Position numbers and translations under genes: made by a program. A stretch of 64,000 bases of DNA from Cryomorphaceae bacterium 1068 (GTDB lineage Bacteria > Bacteroidota > Bacteroidia > Flavobacteriales_D > Cryomorphaceae): NCBI GenBank assembly GCA_027214385.1, contig JAPVXR010000004.1:124001-188000 (forward strand), in the 5' to 3' direction. Position 1 is the first letter of the stretch; every line of letters starts with the position of its first letter. Positions 1 through 64,000 of this stretch are shown here, in pieces. The notes beneath the pieces were generated by a model. It saw only the letters and a program-made list of their open reading frames with translations, searched no databases and had not been told where the DNA came from.

Positions 1-270
1 CAAAAACTTGAAGTCACTAACAGACTCTGAAAAATGGTGGAGACTCCCAAAATAATTCAGGTTATCCGACGGAAACCAAAGCGAGTATGCGAAGATGCTG
101 GCGGCGAAAATGATAATACCCCCAATAGTAGGAGTGCTTTTTCGGTGCTTCTTTCTCTCCTCATTAGGATCGTCTACGAGCTTCTTCATCTTAGCCACTT
201 TGATGAGGGAAGGAGTAGTGAGGAGAACGACAAAAAAAGACGTCACAAAACCTAGGACAATCTCTTTCAT
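1..270 (-). CDS. Undecaprenyl-phosphate sugar-phosphate transferase, WecA/MraY family (partial, N-terminus only)
   Basis: The minus strand is open from an ATG at 268-270 to the window edge (90 codons). The product starts with a hydrophobic segment (about residues 4-20), then the motif VDDPNEERKKHRKSTPTIGG, then another membrane segment. The D-PN-R-K-H-----P--GG pattern is typical of the WecA/TagO/MraY polyprenyl-phosphate hexose-1-phosphate transferases, which start lipid-linked polysaccharide synthesis at the inner membrane. It lies 28 bases after the barrel gene and is probably co-transcribed with gmd-fcl. The opposite-strand ORF at 34-255 is its shadow. The C-terminal part with the remaining catalytic residues is outside the window, so the exact subfamily is open. 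Confidence 0.75.
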   Translation of the reverse strand, partial: MKEIVLGFVTSFFVVLLTTPSLIKVAKMKKLVDDPNEERKKHRKSTPTIGGIIIFAASIFAYSLWFPSDNLNYFGSLHHFSESVSDFKFL

Positions 271-298
271 AAAGTAATAGTGTTATTTAAAAATATTT

Positions 299-1819
299 TC
301 AAAAGTCGCGATAAATATTGGACAATGCCGTTCTGATACCCATATACCAAAATCCATTCGCACTTTCATCATTTTCTATACTCTCACTCCTATATGTATA
401 CCCCGTATATACCTGAAAGTTACAGCTTGGATTAAAGATATAACCAATTTGCAAATCAGTATTTAAAACTTCTTGCAGAGTCTCATTAGGCGAGAATTCA
501 TCGGAAACTTCCGAATTTGTATAGACTGACTTTAAACGGCCAAAAATTCGGTTGTGGTAATAAGTGATTACCCCAACCACTTCAGAGAAGTCTCGTCCAA
601 GAACGTGCCCAAGGGGCTGATTGAAGTGATAGGCGGATTGAAGATTGTTAGGATTTCTAGTCGCACTATTGCTTGATTGATTGAACTCGGCTTGAAAATC
701 GAAACGATCGAAAATTCCTGACCAGCGGCCTCCAATTTGAAAACCATCTAGATTGACACGCCCACTGCTCGAAAGAACCTGTCCATAAATTTTGACCGTT
801 GGAATGATGAACCAAGCGGCATTGAGACCGAGCCTGGCATTATTTTCTTCATCGTCCAACCCGAGTATTGCCGAGTTCATCCCTGGAATGGGTATCAATG
901 CTCTGTAGTCGAAGGGTTGGCTTCCTAAGCTGTCGTCGAAGACTTTCCAAATCACCTCTTCAAAAAATCCGAGCTCCAGATTGGGAAGCGGCTTAAAGGA
1001 CAGGTAATTCCAAGAGGCTACTTTCCGTTTGAAAATTGCTTCAGGAGTTTCTCCTTGAGGTAGTCTTTCCAAATTTTGCAACAGGGCCAGCGTGTACCGA
1101 TGTTGAAGTCGCCCTTCAATCGCATCTATCTCATAAGAAGCAAAGGGATAATTATGTGCATTGTCTGAAAGAAGCAGCGACCTATATCCGTGACCTATAA
1201 ACTGCTTATAATGACCAAAAGACAGATTTAGCCAGTCAGCAGCCTCAATTCCTACGAATCCGCTTGCCATGCTATAATCGTAACCTCCTTCGCCGAAAGG
1301 TTTTATTCTTCCCGAACCCGGAAAGACTTGGGTCGAATCCACAAACCTATTGATGTACGCAGCATACCTACCTTGATTTTCTCTAAAATCAGTATAGAAA
1401 TAAACATTCTTACCGATCTGTCCTTGAACGGCGAAACCACGAGTGTTTTGAAACAAAGAGGTTTCCTCACGATCGGCACTTATTTGATCTAACGTTTCAC
1501 GCCCAAACCCAAAATCGAACAAGAAATCAGCGTAAATTTTGAAATCGGGTTTGTCGAGCTCAATCAGGTGAGCACTGAAAATTTTCTCGGTAATCTTGTA
1601 ATAGTATTCAGCAGTATCTTTCGCAAATCCAGAGACTCGAGAAACGTCGGCGTCACTCATCAAAATAGGTTTGGCACCACTGTGAACGGTAGCCTGAGAA
1701 CCAAGACCAACCCTCTCCTGCCTTAGTTGTGAAAGCCTGTCGAAAGGAAGCGTGTAAACTTGGGAGAAAGAATTTATCCCAAGGGTGCATAATATAAGAA
1801 TGAGGATGAACCTCAGCAT
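299..1819 (-). CDS. Outer-membrane beta-barrel protein, Wzi/RemB-like
   Basis: A 506-residue protein with a signal peptide (residues 1 to about 19, ending in NSFSQ) followed by amphipathic strands with regular aromatic residues, as in an outer-membrane barrel. The stretches GKNVYFYTDFRENQGR and LSFGHYKQFIGHGYRSL resemble Bacteroidota proteins annotated as capsule assembly Wzi or gliding protein RemB. It starts 2 bases after fcl, in line with gmd-fcl and before a WecA-type transferase, so a role in surface polysaccharide attachment or export is plausible but inferred. I recognise the fold class better than the exact family. Confidence 0.55.
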   Translation of the reverse strand: MLRFILILILCTLGINSFSQVYTLPFDRLSQLRQERVGLGSQATVHSGAKPILMSDADVSRVSGFAKDTAEYYYKITEKIFSAHLIELDKPDFKIYADFLFDFGFGRETLDQISADREETSLFQNTRGFAVQGQIGKNVYFYTDFRENQGRYAAYINRFVDSTQVFPGSGRIKPFGEGGYDYSMASGFVGIEAADWLNLSFGHYKQFIGHGYRSLLLSDNAHNYPFASYEIDAIEGRLQHRYTLALLQNLERLPQGETPEAIFKRKVASWNYLSFKPLPNLELGFFEEVIWKVFDDSLGSQPFDYRALIPIPGMNSAILGLDDEENNARLGLNAAWFIIPTVKIYGQVLSSSGRVNLDGFQIGGRWSGIFDRFDFQAEFNQSSNSATRNPNNLQSAYHFNQPLGHVLGRDFSEVVGVITYYHNRIFGRLKSVYTNSEVSDEFSPNETLQEVLNTDLQIGYIFNPSCNFQVYTGYTYRSESIENDESANGFWYMGIRTALSNIYRDF

Positions 1820-1821
1820 AA

Positions 1822-2757
1822 TCAGGCTTTAACTAAAGAGGCTTTAAAATCTTGATAAACACTCCTTATACCTTCCTCCAATGATACTTGAGCAGTCCAA
1901 CCGAGTTGGTTGATTTTAGAAACATCCATGAGTTTGCGTGGTGTGCCATCCGGTTTTGACCGGTCGAATTCCAGACGACCGTCAAATCCCACAATATCGG
2001 CAATAAGATGAGCCAGATCAGCAATAGATATTTCCTCTCCGATTCCAACATTCACAAACTCCTTTCCATCGTAATTTTCCATCAAGTAAATGCAAGCCTC
2101 TGCCATATCGTCTACATGGAGAAATTCCCTTTTGGGCGTTCCCGAACCCCAAATCTCTACCGCACTTGAACCAGATTCTTTGGCTTCATGGAATTTGCGC
2201 AATAGCGCTGGTAAAACATGAGAGTTCTTTAGATCGTAATTGTCATTAGGCCCGTAAAGATTGGTGGGCATGGCGGAGATATAATTGCAACCATATTGGT
2301 CGCGATAAGCTTCACACATTTTTATACCTGCAATCTTTGCAATGGCATAAGGCTCATTGGTAGGCTCGAGCAAACCAGTAAGCAAGTATTCTTCCTTCAA
2401 CGGTTGGGGGGCCAACTTCGGATAGATGCAAGATGATCCCAAAAAGAGGAGCTTTTTAACTCCGGCTCTGTAAGAAGCATCGATCACGTTGAGTTCTATA
2501 GCCAGATTATCGTGAATGAATTCAGCCCGATACGTATCATTGGCGCTTATGCCCCCTACTTTGGCTGCAGCCAAAAAGACGTACTCAGGTTTTTCTTCTT
2601 CAAAGAAAAAAGTAACCGCTGTTTTGTCTCTGAGATCAAGTTCGCTTGATGTTTTTCCGATTAGGTTGGTATACCCGGATTCTTGAAGCGCACGAAAAAT
2701 CGCACTACCTACCATCCCACGATGACCTGCTACGTATACTTTAGCTTCTTTATTCAC
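1822..2757 (-). CDS. fcl: GDP-L-fucose synthase
   Basis: Epimerase/reductase converting GDP-4-keto-6-deoxy-mannose to GDP-L-fucose with NADPH in the cytoplasm. The 311-residue short-chain dehydrogenase has an N-terminal nucleotide-binding motif ([11 protein letters not shown], about residues 10-20), the SSCIYP serine motif and the catalytic YAIAK. Length is normal for the family. The start is a GTG whose G is also the last base of the gmd stop (TAGTG on the minus strand), implying translational coupling. It works directly after Gmd in the same pathway. Confidence 0.93.
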
Positions 2758-3848
2758 TACTCGTTATAGTTCATTACCGCATGACCACCGTCTAAAAGGT
2801 ACTTGTCCCTTTTGAATAGATCGAGGTCAGCCTCAACCATTTCCTTGATCAACTCTTCAATATTGTATTTATGGTGCCAATTCAATTTTTGCTGCGCCTT
2901 GGTTGGATCACCAATAAGGAGATCTACCTCGGTAGGCCGATAATACTTTGTGTCGACTTTGATGAGGACTTTTCCCGTTGCCTCGTCATATCCTTCTTCC
3001 TTCTCTTTCTCTCCACGCCATTTTATCTTGATTCCAACATGAGAAAAAGCATTTTCGATGAAAAACCTAACGCTATATGTCTTGCCCGTTGCCAATACAA
3101 AATCTTCGGGCTTATCGTGCTGAAGCATTAGCCACATTCCTTCTACATAATCTCTGGCATGTCCCCAATCTCTTTTGGCATCGAGGTTCCCCACAAAGAG
3201 TCTCTCTTGTAATCCCAATTTAATTCGGGCAACGGCTCTCGTTACTTTTCTGGTTAGAAATGTCTCACCTCTCAACGGACTTTCGTGATTAAAAAGAATT
3301 CCATTTACCGCAAAGAGATTATAAGCTTCTCGGTAGTTTTTAATTATCCAAAACGCGTAGAGTTTAGCCACGGCATATGGGCTTCTCGGATAGAAGGGTG
3401 TACTTTCTGACTGTGGCGTTTCTTGTACCAAGCCATATAGCTCACTGGTTGATGCCTGATAAATTCTTGTCTTCTTTTCTAAACCTAATATTCGAACCGC
3501 CTCGAGAATTCGGAGGACACCCATCCCGTCTACATTAGCAGTGTATTCCGGAGTTTCAAATGAAACCTGAACATGTGATTGAGCACCCAAATTATAGATC
3601 TCATCAGGTTGTATCTCTTGAATCAGTCGGATGATATTTGAGGCATCGGTTAGATCGCCGTAATGCAAGAAAAAGTTGACATCCTTTTCGTGACGGTCCT
3701 TGTACAAGTGGTCAACTCTATCTGTATTGAAGAGTGAACTCCGCCGCTTGATTCCGTGAACTTCGTAACCCTTATCAAGCAGAAGTTCTGAGAGATAAGC
3801 TCCATCCTGTCCGGTTACACCGGTTATTAAGGCTACTTTTCTTGACAT
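2757..3848 (-). CDS. gmd: GDP-mannose 4,6-dehydratase
   Basis: Converts GDP-D-mannose to GDP-4-keto-6-deoxy-D-mannose, the first step toward GDP-fucose and related deoxysugars. The 363-residue product shows the family's N-terminal [20 protein letters not shown] motif, the RRSS segment, [12 protein letters not shown] and the catalytic YAVAK. It is the first gene of the gmd-fcl-barrel-transferase run. A good -7 element lies 15 bases before the start (3863-3870), so the leader is short. The pathway suggests fucose or a related sugar in a surface glycan or in glycosylated envelope proteins. Confidence 0.95.
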
Positions 3849-3862
3849 GTCCTAATTTTTTG

Positions 3863-3870
3863 CAAAAGTA
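3863..3870 (-). promoter_or_regulatory. Candidate -7 element of gmd-fcl operon
   Basis: On the minus strand this reads TACTTTTG, an exact match to the Bacteroidota TAnnTTTG element, 15 bases before the gmd ATG. No TTG is seen at the ideal upstream distance, so support comes from the -7 box and its position alone. Confidence 0.45.
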
Positions 3871-3892
3871 AAAAGAATACGTTCTTCCCTGC

Positions 3893-4792
3893 TTAGTATC
3901 CCGAGCCTGAACCTGAAACACTTTCGATCGGATGCCAGGTTGTTTTGATTTCTTGAAGGTCCATTATTCGCTGCGGTGATTGAGAGGCTTTAGCTTCTGA
4001 ATTGTAAAATTTTGTCCGCTTTACATTGTCAGAGGCATACTGCCCTATGGCAATAGAATCTTCAGATGCTGCGTCCCAAATCACGAATGCATTCACATCC
4101 ATGTGTGAGGCAAAATGAGGCAGAAGTTCTTTTCGATTTCCGGTTAGCACATTGACTACCCCGCCCGGAACATCAGATGTGGCAATGACTTCGGCCATGG
4201 AAATAGCACAAGTCGACAAATCCTCTGAAGCCAAAACTATAGCCGTATTTCCGCCACAGATGGCCGGAATAAAAGCTTCTAAAAACCCAAGCAGTGCCGA
4301 CGTATTTGAAGCAAAGGAAGCCACAACACCAGTGGGTTCAGGTACTGAAAAGTTAAAATGTGATGAAGCCACCGGGTTTACAGAACTAAACACTTGCACA
4401 TATTTATCGCACCAGCCCGCATAGTGAACGAGGTAGTGTACAGAGGCAGAAAACTCTTGATGAGCACGCTTTTCAGTATATCCCAAATCCTTCATCTCTT
4501 TTACAAAAAGCTCTTTCTTTTGCTGGAGCATTTCTGCAATGCGATAGATAATTTGAGATCGGTTATAAGCCGACTTAGCAGCCCAACCTCCTTGGGCCTT
4601 GCGGGCAGCTACTACTGCATTTCTAAAGTCTTTTCGCGAAGACAGACACATATTGGCAATCAGCTTATCCGAGCTGTTTCGAACCGGATAGAAACGACCG
4701 CTTTCGGTCCTCGGAAAAGCTCCGCCGATGTACAGTTTGTATGTTTTCATAACTGCTATGCCTTCTGATGATGTTGTTTCTTTCTTGGCCAT
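3893..4792 (-). CDS. Half-length aldehyde dehydrogenase-like protein lacking the catalytic cysteine region
   Basis: 299 residues matching the N-terminal NAD-binding half of aldehyde dehydrogenases: YIGGAFPRTESGR near the start, AARKAQGGWAAKSAYNR, and VVASFASNTSALLGFLEAFIPAICGGNTAIV where a normal enzyme has the IIPWNFP...ALACGNTVV segment. There is no counterpart to the catalytic glutamate or cysteine regions. The ATG overlaps the stop of the full-length enzyme (TAATG), so the two are probably translated together. Two-domain ALDH16 enzymes also carry a degenerate second domain, so this may be a structural partner rather than a decayed copy; that is inference. The protein ends in a Ser-Gly-rich tail. 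It could alternatively be a stable truncated pseudogene. Confidence 0.8.
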   Translation of the reverse strand: MAKKETTSSEGIAVMKTYKLYIGGAFPRTESGRFYPVRNSSDKLIANMCLSSRKDFRNAVVAARKAQGGWAAKSAYNRSQIIYRIAEMLQQKKELFVKEMKDLGYTEKRAHQEFSASVHYLVHYAGWCDKYVQVFSSVNPVASSHFNFSVPEPTGVVASFASNTSALLGFLEAFIPAICGGNTAIVLASEDLSTCAISMAEVIATSDVPGGVVNVLTGNRKELLPHFASHMDVNAFVIWDAASEDSIAIGQYASDNVKRTKFYNSEAKASQSPQRIMDLQEIKTTWHPIESVSGSGSGY

Positions 4793-6252
4793 TATTCCTG
4801 CAAGTTTAAGTAAGCAGACAGTCCGTGAATTCCACCCTCTCTGCCAAATCCTGACTCTTTGTACCCACCAAAGGGTGAAGTTGGATCGAACTTGTTGAAC
4901 GTATTTGCCCAGACTATTCCTGCCTTGAGCCTTGAAGTCAAATTGAAAATCTTGGAACCCTTGTCAGTCCACACACCTGCTGAAAGTCCGTATGGTGTGT
5001 TGTTGGATTTGTCAATCACTTCGTCAATGGTCCTAAAAGTCTGCATGGCCAGCACAGGTCCAAAAATTTCTTCTTTTGAAATAATGCTGCTTTGGGAGAC
5101 ATTGGTAAACAAAGTCGGCTTGCACCAATAGCCTTTCTTGGGAACAGCTACCTGAGATTGATACATCTCAAATCCGTCCTTTTCTCCCGCTTTCAAATAC
5201 TTTTCAATGGTTTGGAGTTGGCCTTTCGAGTTGATTGCACCTACATCTGTGTTCTTATCCATCGGGTCGCCGACAATAAGCTGATTCATGCGGTGCTTCA
5301 GCTTTCGGATTACCTCATCAGCCACATTCTCCTCAACGAACAGGCGAGAACCCGCACAGCAAACATGGCCTTGATTGAAGTAAATACCATTAACAATCCC
5401 TTCTACCGCTTGATCTATAGCCGCATCTTCAAAAACTATATTTGCCGCTTTACCTCCTAGCTCAAGGGTTAATCTGGTCGACGTACCGGCTAGTGAACGA
5501 CGGATCATCTTACCAACTTCTGTTGAGCCGGTGAAGGCAATTTTGTCAACATCTGGATGCTCTACCAGCGCCTTGCCTGTTTCACCTGCTCCGGTTACAA
5601 TATTCACGACTCCGTCGGGTAGGCCAGCATCTCGAATCAATTCGGCCAGCTTCATGGCTGTAAGCGAGGTAGTCTCTGCGGGCTTTAGGACAACGGTGTT
5701 TCCACAGGCCAATGCGGGCGCTAACTTCCACGCAGCCATGAGAAGCGGAAAATTCCAAGGGATAATTTGTCCGACCACACCGATTGATGTGGGAGAGCTA
5801 TTCGCGAAAGCATAATCTAATTTATCGGCCCAACCTGCATGATAGAAAAAGTGTGCTGCTGCTAATGGAACGTCGACATCTCTGGATTCTCGAATGGGTT
5901 TTCCACCGTCCAAAGATTCGATCACGGCAAACTCTCTGGCACGTTCTTGCATTAAGCGGGCTATGCGATAGATGTACTTTCCTCTTTCTGCAGCCGAGAT
6001 CTTTGACCAAGTGGTGTCATATGCTTTACGTGCAGCTTTCACTGCCTTGTCCACATCTTTCTCTCCCGCCAATGCAATTTCACTCAAGCTTTCCTCTGTA
6101 GCTGGATTTATAGTTTTGAAATACTTTTTTGAGGAAGGAGGCACAAACTTTCCGTTGATGAAAAGGTCGTATCGCTTATCGATAGTAACGTGTCCTGTGC
6201 TTTCAGGAGCAGGAGATAAATCCCAAGAAATATCTTTTTTTGTTTTGGCCAT
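4792..6252 (-). CDS. NAD(P)-dependent aldehyde dehydrogenase
   Basis: A full-length 486-residue aldehyde dehydrogenase. It carries the nucleotide-binding IIPWNFPLLMAAWK segment (about residue 160), FTGSTEVG, the general-base motif LELGGK and the catalytic cysteine segment FNQGHVCCAGSR (about residue 295), with the C-terminal EEIFGPVL motif. It sits 2 bases after deoC. The likely job is to oxidise an aldehyde made by that aldolase (acetaldehyde, to acetate), based on context; specificity cannot be read from sequence. It overlaps the start of the half-length homologue. Confidence 0.92.
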   Translation of the reverse strand: MAKTKKDISWDLSPAPESTGHVTIDKRYDLFINGKFVPPSSKKYFKTINPATEESLSEIALAGEKDVDKAVKAARKAYDTTWSKISAAERGKYIYRIARLMQERAREFAVIESLDGGKPIRESRDVDVPLAAAHFFYHAGWADKLDYAFANSSPTSIGVVGQIIPWNFPLLMAAWKLAPALACGNTVVLKPAETTSLTAMKLAELIRDAGLPDGVVNIVTGAGETGKALVEHPDVDKIAFTGSTEVGKMIRRSLAGTSTRLTLELGGKAANIVFEDAAIDQAVEGIVNGIYFNQGHVCCAGSRLFVEENVADEVIRKLKHRMNQLIVGDPMDKNTDVGAINSKGQLQTIEKYLKAGEKDGFEMYQSQVAVPKKGYWCKPTLFTNVSQSSIISKEEIFGPVLAMQTFRTIDEVIDKSNNTPYGLSAGVWTDKGSKIFNLTSRLKAGIVWANTFNKFDPTSPFGGYKESGFGREGGIHGLSAYLNLQE

Positions 6253-6254
6253 AA

Positions 6255-7166
6255 TTAGTCGAGGGCAAAGTAATTTGCAGATTGATAGATTCCCGTTTCT
6301 TGTTTCACCAGTTGCTTCAGTAAATCATTTGCCAGAGAACTCGCTCCAAAGCGAAACCATTCGTTGGTCAACCAAGCTTCACCAAGTGTTTCTTTTACCA
6401 TAATAAGATAGTGTAGCGCAAGTTTGGAGTTTGATATTCCGCCGGCAGGTTTCATTCCTACCATTTTACCGGTAGCGTGATAATGATCTCGAATGGCTTC
6501 CAGCATGACCAAAGTGACGGGCAAAGTGGCAGCCGGGCTGATCTTACCCGTTGAGGTTTTAATAAAATCGGCTCCGGCGGAAATAGCAATCTGAGAGGCA
6601 AAATAAACAGCATCTAGATTTCCGAGCTCACCGGTTTCCAAGATAACCTTCAATCTAGCTTTTCCGCAAGCTTCCTTTACCGCGGAGATTTCGTCGAACA
6701 CATAAGCGTAATCGCCTTGGTGAAAGCGACCACGGGAAATGACCATATCGATTTCGTCAGCGCCTTCGGCCACCGCTTCTTTGGTTTCGTCAAGTTTGTA
6801 TTTCAAAAAGGACTGTCCTGAAGGGAATGCAGTAGATACTGACGCCACTTTGATTCCCTTATGTGCTACAAGAGACTTGGCCAACTTCACGAAAGTGGGG
6901 TAAACACAAACTGCCGCCACATGGGGCAGATCGGGCAGACTATGATGCAAATGAGCAGCCTTGTGGCAAAGCTGACGGACTTTTCCTTCCGTATCTTTTC
7001 CTTCAAGAGTGGTCAAATCAATCATATTCAAGGCCATTTTAAGACCTTGTTTCTTCGCGTCTGTCTTGATACTTCGAGATTGAAAGCGAGCACATCGCTC
7101 TTCTACTCCAACCTGATCAATGGCTTTTCGCCTAATATTGGAGAGACTAAATGTAGATTTTGCCAA
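6255..7166 (-). CDS. deoC: Deoxyribose-phosphate aldolase
   Basis: Cleaves 2-deoxyribose-5-phosphate to glyceraldehyde-3-phosphate and acetaldehyde in deoxynucleoside breakdown. The Schiff-base lysine lies in DFIKTSTGK, and IDLTTLEGKDT, AAVCVYPTFV and GMKPAGGI are conserved. At 303 residues it resembles the longer, animal-type DERA more than the about 260-residue E. coli form, with about 40 extra residues before IDLTTL. The start used is a TTG at 7166; the first internal ATG would remove the extension, which looks like a real part of the long family. It leads the deoC-ALDH-ALDH' operon and has a -7 box at 7182-7189. Confidence 0.93.
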   Translation of the reverse strand: MAKSTFSLSNIRRKAIDQVGVEERCARFQSRSIKTDAKKQGLKMALNMIDLTTLEGKDTEGKVRQLCHKAAHLHHSLPDLPHVAAVCVYPTFVKLAKSLVAHKGIKVASVSTAFPSGQSFLKYKLDETKEAVAEGADEIDMVISRGRFHQGDYAYVFDEISAVKEACGKARLKVILETGELGNLDAVYFASQIAISAGADFIKTSTGKISPAATLPVTLVMLEAIRDHYHATGKMVGMKPAGGISNSKLALHYLIMVKETLGEAWLTNEWFRFGASSLANDLLKQLVKQETGIYQSANYFALD

Positions 7167-7181
7167 TTAGCTGGTTTTTTT

Positions 7182-7189
7182 CAAATATA
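7182..7189 (-). promoter_or_regulatory. Candidate -7 element of deoC operon
   Basis: Minus-strand TATATTTG, an exact TAnnTTTG match, 15 bases before the TTG start of deoC. A TTTG lies 22 bases further upstream, slightly wider than the usual 19-21, next to the tonB terminator. Confidence 0.45.
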
Positions 7190-7217
7190 GAAAATCAACT
7201 TGACCAGATGACAAAAC

Positions 7218-7246
7218 AAAAAAAGCCCTACAAAATGCAGGGCTTT
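7218..7246 (-). terminator. Intrinsic terminator after the tonB gene
   Basis: On the minus strand an 8-bp stem (AAAGCCCT with AGGGCTTT, 9-base loop) is followed by a T run. It lies 22 bases after the stop of the first TonB gene and separates the sprA-tonB cluster from deoC. Confidence 0.85.
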
Positions 7247-7267
7247 CAATTTTCTGATCAGATGTTC

Positions 7268-7936
7268 TTAACGTAGAGTAAACCTGATTGGTAAGTTGTA
7301 TTGAACTTTTACCGATTTACCCCTTTGTTTTCCAGGAGACCATTTTGGCATACTCTCCACTACGCGGATGGCTTCTTCATCGCAACCCCCGCCAATAGAC
7401 CTTAGCACTTTCACGTCCTTAACGCTACCTTGTTCGTTTACCACGAAAGTCACGTAAACCGTACCTTGAATACCCGCATCTTTTGCAATAGCAGGGTATT
7501 TGATGTTCTTACCAAGATATTTCATCAATGCCGCTTCTCCTCCGGGAAAACTTGGCATCTCCTCCACGATAGTGAAGATTTGTTCCTCAACAACCTCTTC
7601 TTCAGCCTCTTCGATAAACTCGATCTCAGTATCTTCATCGACCTCAAGATCTTCAATAACGAGCTCTTCCTCGATTTCCTCTTCATCTTCTACAATTTCA
7701 ATAACCGTAGTAGGTGCCGGAGGTGGAGGTGGAGGTGGAGGCTGTTGTTGTGAAATAGGGATAATCTCTTCTTCGATCAAATCCAATTCGAGTTCTCCCA
7801 AATCTTTTACTTCAGTTTCATAAGCCTTCCATTCAAATGCTACTAAAACCAAGGCTAGAGAAAACAACAAACCTATTATGATGAGCGGTACGCGCTTCTT
7901 TTCGAGGTTTGCTTCAGGACTTTTCTTTAATTCCAT
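7268..7936 (-). CDS. Energy transducer TonB-family protein with acidic linker
   Basis: 222 residues: a cytoplasmic N-terminus, one membrane helix (about residues 17-33, VPLIIIGLLFSLALVLVAF), a proline run (QQQPPPPPPPPAP), a strongly acidic Glu/Asp-rich spacer of about 55 residues, and a C-terminal TonB domain (about 128-222; FPGGEAALMKYLGKNIKYP, GTVYVTFVV, DEEAIRVVESMPKW). TonB proteins carry proton-motive energy from inner-membrane ExbBD to outer-membrane transporters. Linkers are more usually Pro/Lys/Glu mixed, so the nearly pure acidic spacer is unusual. It follows a second TonB gene with a 108-base gap. ExbB/ExbD are not in the window, so its partner is unknown. Confidence 0.88.
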   Translation of the reverse strand: MELKKSPEANLEKKRVPLIIIGLLFSLALVLVAFEWKAYETEVKDLGELELDLIEEEIIPISQQQPPPPPPPPAPTTVIEIVEDEEEIEEELVIEDLEVDEDTEIEFIEEAEEEVVEEQIFTIVEEMPSFPGGEAALMKYLGKNIKYPAIAKDAGIQGTVYVTFVVNEQGSVKDVKVLRSIGGGCDEEAIRVVESMPKWSPGKQRGKSVKVQYNLPIRFTLR

Positions 7937-8044
7937 GTGTTCCGTTTTTTACAGACTCAGCGAAAATAGTAAAGTTTGAATACTTAATCGACGAGAGTCC
8001 TAATTTTTAACTTTCTATGTTTATCAACTATTGTGCCTGATCTT

Positions 8045-8737
8045 TTATTTCAAAGAGAAAGTTACAGGCATAACGAAGCTCACGCTGACAGGCCGACCTT
8101 GATGAAATCCAGGATTCCACTTCGGCATGGCTTCGACGGCTTTGATTGCTTCTTCGTCCAAGCCGCCTCCTACTTTTCTCATCACCTTGATATCAGTTAT
8201 AGTCCCATCCTTTCTAACGGTAAACCCCACATGAACTTTACCCGAAATACCAGCGCGTTTTGCCATCTGAGGGTAAACTACTTGATTTTGGAGAAAAGCG
8301 ACTCTCGCTGAATCACCGCCCGGGAACTCAGGCATAACGTCTGCAATAAATATAGGCTCTTCATCAATTGCTGGCTCAGGCAATCGAGCAATATCCTTAA
8401 ATATTGGTTCATTTCCGAGGTCAGGAAACTTCAATACTTTTTTCAAAGGAACAGTTTCGTCGTATTTAAATCGATCGATTATGGTTTTAGCCAGATCATG
8501 TTTCACCTCTTCTTTTTTCTCAACAGGTTTTTCCTTTTCTCTGAAAGAAGGTGGAATTATTGTCGCCTCGAATATTGAGACTTCCAGTGTGCAATCTGGT
8601 GTGGAAGACCTTTCATCGACGGGTGTTCGCCATTCGAAAGCCGATAAGACAATGGCGCAAGCAACGGCAAGGCCTAAGAGAAAAAAGGTCGGTTTGTTGC
8701 GTTCGAGTTCTACCTCGCGCGATTTTTTAGTCTGCAT
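8045..8737 (-). CDS. Energy transducer TonB-family protein
   Basis: 230 residues with the same plan as the next gene: an N-terminal helix (about 17-33, FFLLGLAVACAIVLSAFEW), a mixed-charge periplasmic linker and a C-terminal TonB domain (about 138-230; PEFPGGDSARVAFLQNQVVYP, GKVHVGFTV, DEEAIKAVEAMPKWNPG). The two proteins share the first membrane region ending in FEW and the TonB domain but not the linker, consistent with an old tandem duplication followed by linker divergence. The gene lies 50 bases after vanZ. Confidence 0.88.
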   Translation of the reverse strand: MQTKKSREVELERNKPTFFLLGLAVACAIVLSAFEWRTPVDERSSTPDCTLEVSIFEATIIPPSFREKEKPVEKKEEVKHDLAKTIIDRFKYDETVPLKKVLKFPDLGNEPIFKDIARLPEPAIDEEPIFIADVMPEFPGGDSARVAFLQNQVVYPQMAKRAGISGKVHVGFTVRKDGTITDIKVMRKVGGGLDEEAIKAVEAMPKWNPGFHQGRPVSVSFVMPVTFSLK

Positions 8738-8787
8738 AGTACACGGTTTTTTAAACAGAAAAACCGCCTTGTGGCCACTCAGCTTTT

Positions 8788-9198
8788 TTATCTGCGGAGT
8801 TTATTGAATAGCCAAATTGCAAAGACTGTGCCTAAGGCTGAACCTATTGTATCTGCTACGAAATCGAGTACACTGGCAAACCTAGTTGGAAAAGCTACGC
8901 CCTGGAGAATTTCAGTTGCACCACCGTAAAATGCGCCAACTAAAAAAACTGCCAAAAGCGACTTTTTGGTCAGGTGATCTTGTCGTTTGATCAATCCCCA
9001 AACTATCAAAATAGCCAATAAACCGAATACTGCTACATGTGCGAGCTTATCTTCAATATCAATGGCCCAAAAGTCTATGTCAGGAAGATCCTTTCCCGGA
9101 AGGGACATCAATAAAAGAATAAAGGCGGCCCATGAAAGAGCCGCCCAATATGCTTTAAGAAAAGAAGGTTTTTTAAGCCGTGTGCGATTTGTAGGCAT
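8788..9198 (-). CDS. VanZ-like family membrane protein
   Basis: A small membrane protein of 136 residues from the ATG at 9198 (MPTNRTRL); a longer reading to 9237 is possible but lies deeper inside gcvH. It has about four hydrophobic helices and the VanZ-like signature [16 protein letters not shown] with a later GGATEILQ and [12 protein letters not shown]. VanZ-like proteins are widespread and mostly of unknown function; the name comes from a teicoplanin-resistance protein, and no resistance role is implied. The start overlaps the end of gcvH by 26 bases, in the order gcvH-vanZ-tonB. Confidence 0.85.
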
Positions 9199-9550
9199 CA
9201 GCGTCCAAGAGTTCTGATAGGTCTGGTTCACCCTCAAATTCGATTTTGATCATCCATCCTTTTCCGTAGGGATCTTCATTTACCAATTCAGGATTTGATT
9301 CAAGTTCTTTGTTGAACTCAATGACCTTCCCTGTCATTGGCATAAACAGGTCGGAAACGGTTTTGACCGCCTCAATTGTTCCGAATACTTCTCCTGATTC
9401 CAAATCCTCTCCTTCGGTCTCAATTTCGACGAATACGATATCACCCAATTCGCCTTGAGCAAAGTCAGTAATTCCAATTGTGGCTGTATTGCCTTCAATT
9501 TTGATCCATTCGTGGTCTTCTGTGTATTTTAATTCAGCAGGAAAATTCAT
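9173..9550 (-). CDS. gcvH: Glycine cleavage system H protein
   Basis: Lipoyl carrier that shuttles the methylamine group between the P and T proteins of the glycine cleavage system. The 125-residue product has the family's typical length, the N-terminal [26 protein letters not shown] and the lipoyl-lysine motif [11 protein letters not shown] (Lys near residue 63). It lies 10 bases after sprA and overlaps the VanZ-like gene. No P or T protein gene is in the window. The link to sprA looks like retained gene order rather than a shared process. Confidence 0.95.
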
Positions 9551-9560
9551 TATACCTTGT

Positions 9561-12500
9561 TTATTGAGTCAATGTAAAGCGCAAAGATACTCCGGTGTTT
9601 ATGTTTGATGTAGGGAATGAAATGGAAACTTTCGGTTTATTGATCTGGTGATCATAAAAGGCTCTGATATTCAGTCGGTCTGAGATCACATAATCGATAG
9701 CCGTTTTTATCGAAATCAGATTTTGACCTGAAGTAATTTGATTTGTTCCCTCTTGCATTCTTCTTGCAATGACTTCAGTGTCACGAATACTTAGGTCAAA
9801 TCTCACATTAAGGTCACTCTTTCTCTTTTTTCCAGCCAGCTTAATTTCTACATCAGGAAAGCGATATCCAAGTCCCAAAACAATTTCATCACTTCTATTC
9901 TCTGTAAGCTGGAAATTAGTCGTGCTGAAAGCCAAGACTCTGTTCTTGTTGATCTCGAAATTGGTGATCAGCGAGTTTTGCCAAGTCATATCTATTCTAA
10001 TCAACGGACTTAGCTGTTCGCTTATAGTTATGGCATTGATCTGATTCTCGGCAATAAAGTTTTCTTCAATGGAATTGTCTCGAGCAGGTGTACCATCAGA
10101 GTTTGTTCCCGCAGCGAGGTTGGTCGTGAAATTACTGATACTAAATGTACTGCGGTAAGCATGAGAGATATTTACTGTTCTGAAAATCTTCTTTAGTGCA
10201 GGAATCTTTGAAAGACCGTCATAGTTGACAGACCAATTTGGATTTCTGATTGCATCCCAAAGGGAATAATCGCTCACGAAGAAATTTACACTCTGTGCAT
10301 CCTGCCCGGTGTAAGCTGCCACAAATGCCGCTATAACCACTTGCTGTGAGGAGGGGCCAAAACCATCCGCATATGCTCCTTCAAGACCCGAATTTGGTTC
10401 TGAAAACCCTGTTTCTCTTGCAAGTCGATTGGATATTTCAGGTCTGATATCAAGGAAAGTCTGGAAAACGGGACTAAGATTATTGACATCCTTTGTCCAC
10501 AGCGTGCTCCAAGCATTCAAGGTAGTACTGAAACTTCCGGTCTTGAATTGACTCTCTTCTAAATACTGCTGCAGATCAGGGTTGTATCTGAAAAAAGATC
10601 CGTCATTATCCGAACGACTCCTTTGTGCGGTCAATTCGATTCTCAAATTGGGTAGTGGTTCAAGGTTAAGCCTCAAGTTGAAATCCTCTGTGTACGTTTG
10701 GAGATACTGCTGGTTGATAAACTCGTTTTCTACAAGCCACCCCTTTAGGGCTGCTTGCTGATTAAAATTATCTATTTGGTGTCCAAATACGAAGTCTACA
10801 CCCGGAGCATTAAACCCTGGGTCCATACCAATGATATTGGATGTCCGGTTGTATCCCGGAAGCATCGTTCCTTCATTTTGGCTGTAGACGACACTCAAGT
10901 TTTTGACGCTCATCAACAACTTGGCGAAATAATCCAGCACAGTTATGGTGTTTTCGTCTTTTTCTTTTTTCTCAGGTTCTTCCTCCTCTCCGTCCTTCTT
11001 TTCTTTTTCTGCTTCATTTCGGCTTGACCCTCGCGACAGTGACCTACCACCGCCTCTACCCTGTCGCTGGAATTTTCGATTTACGTTTTTGAAATAGTCA
11101 ATCTTATTGTAAAGAGACAGGAAGTTTAACTGACCATTAATAGAGATATTCCTAGAGTTCTGAATGACATTACCCAAGGTGTCTTGAGAGAATGGTGCGC
11201 GCTGCCAATTGTAACTTCCGCTATACCTTAAATCAGTAGTTACCCAATCTAGAATTGGAATTTTGTTGATGGGCACTCGGTAGTTGGCAGAGAAATTTTG
11301 ATTAAAGGTTACGTTATCACCGAAGCTAGTAATACTCCTCCAGATTGTATCACGGTATTGATTGTATGATTCTCTTTCCCCTTTATCAACTCTGCCTTGG
11401 GGTTCATCAATAAAGGAAAGATTATTGGCACTATATGTTAATCGGATGGATTGTGTGAGGTCATGCTGAACATCGTAAATCCGATTCCAGTTGAAAGTTT
11501 TGGTATACAGAATAGGTTGTTCAAAATTGAATACGTCGCTATTGTTTTTAAACTGTTGCTCACTGTAGGTTCTATTTATTTCGGACCTAAATGAGAAGGA
11601 CTTCGGGATCAATGTGAAATTGAAATCTCGGATCAGAGCTAAGTAGTCGGACTTACGCAGAAACTTGCTTGTAGCAAATGGCTTTATATTCTTCGGTTTG
11701 GCACTGTAGTTATATCCCAGACCAATCCTAAATTGCCTTTGATTGTCAAAAGCTGTATTGATATCGTAGAACTTCCTATCGCTATAAGCAAATGTAGCGT
11801 TGAAGTTTTCGATGTCATATACCTGAGGTTTCTTATCGGGATTGGTTCGTTCCTTCCTGACGTTCGTAAAGTTGATGCTTCGCCTTCGAGTATATGTTTG
11901 AGATCGCTTTTTCAGTTCCTTTTTTTCATCTTGGGAAAGCCCTTCAGCCACTTCGTCTATCTCAAGGTCAGGTGCCAGCGGATCAAACCGAGGTCTTACC
12001 ACTTGTTCTGATTGCCCTATAAACATAGGGACTTTAACTCCTGACTCTTCAGGGAGAAACTTACCCAATTCAAGATTTGAGTTGGCATCGTAACCCATTG
12101 ATTGCTCCTGAGGTCTTTCACTTACCCTACTTTCTAATGATCCGAAGTTTGGCGTAGAGATATTTCCCGAAAGGGAAACGCTACCAAAATCTGCGAGTTG
12201 AGCATTTACTCTGGCAAGAGCAGCCCATCCTCCATCGTTGTTGAAATCGGTAAGCCGAAGCTCATTCACCCATATTTCAGCACTTTCGGGTAATGCGTCA
12301 TCTTCTGCCCAAATATTTTTTGAGGCATTGGGATTTCTGACACCGATCATAATCGACCGAACGGAGCTCAATACAGGATTTCCCTTGATGCGAATCCTTC
12401 GGTCTCCATCCATCTCTTCGTAAATTCGGTTTTGTTCAAACCCGGATTGATTTCTTGAATTCTTCGCACTTTGAAGCTTATCAAAATCAATCTTCATGTT

Positions 12501-15500
12501 GTTCTCTTCAGGCCAAATATTTTGAGGAGTACTCGAAGCATTGAGATCTGTAGGCTCAACGGGAATTTCGTATTCGTAATAATTCTGGTCAAAGTCGGTA
12601 CCAAGTCTGACAAAGACCGAAACATCTCCAAATCCGAGTGGATTGTCTTGATTTAGGGTCTCACCATGAATAAACATTTCAAGGTTACCGTACATCCGCA
12701 TGTCGATGTCGGTACTTCTAAAAGCAGAACGGGCATCACCATCTTCTAATTCGCTAACACGAAGAACCAAAGACTGCTCATTCAAACTTCGAAGATTCGC
12801 AGTACCGGCATCAATTTCTCGAGAAATTCCAGGTGGGGTGACGTAATTTAATGGCACCCTCGAACTGTTCTCTTCGATATTTACCGCGAGGATATCGAAC
12901 TCAGTATTTCCCGGGGGGCCCGGAATGAACTCACCTTCACGCAACTCGTCAGAGTATCGTCTCCACTCTCCTCGAATCAATTCCAAACGGGCAAAACGAA
13001 GTACAACGGGGGTTTCGAATCCTGTGGTGATCATCCGCATAAATCGGATAGAGCGCAGATCGCGAATACCTCCGAAAGATTTTCCTTCTCTTACAGGAAT
13101 TTTGAACTGGTACCAACTAACCTGTCTTCCATCAGGTGCTACTCCACTAACTACGTCGGTGATGTAGTTGTTTCCTACTTCCCAAGCTCCTGGATCTATA
13201 AGTGGATCAGGAAGATCAACCTCATATTGAAAATAAGATTCTGCTTCACCCAGAGTTAAATCTTGGTTGATATCTTCAGTGGTAGGCAATGTGGTAGCCT
13301 GAGTAGGATAATCCTCCGGACTATCTTGGGTAGTTACCGAGTTTCCTTCAAAACCGTTAAAAGCCTTGTAGCGCTCCAGAATATCTGCTTGCTCAGCATC
13401 ATAGTCAGCCCCTCTGAAAAAGCGAAAATTATCGGACGATGGATCTTCATTTGCTTGAGTAATAACAGCCGGAGCAACACCAGGCAAGGCGGTGATCCGA
13501 TCCAAGAATTCTTCGAAATAAACGCGCTCACCTGCATCACTAAAACCATCAAAACCAACATCCTGAGCGACGTTGGAATTGGTTGTGTTGTCAAAGGCAT
13601 TCACAATACTTTGCGTCAAAGGCACTCGTGCCCAGTTTGTGGTATCTGTGAGGAGACCATTTGGATTGGCTGGATCTAAGGGCAAGCCATTCTCAAAACT
13701 CATCTGACCATCTCTGAGCACATCTTCCGACACGTTTCCGATATTAACCAACAGCTTTCCCCTAGGGTTACCTTCAGTACCCACAAAGTCGCGGTTGTCA
13801 GCGTTGTATGGATCCATTACCCAAAACTGGATAAATTCAACATTGGTCTGCTCAAAGTCCGTGGTATTGATGGCTCTCTGAACCCCGCTCCATCTGGATT
13901 CAGGATCATTCAGCTCTCCTGTCTGCGGGTCAATACCTGCGGAAAGTGCCGTAGACTCAGCATCGTAGTTGTATGGGCCCCGATCTCTGGGAAAGTAAGA
14001 CATATCCAGAGTAGCAATGTTCGCAGGGGTTCCTGCGGGAAGTTCTTTGTCAGGAAAAACTTCATTTTCTGTTACTTCCCTCTGGTAGTGACGCTCATTG
14101 TTGATGTTGTCAGGTGTAATATTGTCGTTTCTAAAAAACAATGGATCCAAGATGTACCAGGCAATTTTAGCTCGGTTATACCCTAAAACGCGATCGTCGC
14201 TCAGTGACGCCTCAGGAAACAAATCGGGCTGAAGTTGAGGAATAGAAGCCAATCCCCAAGAAGCAAAATTTCGAAGATCAATTAATGAAATAGTTCCCTC
14301 AAAGTCATCGATGTAAGCATTTCCGGATTGCCCCACAGCCTTGTTATGACCTGGTATCAAGTGGGCAAATTCGACGGCAGCATCAATATTTGACGTTTCC
14401 TTTGTATTAATAAAAGGAATAGCGTCTACCATGTCCGTCAAAAACCGAGATTCGTCTTGGTACCTGGCATCAAATCCCCAAAGCGTATTATTCATCGGCT
14501 CATCGCCAATGTTTACCTTTTGGGTTAATGGTCGTTCATTGAGGTTCATAATGGTTGAACCTAAAGTGAAATTATCGTTGAAACGATAATCAAATCGGGC
14601 CCCCATCAACCTGCGCGTCTGAATACTAAACAGGGTATTGCTTTCAACCGAAATCTTAATCGGAGTCTGAGATTCAAGAAGGCCCGAGTTCAATATTTTC
14701 ACTCGACCTAAGTTGTAATCTACCGTGTAATCTTGATTCTCTACCAACGGAACCCCACCTGCAGTTACCTGTACGGCGCCTTGAGGAATATTGAGCGCAT
14801 TCAAGGCTATTTCATCCGACGAAGCCGAGCGGTAATTTCCTTTCAATTTGAATCGATTCAAATAGAGAAAGTTCTGCTGAGCTACAATCTTTGTAGAATC
14901 ATAAAGCTGTGGATACACAACCCGTTCAATCTCAGTTTCAGGCACGCCTGCCTCTTCCAAGACTTGTCGCAGGTGTGATCCAAAAGGCTCAATTACCGGG
15001 AAGAATACCCGTCCATTTTGGGCGTTTATGGTACCACCTTCAGTCGCAGCATTATCCACGAAGTCAAAACGACCATCAGGCTGAGGGTTTCCGTTTTGAT
15101 CCAACTTATCCATCTCAAAAATCTGAAGTAGCGGTATGTCTTGAACCTGTGGTTCGGGAATGACGGGAACATCAATACCTTCTTCGGGATCGTTATACCA
15201 AACATTCAGCATAAACTCCTGGCTATTCACTTGGTAAGCTCCCAGTGAATAAACGTTTCTCATCATCAAGTCCCACATTGGATTTCGAACGTCTACCACG
15301 GTCGACTTCAACATTTTGAGATAAAGAGCATCGGGGGATGTAAATCCATCGTTGGACAAATCCCCCACTTGATAAGTTCGACCATTTAAGGTGTACTGAT
15401 AGGATACAGCCAGAACCTCTGCATTGTTAAGCGCTTGGTTCAAGGAGATAAATCCAAGGCGTTGATTGAACGTGAACTCATTCGGGGTAAGTTGACGTGC

Positions 15501-16829
15501 ATTACTCAAGCGCTCAAAGTCGCGACCATTCACAAGACCCAGACCTGCAAGGGCCTGGGATGATCCAGAAAATCCGCGAATTTCAGGATTAGAAGCCATT
15601 TGGCTGTACAAGGTATTCTGACCATTGTCAGGGAAATTATTGAGGGGATTTCCCCCTACCTCAAGTGGCAATTCCGGATTGACATACTCAGGATCTTCAC
15701 CTAAATCCGTAAATGCAATAACATTTCGTGTTTCCTCAACATTTGCCGTTTGGTTAACCACCCAAACTTCAATACGCGTAATCTGAACTCCTGAATTTAC
15801 TACGGGTAGATTCTGAAGAGCGCGATCATAACTATCTCGGAAATACCCACTCAAGAAAAAGTGACGATTGGCTTCGTAGTTGTCAATCGTAATTTCAAAA
15901 TCTTGGGTTTGAGCTCCACCTTGAACATTGATCTCCTTTTTCTGTCCTCGTTCCTGAGAGAAAAGGGTCGTTACATCCAATCGGCCAAACTTGAGCTGAG
16001 TCTTAATCCCGAAAAGACTTTGACTACCTGAGATCAACGAATTGTTGAGAGGCATACTCACATTACCCGCTTCGATCTTTTGAATAATTTCGTCTTCGTA
16101 GCCAGTGTATTCAATTTTGGTTTGGTTCTCAAAATCAAATGTCGCTTCTGTATTGTAATTGGTGCTTAGCTTAAGCTTATCCCCTATATTTCCAACTACG
16201 TTCAGCTGAATTCTCTGATCGAAGTTGAATGTTGTAATTCTCCGTTGATTTACAGGAATCTGTGGGTTCTCGTTGCTATTGATATTGGCACCGAAGGTGA
16301 GCTCAGCCGTACCTTGAGGTCTGATGTCTACTGTATTTCCACCGAAAATTCGGTCAAACGCTTTACTATTAACTTGAATGCTCGGGGCAAAAGGGTCGGG
16401 CCCCCCATCTTCGTCGCTTGCCATGGCGTCAGCTGCCTGAATTTCACTCCAATAATCCTTTACTGAATTACTATTGACGTAATCCATGTATTCGTCGAAA
16501 GTCATTACCGTTGGATTTCGGTAATCAATATTATCGCCAATGCGCTTATAGAAATAATACTGCCCCGTTTCAGGGTCGTATTCTATAACATTATTCATGT
16601 TACTCGGATCAGTAAGATTGATCCGACCATTATTGCCGAAGGGATTCACGCCATCTTCTATCGGATAAATTAAGTCCACCTCCGGAGAGTCGATGGGCAT
16701 AACAGTAAGCTCAGGGAGATTTACAACCTTTCGTGTAAAGGCAGGTCCCTCGGCACTTACAGACCAAACAAACAAGATTAGCGCACCTATCGCAAATAGG
16801 CGCAATATGTTATTAAACCGCAAACTCAA
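9561..16829 (-). CDS. sprA: T9SS outer-membrane translocon protein SprA
   Basis: A 2422-residue protein with a signal peptide (about residues 1-27) and a very long predicted beta-barrel with many NxN, FxFN and YxF strand motifs. Size, N-terminal region and position between ruvA and gcvH fit SprA/Sov, the giant outer-membrane channel of the type IX secretion system, which also supports gliding in flavobacteria. A charged low-complexity insert rich in Glu/Lys lies around residues 1938-1963. It starts 14 bases after ruvA, so the two may share a transcript. Intact SprA fits the several T9SS cargo genes in the window. The assignment rests on length, composition and synteny as well as sequence resemblance. 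Confidence 0.93.
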
Positions 16830-16843
16830 AACATCGAAAAAAG

Positions 16844-17428
16844 CTATAAGCTCTTTAAACTTCTTTTAATCAAATCCTCAATTCCAATCGATTCATCTGC
16901 TGACTTCAGCACTTCATCGATGATTTTCTGTGCTTTCCGTCGATCAAAACCTAAGTTTTGCAGAGCCTTTAACGCCTCTGATCGTACTGTATTGCTCGAA
17001 CCGTTAAAATTTTCAAAATTCACCTCTAGAGAACCCAATTTATCCTTGAGATCGACAATAATTCTCTGAGCAGATTTGGCCCCTATTCCCTTCACCTTTT
17101 TCAAAGCATTCACATCTTCCGCAAAAATTGCTTCCTGCAATTCTTGCGGCTGCATAGCAGACAATGCCGCAATAGCAGAAGCCGGACCTATTCCCGAAAC
17201 GGAAATGAGATGTCTAAACATGATTCTTTCAGCATCTTCAAAAAACCCATATAGCACATGTGCATCTTCGCGTACAGCCAAATGCATGAAAACCTGTACT
17301 TCTTTTTGTTTGCCTAAAGCCTCAAAAGTGCTGAGGCTATGCTGAAAAACATAACCAATACCACTTGTTTCAATAACGGAATAAGAAGGGTTTCTAAAGG
17401 TAATGTGACCTTTTATGTACTCGTACAT
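16844..17428 (-). CDS. ruvA: Holliday junction branch migration protein RuvA
   Basis: Binds four-way junctions and loads the RuvB motor during recombination repair. The 194-residue protein has the OB-fold N-terminus (MYEYIKGHITFRNPSY), two helix-hairpin-helix regions (LISVSGIGPASAIAALSA and LKKVKGIGAKSAQRIIVDL, about residues 73-125) and the C-terminal RuvB-binding domain ending EDLIKRSLKSL. Length is normal. The upstream 103 bases are shared with the divergent sirtuin gene. RuvB is encoded separately at 25-26 kb. Confidence 0.95.
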   Translation of the reverse strand: MYEYIKGHITFRNPSYSVIETSGIGYVFQHSLSTFEALGKQKEVQVFMHLAVREDAHVLYGFFEDAERIMFRHLISVSGIGPASAIAALSAMQPQELQEAIFAEDVNALKKVKGIGAKSAQRIIVDLKDKLGSLEVNFENFNGSSNTVRSEALKALQNLGFDRRKAQKIIDEVLKSADESIGIEDLIKRSLKSL

Positions 17429-17531
17429 CGGTGGGTGATAGTGCGTTTATTCAAACAGAATCGGCTAGATTAGTAAACCGTAATTTTCAAAGGAGCGTAA
17501 AAGTATAAATACCTAACCGTAAAAAAAGCCC

Positions 17532-18227
17532 ATGGACAAGAAAAAGCTAGTTGTATTTTCAGGAGCAGGAATGAGTGCCGAAAGTGGTATTGACACTTTC
17601 AGGGATCACGGAGGGCTCTGGGAAAACCATAAAATCGAGGAAGTTGCTACTCCTGAAGCTTTTAGAAACAATCCGAAAAAGGTTCTGGATTTTTACAATA
17701 TGCGCTTTGAGCAGCTCAAGTCCGTGAAACCAAATGAAGCTCATTTAGCCATCGCTCAACTCGAAATTGAAGAGATATATAATGTAAAAGTTGTCACTCA
17801 GAATGTGGACGACCTTCACGAAAGAGCAGGCAGTAAAACAGTATATCATCTTCATGGCGAGCTGACAAAATGTAAAAGTTCAGGAGACGAGAGTTATGTT
17901 ACCGAAATGCCCAGTGGTGGTCTACAAGTTGGCGACCTTTGTCCGTCCGGCTTTCAACTAAGGCCAAACATTGTGTGGTTCGGAGAAATGGTAACAGCTA
18001 TGGATAAGGCAGTTGAAATCGTAACAAAAGCTGATGTTTTGGTGGTAATCGGTACCTCTTTAAATGTTTATCCCGCTGCAGGTTTGGCCCATATGGCTCC
18101 AACCCACGCACAGGTATTTTTAATAGACCCCGGATATTTCGATCATTTGGATCCGAAAATAAAGCACATAAAAAAGCCCGCAACAGCGGGCTTTAAAGAC
18201 CTTATCTCAATTTTATTGAACCGATAA
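17532..18227 (+). CDS. cobB: Sirtuin-family NAD-dependent protein deacylase without the zinc cysteines
   Basis: 231 residues with the sirtuin NAD-binding motif GAGMSAESGIDTFRD (11-25), TQNVDDLHERAG and the catalytic histidine in HLHGE (His108). Tyr55 and Arg58 in FYNMR match the YxxR pair that class III (SIRT5/CobB) sirtuins use to bind succinyl or malonyl lysine, so deacylation beyond acetyl groups is likely. Only two cysteines (114 and 137) remain where classical enzymes have four zinc ligands, so a zinc site is improbable. The 3' end contains the terminator of the convergent gene (18170-18194) and overlaps that gene's stop by 15 bases. Confidence 0.9.
   Translation: MDKKKLVVFSGAGMSAESGIDTFRDHGGLWENHKIEEVATPEAFRNNPKKVLDFYNMRFEQLKSVKPNEAHLAIAQLEIEEIYNVKVVTQNVDDLHERAGSKTVYHLHGELTKCKSSGDESYVTEMPSGGLQVGDLCPSGFQLRPNIVWFGEMVTAMDKAVEIVTKADVLVVIGTSLNVYPAAGLAHMAPTHAQVFLIDPGYFDHLDPKIKHIKKPATAGFKDLISILLNR
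18170..18194 (-). terminator. Intrinsic terminator of the T9SS cargo gene, inside the cobB coding region
   Basis: A perfect 9-bp stem (AAAGCCCGC and GCGGGCTTT) with an AACA loop, followed on the minus strand by further T residues. It lies 18 bases past the stop of the minus-strand cargo gene, but on the plus strand it encodes the KKPATAGF segment of the sirtuin. Confidence 0.8.
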
Positions 18228-18878
18228 AACGTTCGTTGATATTTGAACGTTTGCATCATTCCACATTCTAACGATGTAGTTGCCCGTCCCAAGACCGTCA
18301 ACATTAATGGATCCTTGACCGAAGGATTGAACTTCTTTAACGAGCTTACCTGCGATGTTGTAAATCTCAATTCGCTCCACCTTGTCTGCTCCGTCTATAA
18401 AGAATTCCGAAACGACCGGATTCGGATAGATTTTCAAAGCATTGTTGATGGCTACGGGAGCAGAGAGTGCCTGATTGAAATAGTAAGTGGCGCTATCCGT
18501 GTCCTCAGAGTCATTTACATTGGTAACTGTTACGATAACAATCGCTCCTCCTTCGAACCCACTGGGATAAACATGTACGTCCAAAGTACCTTCTTGTCCG
18601 GATTCCAAATTAAAGGTTGCATCATTTACAACAGGGCCGTGGCACAAATTTACATCGCACACCGCTGTAAACCATTCAGGTGTTATATCTACAATTTCAC
18701 GCGTCCAAATATATGACTGCGACTCAGATGACTGATTGATTACTAAAGCATTTGCTACAACATCTGATTGCTGATCGGTAATACCTTCTACAGCAATTTC
18801 ATTTGGCTCTATCACTGTTTGAGCATAAGTTGAAGCTCCAATAAGAAGCCCAACGACTATGGCGTAAAGTTTTTTCAT
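18213..18878 (-). CDS. Secreted protein with T9SS type A sorting domain, unknown function
   Basis: From the ATG at 18878 (MKKLYAIVVGLL) the product has 221 residues: a signal peptide (about 1-20, ending TYAQ), a middle beta-rich domain with a Cys-Asp-Val-Asn-Leu-Cys pair and a Gly-rich ESGQEGTLDVHVYP stretch, and a C-terminal type A sorting domain (from about residue 148: LKIYPNPVVSEFFIDG to the end). Such proteins cross the outer membrane by T9SS and are processed there. A longer start at 18896 is rejected because the promoter -7 box (18894-18901) covers it. I do not recognise the middle domain. Confidence 0.85.
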   Translation of the reverse strand: MKKLYAIVVGLLIGASTYAQTVIEPNEIAVEGITDQQSDVVANALVINQSSESQSYIWTREIVDITPEWFTAVCDVNLCHGPVVNDATFNLESGQEGTLDVHVYPSGFEGGAIVIVTVTNVNDSEDTDSATYYFNQALSAPVAINNALKIYPNPVVSEFFIDGADKVERIEIYNIAGKLVKEVQSFGQGSINVDGLGTGNYIVRMWNDANVQISTNVLSVQ

Positions 18879-18893
18879 TGACTTGATTTTGAC

Positions 18894-18924
18894 CAAAAGT
18901 ACAGATTTACAACGGTCAGGACAA
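18894..18924 (-). promoter_or_regulatory. Promoter of the T9SS cargo gene
   Basis: Minus strand: TTG (18922-18924), 20 bases, then TACTTTTG (18894-18901), a full Bacteroidota-type promoter. The transcript would start near 18887, which fixes the start codon at 18878. Confidence 0.65.
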
Positions 18925-19152
18925 TTTAATCAGCTTAGGTGAAAATCGTAGGAATCACATGGAAACCACCCAGCACATAAGTTCCACCTCACATAATTAA
19001 CGATATATCAATCTGATTTTGTGTACTTAACATATTACAGAAAAGCCCAACTCTTCCTCAAACGATATTTGGGATTTCAATAGAACTTGACATAAAAAAA
19101 ATTTTTGTCCTCAAAAGAAGTACTTTAGCGTAAAGACATAATTTTAACCAAT

Positions 19153-20904
19153 ATGAAGAAAATTTACCTAAGTGCGATTGTTTGCTTGTTTGCAACATTC
19201 ACGTACGCTCAATCAGAAAGACTAGTCCTTTCAGAAGAAGGAACTAATGCAAGCTGTGGCCCATGTGCTGCCCAAAATCCATCATTCAACGCTTTGCTGG
19301 ATGCTAACACAGACAACGTCATCTCAATTAAGTACCAATGGTATTTCCCCGGGTTTGACCCAATGCATGAGCACAATCCTGACGAAGCGAATGCGCGACT
19401 AGCTTATTATGGAATTAACGGTGTTCCTACCGCGACTATTGACGGAGAAATCCCGGATGTGAGTCCATCATACGCAGGTGCTCCTGGAGCTTTCACTCAG
19501 AGCCTATTTGATGATGCCGCAGCAGTTCCTGCCTCATTCGATATAGAGGCTGACTTTACTGTTTCCTATAGCGAGATCAGCGTAAACGCAACAGCCACTT
19601 GTACTCAAGCAGCTTCGGGCGATTTGAGACTGAGAATTGTAGTAATTGAAAAGGAAGTTCTTTTTGATGAGGCTCCTGGTTCTAATGGAGAAACTGAATT
19701 CTACAACGTGATGAAGAAGTTTCTACCTAACTCAGATGGACTATCAATGGCTAGCGCTTACGAGTCAGGAGATGAGTTTACAGCGTCTGAGTCTTGGAAC
19801 CTTGCAAACATTTACGACATCGAGGAATTGGCAGTTGTAGTTTTTATCCAAGACGACAACACCAAAGAAGTACTTCAAGCGGCTTATGCTGAAACAGGAG
19901 AATTTATTTCTGAAACTGAAAATGATGCGGCAGGAATCGCCATCAATAACACTTCAGGAGAGAATTGCAGTGCTACTTTCAGCCCTACGGTTACTATCAG
20001 AAACTGGGGTAGTGAAACATTGACTAGTCTTGATGTTGAATATGAAATAGCAGGTGAGTCGAACACTATCGAGTGGACAGGTTCAATAGATTTCTTCGAA
20101 ACTGCAGAAGTTGAATTGGGCGAAATAGCCACTCCAACTGCTCAAGAAGAAGATTTAGTAGTAACTCTTTCTAATCCAAACGGCCAAGAAGATGGTAACG
20201 CAGTAAATGATGAAATAGAAGCTACTATTGCTAACGTACCTCAAGCAGGAACTGAAATTGAAGTTGTTATCGATACGGATAATTATGGCGAAGAGACCTA
20301 CTGGAGAGTTGTGGATGGAGATGAAAACGTACTTGGCGAAGGTGGAAACAGTTGGGTAGGAACTACCAACATCGGTGTTGGTGGTGGAGCTCCTACTGAA
20401 GGTGCCGGCACATACAATTCAAATCAAACTTATGAAACTACTGTAACGATACCTGCAGGAGTAGACTGCTACAGTTTCGAAATTTACGACTACTATGGTG
20501 ATGGAATTTGCTGCCAATATGGAAACGGTTCTTACGAAGTTGTTGACATGGCTTCTAGCGAAACTATCTTGGAAGGTGGAGCTTTCAGTGCTGAAGAAGC
20601 GAAGAATTTTGCAGCAGGAGTGCTAAGTGTTGACAACGTAACTTCGGTTAACGACTTCACCATGTTCCCGAATCCAACAAATGGACTGTTGAATGTTGAG
20701 TTCAACCTTGTGTCTTCACAGAGAGTTTCTATTGATGTTCTTGACCTCACAGGACGTCTTATTATTTCAAAAGACTTGGGAGTTCTTCCAGCAGGATACA
20801 GCTTACAGCAAATAAATCTTTCAGGTCAAAGCGAAGGATTGTACCTACTGAACATGAATGTAAACGATGGCCGAGTAGTTGGCAAGTTTACTGTAAACAA
20901 CTAA
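19153..20904 (+). CDS. Omp28-like secreted protein with CGPC motif and T9SS type A sorting domain
   Basis: 583 residues. A signal peptide (1-20) is followed by a thioredoxin-like Omp28-type domain: LVLSEEGTNASCGPCAAQNP with a CGPC motif at 35-38, then GINGVPTATIDG, the region that carries the cis-proline in thioredoxin folds. The middle is beta-rich, with an EIYDYYGDGICCQYGNGSY segment holding adjacent cysteines. The C-terminus (about 500-583, FTMFPNPTNGLLNVEF) is a type A sorting domain. It heads a five-gene plus-strand locus with a second Omp28 protein and TlpA. The function is unproven; CxxC suggests thiol or metal chemistry at the cell surface. A strong terminator follows at 20925. Confidence 0.85.
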   Translation: MKKIYLSAIVCLFATFTYAQSERLVLSEEGTNASCGPCAAQNPSFNALLDANTDNVISIKYQWYFPGFDPMHEHNPDEANARLAYYGINGVPTATIDGEIPDVSPSYAGAPGAFTQSLFDDAAAVPASFDIEADFTVSYSEISVNATATCTQAASGDLRLRIVVIEKEVLFDEAPGSNGETEFYNVMKKFLPNSDGLSMASAYESGDEFTASESWNLANIYDIEELAVVVFIQDDNTKEVLQAAYAETGEFISETENDAAGIAINNTSGENCSATFSPTVTIRNWGSETLTSLDVEYEIAGESNTIEWTGSIDFFETAEVELGEIATPTAQEEDLVVTLSNPNGQEDGNAVNDEIEATIANVPQAGTEIEVVIDTDNYGEETYWRVVDGDENVLGEGGNSWVGTTNIGVGGGAPTEGAGTYNSNQTYETTVTIPAGVDCYSFEIYDYYGDGICCQYGNGSYEVVDMASSETILEGGAFSAEEAKNFAAGVLSVDNVTSVNDFTMFPNPTNGLLNVEFNLVSSQRVSIDVLDLTGRLIISKDLGVLPAGYSLQQINLSGQSEGLYLLNMNVNDGRVVGKFTVNN

Positions 20905-20924
20905 TATTCGATTTATTTTCAATG

Positions 20925-20957
20925 ACGTTCGCAGCTTAGGCTGCGAACGTTTTTTTT
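20925..20957 (+). terminator. Intrinsic terminator after the Omp28-like gene
   Basis: ACGTTCGCAG pairs with CTGCGAACGT (10 bp, 6-base loop), followed by eight T. It lies 20 bases past the stop. TlpA begins only 10 bases after the T run, so transcripts of the downstream genes must read through or begin at a promoter overlapping this site. Confidence 0.9.
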
Positions 20958-20966
20958 AAACACCAT

Positions 20967-21467
20967 ATGAAATACTATCTACTCCTAATTCTATCATTCG
21001 CCTCTATTGTTTCAAGTGTTTCTGCTCAAGACGGAAATACGACAGTACCATCAGCAACCGTAAAATCCATTGACGGAAAATCTTTTGATACGGCTGATTT
21101 CAATAATGACGGCAAACCGATGATTATAAATTTTTGGGCTACTTGGTGTGCTCCCTGCAAAAAGGAACTGAACAATATTGCAGAAGTATATGACGACTGG
21201 GTTGAAGAAACAGGAGTTAAGTTGGTGGCTATATCTATTGACGATGCCCGAAGTCAATCAAGAGTCCTCCCATATGTAAATGGTTCATCTTGGGAATACG
21301 AAGTATACATTGACGAAAACCAAGACTTTAAACGAGCCATGGGTGTTAATAATGTTCCGCACACGTTCCTGGTAGACGGTTCAGGAAACATTGTTTATTC
21401 ACACAACAACTATGCTCCAGGTGACGAAGATGAACTCTTCGAGAAGATTATTGGTCTTCTCAACTGA
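20967..21467 (+). CDS. TlpA-family thioredoxin-like protein
   Basis: 166 residues with a signal peptide (1 to about 21, ending SVSAQ) and one thioredoxin fold. The redox motif is WCAPC at residues 60-64 in NFWATWCAPCKKELN, and the cis-proline region is VNNVPHTFLVDG. Family members reduce or exchange disulfides of periplasmic proteins, for example in cytochrome c maturation. Here the neighbours are Omp28-like proteins with their own CxxC pairs, which are plausible partners (inference). It lies 11 bases before the DUF6029-like barrel gene. Confidence 0.92.
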   Translation: MKYYLLLILSFASIVSSVSAQDGNTTVPSATVKSIDGKSFDTADFNNDGKPMIINFWATWCAPCKKELNNIAEVYDDWVEETGVKLVAISIDDARSQSRVLPYVNGSSWEYEVYIDENQDFKRAMGVNNVPHTFLVDGSGNIVYSHNNYAPGDEDELFEKIIGLLN

Positions 21468-21478
21468 GACTCGGATGT

Positions 21479-23176
21479 ATGAAAAAGCTAGTCACCCTCT
21501 CAATCATTTTATTTAGCCTGACGGAGGTATTTAGCCAAGACCCTTTTCAGGTAAGAGGAAACTTTTCCATTGATGCTCAATATTACCGGGAAGACTCTGC
21601 TATCGCAGCTGTGGTTCCTGATGAACAAATCGCCCTTCAGGGTTTCGGTAATATCATTTTGACCAAAGGAAAGTTTGAAGCAGGCGTCAGATTCGAAACT
21701 TACTTACCTGCGTTTGTCGGTTATCCTGCAGGCGCACCTTGGGAGGGCACTGGAATAGGATATCGATATGCCAAGTACAACGGTGATAAACTTGAGATCA
21801 CAGTCGGAAATTTCTACGAACAATTTGGATCAGGACTAGTACTTAGAACTTGGGAAGATCGAGGACTTGGAGTGGACTACGCTCTCGATGGTATTCGAGT
21901 GGTAGCAAGGCCGATTGACGGTATTACTGTAAAAGGACTCTACGGGAAACAGCGCTTCAATTTTAATGATGGCTATCAAAATGGTGATGGGATCGTACGG
22001 GGTGCAGATATTGAATTCAACCTTAATCAGCTATTAGACTCTGTAATTAACTTCAAAGGTCAATGGACGGTTGGTGGTAGCTTTGTGAGTAAGTACGAGC
22101 AAAACAGAAACCCCGTTTATGACTTCCCTGAGAACGTAGGATCAGGTTCAGTCAGGCTGAAATATCAATACAGTGGTTTTCAATTTAGCGGTGAATATGC
22201 CTATATCTCGACAAATCCGTCCTCACTTAATAGTAATATCGTAGATATACCTGATTCTCTTGATCCTTCCGTGGGTATTTTCCAGTATGGACAAGGCTTG
22301 CAAATACATACCAACTATTCTAAAAAAGGCTTCGGAGTTGGCTTAACCGCGAGTTCTATTTCCAACATGGCCCTTCAGAGCCAACGAAACTCAGGGCCAT
22401 TCGACTCTTGGATCAATTACCTGCCGCCAACCTCTGTACTTCAAACAGCCTTGCTGGCTCAGTTTTATCCATATGCAACACAACCAAATGGTGAAGTTGC
22501 TCTCAGGGGAGATGTTTTCTACAACATCCCTAAGAAAAGTCTCTTAGGCGGTCGATACGGTACGAAGCTAGAAGTTAGTTACACTCATATTCAATCACCT
22601 GATTTCCCTGTAGTTGATGATTTCGAGATAAACAGGAAAGGTATTGAACCAACTCTATTTAGCTGGGGAGATGAAACTTACTATGAGGACTTTAATGCGA
22701 AGGTGACCAAAAGGGTTTCGAAAAAGTTCAAAGCGAGCTTAATGTACATGTATATCCAGTACAATAATGATGTTGTTTTGGGCGCTTATGACTATAACAA
22801 TAACCCAACCAAAGGGACCGTATTCGCTGATCTCATCGCTTTCGAGGGAAGTTGGAAAATAAAGAAAGGCCACAACCTGCGGTTCGAACTGCAAGCTCTT
22901 TTTACTGATCAACACCTCCAAGACTGGTTGGCGGTAGTTGCAGAATACACTGTTTCACCACATTGGTTCTTTTCTGCTGTTAACCAATATAATTACGGAA
23001 ATGCCGATGGAGACAAGTTCAACTTTCCCGTTGTATCGACAGGATACATCAATGGAAGCAATAGAATTTCCGTCTCCTATGGTCGTCAACGAGCCGGAGT
23101 ATTTTGTGTAGGTGGAGTTTGTAGAGTTGTTCCTGCTTCGAATGGCCTTACAATAAGTTTGACAAGTAGTTTTTAA
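21479..23176 (+). CDS. Predicted outer-membrane protein, DUF6029-like
   Basis: 565 residues with a signal peptide (1-20, ending EVFSQ) and a long series of amphipathic strands ending in an aromatic residue (TISLTSSF), typical of outer-membrane beta-barrels. Segments such as FEAGVRFETYLPAF, VGNFYEQFGSGLVLRTWEDR and GIRVVARPIDGITVKGLYG resemble Bacteroidota proteins labelled DUF6029. The C-terminal FCVGGVCRVVPAS holds two cysteines, unusual in a barrel and interesting beside a thioredoxin. It is 2 bases before the Omp28 lipoprotein. No function is established; substrate uptake or export for this locus is a guess. Confidence 0.8.
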   Translation: MKKLVTLSIILFSLTEVFSQDPFQVRGNFSIDAQYYREDSAIAAVVPDEQIALQGFGNIILTKGKFEAGVRFETYLPAFVGYPAGAPWEGTGIGYRYAKYNGDKLEITVGNFYEQFGSGLVLRTWEDRGLGVDYALDGIRVVARPIDGITVKGLYGKQRFNFNDGYQNGDGIVRGADIEFNLNQLLDSVINFKGQWTVGGSFVSKYEQNRNPVYDFPENVGSGSVRLKYQYSGFQFSGEYAYISTNPSSLNSNIVDIPDSLDPSVGIFQYGQGLQIHTNYSKKGFGVGLTASSISNMALQSQRNSGPFDSWINYLPPTSVLQTALLAQFYPYATQPNGEVALRGDVFYNIPKKSLLGGRYGTKLEVSYTHIQSPDFPVVDDFEINRKGIEPTLFSWGDETYYEDFNAKVTKRVSKKFKASLMYMYIQYNNDVVLGAYDYNNNPTKGTVFADLIAFEGSWKIKKGHNLRFELQALFTDQHLQDWLAVVAEYTVSPHWFFSAVNQYNYGNADGDKFNFPVVSTGYINGSNRISVSYGRQRAGVFCVGGVCRVVPASNGLTISLTSSF

Positions 23177-23178
23177 TC

Positions 23179-24057
23179 ATGAAGAATTTCAAATTATTCA
23201 TCCTAGCTGGCCTGTTTTTTTGGTCGTGTGATAAACCAGATAGTCCTTACCTGGACAATGACAGAGATTTAGGAACCGCTGAAGGTGTAATCATATATGG
23301 TTCCTCTTTTTTTGATTCATACGAATCGACTGTCCTTCTTGAAGATTTCACAGGTTATAAATGTCAGAATTGCGGTCCTGCCCTAGCTACTGCTGACTTG
23401 CTCCAAGAACAGTGGGAAGAACGAATAGTAGTAGTTGGCTACCATGTATTATCCTTTTTCGCAGCACCTGACATTGCACCCCAACCACCAAATTTCATTT
23501 TTTCAAAAGACTTTAGAACCGAGGAGGGAGAAGCGCTGGCTGAAGATGAAAGCATTCTTTCACTTCCTCAAGGTATGGTGAACCGAACTGATTTTGGTTC
23601 AGGACGACCTCAGCTGGCGGGTGATTGGTCAGGTCTCGTTTCCGACCAAATGAGTCTGGAAGCACGCGGATTTGTTGATGTTATTGCTGATTCGGTTGTA
23701 GTAGAAGATAGCGAGGTGACTTTTGCGATAGCACTGAGACCACTATCAGAAGTTGAAGAAGATTGGAATCTCGTTGTAGGCATTTACGAAAACGATATTA
23801 TTGAAGGTCAAAAAGACGGGAGTGATATTATATACCCATTCTCTCATCAACACGTTTTCAGAGGGTATGTAAATGGTCGATTCGGCCAAGCTGTTATTTC
23901 TCCTGATCTTTCTCTAGCTGATGATGAAGCTGTATATTATAAGTTTACCACAGCTTTAGACGGCGAATGGGTACCTGAAAACTGCTACATTTTTGCCTTT
24001 TTGCAAAACCCATCTACCTTAGAGGTTCTCTCAGTGGCAAAGGCACCCGTGCTATGA
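23179..24057 (+). CDS. Omp28-related lipoprotein with CxxC motif
   Basis: 292 residues with a lipoprotein signal (FFWSC, lipid cysteine 17) and an Omp28-like thioredoxin-related domain: VLLEDFTGYKCQNCGPALA with CQNC at 62-65, and a long beta-rich C-terminal half. Unlike the first Omp28 protein of the locus it has no T9SS domain, so it should stay lipid-anchored in the envelope. Its TGA overlaps the ATG of the next gene (ATGA). The pairing of one secreted and one anchored Omp28 protein suggests a relay with TlpA; this is inference. Confidence 0.85.
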   Translation: MKNFKLFILAGLFFWSCDKPDSPYLDNDRDLGTAEGVIIYGSSFFDSYESTVLLEDFTGYKCQNCGPALATADLLQEQWEERIVVVGYHVLSFFAAPDIAPQPPNFIFSKDFRTEEGEALAEDESILSLPQGMVNRTDFGSGRPQLAGDWSGLVSDQMSLEARGFVDVIADSVVVEDSEVTFAIALRPLSEVEEDWNLVVGIYENDIIEGQKDGSDIIYPFSHQHVFRGYVNGRFGQAVISPDLSLADDEAVYYKFTTALDGEWVPENCYIFAFLQNPSTLEVLSVAKAPVL

Positions 24058-24668
24058 GGTTAGTATTATTTGGTCTCATGTTCTTTACCCTACCTTTATG
24101 GGGTCAAACTGAAAATGATGACAAAAGCTTTTCTTTCTTTCTACAAGCGGGTATGAATGCCAGTCAAGTGGGTGGTGATGGACTCCAAGGTTTTGATAAA
24201 TTGAATTTCGCTGCTGGTATTGGCGTAAAGCGCATAATCAACGAAAAGTTTGATTGGCAGCTTGGAATAAACCTTCTCCAAAAAGGGAGTAGAAAAGTAG
24301 CCGACCCGGATAATGGTGACCTGACAGAATACAAAATGTCACTTCTCTACGCTCAGGTTCCGATTCTATTCGAATACAAATACAACGAGAAGATATCAGC
24401 CATAGGTGGCACCGGTTTTGGATTTCTGCTCTCAGCTGAAGAGACTGATTTCAACGGTGTGATAGATAATACACCCGACTTTAATGTGCTTGACTTTTCT
24501 CTAATTCTAGCTGTGAAATACAATATTTCAGAAAGATTTGGAGCCGAACTTAGATACGATCAATCGCTTCTACCAATCCGGACAAGGGGTGACATTGACA
24601 TTCCACTTGTGCTAGGATCGCAGTTCAATACGGTATTAGGGGTACTCTTGTCGTATTCAATCAACTAG
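24054..24668 (+). CDS. Small outer-membrane beta-barrel protein (PorT/OmpA-barrel type)
   Basis: 204 residues with a signal peptide (1 to about 18, ending LWGQ) and an eight-strand type barrel: FFLQAGMNASQVGGDG, FAAGIGVKRIINEKFDWQLGINLLQKGSRK, then LSYSIN at the end. The AGxN...G-F--G--V pattern is that of Bacteroidota outer-membrane beta-barrel proteins including PorT. Its start overlaps the Omp28 lipoprotein stop by 4 bases, and it is the last gene of the locus. I would not equate it with the T9SS component PorT on this evidence. Confidence 0.8.
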   Translation: MRLVLFGLMFFTLPLWGQTENDDKSFSFFLQAGMNASQVGGDGLQGFDKLNFAAGIGVKRIINEKFDWQLGINLLQKGSRKVADPDNGDLTEYKMSLLYAQVPILFEYKYNEKISAIGGTGFGFLLSAEETDFNGVIDNTPDFNVLDFSLILAVKYNISERFGAELRYDQSLLPIRTRGDIDIPLVLGSQFNTVLGVLLSYSIN

Positions 24669-24799
24669 CTCTAAGTGTAAGCTTAACACTTTGATTTTCA
24701 TTTACCTAAAAAAAATGTTAATCCGTCGAAAAGCGATATACGCTTCATAATTATTAGCCGTTTAGTTCTTATCTTAAACGAACCAAAAAGAACAAGGAC

Positions 24800-24997
24800 A
24801 TGCTGGAACTAAGTAAAAAGATCCTTCAAAAAGTAAGTTTCGATCGTAAACTCTTTCAGAAGGAACTTAGGAAATCCCTCAATTGGCTTAAACCAAATGA
24901 GCGTGTTCTCCTAAAAACCTGGTGCTTGGCTACCTTTGGAGCCACCTACCATGAAATCATAATGGAAGTATTCGAATCTATGGGCGCCTCTCTCTGA
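24800..24997 (+). CDS. Small conserved-looking helical protein, unknown function
   Basis: 65 residues (MLELSKKILQKVSFDRKLF...), basic and predicted helical, no signal peptide or membrane segment. It is supported as a gene by its own ATG after a 131-base non-coding leader, the absence of any competing ORF, and an intrinsic terminator that overlaps its last codons. I recall similar short proteins in Flavobacteriia but cannot confirm it here. The LKPNERVLLKTWCLATF segment is the most distinctive part. It is convergent with ruvB. Confidence 0.65.
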   Translation: MLELSKKILQKVSFDRKLFQKELRKSLNWLKPNERVLLKTWCLATFGATYHEIIMEVFESMGASL

Positions 24998-25009
24998 GGC
25001 GCTTTTTTT
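24984..25009 (+). terminator. Intrinsic terminator overlapping the 3' end of the 65-residue ORF
   Basis: GCGCCTC pairs with GAGGCGC (7 bp, TCTCT loop), followed by seven T. The stop codon (24995-24997) is inside the hairpin, so the last ribosome would sit on the terminator. Confidence 0.85.
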
Positions 25010-25013
25010 ATGT

Positions 25014-26039
25014 CTAAAAAAGACCTTGCTGTTCGCCGCCTCTATTCATAGCTCTGCCCAGGTGAGCATATGCCGCATCGGTAGCTTGACGCCCTCTGGG
25101 GGTTCTCATCAGGAAGCCTTCCTGTATTAAAAAGGGCTCATAAACCTCTTCAATCGTTCCCGAATCTTCACCTACTGCTGTTGCGACCGTACCTAGACCG
25201 ACCGGGCCTCCTTTAAACTTGTCAATAATGGTGAGGAGAATCTTATGATCCATCTCATCCAGACCGTGCGTATCCACATCCAGAGCTTCAAGTGATGATT
25301 GAGCTATTTTCATATCAATTACTCCATCCCCTTTTACTTCTGCAAAATCCCTTACTCTGCGCAGTAGGGCGTTTGCAATTCGCGGAGTCCCTCTTGATCT
25401 TCGAGCTATTTCATGTGCTGCTCTGTTTTCTATCGGAATATTGAGAATCTCCGCACTTCTTTTCACAATTCCCGCAAGGATATCAGATGTATAGTAGCTC
25501 AATCTGCTATTTATGCCGAATCGAGCCCTTAAAGGCGCCGTAAGCAAACCGGAACGCGTAGTTGCTCCTACTAATGTAAATGGATTGAGATCGATCTCTA
25601 CAGTCCTTGCATTTGGTCCTGTATCAATAACAAGATCAATCTTAAAATCTTCCATAGCTGAATAGAGATACTCCTCTACTATTGCCGAAAGTCGATGGAT
25701 CTCATCTATAAACAGTACATCATTTTCTTCCAGATTAGTAAGCAATCCTGCAAGATCACCCGGTTTATCCAATACAGGTCCAGAAGTTACCCTCAGCCCA
25801 ACACCCAATTCTTGAGAAATGATTGTTGCCAGAGTAGTTTTCCCCAATCCAGGGGGACCGTGTAAGAGGACATGGTCCAAAGATTCCCCTCGCCTCTTGG
25901 CGGCAGTTACAAAAACCTTCAGGTTTTCCAAAACCTTGTCTTGACCTTGAAAGTCTCCAAATGATTTTGGTCTTAAGACTTTCTCAAGTTCTGAATCTGT
26001 AAATGAGGACGAATCCCTTAAATCAAACTGATCTGACAT
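25014..26039 (-). CDS. ruvB: Holliday junction branch migration helicase RuvB
   Basis: AAA+ ATPase ring that drives branch migration with RuvA. From the ATG at 26039 (MSDQFDL) the product has 341 residues. It shows [11 protein letters not shown], Walker [12 protein letters not shown], Walker [11 protein letters not shown], sensor motif [12 protein letters not shown], and the C-terminal winged-helix region ending [16 protein letters not shown]. An upstream in-frame ATG at 26069 would add ten residues outside the family's usual start and overlaps the ctaD terminator, so it is not used. It stands alone between the 65-residue ORF and the oxidase operon. Confidence 0.95.
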
Positions 26040-26067
26040 ATTGATTTCAAAGATACTGTGAATATGC

Positions 26068-26094
26068 AAAAAGGGCCCGCATATGCGAGCCCTT
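26068..26094 (-). terminator. Intrinsic terminator of the Act-cytochrome oxidase operon
   Basis: On the minus strand AAGGGCTCGCAT pairs with ATGCGGGCCCTT (one G-U pair, very tight loop), followed by a T run. It lies 24 bases after the ctaD stop and directly before ruvB. Confidence 0.8.
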
Positions 26095-26117
26095 CAATTC
26101 TTTATTATATGAACTGC

Positions 26118-27914
26118 TTAATGCTCTTCTTCACCATCGGTCAAAGGAACATTCTGCGGCACATAATCAAGCTCTTTTCCCGGCTTACTATAATCATAAG
26201 GCCATCTATGAACAACAGGAATCGCGCCTGGCCAGTTTCCATGAATGTGCTCAACCGGAGTAGTCCACTCAAGTGTATTGGACTTCCATGGGTTCTGAGA
26301 TGCTTTTTGACCTCTATAGATACTCCAGAAAAAGTTGAAAAGGAAGATCGCCTGTGCGGCAGCGGCAAATATGGCGAAGGTCGTAACCAATACGTTCAAG
26401 TCATACACACCATCAAACATCGGATAATCGGTGTATTGGTAGTATCGTCTTGGAGCTCCTGCCAACCCGACAAAGTGCATTGGGAAGAATACCCCGTAAC
26501 CTCCGACAATCGTCATCCAAAAGTGAGCATAACCCAGTTTGGAATTCATCATTCTACCAAACATCTTCGGAAACCAATGATAGACTCCCGCAAACATTCC
26601 GAATATAGCAGATAGCCCCATCACAATGTGGAAGTGAGCTACAACGAAATAAGTATCGTGAACATTTATGTCCAGTGCCGAGTCAGCAAGAATAATACCT
26701 GTCAATCCACCTGTAACGAAAGTTGATACCAAACCAATGGAGAAAAGCATAGCAGGTGTAAAAACCAAATTACCTTTCCATATTGTGGTTATGTAGTTAA
26801 AGGCTTTTACTGCTGATGGGATAGCGATCAAGAGTGTTGTGAAAACGAATACTGACCCAAGGAATGGACTCATTCCCGACATGAACATGTGGTGTCCCCA
26901 AACAATAAATGAAAGGAAACCGATAGCCATGATCGAACCAATCATCGCCCTGTATCCAAAAATCGGCTTTCTAGAGTTTGTCGCGATTACTTCCGAACTA
27001 ATTCCAAGTGCCGGGAGCAATACGATGTAAACTTCAGGGTGGCCTAAGAACCAGAACAAGTGTTCATAGAGAATAGGACTACCACCCACAGGGTCAAGAG
27101 CCTCGCCTGCTACGTAGATGTCACTTAAATAAAACGCTGTACCCATGGACCTGTCCATGATCAATAACAATACCGCTGCAAACAAAACCGGGAAAGACAA
27201 TACCCCAAGAATAGCAGTCACTAAGAATGCCCATATAGTCAATGGCAATCTTGTCATTTTCATACCCTTGGTACGCAAATTCAGAATAGTAACGATGTAG
27301 TTCAGACTCCCCAAGAGTGAAGAGGCAATGAATAGTGCCATACTCACCAACCACAGCGTCATTCCAAGTCCTGATGAAGGCATCGCTTGGGGAAGTGCAC
27401 TTAAAGGCGGATAAATAGTCCATCCTCCACCCGCAGCTCCGGTTTCAACAAACAGGGACGAAACCATAATAACACTCGATACCAAGAAAAACCAGTATGA
27501 AAGCATATTCAGGAACCCTGAAGCCATATCTCTCGCTCCAATTTGCAATGGAATAAGAAGGTTACTAAACGTACCACTCAATCCTCCCGTCAATACAAAG
27601 AATACCATTATAGTACCGTGTATCGTAACCAGTGAGAGGTACATGTTTCGATCTAAAACTCCGTCAGGCGCCCAACGGTCTCCCAAGAAGTAGTTCAAAA
27701 TTTCAAAACTTTCTCCTGGCCAAGCCAATTGTAGTCGGAAAAATACCGACAACATCATGGCGATGATACCCATAAAGATCGCAGTCGTTAAAAACTGCTT
27801 ACTGATCATTTTATGATCTTGCGAGAATACGTATTTGCTTACGAAACTCTCTTTCTCATGGTGGTGCTCATGTGAGTGAGCGTGTGCCTCGTGTGTTTCT
27901 ACAGTAGCTGACAT
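26118..27914 (-). CDS. ctaD: Cytochrome c oxidase subunit I
   Basis: Haem-copper oxidase catalytic subunit (598 residues, about 12 membrane helices) that reduces oxygen to water and pumps protons. It has the CuB histidine and cross-linked tyrosine segment WFLGHPEVYIVLLPALG with the proton-channel Glu of the A1 type, HHMFMSGM for the next CuB ligands, and VHDTYFVVAHFHIVMG for haem a and a3 ligands. The N-terminus has a His-rich cytoplasmic stretch (about residues 5-20). It is the last gene of the act-cta operon, 12 bases after ctaC. Subunit III does not follow, so it must be encoded elsewhere. Confidence 0.96.
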   Translation of the reverse strand: MSATVETHEAHAHSHEHHHEKESFVSKYVFSQDHKMISKQFLTTAIFMGIIAMMLSVFFRLQLAWPGESFEILNYFLGDRWAPDGVLDRNMYLSLVTIHGTIMVFFVLTGGLSGTFSNLLIPLQIGARDMASGFLNMLSYWFFLVSSVIMVSSLFVETGAAGGGWTIYPPLSALPQAMPSSGLGMTLWLVSMALFIASSLLGSLNYIVTILNLRTKGMKMTRLPLTIWAFLVTAILGVLSFPVLFAAVLLLIMDRSMGTAFYLSDIYVAGEALDPVGGSPILYEHLFWFLGHPEVYIVLLPALGISSEVIATNSRKPIFGYRAMIGSIMAIGFLSFIVWGHHMFMSGMSPFLGSVFVFTTLLIAIPSAVKAFNYITTIWKGNLVFTPAMLFSIGLVSTFVTGGLTGIILADSALDINVHDTYFVVAHFHIVMGLSAIFGMFAGVYHWFPKMFGRMMNSKLGYAHFWMTIVGGYGVFFPMHFVGLAGAPRRYYQYTDYPMFDGVYDLNVLVTTFAIFAAAAQAIFLFNFFWSIYRGQKASQNPWKSNTLEWTTPVEHIHGNWPGAIPVVHRWPYDYSKPGKELDYVPQNVPLTDGEEEH

Positions 27915-27926
27915 AAGCTTCTAATT

Positions 27927-29138
27927 TCAATTTTTTTCGGCCAACGGGCCATCTTCTACAACTTTATCTTCTTCACTTTCTTTCTTAGCCTTCATACTTT
28001 CAGGCTCAACAAAAGGCTTCTGTTCAGAGAGCCATTTTGCAAAATCTTTTTCAGACTCTACGACAATATTCATTTGCATGTTATAGTGGGCTGATCCACA
28101 TACCTTGTTGCAAAGCAGTATGTAATTAAACTCAGCATCATCCATAACGGTTCTCATCGAATCCGTGGTAATAGTGGGCTTGAATGCAAATTTGGTAGTC
28201 ATCCCCGGAACAGCATTCATCTGAGCTCTGAAGTGAGGCATGTATGCCGAATGGATAACATCACGAGAATTGATATTGAAAGAAACATCTCTTCTGATAG
28301 GTAGATGAAACTCTCCCTTAACAATGATGTCATCGTAAGCAGTAGAGAAATCTTTATTGCTTTGTTTAAAGTTTAAGATCTTAGCTATTTGGCGCTTGTA
28401 AGCACCTATTCTATCTTCCAGTTCTTCAACTTGATCATCAGGTAAGATTTCATTAGCCAACTTACTCTCTGTTTTTGAGATCCCCTCTTTCAACTCGATT
28501 ACTCGAGCTTCGATTGTTTCGTCAGTAATAAGACCAAGAGGGTTCTGAGAGGTAATCAATAGGTAATTTGACTCTCCCATTACTCCATCAGGTCCCGCAT
28601 ATCGTGCTGTCCAATCAAATTGTTTTGCATACAGCTGAACCTGCACTGCATCTGCAGAAGGCTCGTCAGTCACATCATTCCACACTTTCAATCCATAGAT
28701 TATCAAGAAGGCAAGTGCGATTGTAGGGATGATAGTCCAAATAAGTTCGAGTTTGTTGTCGTGAGCAAAGTAATAAGCCTTTCTGTTCTTATTGTGAACA
28801 TATTTCCATGAAAAGAAAAACAAAAGGAAATTGACAATAAAAAAGACAGCTATTAATATAATCCAGTTTACATTGAATAGCTGGTCAACCTCCATACCAT
28901 GTTCTGATGCTGCAACAGGTAAAAGCATATCACCATATGCCGCGAACTGCCAGATAAAAAACCCGAAGAAGGCTATCATAAACAATAGCCAAAGGTTTGC
29001 ATTCACCTTATTGGATGTAGGTGAAATATCCTCTTCACGTCGCTTTTGAAGCTCAGAGGAAACTTGATATACTTTGGCGATCTGGGCTATACCTACTACA
29101 GCCAAAATAACCACCAGTACTAAAAGAAGCTTCTCCAT
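27927..29138 (-). CDS. ctaC: Cytochrome c oxidase subunit II
   Basis: Carries the CuA centre that accepts electrons from cytochrome c. The 403-residue protein has an N-terminal helix, a further pair of membrane helices (about 50-70 and 90-115; LLFFFSWKYVHNKNRK, then LIWTIIPTIALAFLIIYG), and a periplasmic CuA domain with VIHSAYMPHF and the ligand motif CNKVCGSAHYNMQM near the C-terminus. An insertion of about 70 residues with coiled-coil character (around 215-285) splits the cupredoxin domain. The C-terminus is charged and low-complexity. It lies 19 bases after actF. Confidence 0.95.
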   Translation of the reverse strand: MEKLLLVLVVILAVVGIAQIAKVYQVSSELQKRREEDISPTSNKVNANLWLLFMIAFFGFFIWQFAAYGDMLLPVAASEHGMEVDQLFNVNWIILIAVFFIVNFLLFFFSWKYVHNKNRKAYYFAHDNKLELIWTIIPTIALAFLIIYGLKVWNDVTDEPSADAVQVQLYAKQFDWTARYAGPDGVMGESNYLLITSQNPLGLITDETIEARVIELKEGISKTESKLANEILPDDQVEELEDRIGAYKRQIAKILNFKQSNKDFSTAYDDIIVKGEFHLPIRRDVSFNINSRDVIHSAYMPHFRAQMNAVPGMTTKFAFKPTITTDSMRTVMDDAEFNYILLCNKVCGSAHYNMQMNIVVESEKDFAKWLSEQKPFVEPESMKAKKESEEDKVVEDGPLAEKN

Positions 29139-29157
29139 AATCTTTTCCTTATCCTAA

Positions 29158-30438
29158 TTAAATGCTGTGGTGTAAACTTTCATCCAAGTATGGCGACTTC
29201 TGCGGCATCAATGGCGCCTTAGTTAGTGCGCTAAGCACTCTGTTGATGAACAAACCTGTGAAGCCTAAGAACATTCCTATCTCTAACCAACCAAAATACC
29301 AATGCTCAAACAACACTCCGGGAGTGATAAGCATAAATGTATCTAAGTAGTGTCCTATGAATATTATAGTTCCGACCACAATCAAAAAACGCGGGTTTCT
29401 TTTCGCATCTCTTGACATTAATAACACCATTGGTATCATAAAGTTGATAATAAACATCCCGAAAAATAGAATCTGATACTGCTCTATTCTGGTGATGAAA
29501 TAAGTAACCTCCTCAGGAATATTTGAATACCAGATTAAAAGGAATTGTGAGAACCACAGGTAAGACCATAAGAAACTGAGGGCAAATACCCACTTACCTG
29601 CATCGTGAATATGGCTGGAGTTGATATCCTTTAAGTATCCTTTCGAAATGAGGTAAAGTGATAGAACTACAATCACATTCATAGCAGACACCCACATACC
29701 TGAAAATACATACCAACCGTAGAGTGTAGAGAACCAGTGCGTGTCAATCGACATCAACCAATCCCATGACATTGTGCTTGATATAACAGCAAAGAAGACC
29801 AAGAAGAGAGCACCTCTCTTATAGCCTTTAAGGTGCAGTTCTACTCCACCTACTTCATCTTCTTTCAGTGATCTTCTTCTAAACCATCGGGCAAACAAGA
29901 ATAAAACAGCTGCATAGAGAAGTGTTCTTATCCAGAAAAAAGGCAAGTTCAAGTAAGCCGATTTATTGGCGATCAGCTCGTCATATTCGGCATTTGCTAC
30001 CACAACTGCACCGCTCTCTTGTGCTTCCTCCATGGAAGCATAGAATTCAGGGTGCTCAGAACCTACTGTAGATTCTGTGACAAACTCTGCGTGAACTGCC
30101 TCATCCATCCAATGGTATATATGATTTAAGTGGAAGCTAGATGCCAAAAGGACAACTAAAACCACTACAAGACCGATTGGAACAAATGAAAATACTGCCT
30201 CAATGACTCTTCTTAGGGAAACAGCCCAAGCGGTTTCGGTTGCAAAGTGAAGCGCATAAAAGAACAGTGCTCCCAAGGCTATTGCTAAAAAGTAAAAACC
30301 ATTGATCAACACGTTAGACCAAAATCTTCCGTGGTGTTCACTATGATCGAAAATAAAACCTAAAATCAATGTCAACACACCAATTGCTATCAGTACGTAT
30401 GAAATTATTTTGGCTCTGTTTGAGAATACGAAGTTCAT
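29158..30438 (-). CDS. actF: Alternative complex III membrane subunit ActF
   Basis: From the ATG at 30438 (MNFVFSNRAK) the product has 426 residues and about ten membrane helices. ActF is a quinol:cytochrome c oxidoreductase subunit of the NrfD-like fold related to ActC. The N-terminus FDHSEHHGRFWSNVLINGFYF and the segment MSWDWLMSIDTHWFSTLYGWYVF are recognisable. A longer in-frame start (30519) would give a Lys/Arg-rich leader overlapping actE and is unlikely. It is followed by ctaC, placing quinol oxidation and oxygen reduction in one operon. Confidence 0.93.
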   Translation of the reverse strand: MNFVFSNRAKIISYVLIAIGVLTLILGFIFDHSEHHGRFWSNVLINGFYFLAIALGALFFYALHFATETAWAVSLRRVIEAVFSFVPIGLVVVLVVLLASSFHLNHIYHWMDEAVHAEFVTESTVGSEHPEFYASMEEAQESGAVVVANAEYDELIANKSAYLNLPFFWIRTLLYAAVLFLFARWFRRRSLKEDEVGGVELHLKGYKRGALFLVFFAVISSTMSWDWLMSIDTHWFSTLYGWYVFSGMWVSAMNVIVVLSLYLISKGYLKDINSSHIHDAGKWVFALSFLWSYLWFSQFLLIWYSNIPEEVTYFITRIEQYQILFFGMFIINFMIPMVLLMSRDAKRNPRFLIVVGTIIFIGHYLDTFMLITPGVLFEHWYFGWLEIGMFLGFTGLFINRVLSALTKAPLMPQKSPYLDESLHHSI

Positions 30439-30469
30439 CCTCCGGGTTGTGTTAGTTTCGTTAATAGTA

Positions 30470-31114
30470 TTATCCTTTGATATCCGAAGTTTCTTCGGTT
30501 TCCTCTTCCTCTTCTTCATTTCCTTGCTTCTGCAAATACTTCACATAAGCAACAACTTTCCATCTTTCAGCTTTAGTCAACTGAGAAGCGTGAGATCCCA
30601 TAGCTCCTTTACCATATGTAAGAGTATGGAACATTTTTCCTTCGGGCAATTCACTTAAGGGACCATTGTAAGCCTGTGGTGCAGGGTGTCCTCCCTTTTC
30701 CACTACAGGTCCATTTCCAAGGCCTTCAGCTCCGTGACACTGAACACAGAAATTGGTGTAAATTCCTTTACCCATTTCAATGTACTGTTCGTTTTGCGGA
30801 AAGGGAGATTTCAATACCTCGCCTGCCAACTGATACCCTTCTTGCGTGTTGGGAATCATATATGGCATATCATTCATTATGTCTGCCGTTGTTGGAACAG
30901 TTCCTTCAACTGGCTTTCTTGCAGATATAGTCAAATTATAGGGATCGCGTAGCGTATCTCTCACCTCACCGTAATCAACGTAGGCTTCAACTGCAGGGCT
31001 TCTGTACATATCAGGCATGTATTCGTACCCCGGACTTTGTTCTTGCTTAATACAAGAAGAAAGCGCAAAACCTGCTAAAACAGCTACTGATATTTTTGCA
31101 AATGCGTTTCTCAT
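30470..31114 (-). CDS. actE: Alternative complex III monohaem cytochrome c subunit ActE
   Basis: 214 residues with a lipoprotein signal (FALSSC, lipid cysteine near residue 21) and one cytochrome c domain (haem motif CVQCH, about residue 129, in TNFCVQCHGAEGLGNG). ActE passes electrons from the complex to the terminal oxidase. The start overlaps the actD stop (ATGA). A Glu-rich tail follows the haem domain. Lipid anchoring fits a cytochrome tethered near its oxidase partner, encoded two genes downstream. Confidence 0.95.
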   Translation of the reverse strand: MRNAFAKISVAVLAGFALSSCIKQEQSPGYEYMPDMYRSPAVEAYVDYGEVRDTLRDPYNLTISARKPVEGTVPTTADIMNDMPYMIPNTQEGYQLAGEVLKSPFPQNEQYIEMGKGIYTNFCVQCHGAEGLGNGPVVEKGGHPAPQAYNGPLSELPEGKMFHTLTYGKGAMGSHASQLTKAERWKVVAYVKYLQKQGNEEEEEETEETSDIKG

Positions 31115-31668
31115 TTTACCGCAATTTCTTTTTCATTGATTTCAATAGCTCCTGCATTCTTCAGCATGGAACTCAATCCTTCAGAAGTCATTTCAGGATT
31201 TTCTTCGCTGGTAATTTCCATTACGAATTTATCGTCCGTCGTTCTGGGATCCGGATTTACAGCTGGCATACCCGGTAAGGTTCCATTTCTGAGCATATAG
31301 GTTATGGCCATCCCGTGGGCGGCGCATAATACCGTAAACTCAAATGTCACAGGAATAAAAGCAGGAAGGTTTTCCAAAAGCGAGAAACTTGGTTTCCCTC
31401 CAATATTCATAGGCCAATCCTGAATCATAAAGTACCACATTCCCAGGAGGGCGAGACTTAGACCTGTTAATCCGAACATGAAAGACACAATCGCCAACCT
31501 CGTTCTTTTAACACCAATAACCGGATCAAGTCCGTGAATGGGGAATGGTGAGTACACGTCTTTAACACGAATACCTTGACCTACGATATCTCTCGCAGCG
31601 TCCAAAAGACGGTGGTCATCGTCAAACATGGCGTGTACCACCTTCACTGTTTTACTTGTGCTAGCCAT
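31111..31668 (-). CDS. actD: Alternative complex III subunit ActD (DUF3341)
   Basis: 185 residues with a cytoplasmic N-terminal domain (FDDDHRLLDAARDIVGQGIRVKDVYSPFPIHGLD) and two membrane helices (about 58-80 and 96-116), the standard DUF3341/ActD plan. The family sits between ActC and ActE in the complex and lacks cofactors. Gene order actC-actD-actE is canonical, with 2 bases to actC and a 4-base overlap with actE. Confidence 0.95.
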   Translation of the reverse strand: MASTSKTVKVVHAMFDDDHRLLDAARDIVGQGIRVKDVYSPFPIHGLDPVIGVKRTRLAIVSFMFGLTGLSLALLGMWYFMIQDWPMNIGGKPSFSLLENLPAFIPVTFEFTVLCAAHGMAITYMLRNGTLPGMPAVNPDPRTTDDKFVMEITSEENPEMTSEGLSSMLKNAGAIEINEKEIAVK

Positions 31669-31670
31669 TA

Positions 31671-33044
31671 TCAGTGATCTTCTTTTTTATATTTCTCACC
31701 CGATACTTTCAGGATCGTTTTCAATTCATTCAAAGCCAATACAGGGAAGAACCTTGCGAACAAAAGGAATAGAGTAAAGAATATCCCGATTGTACCAATG
31801 AAAATTCCTATATCCACCCAAGTCGGATAGAACATTGACCAGCTCGAAGGCACGTAGTCACGGTGAAGTGATGTTACGATAATTACAAACCGCTCGAACC
31901 ACATTCCAATGTTAACTACTATGGATAATATGAATGTCGCAATGAAGCTGGTTCTGATCTTCTTAAACCAAAACAATTGTGGACTTACCACATTGCAAGT
32001 CATCATTGCCCAATATGCCCAGAAATACGGACCACTGAAACGGTTGATGAAAGCATATGATTCGTATTCAACTCCCGAGTACCATGAGATAAAAAGCTCA
32101 GTAATATAGGCCACACCGACAATTGAACCGGTCACTATGATTACGATGTTCATGTACTCCACGTGCTTAACGGTAATGTAGTTTTCAAGCTTCATCACCT
32201 TACGCATGATCAAGAGCAGCGTAAGTACCATGGCGAAACCGGAGAATACCGCACCCGATACAAAATATGGTGGGAAAATTGTTGTATGCCATCCGGGAAT
32301 CACACTAGTTGCAAAGTCCATAGATACAATCGAGTGAACCGAAAATACAAGCGGTGTAGCTAACCCTGCCAGCACAAGCGATACTTCCTCAAATCGTGAC
32401 CATTGCTTCGCCTTTCCTGACCAACCGAAACTGAGCAATCCGTAGATCTTTTTTGACAGCGGATTTGTCATACGATCGCGAATGGTGGCAAAATCAGGAA
32501 TTAAACCAATGTACCAGAATACCAGCGATACGCTAAAATAAGTAGAGATTGCAAAAACATCCCAAAGAAGTGGCGAGTTAAAGTTAACCCATAGAGAACC
32601 GAACATGTTTGGTAATGGGAAAACCCAATACGCTAACCAAATTCTTCCCATGTGAATTCCAGGAAAGAGCGCGGCCATCATTACGGCGAAGATGGTCATT
32701 GCCTCTGCGGAGCGGTTAATTGCCATTCTCCATTTCTGACGGAAGAGCAATAGTACGGCAGATATCAAGGTACCTGCGTGACCAATACCAACCCACCAAA
32801 CGAAGTTGGTAATATCCCATGCCCAGCCTACGGTTTTGTTCAAACCCCAGACACCGATTCCTGTACTAATCAGGTAAACGACACATCCTAAGCCCCAGAG
32901 AGCAATAAGTCCTGCTATGGTAATTAAAACGTACCAGGCTTTAGGAGCTTTATTCTCAATTGGCCCAACCACATCCGCAGTGATATCATGATAAGTCTTA
33001 TCACCTAATATCAGCGGTTCTCTTATGGCAGCTTCTTTGTGCAT
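31671..33044 (-). CDS. actC: Alternative complex III quinol-binding membrane subunit ActC
   Basis: 457 residues, NrfD/PsrC-type integral protein with about ten helices. It holds the likely quinol site facing the periplasm and contacts the ActB iron-sulfur domain. Recognisable segments are WWVGIGHAGTLISAVLLLFRQKWR and FSVHSIVSMDFATSVIPGWHTTIFPPYFVSGA. Length and order fit ActC. It lies 15 bases after actB. Confidence 0.95.
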   Translation of the reverse strand: MHKEAAIREPLILGDKTYHDITADVVGPIENKAPKAWYVLITIAGLIALWGLGCVVYLISTGIGVWGLNKTVGWAWDITNFVWWVGIGHAGTLISAVLLLFRQKWRMAINRSAEAMTIFAVMMAALFPGIHMGRIWLAYWVFPLPNMFGSLWVNFNSPLLWDVFAISTYFSVSLVFWYIGLIPDFATIRDRMTNPLSKKIYGLLSFGWSGKAKQWSRFEEVSLVLAGLATPLVFSVHSIVSMDFATSVIPGWHTTIFPPYFVSGAVFSGFAMVLTLLLIMRKVMKLENYITVKHVEYMNIVIIVTGSIVGVAYITELFISWYSGVEYESYAFINRFSGPYFWAYWAMMTCNVVSPQLFWFKKIRTSFIATFILSIVVNIGMWFERFVIIVTSLHRDYVPSSWSMFYPTWVDIGIFIGTIGIFFTLFLLFARFFPVLALNELKTILKVSGEKYKKEDH

Positions 33045-33059
33045 ATTCTAGATATTTCT

Positions 33060-36000
33060 TTAAACCTCAGTATTTCTGACTTTAACCTTGTAGCTAATGC
33101 TCGGTCGAACTCCAATTTCTTCAAGAGCATAGTAATGTCTCTTGTCGTCTTCTGCTTTTCTAACTCTAGTACCTTCATCATTTCGATCTCCGAAAGTGAT
33201 GGCGTTCGTAGGACAAGCCTCAGCACAAGCAGTGATGATCTGCTCATCTTGAACTGGTTTTCCAGCCATTTTAGCTTCAAGCTTACCTCCTTGGATACGC
33301 TGAACACACATGGTACATTTCTCCATTACCCCTCGAGATCGAACGGTAACATCAGGGTTCAATACCAATCTTGCAGTAGCGTCTTGTGAAGGGTTAACCT
33401 CAGCAAACTTATCGTAAGCTTTGTAATTAAACCAGTTGAATCGACGAACTTTGAACGGGCAGTTGTTTGCGCAGTATCGAGTTCCGATACAGCGATTATA
33501 TGTCATCTGATTCAAACCTTCATTACTGTGTGTGGTAGCAGCAACAGGACAAACCGTTTCACACGGAGCGTGATTACAATGCTGACACATCATAGGCATG
33601 AATGTAGTAGTCGGATTGGTATACTCAGGCTCTTCCATTTCCCGATACGTATCGATAGCACCCATACCCATCTCTTCGCCTTTCTCCAAACTCATGTCTG
33701 ATGAGTAGTAACGGTCAATACGCATCCAGTGCATATCTCGTCCTCTTCTGATCTCATCTTTTCCTACAACAGGCACATTGTTTTCTGAGTGACACGCGGT
33801 AACACAAGCACTACAACCGATGCAAGTAGAAAGATCGATAACCATTCCCCAGTGATGCCCCACACCTTCCACGGTATGCTGATCCCAAAGGTCAATCTTG
33901 TCCACATCTTTCTTGATCATCTCACCATCTTCGTGAACTACGAGTCTATGAGGCTTATTGTAAGCTTCTTGCGGTTCGTTCTTGAAAACGGCTAGTGATG
34001 TTTCCTTTAAAACAGAATCACGCCCCATAATGGTGTGGTGAACTTGAGTGGTAGCGATAGGATATTCTTCTCCTGCGGCTTCAATTTTAGCTCCACCTAC
34101 AAAGTAGCTCATGTGTCCATTAGCTACCGTTACAAAGCGATAAGCATTGGATCCTATTGGTATTCTTTTACCATCGTCGTCCATATCATACCCGCCGTAT
34201 TGTTTGGTTCGGTATGCCGCTTTTCCAATATTCTCTTCATTGGCACCTCTACCATAGCCTAATGCTATAGATACAGTACCTTGCTTTTGACCTGGTTGTG
34301 GAACCACCGGTAGCGTTTCGCTGACACCGTTCACCGTAATGGTTGCGGTTGATGCAGGTAACTCCTGTCCCAAGTGCATATTAAATCCCATTGACTCAAC
34401 ATCTGCCGGGTTCATAGCAATGTAATTGTCCCAAGTCACCTTGGAAATCGGGTCAGGTAATTCTTGCAACCATGGATTGGTAGCATGCGACCCATCTCCA
34501 ATACCTGTATTAGAGTAAGTAATCACTTCGAACCCTTCAACAGATTTTGACTTAGCTGCATTTCGAGCAGAAGCAGATACTGCCTCTATATTGAGTTCTG
34601 GAGTTTCTACCATCTCCGGAAGCTCAACATCAACAGAACCATTTCTAACAGCATTGAACCAAAAGTCTTCAAAAAGGAGTCCTTCGGCACCAAGACCTAT
34701 CATATATTCTTTCCAAACACCCTTGATAAACTCACGGTATTCGGTATTATCACCTGTCCAAGCTAAAATACTCTCTTGATTCTGACGGGTGTTGTACAAT
34801 TTTCCAATAGTTGGCTGTGCGAGCGCATAATGCCCTGTGACCGGGTAGAAATCATTCCACGACTCGAGGTAATGATTATCAGGACAATTCACATTGCAAA
34901 GAGTAGCTGTCTCGTCTTGCCACAAAGCAAAAGAAACACTTGTTGCAACTTTAGCCAATCCTTCGCGGAAAGCATCAGAATTAGGCAATGAGTACGCAGG
35001 GTTTATGGAGCTGCCAATAATCAGCACATCCACTTTTCCTTGCTTCATATCATTTACTAAAGCCACTGTTGCAGCGTCATCGCCTTGCTTGATGAACATC
35101 TCTTTGGAAGTACTGATGGCATTGCCATAGTTTCCAAGGAGCGTATTAATAGCGTTTACCACAACTTGATTATCAGGATCATTGCTTCCTGACACTACCA
35201 ATGACTGACCTTTATTTGACAACAGTTCATCCGCGGTCATCTTAATGGCGTTCATCGGAAGATCATCCGTATTAACTGACACCGTAGATGACCCCATCTT
35301 ACCCGCAATCTCGTTGTGAAGTGCAACCAACGCTCTTCCTTCATCAGAAGATTTGATCGGAACACGCACATCTGCGTTTGAACCTGTTAGAGACAAATTC
35401 GCTTCGTAGTGGAAGTGCTTGCTCATCCAGTCACCAGTTGGCTTTCTGTTCTTAGCATATTGCGCAACATACTCGGTATGGAACAGCCAGTTATTCATGA
35501 AGTCAGCACCAAAACTAACGATGGTACGGGCTTTTGAGAAGTCATAATCAGGAATCATCGACTTTCCAAAAGTCAGTTCATTCGCCTTTCTGATTCCACT
35601 TAATGAGATAGGATCGTAGTTAACTACGTTTACTACTTCCTCTCCGTACTTCGCTTTAAAATTGTCAATTGCTCTTTGGGTCGAAGGGCTGATGATGGTT
35701 CCCATTAAAAGAGTGATGTTCCCACCTTTATCTGCTGCCGACTGCAAAGCTTTAGATACTTTCGAGTCCACGGCTGACCATTCAACTGCTTCCCCATCGA
35801 TCATTGGCTGCTTCAATCGTTCACCATCGTAAAGGCTCAGAACGGAAGAGTTGATTCTTGCATTTACAACCCCATCATTCAGACCATGCTTGGTGTTTCC
35901 TTTGATATGAATCGGACGACCTTCACGGGTTTTCACCATAATGCTGGCGTAGTCCTGTCCATCAAAATAGGTGGAAGCATAATATGTTGGGATACCCGGA

Positions 36001-36260
36001 GTGATTTCCTCAGGTTTATTCACATAAGGAATGGAGTGAATAACAGGAGTTTCACAAGCTGCTACGGTAGCTGCTGTAACGCTAAATCCTAAAAATTTAA
36101 GAAAGTCGCGCCGATTGGTCGATGTCTTTGATAATTCAGTCTCTGACAAAAAGTCGTCAACAGATTGTTGAGCGGCAAATTCGTTCTGACTGTTTTGCAT
36201 GAATTCCGGGTTCTCTTGAAGCTCCTCAAGCCCGACCCAGTACTTCTTATCTTTTGCCAT
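33060..36260 (-). CDS. actB: Alternative complex III subunit ActB (molybdopterin-like and iron-sulfur domains)
   Basis: 1066 residues. The N-terminus carries a Tat-type twin arginine (NRRDFLKFLGFS) and a cysteine (AACET) that could be lipidated. Residues to about 740 resemble a molybdopterin oxidoreductase; in this family that domain binds no molybdenum. The C-terminal part is a four-cluster ferredoxin-like domain: CIGCSACVTACHSENN, CQHCNHAPCETVCPV, CIGTRYCANNCPF and CTMCVQ...CAEACPTNA. It conducts electrons from the ActC quinol site to ActA haems. It starts 20 bases after actA. Confidence 0.96.
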   Translation of the reverse strand: MAKDKKYWVGLEELQENPEFMQNSQNEFAAQQSVDDFLSETELSKTSTNRRDFLKFLGFSVTAATVAACETPVIHSIPYVNKPEEITPGIPTYYASTYFDGQDYASIMVKTREGRPIHIKGNTKHGLNDGVVNARINSSVLSLYDGERLKQPMIDGEAVEWSAVDSKVSKALQSAADKGGNITLLMGTIISPSTQRAIDNFKAKYGEEVVNVVNYDPISLSGIRKANELTFGKSMIPDYDFSKARTIVSFGADFMNNWLFHTEYVAQYAKNRKPTGDWMSKHFHYEANLSLTGSNADVRVPIKSSDEGRALVALHNEIAGKMGSSTVSVNTDDLPMNAIKMTADELLSNKGQSLVVSGSNDPDNQVVVNAINTLLGNYGNAISTSKEMFIKQGDDAATVALVNDMKQGKVDVLIIGSSINPAYSLPNSDAFREGLAKVATSVSFALWQDETATLCNVNCPDNHYLESWNDFYPVTGHYALAQPTIGKLYNTRQNQESILAWTGDNTEYREFIKGVWKEYMIGLGAEGLLFEDFWFNAVRNGSVDVELPEMVETPELNIEAVSASARNAAKSKSVEGFEVITYSNTGIGDGSHATNPWLQELPDPISKVTWDNYIAMNPADVESMGFNMHLGQELPASTATITVNGVSETLPVVPQPGQKQGTVSIALGYGRGANEENIGKAAYRTKQYGGYDMDDDGKRIPIGSNAYRFVTVANGHMSYFVGGAKIEAAGEEYPIATTQVHHTIMGRDSVLKETSLAVFKNEPQEAYNKPHRLVVHEDGEMIKKDVDKIDLWDQHTVEGVGHHWGMVIDLSTCIGCSACVTACHSENNVPVVGKDEIRRGRDMHWMRIDRYYSSDMSLEKGEEMGMGAIDTYREMEEPEYTNPTTTFMPMMCQHCNHAPCETVCPVAATTHSNEGLNQMTYNRCIGTRYCANNCPFKVRRFNWFNYKAYDKFAEVNPSQDATARLVLNPDVTVRSRGVMEKCTMCVQRIQGGKLEAKMAGKPVQDEQIITACAEACPTNAITFGDRNDEGTRVRKAEDDKRHYYALEEIGVRPSISYKVKVRNTEV

Positions 36261-36280
36261 AAATCCCTTTACTCAGCTAA

Positions 36281-37546
36281 TTAATAGTGACACTTGGCAC
36301 ATTCCCATCCACCCAATTCTTTGGCGGTAATGGTTCCATCTTCCAAGTATTTTTTTAGTTCGTCTTTACCGTTCTCCTTAAGACGCTCGTGAATTTCGTC
36401 ATAATATTCGTTACCCTCCATCTTCACTTCAGTCTCAAGGTGACAGTTGATACACCAGCCCATAGTAAGCGGAGCGTGTTGTCCAGCGACAGTGTATTCA
36501 GCTTGAATCTCACCGTGACATTCCTGACACTCAATCTCACCTACAACGTAGTGTTGCGCGTGATTGAAATAAGCGTGATCAGGAAGATTGTGAACTTTCA
36601 CCCATTTGATTGGCTTCTCTTCACCCGTATACTCTTGGTTATCCATATCCCAACCTACTGCCTCGTATATCTTCATGATTTCCGCAGTACCTTCATCGCT
36701 TCTACCTTGATTGATCCCCTTATGGCAGTTCATACAAATGTTAGCCGAAGGAATTCCCGCGTGCTTACTTTTCAATGCACTCGTGTGACAATACACACAA
36801 GCCACGCCATTTTCACCAGCGTGAAGCGTGTGATTAAATGCAATTGGTTGTTCCGGAGTGTAGCCTTGGTAAACTCCAACACCCATGAGGGCCTCATATC
36901 CACTAACGGCCAAATAAACCACAAAGAGAATACTCACAATGGAAACAAAAACTTTGTTTTGCCACAGCCATATTTTGGCTTTATCGCCAAACGACATTTC
37001 AGGCTGGATCTCCATTCCCTCTGCTGCGAGCATAGAGTTTTGAAGTTTATTCAGTGAAGAACGAACACTCCAAAGAGAGAAAATCAGGATGAGAAGAATG
37101 AACAGGACAATAAGCAACCAAGTGGTATCAAGACCTCGATCCACAGCTACAGGAGCAAGCTCAGGCCCTTTAGGAGTCTCTCTTACAGGAGGCTCCCAAT
37201 TCTTGACATAATCCAGGATAGCAGCAATCTCCTCGTCATTGACTGCCTGACCAGGCATCAAACCACCTTTCGGAAACCACTCATTGTAGAGATTCTTTAC
37301 ATAAGAATCTCCTGTTTCAAGAGCTGCATTAGGGTTCTTAATCCATAAATAAAGCAACTCTTCCTTCCCAGCCCAGCGCTCCTCAACTCCTTTCAGAGCG
37401 GGCCCTGTCATGTTCTGATCAACCTTGTGACAAGAAGAACAGTTTGCCTTAAATAGTTTCTCGCCGTCTTGGGCAGAAACCTCACCAACACCAGCAAATG
37501 CCGCTACAAGTAGGGCTGCTAAAAATATATTAAAAGACCTTTTCAT
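36281..37546 (-). CDS. actA: Alternative complex III multihaem cytochrome c subunit ActA, with an extra N-terminal cytochrome domain
   Basis: From the ATG at 37546 (MKRSFNIF) a signal peptide of about 25 residues is followed by a class I cytochrome c domain (CSSCH, about 36-40), a membrane helix (about 133-153), a linker, and a multihaem domain with CVYCH, CMNCH, CQECH, CINCH and a C-terminal CAKCH. This makes six CxxCH motifs; the Rhodothermus ActA is described as pentahaem, so the N-terminal domain looks like an added monohaem unit. An upstream ATG at 37567 adds seven residues and cannot be excluded. It opens the actABCDEF-ctaCD operon. Confidence 0.94.
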   Translation of the reverse strand: MKRSFNIFLAALLVAAFAGVGEVSAQDGEKLFKANCSSCHKVDQNMTGPALKGVEERWAGKEELLYLWIKNPNAALETGDSYVKNLYNEWFPKGGLMPGQAVNDEEIAAILDYVKNWEPPVRETPKGPELAPVAVDRGLDTTWLLIVLFILLILIFSLWSVRSSLNKLQNSMLAAEGMEIQPEMSFGDKAKIWLWQNKVFVSIVSILFVVYLAVSGYEALMGVGVYQGYTPEQPIAFNHTLHAGENGVACVYCHTSALKSKHAGIPSANICMNCHKGINQGRSDEGTAEIMKIYEAVGWDMDNQEYTGEEKPIKWVKVHNLPDHAYFNHAQHYVVGEIECQECHGEIQAEYTVAGQHAPLTMGWCINCHLETEVKMEGNEYYDEIHERLKENGKDELKKYLEDGTITAKELGGWECAKCHY

Positions 37547-37608
37547 CTTTTCTGAAAACTGCATCATATCTACAATTGAGCTTAGATAAATAGCCGCAAA
37601 TTTTTCGG

Positions 37609-37616
37609 CAAAAATA
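37609..37616 (-). promoter_or_regulatory. Candidate -7 element of the act-cta operon
   Basis: Minus-strand TATTTTTG matches TAnnTTTG exactly, 63 bases before the actA start used here. No clear TTG is present at the usual distance, so this is a moderate call. Confidence 0.4.
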
Positions 37617-37790
37617 AGAGAAAGGAGTTTCGATACCCCCTTTATGTCATAAAATTGTCAGGGTCAGAAATAATTTAAAATGATTCTAAATAACCAATGT
37701 ATTCGAAGAAAGAGGGCTCGAGGAAGATCATTTTTATACTCATGATGTCTGGAATTACGTTAGATTGGATTGATAGGAAATTATTGGTCT

Positions 37791-37798
37791 TAAATTTG
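37791..37798 (+). promoter_or_regulatory. Candidate -7 element of the SPOR-domain gene
   Basis: TAAATTTG matches TAnnTTTG exactly and lies 16 bases before the ATG at 37815; a TTG is 23 bases upstream. The short ORF covering 37697-37885 overlaps this site and is not considered a gene. Confidence 0.4.
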
Positions 37799-37814
37799 CC
37801 AAAGAAACAAGCGT

Positions 37815-38321
37815 ATGTCAAAGTCTATTTTTCTCTTAATCCTAAGTTCACTAGCCTGTATTTCAACGTCTCAAGGACAAGATGAAGATGCGCAATTGAA
37901 GGAACGGGTCTACTCCAGAGATTACCGAACAAGCAAAGATTCGTCGGCGCAGAATAATCTACCAGGGACAATTACGGTTATTGAAGACGAGCGAATCACT
38001 GAATTGGACAACCTAAAGAAAGAGTATCCTGGTCTACAAGACGGTTATCGCGTTCAGATTTTCTTTGGCAAAAGAAAAGAAGCACTGGATCAGAAAGCCA
38101 AGTTTGCTCAATCGCATCCTGAGCTGCCTGCATACATATCTTATTTAGCCCCAAATTTCCGCCTTCGAGTAGGAGATTTCCGAAGCAGAACAGAAGGAGA
38201 AAAATTCAAACAAGAAATTGACTCTGAGTATCAGGGATGCTACTTGGTGAAAGACAAAATAGAGTTACCATCCTTGGAGAAAGATGAATCAAAAGAAGCG
38301 GAAGATTCAAAAAAGGACTAG
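37815..38321 (+). CDS. Secreted SPOR-domain protein
   Basis: 168 residues with a signal peptide (1 to about 21, ending TSQGQ) and a SPOR-like domain (about 70-150: [46 protein letters not shown] in outline). SPOR domains bind denuded peptidoglycan at septa or other remodelling sites. A charged tail follows. It is convergent with infB and the two stop codons interlock in the palindrome CTAG (38318-38321). Confidence 0.8.
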
Positions 38322-41050
38322 TCGTCCAGTGTTTGTTTCACTTCTACTTCCTCGTATGCTTCGATGATGTCGCCTACTTTAATATCGTTGAACTTGTTCA
38401 CGTTCAAACCACATTCATAGCCTTTAGACACTTCTTTGACGTCATCTTTGAATCGTTTCAAGCTTCCCAATTCTCCACTGTAGACTACAATACCATCGCG
38501 AATAACACGAATCATATTGTTTCGATTCAGCTTTCCATCGGTCACGAAGCAACCTGCAACCGTACCCACTTTTGAAATTCGGAATGTCTCTCGGATTTCA
38601 GCGTTTCCAACGATCTTCTCTTCGATTTTCGCGGAAAGCATTCCTTCCATGGCATCCTTGATCTCTTCGATGGCCGCATAGATTACAGAGTAGATTTTGA
38701 TTTGAATCTCTTCTTTCTCTGCTATTCTTCGAGCACCACCTGATGGGCGGACTTGAAAACCAACGATAATCGCATCAGAAGCCGTTGCCAAAAGAACATC
38801 GCTTTCGGTAATCTGTCCTACGGCTTTGTGGATAACATTGACCTGAATCTTATCGGTAGAAAGCTTTTGGAGTGAATCGCTCAATGCTTCGACAGAACCA
38901 TCCACATCACCTTTGATGATCACGTTTAATTCCTTAAAGTCTCCGATTGCAATTCGACGACCGATCTCATCAAGCGTAATATGTTTCTGAGTTCTGACGC
39001 CTTGTTCACGCCATAGCTGCTCACGCTTCGTAGCAATGTTACGCGCTTCACGCTCGTCTTCCATCACGTGAAAACGATCACCTGCATTAGGCGCACCACT
39101 GAGACCGAGCATTGACACAGGCACGGATGGCCCGGCTTCTTTAATATTTTGATGACGCTCATTCATCATGGCTTTAACACGACCGGTATGCTGGCCTGCT
39201 AATACCACATCTCCGACACGCATTGTTCCTGCTTCTACGAGAAGGGTAGTAACATACCCCCTACCTTTATCCAAGGTAGATTCGATTACAGTTCCAATTG
39301 CTCGTTTCTTCGGATTTGCTTTTAAATCAAGGAGTTCTGCCTCCAGAAGTACTTTATCCAAAAGCTCGTCAATGTTTGTTCCTTTTTTGGCAGAAATATC
39401 TTGGCTCTGGTACTTACCACCCCAATCTTCTACCAAAATATTCATTTGAGCCAGCTGCTCTTTAAGTTTTTCGGGATTTGAATCAGGCTTATCAATTTTG
39501 TTGAAAGCGAAAATCATCGGGATCCCTGCTGCTTGTGCATGATTGATGGCCTCTTTTGTTTGAGGCATCACATCATCATCAGCAGCAATTACGATAATTG
39601 CCAAGTCGGTAACTTGAGCACCACGAGCACGCATCGCGGTAAAGGCCTCGTGACCGGGAGTATCCAAGAAAGTAATCTTCTTACCGTCATTTACCTCAAC
39701 GCTGTATGCGCCAATGTGCTGGGTTATTCCCCCGGCTTCACCGGCTATTACATTCTCTTTACGAATGTGGTCAAGAAGCGAAGTTTTACCGTGGTCAACG
39801 TGTCCCATTACGGTAACGATAGGAGCGCGTGGCACCAGATCTTCGGGTTTATCTTCCTCAGTCTCTATTGACTCTTGAATGTCGGCGGAAGTAAACTCAA
39901 CTTCATAATCAAATTCCTCGGCAATAATAGTCAAGGTCTCAGCATCCAATCGCTGATTGATCGAGGCCATAATACCAAGGGACATACAAGCTGAAATCAC
40001 CTCATTTGAACTAACGTCCATCATCGAAGCTAAATCAGCCACCGTTACGAACTCCGTTAGCTTCAGTAATTTTGATTCTTCAGCTTCTTGTTGGAGTTTC
40101 TCTTCGGCACGCGAACGGTGCTCATCTCGCTTGAGCCTTCTGTTTTTGGCTCCTTTGTTTTTTCCACCACCACCTTGCAGTTTAGCAAGCGTTTCTTTCA
40201 ACTCGCGATCGATATCTTCTTTACTTACCTCACGGCGTTCATTCCCTCTTTTGGGCTTAGACTTATTCTGACCTGGTTTGCTTACATCAACCTTATCGGT
40301 ACGAAGACGTTTTCTCTTTCTTCTTCCTTTCTGAGTATCCTTGTCAGGATCAGTACTAATAACAGGCTTTTTCTTCGGCTTCCTCTCCGGAAGATCAATC
40401 TTACCCAGTACTGTAGGCGCAACGAGCTTTTGAACGTTGGTGCGTATAGTATTGTCCTCTTCCTTCTGAGCTTTCTCTTTCTTCTCAAGCTCAGCCTTTT
40501 CTTCGGCTGTAGGCTCTGCAGGCTTCTTTTCTTCGGCTACAGGGGCAGGCTCGGCTTTCTCCTCTTTTGGCTCCTCAGTAGCCTTAGCAACAGGTTCTTC
40601 CTTCTTTTCCTCTACCTTCTCCTCTTCTTTCGGCTCAGGTTTTGGCTGTTGCTTTTTATCCTTATTCAGGTCTATTTTTCCAACGACAGAAACTCCCGGT
40701 TTCGCTTTGACCTCAGGCTTATAAACGTCATCGGGAACGCCTTGCACATTTTTAATGAGAACTTCTTCTTTCTCTTCTTCTCTCTCTTTGCGCTCTTCTT
40801 TCTCTCTCTCTATGGTCACAGTCTCTTTGTTGGCTGTAACCTTTCCGGCTGTCTTAGCTTTCTCCTTAAGTTGTTTTGAGTCCTGAAATTCATCCATGAG
40901 AATTTCGTAGGCAGCAGGCTCAATTTTCGCATTGGGCTTGCTCTCTATCTCAAAACCTTTGTCCGCGAGGGTATCAACGATGGTCTGAATACCAACGTTA
41001 AACTCCTTTGCTGCTTTACTTAGTCGTACCGATGCTTTGCGTATTGGCAT
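38318..41050 (-). CDS. infB: Translation initiation factor IF-2
   Basis: GTPase that places initiator tRNA on the 30S subunit. The 910-residue protein has a helical IF2_N start, a long Lys/Glu/Pro-rich linker (about 85-310), a second IF2_N-like domain, and the G domain with [24 protein letters not shown] and NKID, then the C-terminal beta-barrel domains. The low-complexity linker makes large hydrophobic antisense ORFs that are not genes. It is the last gene of rimP-nusA-infB, 50 bases after nusA. Confidence 0.97.
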
Positions 41051-41100
41051 ATAAAATTATCGGGGTTTCTGCGAAGTTAAAAAATAAGCGCAATTACGCT

Positions 41101-42330
41101 CTACTCTAACTCTTCGCTCAAAATTTTCATTATCTCTTTGACAGTTTCCTCTTCAAGGTCTGATCTCTTCACCAACTCTTCAGGAGCCAGGTCGAGTACT
41201 GCTCTCGCTGTATCCAAACCAACCTTCTTGAGTTCATCAATGATCCAACCATCAATTTCATCTGCAAATTCTTCCAAATCTACGTCTTCGTCTTCTCCTT
41301 CAGAATCGCGGTAAACGTCAATTTCGAATCCTGTCAGCTTTCCGGCTAACTTAATATTGTGGCCTCCCTTACCAATGGCTAGAGAAACTTGATCAGGCTT
41401 TAAGAAGACTTCGGCCTTCTGACCATCTATCTTAATACTGGTGATCTTTGCAGGACTTAATGACCGCTGGATGAGCAACTGATCATTTGCCGTGTAGTTG
41501 ATCACATCAATATTCTCATTCTTCAATTCGCGAACGATGCTGTGAATTCTCGAACCTTTCATCCCAACACAAGCACCCACGGGGTCTATACGATCATCGT
41601 ATGATTCTACAGCTACTTTGGCTCTTTCTCCCGGAACTCGAACGATTTTCTTGATGGTAATCAATCCATCAAATACCTCGGGAACCTCCATTTCAAATAA
41701 ACGCTCCAAAAACTCAGGTGCCGTTCTGGACAAGATAACCACAGGATTGTTATTGCGCATTTCAACCTTGGCTACTACCGCTCTTACGGTGTCACCCTTC
41801 TTGAAGTAGTCGCTTGGGATTTGCTCAGACTTTGGCAAAATCAATTCATTCCCTTCATCGTCCAACAAAAGGATCTCTCGTTTCCAAACCTGGTAAACTT
41901 CTCCAGCGATTATTTCGCCGACTCTTGAGCTGTACTTGTTGTAAAGGCTGTCTTTCTCGAGCTCAATAATCTTTGAAACAAGATTCTGACGCATCGACAA
42001 AATCGACCTCCTGCCGAAGTGGTCGAGCTTGATTTCTTCCGTAGCTTCTTCACCTACTTCAAAATCAGGCTCAATTTTTACCGCCTCAGTTAAGGCTATT
42101 TGCGCGTTATCATCTTCTACCTCACCATCAGGAACGATTTCGCGGTTACGCCAAATCTCTAAATCTCCCTCGTCAGGATTTATGATGATATCGAAGTTAT
42201 CATCCGTACCGTGTTTTTTGATTAACATGTTTCGGAAGACATCTTCCAAAATACGCATCATCGTTTCACGATCGATATTTTTAAACTCTTTGAACTCGGT
42301 GAACGAGTCGAACAAATTTACATTGCTCAT
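41101..42330 (-). CDS. nusA: Transcription termination/antitermination factor NusA
   Basis: RNA polymerase-binding factor that modulates pausing, termination and antitermination. The 409-residue product has the N-terminal polymerase-binding domain, an S1 domain (about 135-200), and KH domains (VGACVGMKGSRIHSIVRELKNE; AIGKGGHNIKLAGKLTGFEID). It lacks most of the C-terminal acidic repeats of the E. coli protein, ending with one short helix-hairpin-like region. It lies 6 bases after rimP. The leader of this operon has a terminator, a possible target of its own product. Confidence 0.96.
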   Translation of the reverse strand: MSNVNLFDSFTEFKEFKNIDRETMMRILEDVFRNMLIKKHGTDDNFDIIINPDEGDLEIWRNREIVPDGEVEDDNAQIALTEAVKIEPDFEVGEEATEEIKLDHFGRRSILSMRQNLVSKIIELEKDSLYNKYSSRVGEIIAGEVYQVWKREILLLDDEGNELILPKSEQIPSDYFKKGDTVRAVVAKVEMRNNNPVVILSRTAPEFLERLFEMEVPEVFDGLITIKKIVRVPGERAKVAVESYDDRIDPVGACVGMKGSRIHSIVRELKNENIDVINYTANDQLLIQRSLSPAKITSIKIDGQKAEVFLKPDQVSLAIGKGGHNIKLAGKLTGFEIDVYRDSEGEDEDVDLEEFADEIDGWIIDELKKVGLDTARAVLDLAPEELVKRSDLEEETVKEIMKILSEELE

Positions 42331-42336
42331 GTGCTA

Positions 42337-42810
42337 TTATTTGAAATTGATTTTGATTTTGGCCTCCTTTACTTCAGGGTAAGACAGATCCAATTCTTCT
42401 TCAATAAGTATTTTCTTCTTTTTTCCAGGTACGCGCTCCTTTCTGCTCGTATGCAACTTGATCCCTTTTTCATCCGCAGTCAATAACTCACCTTCAACTT
42501 CTTCTCCTCCCGTCAACTTCACCTTCAAATCCCTACCAATGTTCTTAACGTACTGACGATGATCTCTGAGAGGTTTGTCAATGCCCGGAGAACTCACTTG
42601 GAGCGAAAAATCCTCAGCTTCACGATCGAGGTTATGCTCAATCTGACGACTGATATCTACGCAATCTGAGATGGATACAGGCCCCATACTTTCGAGCTCA
42701 ACCCGAATGTTATTCCCGGGCTTAATCTCCAGTTCCAGAATGTAATATTCCGTCCCTTCGATCTTCTCTGCTATTAAACTTCTTATGGTATTCTCGGTAA
42801 TCACTTGCAA
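42337..42810 (-). CDS. rimP: Ribosome maturation factor RimP
   Basis: Assists 30S subunit assembly. The 157-residue product shows the RimP pattern: VELESMGPVSISDCVDISR and LQVSSPGIDKPL, and it heads rimP-nusA-infB, the normal order. The start is a TTG at 42810 (or GTG at 42804); a TGA immediately upstream in frame rules out a longer form. The start codon is only 10 bases from the terminator hairpin, so initiation and leader folding may compete. Confidence 0.93.
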   Translation of the reverse strand: MQVITENTIRSLIAEKIEGTEYYILELEIKPGNNIRVELESMGPVSISDCVDISRQIEHNLDREAEDFSLQVSSPGIDKPLRDHRQYVKNIGRDLKVKLTGGEEVEGELLTADEKGIKLHTSRKERVPGKKKKILIEEELDLSYPEVKEAKIKINFK

Positions 42811-42815
42811 TCAAT

Positions 42816-42838
42816 AAAAAGAGGGGCTTCGGCCCCTC
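42816..42838 (-). terminator. Terminator hairpin in the leader of rimP-nusA-infB
   Basis: GAGGGGC pairs with GCCCCTC (7 bp, 4-base loop); on the minus strand it is followed by TTTTT. It can end transcripts of the upstream MORN-like gene, but because the recognisable rimP promoter is at 42866-42894 it also lies within the rimP leader. Confidence 0.85.
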
Positions 42839-42865
42839 GATTTAGTTTCTTTTATTTTCTGACTG

Positions 42866-42894
42866 CAAATGTAATGATTTTTCCTGAAAATCAA
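42866..42894 (-). promoter_or_regulatory. Promoter of rimP-nusA-infB
   Basis: Minus strand: TTG (42892-42894), 18 bases, TACATTTG (42866-42873), a strong Bacteroidota-type promoter just after the stop of the MORN-like gene. The predicted transcript starts near 42859 and meets the terminator hairpin about 20 bases later. Confidence 0.6.
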
Positions 42895-42899
42895 TGATG

Positions 42900-44510
42900 C
42901 TAGTGATTCATTCGGTTGTCTTCCACCACCCTCACTTTTCGACCATCTTTGTATTCAATCTTAGTGATCACATTGCCTCTAGGCGAAAACGATGTGGAAA
43001 CTCCCTGCCGCTTTCCATCTTCAAAGTATTCTTCGAGCTCGGGCTGCCCTCCGCGACGGTGGTACATAACGGACTTACCGTGCTGCTTTCCCTTGCGATA
43101 GCCTGACTCCCTCATTTTTCCCCCTTCAGGAAAAAAGTATATCCATTTGCCATCTGGCTTGCCTTCCAAATAAGTACCCTCTCTGATTGGAATTCCCTGC
43201 TCAGAATATTCGGCAAAAGGACCGTTTAGACGTCCATTTTTGTACCAAGCATTCTCTTCAAGTTTCCCATTCTCATGGTAGTGCTTCCAGTTACCTACTT
43301 TCTCGTCTCCTTGCCACGAGCCTTCGTACATCGGAGATCCATCGGGAAACCATCCCTTCCACTTTCCAACGAGTTTCCCGGCAGCAAAACTGCCCTCATC
43401 TTTTGGAGAGCCTGGCTTGTACCACGACTTCCATATGCCTTCTTCCAATCCATTGACATATGAGCCCTCCTGCAACTTGTTTCCGTTTTCAAACCAAGTG
43501 GTCCAATTGCCGTTGCGTTTATTTTTCAGGAATTCTCCTTTTCGCCATGTGCTCCCGTCGGGGTAATAAAATGTCCATTCTCCTGACTTTTCCCCCTGCT
43601 GCCATGTACCTTCGTATTGTACTTGTCCATTGGGATAATAATATCTCCAAATGCCTTCTTGAAGTCCATTCTCGAAAGGTCCCTTCATCTCCATGAACCC
43701 GCTGTCGCGAAAAAATTGCCACTCCCCTTCTTTCAGCCCTATTTCATACTGTCCTTTCACCGCAGCCTGTCCGTTCTCAAAATTTTCGATAAACGGTCCC
43801 TGCAGCGAATCCTTTTCAAAATGGGTTTCTTTCCAAAGATTGCCATTGGAAAAATAATACACCCAGATACTGTCCTTTTTTCCTTGCTCATAATACCCTC
43901 TCGTCCGCAATTGACCGTCGGGATACCATGTAGTGGACTCTCCAGTCATCCATCCATTCGTGTATGCTTCCTTACTCTTTTGCTCGCCATCAGAGTAAAA
44001 GGTTTCCATAAACCCCGAGCCATTCTTGACAGCGGCGGTTCCATCAGACAGAAAGTAACTCACCATCTCAATGCTGTCTTCTTTATGGACAAATTCAACC
44101 ATATTCAAAACACTGTCGGGATACCAATATTTCCACTCGCCGGTCTTAGCACCATCCTTAAAGTAGCCTGTCTCTTTCGGAGTGCCTGAAGGGTAAAAAG
44201 CATGCAACACGCTATCAGGTCTATCCCAATCAAAGTATCCTTCAGTTTCCAATTGACCATTCTTGTAAAACCTTTTGACGGGGCCATTGAGTCGACCCAA
44301 GAAGAATTCTGATTCCTCTTTTATCGAGCCATCACTATAGTAATACTTCCAAGTTCCATGTTCCAGTCCACGGCGATAAAGCCCTTCGGTTCGTTTCACT
44401 TTTTGGTTCTTATCCCAATAGTCGACGAAGGCTTGATCTTGCGAAAAAACTTCTTGAGGTGTAATCAGCAAGAGGACAAAAAATAAGAAAAAAGTCAAAG
44501 TAAATTTCAT
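42900..44510 (-). CDS. Secreted MORN-like (YwqK-type) repeat protein
   Basis: From the ATG at 44510 (MKFTLTFF) the protein has 536 residues: a signal peptide (to about VFSQ, residue 24), then roughly twenty repeats of about 23 residues with the core G-W--YYpdG-----GxyxnGx--G, ending in a basic tail. These repeats form a beta-stranded solenoid of unknown binding partner; related proteins are often annotated as YwqK-family antitoxin repeats, a name that says little about function. A TTG at 44522 could add four residues. It lies alone on its own transcript, ended by the hairpin at 42816. Confidence 0.85.
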   Translation of the reverse strand: MKFTLTFFLFFVLLLITPQEVFSQDQAFVDYWDKNQKVKRTEGLYRRGLEHGTWKYYYSDGSIKEESEFFLGRLNGPVKRFYKNGQLETEGYFDWDRPDSVLHAFYPSGTPKETGYFKDGAKTGEWKYWYPDSVLNMVEFVHKEDSIEMVSYFLSDGTAAVKNGSGFMETFYSDGEQKSKEAYTNGWMTGESTTWYPDGQLRTRGYYEQGKKDSIWVYYFSNGNLWKETHFEKDSLQGPFIENFENGQAAVKGQYEIGLKEGEWQFFRDSGFMEMKGPFENGLQEGIWRYYYPNGQVQYEGTWQQGEKSGEWTFYYPDGSTWRKGEFLKNKRNGNWTTWFENGNKLQEGSYVNGLEEGIWKSWYKPGSPKDEGSFAAGKLVGKWKGWFPDGSPMYEGSWQGDEKVGNWKHYHENGKLEENAWYKNGRLNGPFAEYSEQGIPIREGTYLEGKPDGKWIYFFPEGGKMRESGYRKGKQHGKSVMYHRRGGQPELEEYFEDGKRQGVSTSFSPRGNVITKIEYKDGRKVRVVEDNRMNH

Positions 44511-44744
44511 TCCGGAATCCAAGTGTTTGAATTTTTAAAGTTGGCTTTTACATCTTCGCTAAAAACCTGAAAAGCCCAAGACTTCTGCACAAATGATCGT
44601 TTGCAACGACTAACAAGAGTAAAAAAAGCAACATCAATCTAACGTTTGAGATTCCCGGATATTGAGCTTTGTTAAATGGGGGAATCGAACAAGCACTATG
44701 TCTCTATGTTAAGTGAATCTTAAATCCATAAAAAATATAAAACC

Positions 44745-45761
44745 ATGATTAAAGACGTGAGTAAATTTTCATTCCTTTTATTTTTAAGTTTAACGTTAGT
44801 GATGACATCGTGCGATGATGACGATGACGAGGATCCGCCACAAACGACTCCAGCACCAACACAAACTATCGCAGAACTCGCCGTGGCTAGTCCACAATTC
44901 AGTATTTTAGTAGAAGCATTAACTGCTACAGATTTAGTAGATGCAGTGGCAGCTGATGGTTCATTGACTGTTTTTGCTCCGAACAATGATGCGTTTAATG
45001 AATTTTTCGACCAAGCAGGGTTAACTGATGACAATAATGATGGAAGCCGAGTAGATGAGGCTGCAGCGGCCCTTGGTGTAGATGCCGTTTCTGAATTATT
45101 GCTTTACCACGTGATTGGAGCGGAGATACCAGCTTCAGCCGTTGTAGGTAAAACATATGTGGGTACTTCTAGTACTACATCACCTGAAGGAGATGCTTTA
45201 TCATTGCTAGCTGAGCCGGCAAACAACACCGTATTGGTAAACGGTGGTAACGGAAACAATGGTGCAGACAAAGGTGCAACAGTAGTTGCCGCTGACATAT
45301 TCGCAACAAACGGAGTGATCCACGAAATTGATGGAGTTCTTGAGCTTCCTTCAGTAGTTGATCACGCCATCTTCAATTCGGATTTTAGCGAATTAGTAGG
45401 CGCAGTAGTAGCCGCTGATCTCGTTACAACACTTGAAGAAGCAGATGCGATTACAGTATTTGCTCCTGTAAACAGCGCATTTGAAGCGATTCAATCAACT
45501 GTAGACGGATTAACTCTTGAGCAACTTACATCAGTACTTACTTACCATGTAGTAGGTAGTCAAGTTCGTGCGGAAGACATTAATCCGGGTGCTGTAGGAA
45601 CGTTGAACGGTCAAGACATTACCATTGGGGTAGATGCAGACGATGTTACGGTGACCGTAACTGATGCTAACGGCGGTGAATCTACCGTAATTCTAACTAA
45701 TGTTCAAGGAACAAACGGTGTGGTACACGTAATTGATACAGTACTTATTCCGACTCTATAA
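44745..45761 (+). CDS. Fasciclin (FAS1) domain lipoprotein
   Basis: 338 residues with a lipoprotein signal ending MTSC (Cys 23) directly followed by five Asp. Two FAS1 domains follow (about 45-203 and 206-337), each ending in the H2-like box (GVIHEIDGVL and GVVHVIDTVL). FAS1 domains mediate adhesion or carbohydrate contact at cell surfaces. Acidic residues just after the lipid cysteine resemble the surface-export signal of Bacteroidota lipoproteins, so it is probably outside the cell. A strong terminator follows. Confidence 0.93.
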   Translation: MIKDVSKFSFLLFLSLTLVMTSCDDDDDEDPPQTTPAPTQTIAELAVASPQFSILVEALTATDLVDAVAADGSLTVFAPNNDAFNEFFDQAGLTDDNNDGSRVDEAAAALGVDAVSELLLYHVIGAEIPASAVVGKTYVGTSSTTSPEGDALSLLAEPANNTVLVNGGNGNNGADKGATVVAADIFATNGVIHEIDGVLELPSVVDHAIFNSDFSELVGAVVAADLVTTLEEADAITVFAPVNSAFEAIQSTVDGLTLEQLTSVLTYHVVGSQVRAEDINPGAVGTLNGQDITIGVDADDVTVTVTDANGGESTVILTNVQGTNGVVHVIDTVLIPTL

Positions 45762-45780
45762 ATCGAGATCAAATCCGATT

Positions 45781-45814
45781 CAAAGGCCCGCTTTCCAGCG
45801 GGCCTTTGTTGTTT
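45781..45814 (+). terminator. Intrinsic terminator after the fasciclin gene
   Basis: CAAAGGCCCGCT and AGCGGGCCTTTG form a perfect 12-bp stem with a TTCC loop, followed by a T-rich stretch. It starts 19 bases past the stop. Confidence 0.9.
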
Positions 45815-45898
45815 TACCACTCCTTGAAAGTAAAGCAGCGTTTCAGCAAAACTTTTCATTATCCTTAAGGGTTGATTGAATCGTTAGATTAGCAGAAT

Positions 45899-46801
45899 AT
45901 GAAAATCCTCATCTCCGGTGGTTCGGGCCTCATAGGCTCGGCATTGACAAAATTGCTCTTAGCAAATGGGCACGAAGTCAACCACCTTTCCAGAAGTAAG
46001 TCATCTGAAAATAATATTCCGACTTTCGTGTGGGATCTCGCAAAAGGCGAAATTGACGCCGCTGCCTTTCAGGGTGTTGAAGCCATCATTCATTTGGCGG
46101 GAGCCGGCATAGCCGATGGCAGATGGACGGATAATCGGAAGAAGATCATCATTGACAGCCGTGTAGAATCTGCCAACCTTCTTTACCGAAAGGCCAAAGA
46201 GCTCAATACACCACTCAAAGTTTTCGTATCAGCCAGCGGAATCAGCTACTATGGGATGGATACGACGGAAAAAATCTATTCGGAAACTGACCCGCCTTCA
46301 GATGATTTCATAGGGACTTGCTGCGTGCTGTGGGAAAAAGCAGCAGATCAATTCTCAGACTTGGCTCGAGTGGTGAAACTGAGAACGGGCATTGTATTGT
46401 CGGCAAATGGCGGTGCTCTTGAGAAAATAGCGCAACCTGTGAAGTTTGGCTTCGGCGCTCCTCTCGGATCGGGAGAGCAATGGGTGCCCTACATCCACAT
46501 CGATGACCTTTGCGCAATGTATCTAGAAGCCATAGAGAACGAGAATTACCACGGAGTTTACAACGCGGTAAACGGAGACCATGTGACCAACAAAGATTTG
46601 ACGAAAGAAACGGCTAAAGCGCTCAAAAAGCCACTATGGTTGCCCAATGTGCCGTCATTCGTTTTGAGAGCCGTTTTTGGAGAAATGGGTCGTTTGATTT
46701 TAGAAGGAAGTCGAGCTTCCGCTAAAAAGATCAAATCAGCCGGTTTTCAATTCAAATACAACACGCTTCGGGATGCCCTCAGGAATATTTATGGCAATTA
46801 G
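45899..46801 (+). CDS. TIGR01777-family NAD(P)-binding epimerase
   Basis: 300 residues, a short-chain dehydrogenase-like fold with the start KILISGGSGLIGSALTKLLL and the family marks HLAGAGIADGRWTDNRKK, ISYYG and a C-terminal DUF1731-like domain (FVLRAVFGEMGRLILEGSRA). Bacterial YfcH and human SDR39U1 belong here; the substrate is unknown. It is convergent with the polyprenyl synthase, with stops overlapping by 4 bases. Confidence 0.92.
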   Translation: MKILISGGSGLIGSALTKLLLANGHEVNHLSRSKSSENNIPTFVWDLAKGEIDAAAFQGVEAIIHLAGAGIADGRWTDNRKKIIIDSRVESANLLYRKAKELNTPLKVFVSASGISYYGMDTTEKIYSETDPPSDDFIGTCCVLWEKAADQFSDLARVVKLRTGIVLSANGGALEKIAQPVKFGFGAPLGSGEQWVPYIHIDDLCAMYLEAIENENYHGVYNAVNGDHVTNKDLTKETAKALKKPLWLPNVPSFVLRAVFGEMGRLILEGSRASAKKIKSAGFQFKYNTLRDALRNIYGN

Positions 46802-47778
46802 TGGCTTCGGCCTTGGAGCAGCTTAAGGAATCCTTCCATCTGCTCCCTTCCTTCAGTGCTTAAATTCGTTTTGTCCAGTTGGCGTTTAGCTTCCGCGAAA
46901 TACTCATTGCTACGAACCTGAATATCCTTATCTACTTCTAAATCCAGAAATACCTGACGAACTCGCTCTACCTTCTCAGCCGAGTCAGAAATAATGCCTT
47001 TGAAATAAATGGCTTCCAACTCATTCCGTTGTTCCTCCGAAGCCTTCTGCAAAGCGCGAATGATAAGATAGGTCTTCTTATTGGCAATGATATCGCCACC
47101 CACTTGTTTTCCAAAATTCTCGGGATTTCCAAAGGCGTCTAAATAATCGTCTTGCAATTGAAATCCGATACCCGCGGCCTTGCCAAATGCATAAATCGCT
47201 TCTGACTCCTCTTTGGTGGCATTGGCCAAAATGGCGCCCATTTGCAGGCTGCATCCTAGGAGAACCGCCGTTTTCAACCCGATCATTTCAATATATCGCT
47301 CTTCCGAAACTCCTTCCTCTTCTTCGAAATCCATATCGTACTGCTGACCGAGGCAAACCTCAGCCGAAGTGCGGTTAAACAAGTCCAAAAGCTCGGGAAG
47401 ATGCTCGGCACCGCAGAGAGCCAATTGTTTGTAGGCCTCAATGACCATGGCATCGCCTGAAAGTATGGCGGTATTCGTATCCCATTTCTGATGCACAGTC
47501 TCTTTCCCCCTTCGCAGAGGGGCTTCATCCATGATATCATCGTGAACCAAGGTGAAGTTGTGAAAAATCTCTACCGCCAAAGCTGCCGGCATGGCTCTTT
47601 CAACGGAGCCACCGAAGGCATTTGCGGAAAGCAAAACCAAAGATGGCCGAATGCGCTTGCCACCCAAGGACATAATGTACTTGATGGGAGTATGGAGATT
47701 GTCTTCGGGAAGATGAGAAGTATAGGTCGCTATCTCTGAATCGAGAAGCGATCGCAGCTGATCGAGTTTAGAATTCAT
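46798..47778 (-). CDS. Polyprenyl diphosphate synthase
   Basis: Extends allylic diphosphates with isopentenyl diphosphate to make quinone side chains or undecaprenyl-type lipids. The 326-residue product has the two aspartate motifs [13 protein letters not shown] (about 84) and [11 protein letters not shown], plus GGKRIRP. Its ATG overlaps the rfbA stop (ATGA), so rfbA and this gene are coupled. Chain length cannot be read off with confidence. Confidence 0.92.
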
Positions 47779-48635
47779 TTAATCAAATTAAGCAGATACT
47801 GTCCGTAGCCGCTTTTAACAAAAGGTTGGGCAATTTGGTTGAGCTGATCGGCGTCAATAAATCCTTTTCGATAAGCCACCTCTTCTATGCAACCGACTTT
47901 GAGCCCTTGACGATCTTCGATTACTTCTACGAATTGGCCTGCTGCCATAAGTGAAGAAAACGTACCCGTATCCAGCCAAGCCGTTCCTCGATTCATTACA
48001 GATACCTGCAATTTTCCTTGGGCCAAATACGCTTTGTTTACATCAGTAATCTCGTATTCACCGCGAGCGCTAGGCTTAAGGTTTTTAGCTATCTCCACAA
48101 CGCTGTTGTCATAGAAATAAAGTCCCGGAACTGCGTAATTCGACTTAGGTTTTTCAGGCTTTTCCTCAATACTCAGTGCCTTCATTTCTTTGTCAAACTC
48201 CACTACACCGTACCGTTCCGGGTCTGAAACGTGATAGGCATAGACTATTCCACCTTCAGGATCATTATTCTCAGATAGCAGCTCTTCCAAGCCATAACCG
48301 TAAAAGATATTGTCGCCTAGAATCAAGGCTACTTTGTCTTTTCCGATAAACTCCTCGCCAATCACAAATGCCTGTGCAAGTCCGTTGGGTTCCTCTTGAA
48401 CGGCGTAGGTAAAGTTGCACCCTAAGCGCTTGCCATCGCCTAGCAGACGTTTGAAGTTTTCGTGATCGTGAGGCGTAGTAATGATGAGTATCTCGCTGAT
48501 CCCCGCGCTCATCAGGGTAGACAAAGGATAATAGATCATCGGTTTGTCGTAGACAGGCATCAGCTGCTTGCTCACCGATATGGTAAGCGGATAGAGTCGG
48601 GTTCCTGAGCCTCCGGCTAAAATGATTCCTTTCAT
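47775..48635 (-). CDS. rfbA: Glucose-1-phosphate thymidylyltransferase
   Basis: Makes dTDP-glucose from glucose-1-phosphate and dTTP, the first step to dTDP-rhamnose and similar sugars. The 286-residue product starts [18 protein letters not shown] (nucleotide-binding motif) and includes [19 protein letters not shown] and [12 protein letters not shown], with typical length. rfbB-D are not nearby. It follows the exporter gene by 19 bases and overlaps the polyprenyl synthase. Confidence 0.96.
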
Positions 48636-48654
48636 TTTTCTAAAGCTTTTTTGA

Positions 48655-51042
48655 TCACTCCGATTTTCGAATCTCCAAGTCCTCTAACTCGATGTCTTCT
48701 TCTTCATTGATGATTTCCAAAAGCGGCTCGCGGAACGACTTGGTGACCAAGCTGCGGTGGAATGAAAGCAGTAAACTCGGCAACAAGACTAGATTGGAAA
48801 TCATAGCTACCAAAAGCGTTACGGAAACCAACGTACCGAGGGCGACCGTTCCCCCAAAGTTGGAAGCAGTAAAAACCAAGAAACCAAAGAAGAGGATGAT
48901 GGAAGTGTAGATCATGCTGACTCCCGTTTCAGTAACTGCGTTTAAAACACAGGTGCGAATATCCCAAGATCTGGTTTTCAACTCCTGACGATATTTTGAG
49001 AGGAAGTGAATCGTATCATCGACGGAAATACCGAAGGCGATACTGAAAACCAAAATGGTAGAAGGCTTTATGGCTACCCCAAAATACCCCATCAATCCTG
49101 CGGTGAAAAGCAGCGGCAACAAGTTCGGGAAAAGTGAAATAATCACCATTCGAGCCGAATTGAAAAGAAGGGCCATCAATATGGAGATGACAAAAATCGC
49201 GATGGCAAGACTGATAAATAGGTTTCTAACCAAATAATCGGTGCCATTCAGAAATACAATGCTCGTTCCCGTGAGGGTAACTTTATACTCATTTCGAGGA
49301 AAAATCTCATACACCTTTGGCTTGAGGTTTTCCATCAGACTATCCAACTCCGTCGTTCCAATATCGGCTATCTGAGCAGAAATGCGCGTAACGGTTTGAG
49401 TCGAATCCAGAAACATCTGTGAAATCTTACTCGCATCTGACTCGTTCCCCCTAAGGTAGGGCCCTACAAACGATCTCTCGTAATTGGAAATCAAACTATA
49501 GCGATCTTCAAGACCATTGTAATAGGCCTGCTTAGCGAACTTGATCGCATCAGTAATTGCAAGTGATCGCGAAATCTCCGGATAGGCCTCCAAGACTTCT
49601 TGAAGCCGTTCGATCTTCTTGAGAGTTTTAGCCTTTGTGACTTGACTGCTATCCAGCGAATTGACCAAAATTTCCAGCGGCATCACACCGGCAAAATTAT
49701 CTTCAAAGAAATTGAGATCAGTGATGATCTTATCATCTTTTGGCAAATCGTCCACTATGTTTCCCGTGGCCTCAACAAGTGTGGCACCGTAGATAGAAAT
49801 AGCGAGAATTGCGACAGTACCGATATAAACCTTTCGGCGGTGGTTACTGACCAATCCATGGAGAATGGATACTACCTTGTCGACCCACTTACGGTCGAGA
49901 TGAGCAACGTGTCTCTCTCTCGGAGGAGCAATAAAGCTGAAAACACAAGGAATGATAATCAGCGATAAAACGAAAACGCTGAGAATATTGATAGAAGCTA
50001 CAACACCAAACTCCTGCAATATGGCACTCTGCGTAAATATAAAAGTTGCAAAACCCATCGCCGTCGTGGCATTGGTCATGAATGTGGCGTTACCCACTTT
50101 ATGGATCACCCTGCTGAGCGCTTTAATCTGATTTCCGTGGTGACGGTATTCGTTGTGGTACTTATTCAGCAGGAATACACAATTGGGCACTCCGATTACG
50201 ATGATTAATGGAGGTATAAGCCCCATCAACGCACTTAGCTTAAAGCCAAGAAGTCCGATCGTTCCAATGGACCAGATCACACCTATGATTACCACCAAAA
50301 GGCTGATAAACATGACTCGGAAACTCTTAAAGAAAAGGAGCATGAGCAGAGCCGTGACACCTGCCGCAAGGCCTACGAACATTCCTAGCTCTTGCTTGAT
50401 CTTGGCCGTTTGCTTGGTGCGGATATAGGGCAAACCTGAATAGTGAACTTGAAGTCCCGTCTTTTCGGAAAATGCTTCTACAACTTCTTCTACTTGCTCC
50501 AATACCTCCACCCGTCTATTGCTGTTGAATGCATCCCGATTTACGAAAAGCATCATCAAGCTCGCATTGGTAGAATCGTTGTAGAGTAAGTTTCGGTAAA
50601 AGGGAAGGCTATTGATTTGCTTTTTTAGACTGTCTACCTCTTCTGAAGATTGGGGCCTTCGCTGAACGAGTTTGCGAACATCAAACTTTTTTTCCACGGC
50701 ATTCTTTTGCAAAGTGTACAGATGGGCTTCCGAGAAAACACTGTCTATTCCATCGATATCTTTGAGGTCGTAACCCAAAGTATACCACTCTGCAAAAGTC
50801 GGGTATGTATGGAGGTTTTCTCCTTGAACTCCAAGAACTAAAATATTCCCGTCTTCTGAGAAACGATCGGTGAAACGGTCGTATTCTATTTGGGTGCTGT
50901 CATCTTTTGGAAGAATCCCGCCGAACTTGTAAGTCATGGTCACTGTTCGCGCCTGAAAGGCCATAAAAACAGTAACTACCACAACTACAGCCAATAGCGC
51001 AATTCTGTTGCGCAAAATAAATCCGGCTGTTTTTTCCCACAT
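48655..51042 (-). CDS. RND/MMPL-family transporter
   Basis: 795 residues in two homologous halves, each with an N-terminal helix, a large extracytoplasmic loop and a block of five or six helices. The second half has [19 protein letters not shown] and [16 protein letters not shown], matching the MMPL/SSD pattern, and the first the corresponding [21 protein letters not shown]. Such proton-driven exporters move lipids, sterols or hydrophobic compounds. The partner could be a lipid precursor made by the adjacent polyprenyl synthase or rfbA pathway, which is inference. A -7 box at 51067-51074 supports this start. Confidence 0.9.
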
Positions 51043-51066
51043 GTATCGCTAGTCCTAAGTGAGGAG

Positions 51067-51074
51067 CAAATATA
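51067..51074 (-). promoter_or_regulatory. Candidate -7 element of the RND gene cluster
   Basis: Minus-strand TATATTTG matches TAnnTTTG, 24 bases before the exporter ATG. It faces the promoter of the divergent radical SAM gene. Confidence 0.45.
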
Positions 51075-51107
51075 AGATAGAATGGTAAACGGCTAAGCTA
51101 TGACGTA

Positions 51108-51115
51108 TATCTTTG
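51108..51115 (+). promoter_or_regulatory. Candidate -7 element of the radical SAM gene
   Basis: TATCTTTG matches TAnnTTTG exactly and ends 7 bases before the ATG at 51123, so the transcript would be almost leaderless. Confidence 0.45.
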
Positions 51116-51122
51116 GCGAATA

Positions 51123-52145
51123 ATGCTAGCGGACTTTCACGAAACAGGCTATTTATTGAAGCACCTGACAAGGCGTCGCTTCCAAAATGCGTGGAAATTA
51201 TACCGCTCTTTTCGCAAGAGCAGAAGGTCGGGGCCTCCCACTTCGCACCCCATGCCGATCGCCCTTTCAGTAGAACCCACTACTGCTTGCAACTTGGGGT
51301 GCCCCGAATGCCCCAGCGGTTTGAAGCAGTTTACACGCCCCACGGGAAATTTAAAGGAAGGATTGCTCGATCAACTCTTAGACGAAATAGGAAAAGACCT
51401 GGTCTACTTGACTTTCTATTTCCAAGGTGAGCCTTTCATCCACCCTGATATGAATCAGCTCATTGCCAAAGCCAACAGCCGAGGAATCTTTACTGCCACT
51501 TCCACCAATGCGCATTTCATCAATGAAAAGAGTGCAGAGGGAATCGTGAAATCAGGTCTAAATCGATTGATTATTTCCATCGACGGTACGACTCAGGATG
51601 TTTACGAGGCTTACCGCAAAAAGGGAAAACTCGAGAAGGTAATCGAAGGAACGAAGACGATACTGGCCAAACGGAAAGAGCTTAATAGCTTCTTCCCGAG
51701 AGTTTACTTTCAATTTCTGGTGGTCAAGCCCAATGAGCATCAAATTGAAGACGTGAAAAAACTCGGGAAAGAGCTCGGAGTAGACGGAGTTCACTTCAAG
51801 ACTGCCCAAGTTTATGATTATGAAAATGGCAATCCCTTAATTCCTACTATCGATAAATATGCGCGCTATAAGCAGAATCCTGACGGAAAGTGGGGAATAA
51901 AGAATCTGCTTGATGATCAATGCTGGAAGATGTGGCACTCCGCAGTGGTAACTTGGGATGGACGAGTAGTGCCCTGCTGCTTTGATAAAGATGCCACGCA
52001 TCAAATGGGGCAAATTGGCGCAGATACCTTTGGGAACATTTGGCGAGGTGAAGCTTACTCAAATTTTAGATCGGCCTTGCTTCGATCTAGAAGTGAGATT
52101 GAAATTTGCAAGAACTGCTCGGAAGGGACGAGGGTATGGGCTTGA
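51123..52145 (+). CDS. Radical SAM protein with SPASM-like C-terminus
   Basis: 340 residues. The SAM-cluster motif CNLGCPECPSG (CxxxCxxC, about 58-65) starts a radical SAM barrel. The C-terminus has extra cysteines (DQCWKMWHS, VVPCCFDKD, EICKNCSEG), as in SPASM domains that hold auxiliary iron-sulfur clusters in peptide- or sugar-modifying enzymes. No precursor peptide gene is seen nearby, so the substrate is unknown. A basic N-terminal segment (about 15-40) precedes the barrel; the start is supported by the adjacent -7 box. Its stop abuts the stop of the opposite gene with no gap. Confidence 0.88.
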   Translation: MLADFHETGYLLKHLTRRRFQNAWKLYRSFRKSRRSGPPTSHPMPIALSVEPTTACNLGCPECPSGLKQFTRPTGNLKEGLLDQLLDEIGKDLVYLTFYFQGEPFIHPDMNQLIAKANSRGIFTATSTNAHFINEKSAEGIVKSGLNRLIISIDGTTQDVYEAYRKKGKLEKVIEGTKTILAKRKELNSFFPRVYFQFLVVKPNEHQIEDVKKLGKELGVDGVHFKTAQVYDYENGNPLIPTIDKYARYKQNPDGKWGIKNLLDDQCWKMWHSAVVTWDGRVVPCCFDKDATHQMGQIGADTFGNIWRGEAYSNFRSALLRSRSEIEICKNCSEGTRVWA

Positions 52146-52718
52146 TTATACTTCCAAAAAATTCTTGAGAATAGTCTTTCCTTCCGGACTTAAAATACTC
52201 TCAGGGTGAAATTGAATTCCAAAAACAGGTAGCTCTCTATGCTGCATTCCCATGATTTCTCCTTCCTGATCCCGACAAGTCACTTGCCATTGACCTGGCA
52301 ATCTGTCCTCATCAACAACCCACGAATGATAACGTCCTACTTTGAAGGTATCGGGAAGCCCTTTAAAGAGTGGCTCCTTCGTTTCGACAATGATAGAATG
52401 CGAGACGCCATGATGTACTTCTTCGAGATTCTTCAGGTTTCCTCCGGTGGCTTCAGCTAAGGCTTGATGTCCCAAACAAACACCGAGTACTTTCTTCTTT
52501 TGCTTGATAGCTTCAGAAATCAAAACAACCAAATTCATAGATTCTTTTGGTAGACCGGGACCGGGAGAAAAAACGACGTAATCGTATTTGGCTAATTGTG
52601 TGAGTTCGATATCATCGTTTCGAAACACATCGACATCCTCATTGGCAATAGCCTCGAGAATGTGCACCAAATTAAAAGTGAAGGAGTCGTAATTATCTAC
52701 GACCAGAATGCGGTTCAT
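52146..52718 (-). CDS. pabA: Anthranilate/aminodeoxychorismate synthase component II
   Basis: A type 1 glutamine amidotransferase supplying ammonia for folate or tryptophan synthesis. The 190-residue product has NYDSFTFNLVHILE, the oxyanion SPGPGLP, the nucleophile motif GVCLGHQALAEATGG and the His/Glu pair in IQFHPES. Whether it serves folate (PabA), tryptophan (TrpG) or both is unclear because no component I gene is in the window. It follows frr by one base. Confidence 0.92.
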   Translation of the reverse strand: MNRILVVDNYDSFTFNLVHILEAIANEDVDVFRNDDIELTQLAKYDYVVFSPGPGLPKESMNLVVLISEAIKQKKKVLGVCLGHQALAEATGGNLKNLEEVHHGVSHSIIVETKEPLFKGLPDTFKVGRYHSWVVDEDRLPGQWQVTCRDQEGEIMGMQHRELPVFGIQFHPESILSPEGKTILKNFLEV

Positions 52719-52719
52719 C

Positions 52720-53283
52720 TTAAACCGTCATGATGTCTTTTTCTTTGCGCTCGACCTCGCCATCAACTTTATCTGAAAATTGATTGGTGATCTTTTGAAC
52801 TTCTTCTATAGCATCTTTCGCCAAGTCCTCACTCAAACCGTCTTTTTCCAACTTCTTGACTTCGTCGTTAGCATCTTTTCTCGCATTGCGAATACCTACT
52901 TTGGCATCCTCGGCTTCCGCCTTCACTTTCTTAACGAGATCCTTTCGGCGTTCTTCCGTAAGTGCCGGAACATTAATCATCACCAATTCGCCATTGTTCT
53001 GAGGGTTGAGTCCAAGATTGGCATTGATAATCGCTCTTTCAATCGGCTCCAGCATAGCTTTTTCCCAAGGCTGAACCGAGAGGGTTCTGGCGTCAGGCGT
53101 ATTCACGTTGGAAACTTGATTGAGCGGAGTTTGAGATCCGTAATAATCTACCATGACTCCGTCAAGCATAGCAGGAGATGCCTTACCTGCACGGATCTTC
53201 AACAATGCGTTCTCGAGATGCTTAATGGATTTATCCATTGACTCTTTAGCTGTATCGAGAATAAAGTCTATTTCTTCTTGCAT
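52720..53283 (-). CDS. frr: Ribosome recycling factor
   Basis: Splits post-termination ribosomes together with EF-G. The 187-residue product shows the family pattern KIRAGKASPAMLDGVMVDYYGS, PLNQVSNV, and LVKKVKAEAEDAKVGIRNARKDAN. Length is normal. It follows pyrH by 9 bases and precedes pabA by 1 base, probably one operon. Confidence 0.97.
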   Translation of the reverse strand: MQEEIDFILDTAKESMDKSIKHLENALLKIRAGKASPAMLDGVMVDYYGSQTPLNQVSNVNTPDARTLSVQPWEKAMLEPIERAIINANLGLNPQNNGELVMINVPALTEERRKDLVKKVKAEAEDAKVGIRNARKDANDEVKKLEKDGLSEDLAKDAIEEVQKITNQFSDKVDGEVERKEKDIMTV

Positions 53284-53292
53284 GATTTCAGT

Positions 53293-54006
53293 TTAAAAGT
53301 TGACCAATGTCCCTACATTTTCACCTTCTACCAGACGACGCAAATTACCAGGCGAATTCATATTAAAGACTACGATGGGTAGCTTGTTTTCATTGCAAAG
53401 CGTAAATGCTGTAAGATCCATTACGTTAAGGCCTTTCTCATAAACCTCGTTGAATGTGATGGAGCTGTATTTTGTTGCCGAGCTATCTTTTTCGGGGTCT
53501 GCCGTGTAGATTCCATCTACCCGCGTTCCTTTCAATATCACGTCTGCTTCGATTTCTATAGCACGGAGAGATGCCGCTGAGTCCGTAGTAAAGTATGGAT
53601 TCCCCGTTCCTGCTCCGAAAATTACTATACGACCTTTTTCCAAATGCCTTACCGCTCTTCGTCTGATGAAGGGTTCGGCAATCTGCTCCATCTTAATAGC
53701 TGACATCAATCGAGTCTTAATATTCGTTACCTCGAGTGCAGACTGCAATGCCATTCCATTGATTACAGTGGCGAGCATACCCATATAATCTCCTTGAGTT
53801 CGCTCCATTCCGCCTTCGGCTGCTTGAAGACCTCGGAAAATGTTTCCTCCACCTATTACGATAGCAATCTCTACTCCCAATTCGTGAATCTCCTTGATTT
53901 CCTTGGCATATTGCGCCAAGCGATTGTTGTCAATTCCAAATTGCTTCTCGCCCATCAGGGCCTCTCCACTAAGTTTGAGAAGAATACGTTTGTATTTTAC
54001 GGGCAT
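53293..54006 (-). CDS. pyrH: UMP kinase
   Basis: Phosphorylates UMP to UDP in pyrimidine nucleotide synthesis. The 237-residue amino-acid-kinase fold shows [21 protein letters not shown] and [16 protein letters not shown]. It heads pyrH-frr-pabA. In most bacteria pyrH follows tsf directly; here a T9SS cargo gene stands between them. Confidence 0.97.
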
Positions 54007-54112
54007 GTCAGGTGGTCCTTTTGGGGGCCGAAAATTATCAAAAAAAAAGGAGAGGTCAGTCGATGATTGAAGTTAACTTATAAGTCCTTGTTTATCAAAG
54101 ACCAAACTGATA

Positions 54113-55666
54113 TCACTTCTGTGCAATGATTAGTTTGCCTCTTTTGATCAAACCGCCGTCGGAATATGCAGCGTAGAGATAAAATCCGGTTGATAGTTCC
54201 GAAAGATCAATCCCACCGGTTATTTGATCTTCGGTGAACTCTTGGATCAATTTACCCGAGAGGGTTGCCAATGAAAATGACGTAATGCGATCGCGGTAAA
54301 GCAGATATAAATGATCGCTCGCAGGATTGGGGAACACATTAAATTCTGCTATTCCCAGCGCTTCAGCTGATAAAACCCACTCTTCCCAGCCTAACGGTGC
54401 CCCGAATTCCTGACCGCCTTTCAAATAATAGACCAGCCGCACTGAAAAATTATCACATTCCATATATGGCCCACCCAGACCTTCTATTGAATAAACATCG
54501 GATACGTCGTCACAGTAGCCCCCTCCTCCGGTATAGTAATAGCATGTATCAAAATCCATGAAGCTCGGCTCAGACAAATAATAAAAAGCTGAGCCATCTC
54601 GAGTGGTTTTGACCCTGTAATCGCTCTCATTTATATGCATTCCGGTAGATGTCGGACCCTCGCCGACATCTAGAGCAGTAGCAGCAATGGTACCTGGTAA
54701 AGCATCCATATCGACTTCAGGATATAGCCATGCTCCCAACGTCATGCTGTAATTCTGCGCTTCCAAGATGTTGTATCCTTCAATTACAGGATCCAAGTAA
54801 GAGCCTGAATAATAGATTGAAGCGCCGTCCACGACATAACTCACTTCACTTCCATCTTCTATTCTTTGAACGATTTCTCTTATTTCGATTAAACCTCCAC
54901 CTTCGTATTCATCTACTACATGCAGGATATCTCCCTCCTGAAAGTCGTAAATTTCGTCTTCGGTGAGATTGGTCAAACCGATGTTTGCATTGCTGATACC
55001 GACTAATTCATAGTAATGGTCCACTTGAAATCCATAGTATGGCTCTTGGGCAAATAGCGCAGTAAAAAAGACGCCGTCATCCCACCAACCTGCATTGATC
55101 GTCGTAAAACTGAGCGTACTAATCAGGCCGTGGTGTTTACTTAAGTGGATTCGACCTATTTCAGAAATCAATTCATCCGTGTCGCTATTGTACAGCCCAA
55201 ACCTGATTGTTTTGACAGAATCCTGAATTCCAAGGAAAGTAGAATCACTAATACTGAGAACTTCTGCTCGCGCATCACCGAAAACATCGGATTGAAAACA
55301 AGGCCATATTTCCCCGACTTCAGCTTGGGCCTTGATGAAGGTCGAATCACCGTACATATTCGTAATCCAATGTTCACCGGTAGTGGATCGATAGATTACC
55401 TTATGACCTGCCCAGCCGTATTTTATACTAAAACATATCGCAAACTCGTATGCATTTTTAGCTTGTACGGCTTTTGACAAAGTCATAACCGTATCCTCGC
55501 CGATGACCTCATAACTTTCAACTTTAACTCCGCGGTAACCTGAGCCAGGATCACTAGTAATGCTCTTGAACATCTTGTCCTGATGTGTATACCACATCTG
55601 GTATTCTTGGGCAGTGATAACTTGAGCTAGAAAAAGAGAAGCAAGGATGAGGGCGAAGCTACGCAT
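54113..55666 (-). CDS. Secreted protein with T9SS type A sorting domain, unknown function
   Basis: 517 residues with a signal peptide (1 to about 19, ending VITAQ), a long beta-rich region with many acidic and aromatic residues and a few cysteines (CYYYTGGGGYCDDVSDV near 400), and a C-terminal type A sorting domain (about 440-517: FNVFPNPASDHLYLLY to the end). I recognise no enzymatic motif. It stands between the translation genes tsf and pyrH with its own promoter (55693-55700). Confidence 0.85.
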   Translation of the reverse strand: MRSFALILASLFLAQVITAQEYQMWYTHQDKMFKSITSDPGSGYRGVKVESYEVIGEDTVMTLSKAVQAKNAYEFAICFSIKYGWAGHKVIYRSTTGEHWITNMYGDSTFIKAQAEVGEIWPCFQSDVFGDARAEVLSISDSTFLGIQDSVKTIRFGLYNSDTDELISEIGRIHLSKHHGLISTLSFTTINAGWWDDGVFFTALFAQEPYYGFQVDHYYELVGISNANIGLTNLTEDEIYDFQEGDILHVVDEYEGGGLIEIREIVQRIEDGSEVSYVVDGASIYYSGSYLDPVIEGYNILEAQNYSMTLGAWLYPEVDMDALPGTIAATALDVGEGPTSTGMHINESDYRVKTTRDGSAFYYLSEPSFMDFDTCYYYTGGGGYCDDVSDVYSIEGLGGPYMECDNFSVRLVYYLKGGQEFGAPLGWEEWVLSAEALGIAEFNVFPNPASDHLYLLYRDRITSFSLATLSGKLIQEFTEDQITGGIDLSELSTGFYLYAAYSDGGLIKRGKLIIAQK

Positions 55667-55692
55667 GGTAAAAATCTAGTTTTGGCTACAAC

Positions 55693-55700
55693 CAAAGCTA
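55693..55700 (-). promoter_or_regulatory. Candidate -7 element of the T9SS cargo gene
   Basis: Minus-strand TAGCTTTG matches TAnnTTTG; a TTG lies 17 bases upstream inside the tsf terminator stem. The predicted transcript starts about 20 bases before the ATG. Confidence 0.45.
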
Positions 55701-55704
55701 AATA

Positions 55705-55734
55705 AAAAAGGAGAGAACAATGTCTCTCCTTTTT
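55705..55734 (-). terminator. Intrinsic terminator of rpsB-tsf
   Basis: A symmetric 12-bp stem (AAAAAGGAGAGA with TCTCTCCTTTTT, 6-base loop) lies 20 bases after the tsf stop and has T-rich arms on both strands. Confidence 0.85.
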
Positions 55735-55754
55735 CAAATAAATCCAATCAATTC

Positions 55755-56582
55755 TTAGCTCAATGATGAACGTTTGAATTCAGTGATCGTCAAATCCTTG
55801 TCAGCATCAGAAAGGTGCTGCTTGATTGACTTTTTATTGTCTTTAATGAAAGCTTGATTCAGTAGAGTATTCTCCTGGAAGAATTTATTCAACCTTCCTT
55901 TTGCAATTTTTTCTGCAAGGTCGGCTGGCTTACCTTCTTGAATAGCTTGGTCTTTTCCTATCTCGATTTCGTTGTCGATGACTTTCTGAGGAACACCTGC
56001 TTGATCTAAAGCAACAGGAGCCATTGCAGCTACTTGCATTGCTATGTCGCGACCAAGATCGTTATAGTTTCCTTTGTTAAGACCTACCAACGAAGCCAGC
56101 TTGTTACCTGGGTGGATGTAAGCCACGACGCTATCCGCTTCGATTTTCTCGAAACTGCTAAGGTCAAGCTTCTCACCTATTACCCCAGTCTGTTCGATAA
56201 TTTTCTCAGCGATCGTGAGATCAGAACCAGGGAATTTCATGGCATTCAATTCTTCCAATGAACCCGCTTTCTCTTCGAGAGCTTTGTCGAGGATCGTTTG
56301 CGCCAAATTCACGAAATCATCGTTCTTAGCTACGAAGTCAGTTTCACAATTCAACACGAGAATAACTCCCATGTCATTCACTTCATTCGTTTTAGCAAGA
56401 ACAACACCTTCGGTCGCGTCGCGGTCGCTGCGCTTAGCGGCTACCTTTTGACCTTTCTTACGAAGAATATCGATGGCTTTATCGAAATCACCTTCGGCTT
56501 CTACCAAGGCTTTTTTGCAATCCATCATGCCTGCTCCTGTTTGTTTACGGAGCTTATTGACTTCTGCTGCTGTAATTTTCAT
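55755..56582 (-). CDS. tsf: Translation elongation factor Ts
   Basis: Guanine-nucleotide exchange factor for EF-Tu. The 275-residue product begins KITAAEVNKLRKQTGAGMMDCKKAL and has the LNCETDFVAKNDDF motif and IVEQ-type C-terminal regions of EF-Ts. It follows rpsB by 15 bases, the standard pair. Confidence 0.97.
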   Translation of the reverse strand: MKITAAEVNKLRKQTGAGMMDCKKALVEAEGDFDKAIDILRKKGQKVAAKRSDRDATEGVVLAKTNEVNDMGVILVLNCETDFVAKNDDFVNLAQTILDKALEEKAGSLEELNAMKFPGSDLTIAEKIIEQTGVIGEKLDLSSFEKIEADSVVAYIHPGNKLASLVGLNKGNYNDLGRDIAMQVAAMAPVALDQAGVPQKVIDNEIEIGKDQAIQEGKPADLAEKIAKGRLNKFFQENTLLNQAFIKDNKKSIKQHLSDADKDLTITEFKRSSLS

Positions 56583-56597
56583 GATCTTAATTTGTCT

Positions 56598-57482
56598 TTA
56601 ACTAGCTTTTTCTGTGCTTTCAGCCTTTTTATCTTCACCTTTTTTCTCGTCAGCTTTTTTCGCTTCGGCTGCTTTTTTATCAGCTGCTTTTTTATCAGCT
56701 GCCTTTTTCTCTGCTGCTGCTTTCTTGTCAGCTTCCTTCTTCTCAGCGTCTTTCTTCTCCTGAGCCGCTGCTTTGTCTTTGCTTGCTTTGCGCTCATCCA
56801 TTCCTTCCATAATAGCGTTGGAAACTTTATCCAAGATTACCGCGATGGATTTAGATGCATCGTCATTTGAAGGAATTGGGAATTCAACTTTTGTTGGGTC
56901 AGAGTTGGTATCAACCATTCCAAAAGTCGTGATGTTCAATTTTTTTGCTTCAGCAAGAGCAATGTGCTCCTTATGAATATCTACAATAAAAATGGCCGCG
57001 GGAAGACGAGTCAATTCTGCAATACCACCCAATGTTTTTTCCAGTTTGTCTCTTTGACGCTGAATTTGCAGACGCTCTCTTTTTGACAAAGTGTCAAAAG
57101 TTCCGTCTTGCTGCATCTTGTCGATACTGGACATTTTGCGGATCGCTTTACGAACTGTGGCAAAGTTGGTCAACATACCTCCTGACCATCTTTCAGTGAT
57201 GTAGGGCATTCCCGTTGGCTTGATCTTTTCGTCCAAGATGGCTTTCGCTTGTTTCTTGGTAGCCACGAAAAGAATTTTCTTTCCCGACTTAGCTACTTGG
57301 CGTATGGCTTTGCAGGCCTCGTCCAGCTTCGCAGAAGTCTTGTTCAAGTCAATGATGTGGATTCCTTTCTTCTCATCGAAGATGTAAGGAGCCATGTTTG
57401 GATTCCACTTACGAGTTAAGTGGCCGAAGTGAACGCCCGCATCGAGCATTTCTTTAAACTGTGATTGGTCTTTGTCAGACAT
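56598..57482 (-). CDS. rpsB: 30S ribosomal protein S2 with long Lys/Ala/Glu-rich tail
   Basis: 294 residues. The core (1 to about 226) is ordinary S2: MLDAGVHFGHLTRKWNPNM, RWSGGMLTNFATVRKAI and VDTNSDPT. About 68 further residues form a charged, near-repetitive tail built from KKAADKKAAEKK-type units. The tail would be helical and exposed at the 30S surface. It starts 28 bases after a terminator-like hairpin that follows rpsI. Confidence 0.97.
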   Translation of the reverse strand: MSDKDQSQFKEMLDAGVHFGHLTRKWNPNMAPYIFDEKKGIHIIDLNKTSAKLDEACKAIRQVAKSGKKILFVATKKQAKAILDEKIKPTGMPYITERWSGGMLTNFATVRKAIRKMSSIDKMQQDGTFDTLSKRERLQIQRQRDKLEKTLGGIAELTRLPAAIFIVDIHKEHIALAEAKKLNITTFGMVDTNSDPTKVEFPIPSNDDASKSIAVILDKVSNAIMEGMDERKASKDKAAAQEKKDAEKKEADKKAAAEKKAADKKAADKKAAEAKKADEKKGEDKKAESTEKAS

Positions 57483-57506
57483 ACTTAATTTGGTTTACAT
57501 TCTGTT

Positions 57507-57554
57507 AAAAAAACAATTGACGGGTAGCTCTATAACAAAGAGATCCCGTCAATT
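57507..57554 (-). terminator. Terminator hairpin between rpsI and rpsB
   Basis: AATTGACGGG pairs with CCCGTCAATT across a 20-base loop that can form a small internal stem; on the minus strand it is followed by seven T. It lies 26 bases past rpsI and 24 bases before rpsB. No -7 box is visible between the hairpin and rpsB. Confidence 0.75.
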
Positions 57555-57580
57555 TAGATACTAAACAAGCAGCGTAAGTA

Positions 57581-57967
57581 TTAACGCTTGCTAAACTGAA
57601 ATTGCTTACGAGCCTTAGGCTGACCCGGCTTCTTACGCTCTACCATTCTTGGGTCACGTGTAAGAAGACCTTCTGCCTTAAGAAGTGGCTTCATCTCTTC
57701 ATCTATCTCAACAAGAGCTCTGGAAATGGCCAAGCGAACTGCTTCGATCTGACCTGTGATTCCTCCACCCTTCACGACTACTTTTACGTCGTACTTGCCT
57801 TCAGTTTCTGTCAACATAAAAGGCTGACGAATTCTGTACTGAAGAGGCATTGTAGGAAAATATTCCTTGAAGTCGCGACCATTTACAGTCACATTACCTG
57901 TACCGTTGCTCATGTAAATACGTGCAACGGAGGTCTTGCGGCGGCCTAGCGTATTGGTTACTTCCAT
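57581..57967 (-). CDS. rpsI: 30S ribosomal protein S9
   Basis: 128 residues ending in the family's QFSKR, which reaches the P-site tRNA. It starts NTLGRRKTSVARIYM and has DPRMVERKKPGQPKARK near the end. The ATG overlaps the rplM stop (TAATG). Confidence 0.97.
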   Translation of the reverse strand: MEVTNTLGRRKTSVARIYMSNGTGNVTVNGRDFKEYFPTMPLQYRIRQPFMLTETEGKYDVKVVVKGGGITGQIEAVRLAISRALVEIDEEMKPLLKAEGLLTRDPRMVERKKPGQPKARKQFQFSKR

Positions 57968-58422
57968 TATTTTATTGTGTTGAGATCTATTTTCTTAGGT
58001 TTCTGTGCTTCGTGAGAATGCTCGCTCCCTTCAACCGCGTATAGGTTGCTGTAAAGCTGATTTCCCAATTTGTTTTTGGGAAGCATACCTTTCACTGCTT
58101 TTTCTACCAAGGCAATTGGCTTACGAGCTATAAGTTCACTCGCTGTTAAAGAGCGACGACCACCCGGATAGCCAGTGTGGCGGATGTACTCCTTATCGGC
58201 CATTTTGTTTCCGGTAAGAACAACTTTCTCAGCGTTGATCACGATAACATTGTCACCACAATCTACATGAGGAGTGTAGTTTGTCTTGTACTTTCCGCGA
58301 ATCAATTTCGCTACTTTCGAGGCCAATCGACCGAGGGTTTGACCCTCAGCATCAACCAAAACCCACTCCTTACGAGCAGTTGCTTTGTTGGCCGAAACGG
58401 TTTTATAACTAAGTGTATCCAC
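57967..58422 (-). CDS. rplM: 50S ribosomal protein L13
   Basis: 151 residues with WVLVDAEGQTLGRLAS near the N-terminus and HTGYPGGRRS and GMLPKNKLG farther on, the L13 pattern. It is the first gene of rplM-rpsI, with a strong promoter 46 bases upstream. Confidence 0.97.
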   Translation of the reverse strand: MDTLSYKTVSANKATARKEWVLVDAEGQTLGRLASKVAKLIRGKYKTNYTPHVDCGDNVIVINAEKVVLTGNKMADKEYIRHTGYPGGRRSLTASELIARKPIALVEKAVKGMLPKNKLGNQLYSNLYAVEGSEHSHEAQKPKKIDLNTIK

Positions 58423-58467
58423 TGTCTTAAAGCTATTTAGCTAGATTACTCCCCTAAAATGGGGCTG

Positions 58468-58498
58468 CGAAGATAAGATGTTTTTCTTTACTCACAAA
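58468..58498 (-). promoter_or_regulatory. Promoter of rplM-rpsI
   Basis: Minus strand: TTTG (58495-58498), 19 bases, TATCTTCG (58468-58475), one mismatch to TAnnTTTG, ideal spacing. A small inverted repeat (CCCC, 6 bases, GGGG; 58451-58464) lies at the predicted transcript start and could be a leader element. Confidence 0.65.
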
Positions 58499-58608
58499 GA
58501 TGGGGGCAGACTTTCTTTCACCAAGGTATTGAACAGAAAGGATGTGAGTTGAAATCAAGATAAAGAAGGACTCCAAATAACGGATTCCGAATAATCGTAG
58601 ATGCGGAA

Positions 58609-59814
58609 TTAAACAACCGCTTTTAATACTCCCATTTCCTTACCCACCTTTTCAAAAGCAGCAATCGCTTTGTCAAGATGTTCCCTTTCGTGTCCTGCCG
58701 ATAACTGAACACGAATCCTTGCTTTCTCTTTTGGAACAACTGGATAGAAGAAGCCAATCACATAAATACCTTCTTCCAAGAGCTTATCGGCCATAACTTG
58801 AGAAATTTTGGCATCATACAACATTACGGGTACGATGGCCGAGTCACCGTCGACTATATCAAAGCCGAGTTTTGACATTCCTTCTTTGAAATAGTTCACA
58901 TTGTGTTCCAGCTTGTCGCGAAGATGCGTACTTCCCGATAGCACATCAAAAACCTTAATCGACGCTCCTACAATGGAAGGTGCCAATGAATTACTGAAAA
59001 GATATGGTCGCGATCGCTGACGAAGCAACTCGATGATTTCTTTCTTCCCAGTGGTGTATCCTCCCATAGCGCCACCTAGAGCTTTCCCCAGCGTTCCCGT
59101 GATGATATCCACGCGATCCATTACATCATAAAGTTCTACCGAACCCCTCCCCGTTTTGCCAATAAATCCCGCCGAATGACATTCGTCCACCATTACCAAG
59201 GCGTCGTACTTATCGGCCAAATCACAAATGCCTTTCATATTGGCCACAACACCGTCCATACTGAAAACACCGTCTGTAACAATCAACTTAAATCGAGCAC
59301 CACTCTCGTTGGCGGCTTTGAGCTGCACTTCCAGATCGGCCATATCGTTGTTTTGATAACGGTAACGTGCCGCTTTGCACAAACGCACACCATCAATGAT
59401 CGAAGCGTGATTGAGGCTATCGCTGATAATTGCGTCTTCCTTTGTAAGTAGAGGCTCGAATATTCCTCCATTGGCATCAAAGCAAGCAGCGTATAATATG
59501 GTATCCTCCATCTGATGAAAATCGGCAATCTTCTGTTCCAACTCTTTGTGGATGTCTTGTGTTCCGCAAATGAATCGAACAGATGACATTCCATATCCTC
59601 GGTTGTCCAATGTTTCTTTAGCGGCTTTTACCACATCGGGGTGTGATGACAATCCGAGGTAATTGTTCGAACAAAAGTTCAATACCTTCTCTCCTGTGCT
59701 CAAGGTAATTTCTGCGCCTTGCTCCGAAGTAATAATTCGTTCTTTTTTATATAAACCTGCTTCTTTGGTTTCTTCTATTTCCTTCTGAAGGTGATCTTTG
59801 AGTTTACCGTACAT
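58609..59814 (-). CDS. kbl: Glycine C-acetyltransferase (2-amino-3-ketobutyrate CoA ligase)
   Basis: A PLP enzyme joining CoA and 2-amino-3-ketobutyrate to glycine and acetyl-CoA in threonine breakdown. The 401-residue product aligns by eye with E. coli Kbl: [41 protein letters not shown] and the PLP-lysine motif [14 protein letters not shown]. No threonine dehydrogenase gene is nearby. Its promoter (-7 box 59831-59838) abuts the heptamer repeat array. Confidence 0.95.
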
Positions 59815-59830
59815 GTCAATGGATTTTTCA

Positions 59831-59838
59831 CAAAGGTA
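59831..59838 (-). promoter_or_regulatory. Candidate -7 element of kbl
   Basis: Minus-strand TACCTTTG matches TAnnTTTG exactly, 16 bases before the kbl ATG. The position where the upstream TTG element should be lies inside the heptamer array that begins 12 bases upstream. Confidence 0.55.
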
Positions 59839-59850
59839 ATAGTTAGTTGG

Positions 59851-59927
59851 TATTGGGTATTGAGTATTGGGTATTGAGTATTGGGTATTGGGTATTGGGT
59901 ATTGGGTATTGGGTATTGGGTATTGGG
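59851..59927. repeat. Tandem heptamer repeat TATTGGG, eleven units
   Basis: Eleven contiguous 7-base units, nine identical TATTGGG and two TATTGAG (units 2 and 4). The array lies between divergent genes, 13 bases upstream of the kbl -7 box and 77 bases before the FGE-like ATG. Exact tandem short repeats of this kind change length by replication slippage. Confidence 0.97.
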
Positions 59928-60003
59928 TAAGATGCCAAACAGAAGAGCAAGGGATAGAAGAATTGTTTCTTATCTTTCATGTTCAACAGAAATTCTTTTC
60001 GAC

Positions 60004-60804
60004 ATGAAAGCAAATTCGTTCTTTGCCCTTTTTCTATTGTTTGTAATCACTTCGGCATTTAAAGAACCACAGAAGGACGAGGTCAAACTCAAGAAAACCT
60101 TTACCTCCAAATACGCTTACGTCCCGAATGGATTGGTAGATCTGGATGATGAAAAAATCGAAACTGGGGCTTTTTATATGTTTAGAACGGAAGTGTCCAA
60201 TTTAAACTATGCTGAGTTTCTCAATTTCTTAGAAAACGAAGAGCTAAAAGAAAAAAACGCTGTTCAATCCGACAAGTGGACAGAGCTATTTGAATCAGAA
60301 CCCTACGCAGAGCATTATTTCACTCACACCGCCTACCAGAATTATCCCGTAGTCAACGTTTCGGCAGAAGCCGCCGCAGCCTACTGCGATTGGCTCACAT
60401 TAGTGTATGAGACTATAGACATCGGACTTCCCGATGACATGAGAGTTGTTTTCAGGCTTCCTACAAGATCAGAATGGGTTAGAGCGGCGAATGGCGAAGC
60501 TTCATCCCCCTACTCATGGGGTTCGCGTTACCTGCGTAGCACAGACGGTATCTATTTGGCAAATTTTAATGGAATCGGTTCTGAGCATATTCACCGAAAT
60601 CAGGAAACAGGTGACTTTGAAATAATTCCACTCACGTCGAAAACGGGACAAGGGGGATACATTGATTATGTTGCTGACGTTACCGCTCCTGTTGATGGCT
60701 ATGCTGCCCATGGTTTTGGCCTAAGGCAAATGAATGGGAATGTAGCAGAGATCTTGGCAGACTCAGATCAAGCGGCAGGCGGTTCTTGGCGAAGTCCGGG
60801 ATAA
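60004..60804 (+). CDS. Formylglycine-generating-enzyme-like (FGE/SUMF1 fold) secreted protein, truncated by an in-frame stop
   Basis: From the ATG at 60004 (MKANSFFALFLL) a signal peptide or membrane anchor precedes an FGE-sulfatase domain: MFRTEVSNLNYAEFLNFLE, YPVVNVSAEAAAAYCDWL, FRLPTRSEWVRAA, YSWG and GLRQMNGNVAEIL, ending GGSWRSPG before TAA. In this family GGSW is followed by about 25-30 residues ending in GFR; here they continue in frame after the stop (60805-60891). Some Bacteroidota paralogues (GldJ, GldK) are T9SS/gliding lipoproteins, but this one is shorter and no lipobox is seen. An earlier TTG start through the repeat array is rejected. Confidence 0.8.
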   Translation: MKANSFFALFLLFVITSAFKEPQKDEVKLKKTFTSKYAYVPNGLVDLDDEKIETGAFYMFRTEVSNLNYAEFLNFLENEELKEKNAVQSDKWTELFESEPYAEHYFTHTAYQNYPVVNVSAEAAAAYCDWLTLVYETIDIGLPDDMRVVFRLPTRSEWVRAANGEASSPYSWGSRYLRSTDGIYLANFNGIGSEHIHRNQETGDFEIIPLTSKTGQGGYIDYVADVTAPVDGYAAHGFGLRQMNGNVAEILADSDQAAGGSWRSPG

Positions 60805-60891
60805 GATATCCGAAACGAAAGTTTGATGGCTTTTGACGAAGCTTCTCCGGAAGTTGGCTTCCGTCCGATTGCTATTTTGACCAAAAAATGA
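60802..60891 (+). pseudogene. In-frame remainder of the FGE-like gene after the TAA stop
   Basis: After TAA (60802-60804) the same frame continues for 28 codons to TGA (60889-60891): DIRNESLMAF, then DEASPEVGFRPIAILTKK, which matches the usual FGE C-terminus with its GFR. One substitution would restore Tyr or Gln at the stop. It therefore looks like a nonsense mutation, sequencing error or read-through site rather than the natural end. Confidence 0.8.
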
Positions 60892-60984
60892 GCTTAAAAC
60901 GATGAATTAACATTCCTTCACACCGCTTGTAATTTTCTAAGATCGCTTATCCCAAAAAACTGGAAACCCGCATGGTGCCGGCCG

Positions 60985-60992
60985 TATGTTTG
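60985..60992 (+). promoter_or_regulatory. Candidate -7 element of the 81-residue secreted protein gene
   Basis: TATGTTTG matches TAnnTTTG exactly, 39 bases before the ATG at 61032. No clear upstream TTG at the usual distance. Confidence 0.4.
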
Positions 60993-61031
60993 TGTTGGTT
61001 AAAACAATAAACAAACTAAACACGAACTATT

Positions 61032-61277
61032 ATGAAAGCTCTCATTGCGGCCTTTACATTGGCTCTAATGCTCGGAGGGCAAAGCTTTGCCTCCGGAGTT
61101 TCTTCAGAAGAAGGAAAAACCAAAAAGAAAAGCATCGAAAATCGAGAATTGCTAAGTCCTGAAATGGACAAGCTATTCAAAGAGGGAAACTTGGCAGAGA
61201 CCATCGTGAAACCCATGTACACATCGACTGATCAACTGGTAAATACGGCAATGATCAAAAAAGTAAAACAAAATTAA
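61032..61277 (+). CDS. Small secreted protein, unknown function
   Basis: 81 residues: a signal peptide (about 1-21, GGQSFASG) and a short charged mature part with EEGKTKKKSIENRELLSPEMDKLFKEG and a C-terminal Lys-rich end. I recognise no family. Support for a gene is the signal peptide, the -7 box upstream and a strong terminator 33 bases past the stop. Confidence 0.65.
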   Translation: MKALIAAFTLALMLGGQSFASGVSSEEGKTKKKSIENRELLSPEMDKLFKEGNLAETIVKPMYTSTDQLVNTAMIKKVKQN

Positions 61278-61309
61278 GAACTGATTTTTCGCAACAATCG
61301 GTTTACAAG

Positions 61310-61340
61310 AAAGCCCCGCTCAAACGTGAGTGGGGCTTTT
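61310..61340 (+). terminator. Intrinsic terminator, probably bidirectional
   Basis: AAAGCCCCGCTC pairs with GAGTGGGGCTTT (12 bp with one G-T pair, AAACGT loop), followed by T. It lies between the convergent small secreted protein and lipoprotein genes. Confidence 0.85.
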
Positions 61341-61367
61341 CCGTTTATTACAATCAATAGATGCTGC

Positions 61368-61853
61368 TTAGTTCCAGGTCTGAGTTTGAGTGTAAGTAAC
61401 TCCTTGGTCGACGCTGGTAAATTCCACGACCACCTCCGTAGCAGTTATAGAAATGACTTCAGCCTCAGTAGTTGTTCCTCCGGAAGCCTCGAAAATTAAT
61501 CGAGTGTTGTCAGAATTCCAGAGCCAGTCTCCACTCTGTACAATGGTAGGATCGTTGGGATCACATTTTGAAGCACCTTCTTCGATCGTGTATGACCCAT
61601 CGGCATTGAAGTCATAAAAATCGTCCAGATTACACGCATCAATAAACGGAATGAGGTTGTTTTCTTGTGTGCCATTGCCATCGATATCTATTGCTGGCTC
61701 AATATTATAACCTTCAACCATCCAGTTTCTTCCAGTTAGTAATTCAGTTCGTGTAGGCGGAGCCGGATCTTCGTCATCATCGTCATCGTTGCAACTTGAG
61801 AAGCTCAAGACGCCAAGAAAAAGAACCATCGGTAGGAATTTAGATACTTTCAT
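61368..61853 (-). CDS. Lipocalin-like lipoprotein
   Basis: 161 residues with a lipoprotein signal (SFSSC, lipid cysteine near 21) followed by an acidic run (NDDDDDED) and a PAPP spacer, then a small beta-barrel type domain: LLTGRNWMVEGYNI, DFYDFNADGSYTIEEG, GDWLWNSDNTRLIFEA. The xLLTGxxW start and nDGtyt---G-W pattern fit Bacteroidota lipocalin-like proteins. The acidic run after the lipid cysteine suggests surface exposure. The ligand is unknown. Its terminator is shared with the convergent gene at 61310-61340. Confidence 0.8.
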   Translation of the reverse strand: MKVSKFLPMVLFLGVLSFSSCNDDDDDEDPAPPTRTELLTGRNWMVEGYNIEPAIDIDGNGTQENNLIPFIDACNLDDFYDFNADGSYTIEEGASKCDPNDPTIVQSGDWLWNSDNTRLIFEASGGTTTEAEVISITATEVVVEFTSVDQGVTYTQTQTWN

Positions 61854-62126
61854 TTTGGTAGAATTTTATTGTTTGTTTCCCTTACATCGAGGAAATGGAG
61901 AGAGGTGAACAAACGCATTAAGATTCTACACCTAAAAACTTCTTAATGTACTGGCAAAAAGATCTTTAAACACATTTTTTTGAAAAAAGACTATCCGAAA
62001 CATTGAGATACCATCAAATCTTGAGTGAATCAAGTCAATAGGCCGATGGAAAAGTTTAAAGCAATTAACACTACCAACATTTGAAAGTGGGAGTACTTCG
62101 TCTGGACAAGACAGGGTACGATTATA

Positions 62127-64000
62127 CTACCTGATGAGCGTAATCATACCAGTGCGCTTTATCCTTTTCTCCTCCTCTTCGGGCTGACAAGGCAAGTATT
62201 CAATTAGATACGAATACACTTCTGCATCTGAGTAATACTCGTTACCCTCTACATTGCCCAGCCATGGCTCTTCAGGATCGTTCGTTTCAAAAACCACATT
62301 ACCCCAACGGTCGAATATTCTCATAGAGTAATTTACAGGAGCTCCCGAAATAACAGGCCTAAATACATCATTGAAGCTATCTGCATTGGGAGTAAACGCA
62401 TTGGGAGCATAGAGCAAAACGTCCGTAAACTCTATATTCTCGGTGACTTCAACTCTGCAATTGTTTTCGTCTCTGGCGACAAGCCGAACAAAATTATCCT
62501 CACAAGGAACCAAATCATCAATGGAAATTTCGACTTCCGGCCCTGCAGCCGGAAAGAAACTTCTTCTGACATACCATTCAAACGAATTGAATATATCAGG
62601 ATTCTGAAGCCCCACACAAACTGACACGGCATCGAAAGTTACTGAACAACCTTGGCCCCCATCGCAATCAGCATCGCAAAGTAATAAAGGACGTATGGGG
62701 TCAAATACCTCAACCGTATCAGTATAGCTACCGTCGCAATAGCCTTCGGCTGAAGCCAAAACGGATGGGTAATACAAACCTGGCTGCGGGTAAAGAATAG
62801 GGGGTGGGAAATCAACATTCAACGCACTATCAGGCGTAATTTGCCAAACCAAGTCGGCATCTTGCTCAAGTACGGGAACCAAAGTAACCAGCCCACCGCG
62901 ACATACATCCTCACTGAGGATTTCAGGCTTGAGTGTAGGCCCAAGCGCAATTGTCTCCTGATCGAAATCAATTCCACAAAAGCCAAACTCAGTGAGATTG
63001 ACCGTAAGTTCGCCATCTGCTGTTCCTTCTTGAGGAATCAAATACCAGTTTCCGAGAATCTGCAAAACCTCGACATTCGGGTCATCTGTTTCGATTTGCC
63101 TCAATGTGGCGTCAACATTTCCCGTGCTATTGAAAACTATCGGGATAGAGTCGCCGATACAGACGGGAGGCGAAAAAGGAATATCAAAATCTGCGCTGAC
63201 ATCGGTTGGTAAGATAAATGCCGTCAGGGTTTTGGAAACGTTCGCACACGAATTGAATGCCGTAACGACAAAATTCACCACCAAAGTGTCTGAATCCGAA
63301 TTGAAATCAAAAGGCACATCGTTTAATGGAATTTCGTTTAAGACAATCCCTCCTGCTCCTTCGATGGATGAATAGTTGATGGTAATACTGTCAACGAATA
63401 TTGGCTGAGCAAAACCCAAATCCAGAAGCACCGTTTGCCCTTGGCAATAGATACTACTATCAGGATCAAGGGTAAAATCAGGATCAGCAGCATGAAAAAC
63501 TAAGCTCGACTCCTCGGCGATGCCACAAATATTTTGGAGTGTTATTATGTCGGTGAACAGCGAGTCTACCTCCACTTCCTCTGAATGGTCAATGATCGTT
63601 TCGTAAAGGCCACTACCTAGAGGGGTGGTCTGAGCTAGATCACCAGAGGTTTGCCAAGTCACGGTAAAATCATAGCCGCCATAGAACAAGGAATAATCCA
63701 CTACGGGCGAACAAGTGTCGTATTCTGCTTCAAGGATAGTCAAGAAAGGAACATCTACGATTTGGACTTCTCCCACTATGGGATCACTTTGGCAGGCGCC
63801 AAAATCGTAGACCAACTCATAAGCATAAATTCCCGTTTCGGGAGGTGCGCAATTATCTCCCGGCACAGTACAAGAAAATTCCTCTGAACCATTAGAGAAA
63901 ACTATGCTATACGACTCACATTCCTCGCAAGGTGGCAGAGAGATAGCCGTCTCTATGCACTGAGGTGAAACCAAAGGAAAGACCTCATCAGGGATTCTGA
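62127..64000 (-). CDS. Secreted protein with T9SS type B (gliding motility-associated C-terminal) sorting domain, N-terminus outside the window
   Basis: The frame is open to the right edge; the apparent start at 63974 is a TTG inside the gene. At least 624 residues of beta-rich, Cys-containing repeats are followed by the type B sorting domain (about the last 95 residues: YAPNAFTPNADSFNDVF, MRIFDRWGNVVFET, then a late YSYLIEYLP). Such proteins are T9SS cargo and often large adhesins. Repeats of about 90 residues with paired cysteines are visible but not resolved. The N-terminus and true size are unknown. Confidence 0.85.
   Translation of the reverse strand, partial: RIPDEVFPLVSPQCIETAISLPPCEECESYSIVFSNGSEEFSCTVPGDNCAPPETGIYAYELVYDFGACQSDPIVGEVQIVDVPFLTILEAEYDTCSPVVDYSLFYGGYDFTVTWQTSGDLAQTTPLGSGLYETIIDHSEEVEVDSLFTDIITLQNICGIAEESSLVFHAADPDFTLDPDSSIYCQGQTVLLDLGFAQPIFVDSITINYSSIEGAGGIVLNEIPLNDVPFDFNSDSDTLVVNFVVTAFNSCANVSKTLTAFILPTDVSADFDIPFSPPVCIGDSIPIVFNSTGNVDATLRQIETDDPNVEVLQILGNWYLIPQEGTADGELTVNLTEFGFCGIDFDQETIALGPTLKPEILSEDVCRGGLVTLVPVLEQDADLVWQITPDSALNVDFPPPILYPQPGLYYPSVLASAEGYCDGSYTDTVEVFDPIRPLLLCDADCDGGQGCSVTFDAVSVCVGLQNPDIFNSFEWYVRRSFFPAAGPEVEISIDDLVPCEDNFVRLVARDENNCRVEVTENIEFTDVLLYAPNAFTPNADSFNDVFRPVISGAPVNYSMRIFDRWGNVVFETNDPEEPWLGNVEGNEYYSDAEVYSYLIEYLPCQPEEEEKRIKRTGMITLIR

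Follow-up and report, generated by a model that had tools for sequence, protein, structure and literature searches.

The window, a stretch of 64,000 nucleotides from Cryomorphaceae bacterium 1068 (contig JAPVXR010000004.1), carries genes of secreted, periplasmic and lipid-anchored thiol proteins next to the gene of an outer-membrane barrel of the DUF6029 family, and the question is what these proteins do together. The reading that we prefer, to which we give a probability of roughly 0.45, is that the cluster may be a system of thiol-disulfide exchange that acts for the outer face of the outer membrane. The component families are known, though not as a set that spans this membrane; a description of the locus was not found in the literature search.

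A preliminary description of this DNA had drawn five plus-strand genes as one compact locus (Table 1). All five open reading frames are real and its coordinates are exact; the gaps, in agreement with it, are 62, 11, 2 and −4 bases across genes 1 to 5, in order. Its family calls (Omp28, TlpA, DUF6029-like, Omp28 lipoprotein and barrel) match the Pfam assignments, which are Omp28 with Por_Secre_tail, AhpC-TSA/Redoxin, DUF6029, Omp28 and OMP_b-brl_2, and the thiol motifs that it listed (CGPC, WCAPC, the two barrel cysteines and CQNC) are all present, the last one after a lipobox. As a unit, genes 2 to 5 stand as a tight group, but gene 1 is set apart from them, and the minus-strand gene upstream, which belongs to the set, had been overlooked. 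Since a strong terminator-like hairpin parts gene 1 from gene 2, genes 2 to 5 probably form an operon, and gene 1 is likely a transcription unit of its own. By a genome search, DUF6029 and both Omp28 proteins are found at this single locus, and the same genome encodes DsbD and PorX. A putative SprA/Sov-like gene, named by its length and sequence, lies 1.4 kb from the locus.

Table 1. Positions of the features of the locus in the window
Feature	Position	Strand	Characteristics
PorA-like small protein	18213..18896	-	signal peptide, Ig-like N-domain, C80/C85 (CDVNLC), T9SS type A sorting tail
Gene 1: HBP35/Omp28-type surface thioredoxin-like protein (predicted), CGPC, T9SS tail	19153..20904	+	PF11551 and PF18962 over cut-off
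Terminator-like hairpin between genes 1 and 2	20924..20951	+	12 pairs, 7 GC, then T run
Gene 2: putative periplasmic TlpA/ResA-like thiol-disulfide oxidoreductase, WCAPC	20967..21467	+	AhpC-TSA/Redoxin
Gene 3: DUF6029 outer-membrane barrel, predicted 24 strands	21479..23176	+	PF19494, AlphaFold2
C-x-G-G-[VI]-C-R motif codons of DUF6029 (residues 543-549)	23105..23125	+	invariant cysteines
Gene 4: Omp28 lipoprotein, lipobox C17, CQNC (62-65), invariant P130, C-terminal beta domain	23179..24057	+	PF11551
Gene 5: small outer-membrane beta-barrel	24054..24668	+	OMP_b-brl_2

The neighbourhood was followed in two samples. The first is an even draw of 198 genomes across Bacteroidota, in which DUF6029 is present in 56 genomes and from which about 11-18 kb around 40 DUF6029 genes were taken. 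The second comes from a scan of the collection with a closer DUF6029 alignment and comprises 80 named loci, among at least 590 relatives in all; the two samples are not fully independent, because they have a few loci in common (contigs of equal length in L035 and L126, for instance). TlpA-like proteins are encoded within 5 kb of DUF6029 in 35 of the 40 even-draw loci and 76 of the 80 named ones, and Omp28 proteins in 36/40 and 77/80, respectively; the remaining five even-draw loci have no TlpA near DUF6029. Omp28 neighbours were counted by a domain profile and checked with Pfam, as a strict motif gave 22/40 and missed the CPPC and CPLC types. Among the more distant families, a T9SS tail often replaces the lipobox of the Omp28 neighbour, which Pfam still assigns to Omp28, with one (L071) of the nine such proteins checked falling just below the cut-off. 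The commonest core arrangement is TlpA, DUF6029 and Omp28, in this order on one strand, and order and strand vary among loci. Gene 1 and gene 5 are accessory; a gene-1-like T9SS Omp28 lies upstream of TlpA in 34 of the 67 loci with room for it, and a small barrel similar to gene 5 lies downstream in 27 of 73.

This conservation is far beyond chance. The preliminary description had named two outcomes that would speak against it, a neighbourhood that is not conserved in relatives and cysteine motifs lost from most homologues, and in a set of 120 loci the opposite of both was seen. Synteny within Flavobacteriales is partly due to vertical retention and flanking ruvA, SIR2 and ruvB genes are common to the loci of this order, so the argument rests on the phylum-wide sample. 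PorV is present in all 56 DUF6029 genomes (p 4e-8), a co-occurrence of little weight because most of the listed PorV-negative genomes belong to one family, and DUF6029 is not needed for the T9SS, since it is absent from 98 of the 154 PorV-positive genomes.

The strongest functional clue is the PorA-like gene. Clustering of the neighbours brought out one family of proteins, about 250 residues long and ending in a T9SS-type tail, which occurs in 49 of the 80 named loci. Its gene usually lies upstream on the minus strand, and in other loci it has the plus strand and stands downstream or in line. The minus-strand protein of the window, which carries Por_Secre_tail, belongs to this family (hmmsearch E 2.1e-32). 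The family profile, taken without the sorting tail, matches the PorA N-domain (PDB 6kjk) with E 4.8e-5, the next match being at 0.064, and the CFGQC of PorA aligns on the cysteine pair that is invariant in 40/40 PorA-like proteins. At the level of sequence profiles this identifies the minus-strand protein as a homologue of PorA, and the link of the locus to PorA depends on this profile match. Among 80 genomes the PorA-like domain is found in 26 of the 56 that have DUF6029 and in 2 of the 24 that lack it (Fisher p 0.0009), and, by their coordinates, the two lie within 7 kb of each other in 19 of the 26 genomes with both, in varying order. In one locus (L053) a single protein fuses Omp28, the PorA-like domain and a T9SS tail. 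PorA cannot be the sole client, because a PorA-like domain was undetected in more than half of the DUF6029-positive genomes. In Porphyromonas gingivalis, PorA and Omp28 are adjacent by number (PG2172 and PG2173), and PMC4335976 describes PG2174 as no more than an uncharacterized protein of vesicles.

The DUF6029 protein matches PF19494 over its whole length (residues 1-565; 523.7 bits against a cut-off of 27), and its two cysteines, C543 and C548 in CVGGVCR, are the only ones of the barrel. The CX4C spacing is kept in all 120 loci of the even draw and the named set, and C-x-[GSN]-G-[VI]-C-R stands at the end of DUF6029 in every locus. The two cysteines are invariant in 39/39 aligned sequences and are the sole cysteines in 25 of these 39 mature proteins. 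One of the genes (L047) is interrupted by a frameshift, and there the second fragment carries the motif. The AlphaFold2 model (pLDDT 85.9) has 24 strands, counted from DSSP elements, and long loops alternate with short turns over most of its length. Because the C-terminal phenylalanine closes the last strand, the topology rule predicts that the loop 538-553 faces outward, with the dithiol at the tip of the last extracellular hairpin. Barrels usually vary most in their extracellular loops, and yet this hairpin is the best-conserved part of DUF6029: its mean majority identity is 0.68, where the protein as a whole has 0.38 and the second-best loop, 113-135, has 0.60.

The same model bears on the main rival explanation, in which DUF6029 is an exporter whose wide usher-like pore takes Omp28, the PorA-like protein or both to the surface, while TlpA, as their dedicated oxidoreductase, prevents their cysteine pairs from closing until they are exported. 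Among solved barrels, FimD and PapC, usher pores of 24 strands, come closest (Z 17.7, 376 residues aligned), PorA reaches the surface without known T9SS machinery, and the TlpA-DUF6029-Omp28 order would fit an oxidoreductase, a pore and its cargo. However, a Z of about 14-17 is reached by many barrels, which means that the usher match reflects strand number and not function, and sequence searches of DUF6029 against solved structures gave spurious RecA hits only. Pfam finds no usher N, plug or C domain in the 39 DUF6029 members, DUF6029 being the sole model that all of them match, and no chaperone gene recurs in the neighbourhoods. An exporter also leaves the invariant tip dithiol unexplained, and we consider this explanation rather unlikely.

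Both Omp28 proteins of the window exceed the PF11551 cut-off (48 and 62.1 bits against 34.9), and gene 4, which has a lipobox, scores 110.5 with NF033782 (Omp28 family outer membrane lipoprotein), below its cut-off of 150. The CxxC is kept in all 146 Omp28-type neighbours of DUF6029, and the aligned lipoproteins show no variation in the lipobox, in either cysteine or at H89 and P130. Among solved structures, P. gingivalis Omp28 (2r2c, E 1.9e-28) is the nearest relative of the window lipoprotein. A thioredoxin-type fold is predicted, as the model (pLDDT 84.0) superposes on HBP35 (5y1a; Z 22.6, 222 aligned, rmsd 2.9; profile match E 1.9e-6) and has the HBP35-type layout, a thioredoxin-like CxxC domain followed by a beta domain. 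A Foldseek match of Omp28 to PorA (6kjk) was rejected for its rmsd of 13 and TM of 0.18-0.31. HBP35, a surface protein of P. gingivalis, has thioredoxin activity in vitro, which is lost once both cysteines are changed (PMC2907840). With its thioredoxin type, invariant CxxC and P130 and HBP35-like fold, Omp28 is expected to be an enzyme that needs a redox partner.

A candidate for this partner is encoded by gene 2, which has WCAPC, a signal-like N-terminal stretch and a Redoxin/AhpC-TSA domain. It is classed by these features as a member of the TlpA/ResA superfamily, outside the ResA, DsbE and rhizobial TlpA subfamilies, and it scores below the NCBIfam cut-offs for ResA (84.1 against 170) and DsbE (61.6 against 123). 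Six further TlpA-like stretches in the genome are at most 39% identical to gene 2, and those that match it over more than 100 residues have 24-30% identity. Dedicated TlpA-family reductases with few clients, such as ResA and CcmG, do exist, and each partner at this locus has one conserved cysteine pair, so that TlpA might act within the periplasm alone, as a private reductase or isomerase that sets the single disulfide in each of DUF6029, Omp28 and PorA, with no transfer across the outer membrane. Such a folding role is fairly improbable, as Omp28 is itself of the thioredoxin type and is expected to be an enzyme, and its selenocysteine-containing relatives form a named family (NF045500).

Very unlikely is a role in metal or heme handling, in which the cysteine pairs would pass copper or heme and TlpA and the HBP35-like protein would keep the ligands reduced. 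TlpA relatives act in copper delivery. HBP35 binds hemin, its mutant growing poorly without hemin (PMC2907840), but TonB receptors and heme protein families are not among the recurrent neighbours, flanking respiratory genes aside, and the CX4C hairpin has no conserved His or Met nearby. That DUF6029 is a Wzi-related polysaccharide export porin, as suggested from an HHpred resemblance in the one paper that names the family (PMC9603273), is hardly credible, since Pfam gave no Wzi match on DUF6029 members, no OPX neighbour was found, and OPX, glycosyltransferase and capsule families are not recurrent near DUF6029 in the 80 loci, where the thiol genes are.

In the preferred thiol-disulfide exchange system, TlpA would supply electrons from the periplasm, or drain them, being presumably kept reduced through the inner-membrane DsbD. 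DUF6029 would be the part in the outer membrane, where its 24 strands would form a wide pore that bears the conserved dithiol on the final extracellular hairpin, and the Omp28 lipoprotein would act as a surface thioredoxin-type enzyme, joined in some lineages by a second, HBP35-like surface enzyme brought out by the T9SS. The PorA-like protein has one cysteine pair and would be a partner or a client. For this system we infer exposure at the surface, a flow of electrons, the direction of that flow and whatever signalling there may be. The weak point is how DUF6029 would be crossed: with the predicted dithiol outside, the hairpin or TlpA would have to reach into the lumen, a small thiol would have to travel through the pore, or the transfer would take place before or during assembly. 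The preliminary description had proposed a disulfide or metal relay; what is supported of it is a single functional unit, thiol-based and spread over periplasm, outer membrane and surface, for which phylum-wide synteny, invariant cysteine pairs and the relationship to HBP35 argue, and direct transfer and a metal stay hypothetical.

P. gingivalis PorA is a surface regulator of T9SS expression that acts upstream of the inner-membrane PorXY-SigP, and the authors who described it expect other factors to mediate between surface PorA and inner-membrane PorY (PMC7712824). Because PorA acts upstream of PorXY-SigP, a thiol path is a candidate for this missing link. PorA and Omp28 might sense or use the redox state outside, DUF6029 would pass it on as a dithiol conduit, and TlpA would carry it to the periplasm and set PorY, and thus type IX secretion; we hold this extension to be unlikely. 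If it were true, the conduit would be the missing step between surface PorA and PorY and, as far as we know, the first case of thiol-redox transfer through an outer membrane. We know of no electron source outside the outer membrane for the surface thioredoxin-type sites of Bacteroidota, and a cluster of a periplasmic reductase, a dithiol pore and a surface thioredoxin is a concrete candidate for one. It offers, beside a PorA-like protein, a testable route for the exchange of electrons or signals between both sides of the outer membrane, and ties together three separately studied P. gingivalis proteins, PorA, Omp28 and HBP35. It also gives a testable answer to the question, raised in PMC7712824, of how surface PorA is connected to inner-membrane PorY.

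Several known systems resemble parts of this cluster. PorA (PG2172/PGN_0123, 6kjk) shares with the window protein, placed in its family by sequence, an Ig-like domain with a T9SS tail, a CX3-4C pair and an Omp28 neighbour, and its description, in the part available, does not mention thiol chemistry. HBP35 (PG0616) has the fold of Omp28, a CxxC thioredoxin-like domain with a beta domain, but is exported by the T9SS whereas gene 4 encodes a lipoprotein; we found no account of an outer-membrane barrel or TlpA partner for HBP35. The Omp28-related selenoproteins (NF045500) belong to the same superfamily and have a Sec redox site, where the window proteins have Cys and score 50.8 and 23.3, far under the cut-off of 200.

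FimD/PapC ushers are 24-strand barrels like the DUF6029 model, and unlike it they have usher N/C and plug domains and a chaperone, their sequences being unrelated. TlpA/ResA/CcmG reductases have, like gene 2, a signal peptide, WCxPC and an AhpC-TSA fold, and their partners are cytochrome or copper maturation proteins, whereas gene 2 belongs to a separate subfamily tied to DUF6029. DsbD, ScsB and CcdA move thiol electrons across a membrane, as the proposed system would, but they are helical proteins of the inner membrane, in contrast to the outer-membrane barrel proposed for this role here.

In two DUF6029 loci of other Bacteroidota genomes, the proteins with tandem PorA-like domains have one cysteine pair in each domain. 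In the split DUF6029 of L047, the CX4C pair, which lies near the C-terminus in the predicted last extracellular hairpin, is located in the second ORF. Proteins of about 67 residues similar to the small ORF of the window are found directly 3' of the cluster in 14 of the 80 named DUF6029 loci.

Features in the window and in other DUF6029 loci (L-numbers)
Feature	Position	Strand
Natural fusion: Omp28 domain, PorA-like domain, T9SS sorting tail	L053:8400-9836	-
Three tandem PorA-like domains	L053:6863-8350	-
Two tandem PorA-like domains	L127:7063-8298	-
Putative SprA/Sov-like protein (T9SS translocon), 2422 residues	window 9561-16829	-
65-residue ORF (MLELSKKILQKVSFDRKLFQKELRK...)	window 24800-24997	+
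DUF6029 as two ORFs through frameshift	L047 (G023:C49), 8001-9721	
PorA-like gene, tandem duplication within cluster	L093:4860-6504	
Omp28 lipoprotein gene, tandem duplication within cluster	L100:9549-11373	
Omp28 lipoprotein gene, tandem duplication within cluster	L118:10666-12403	

The putative SprA/Sov-like gene, which adjoins ruvA, is 1.4 kb from the PorA-like gene in the window. In P. gingivalis, PorA binds PorV-Sov (PMC8754138).
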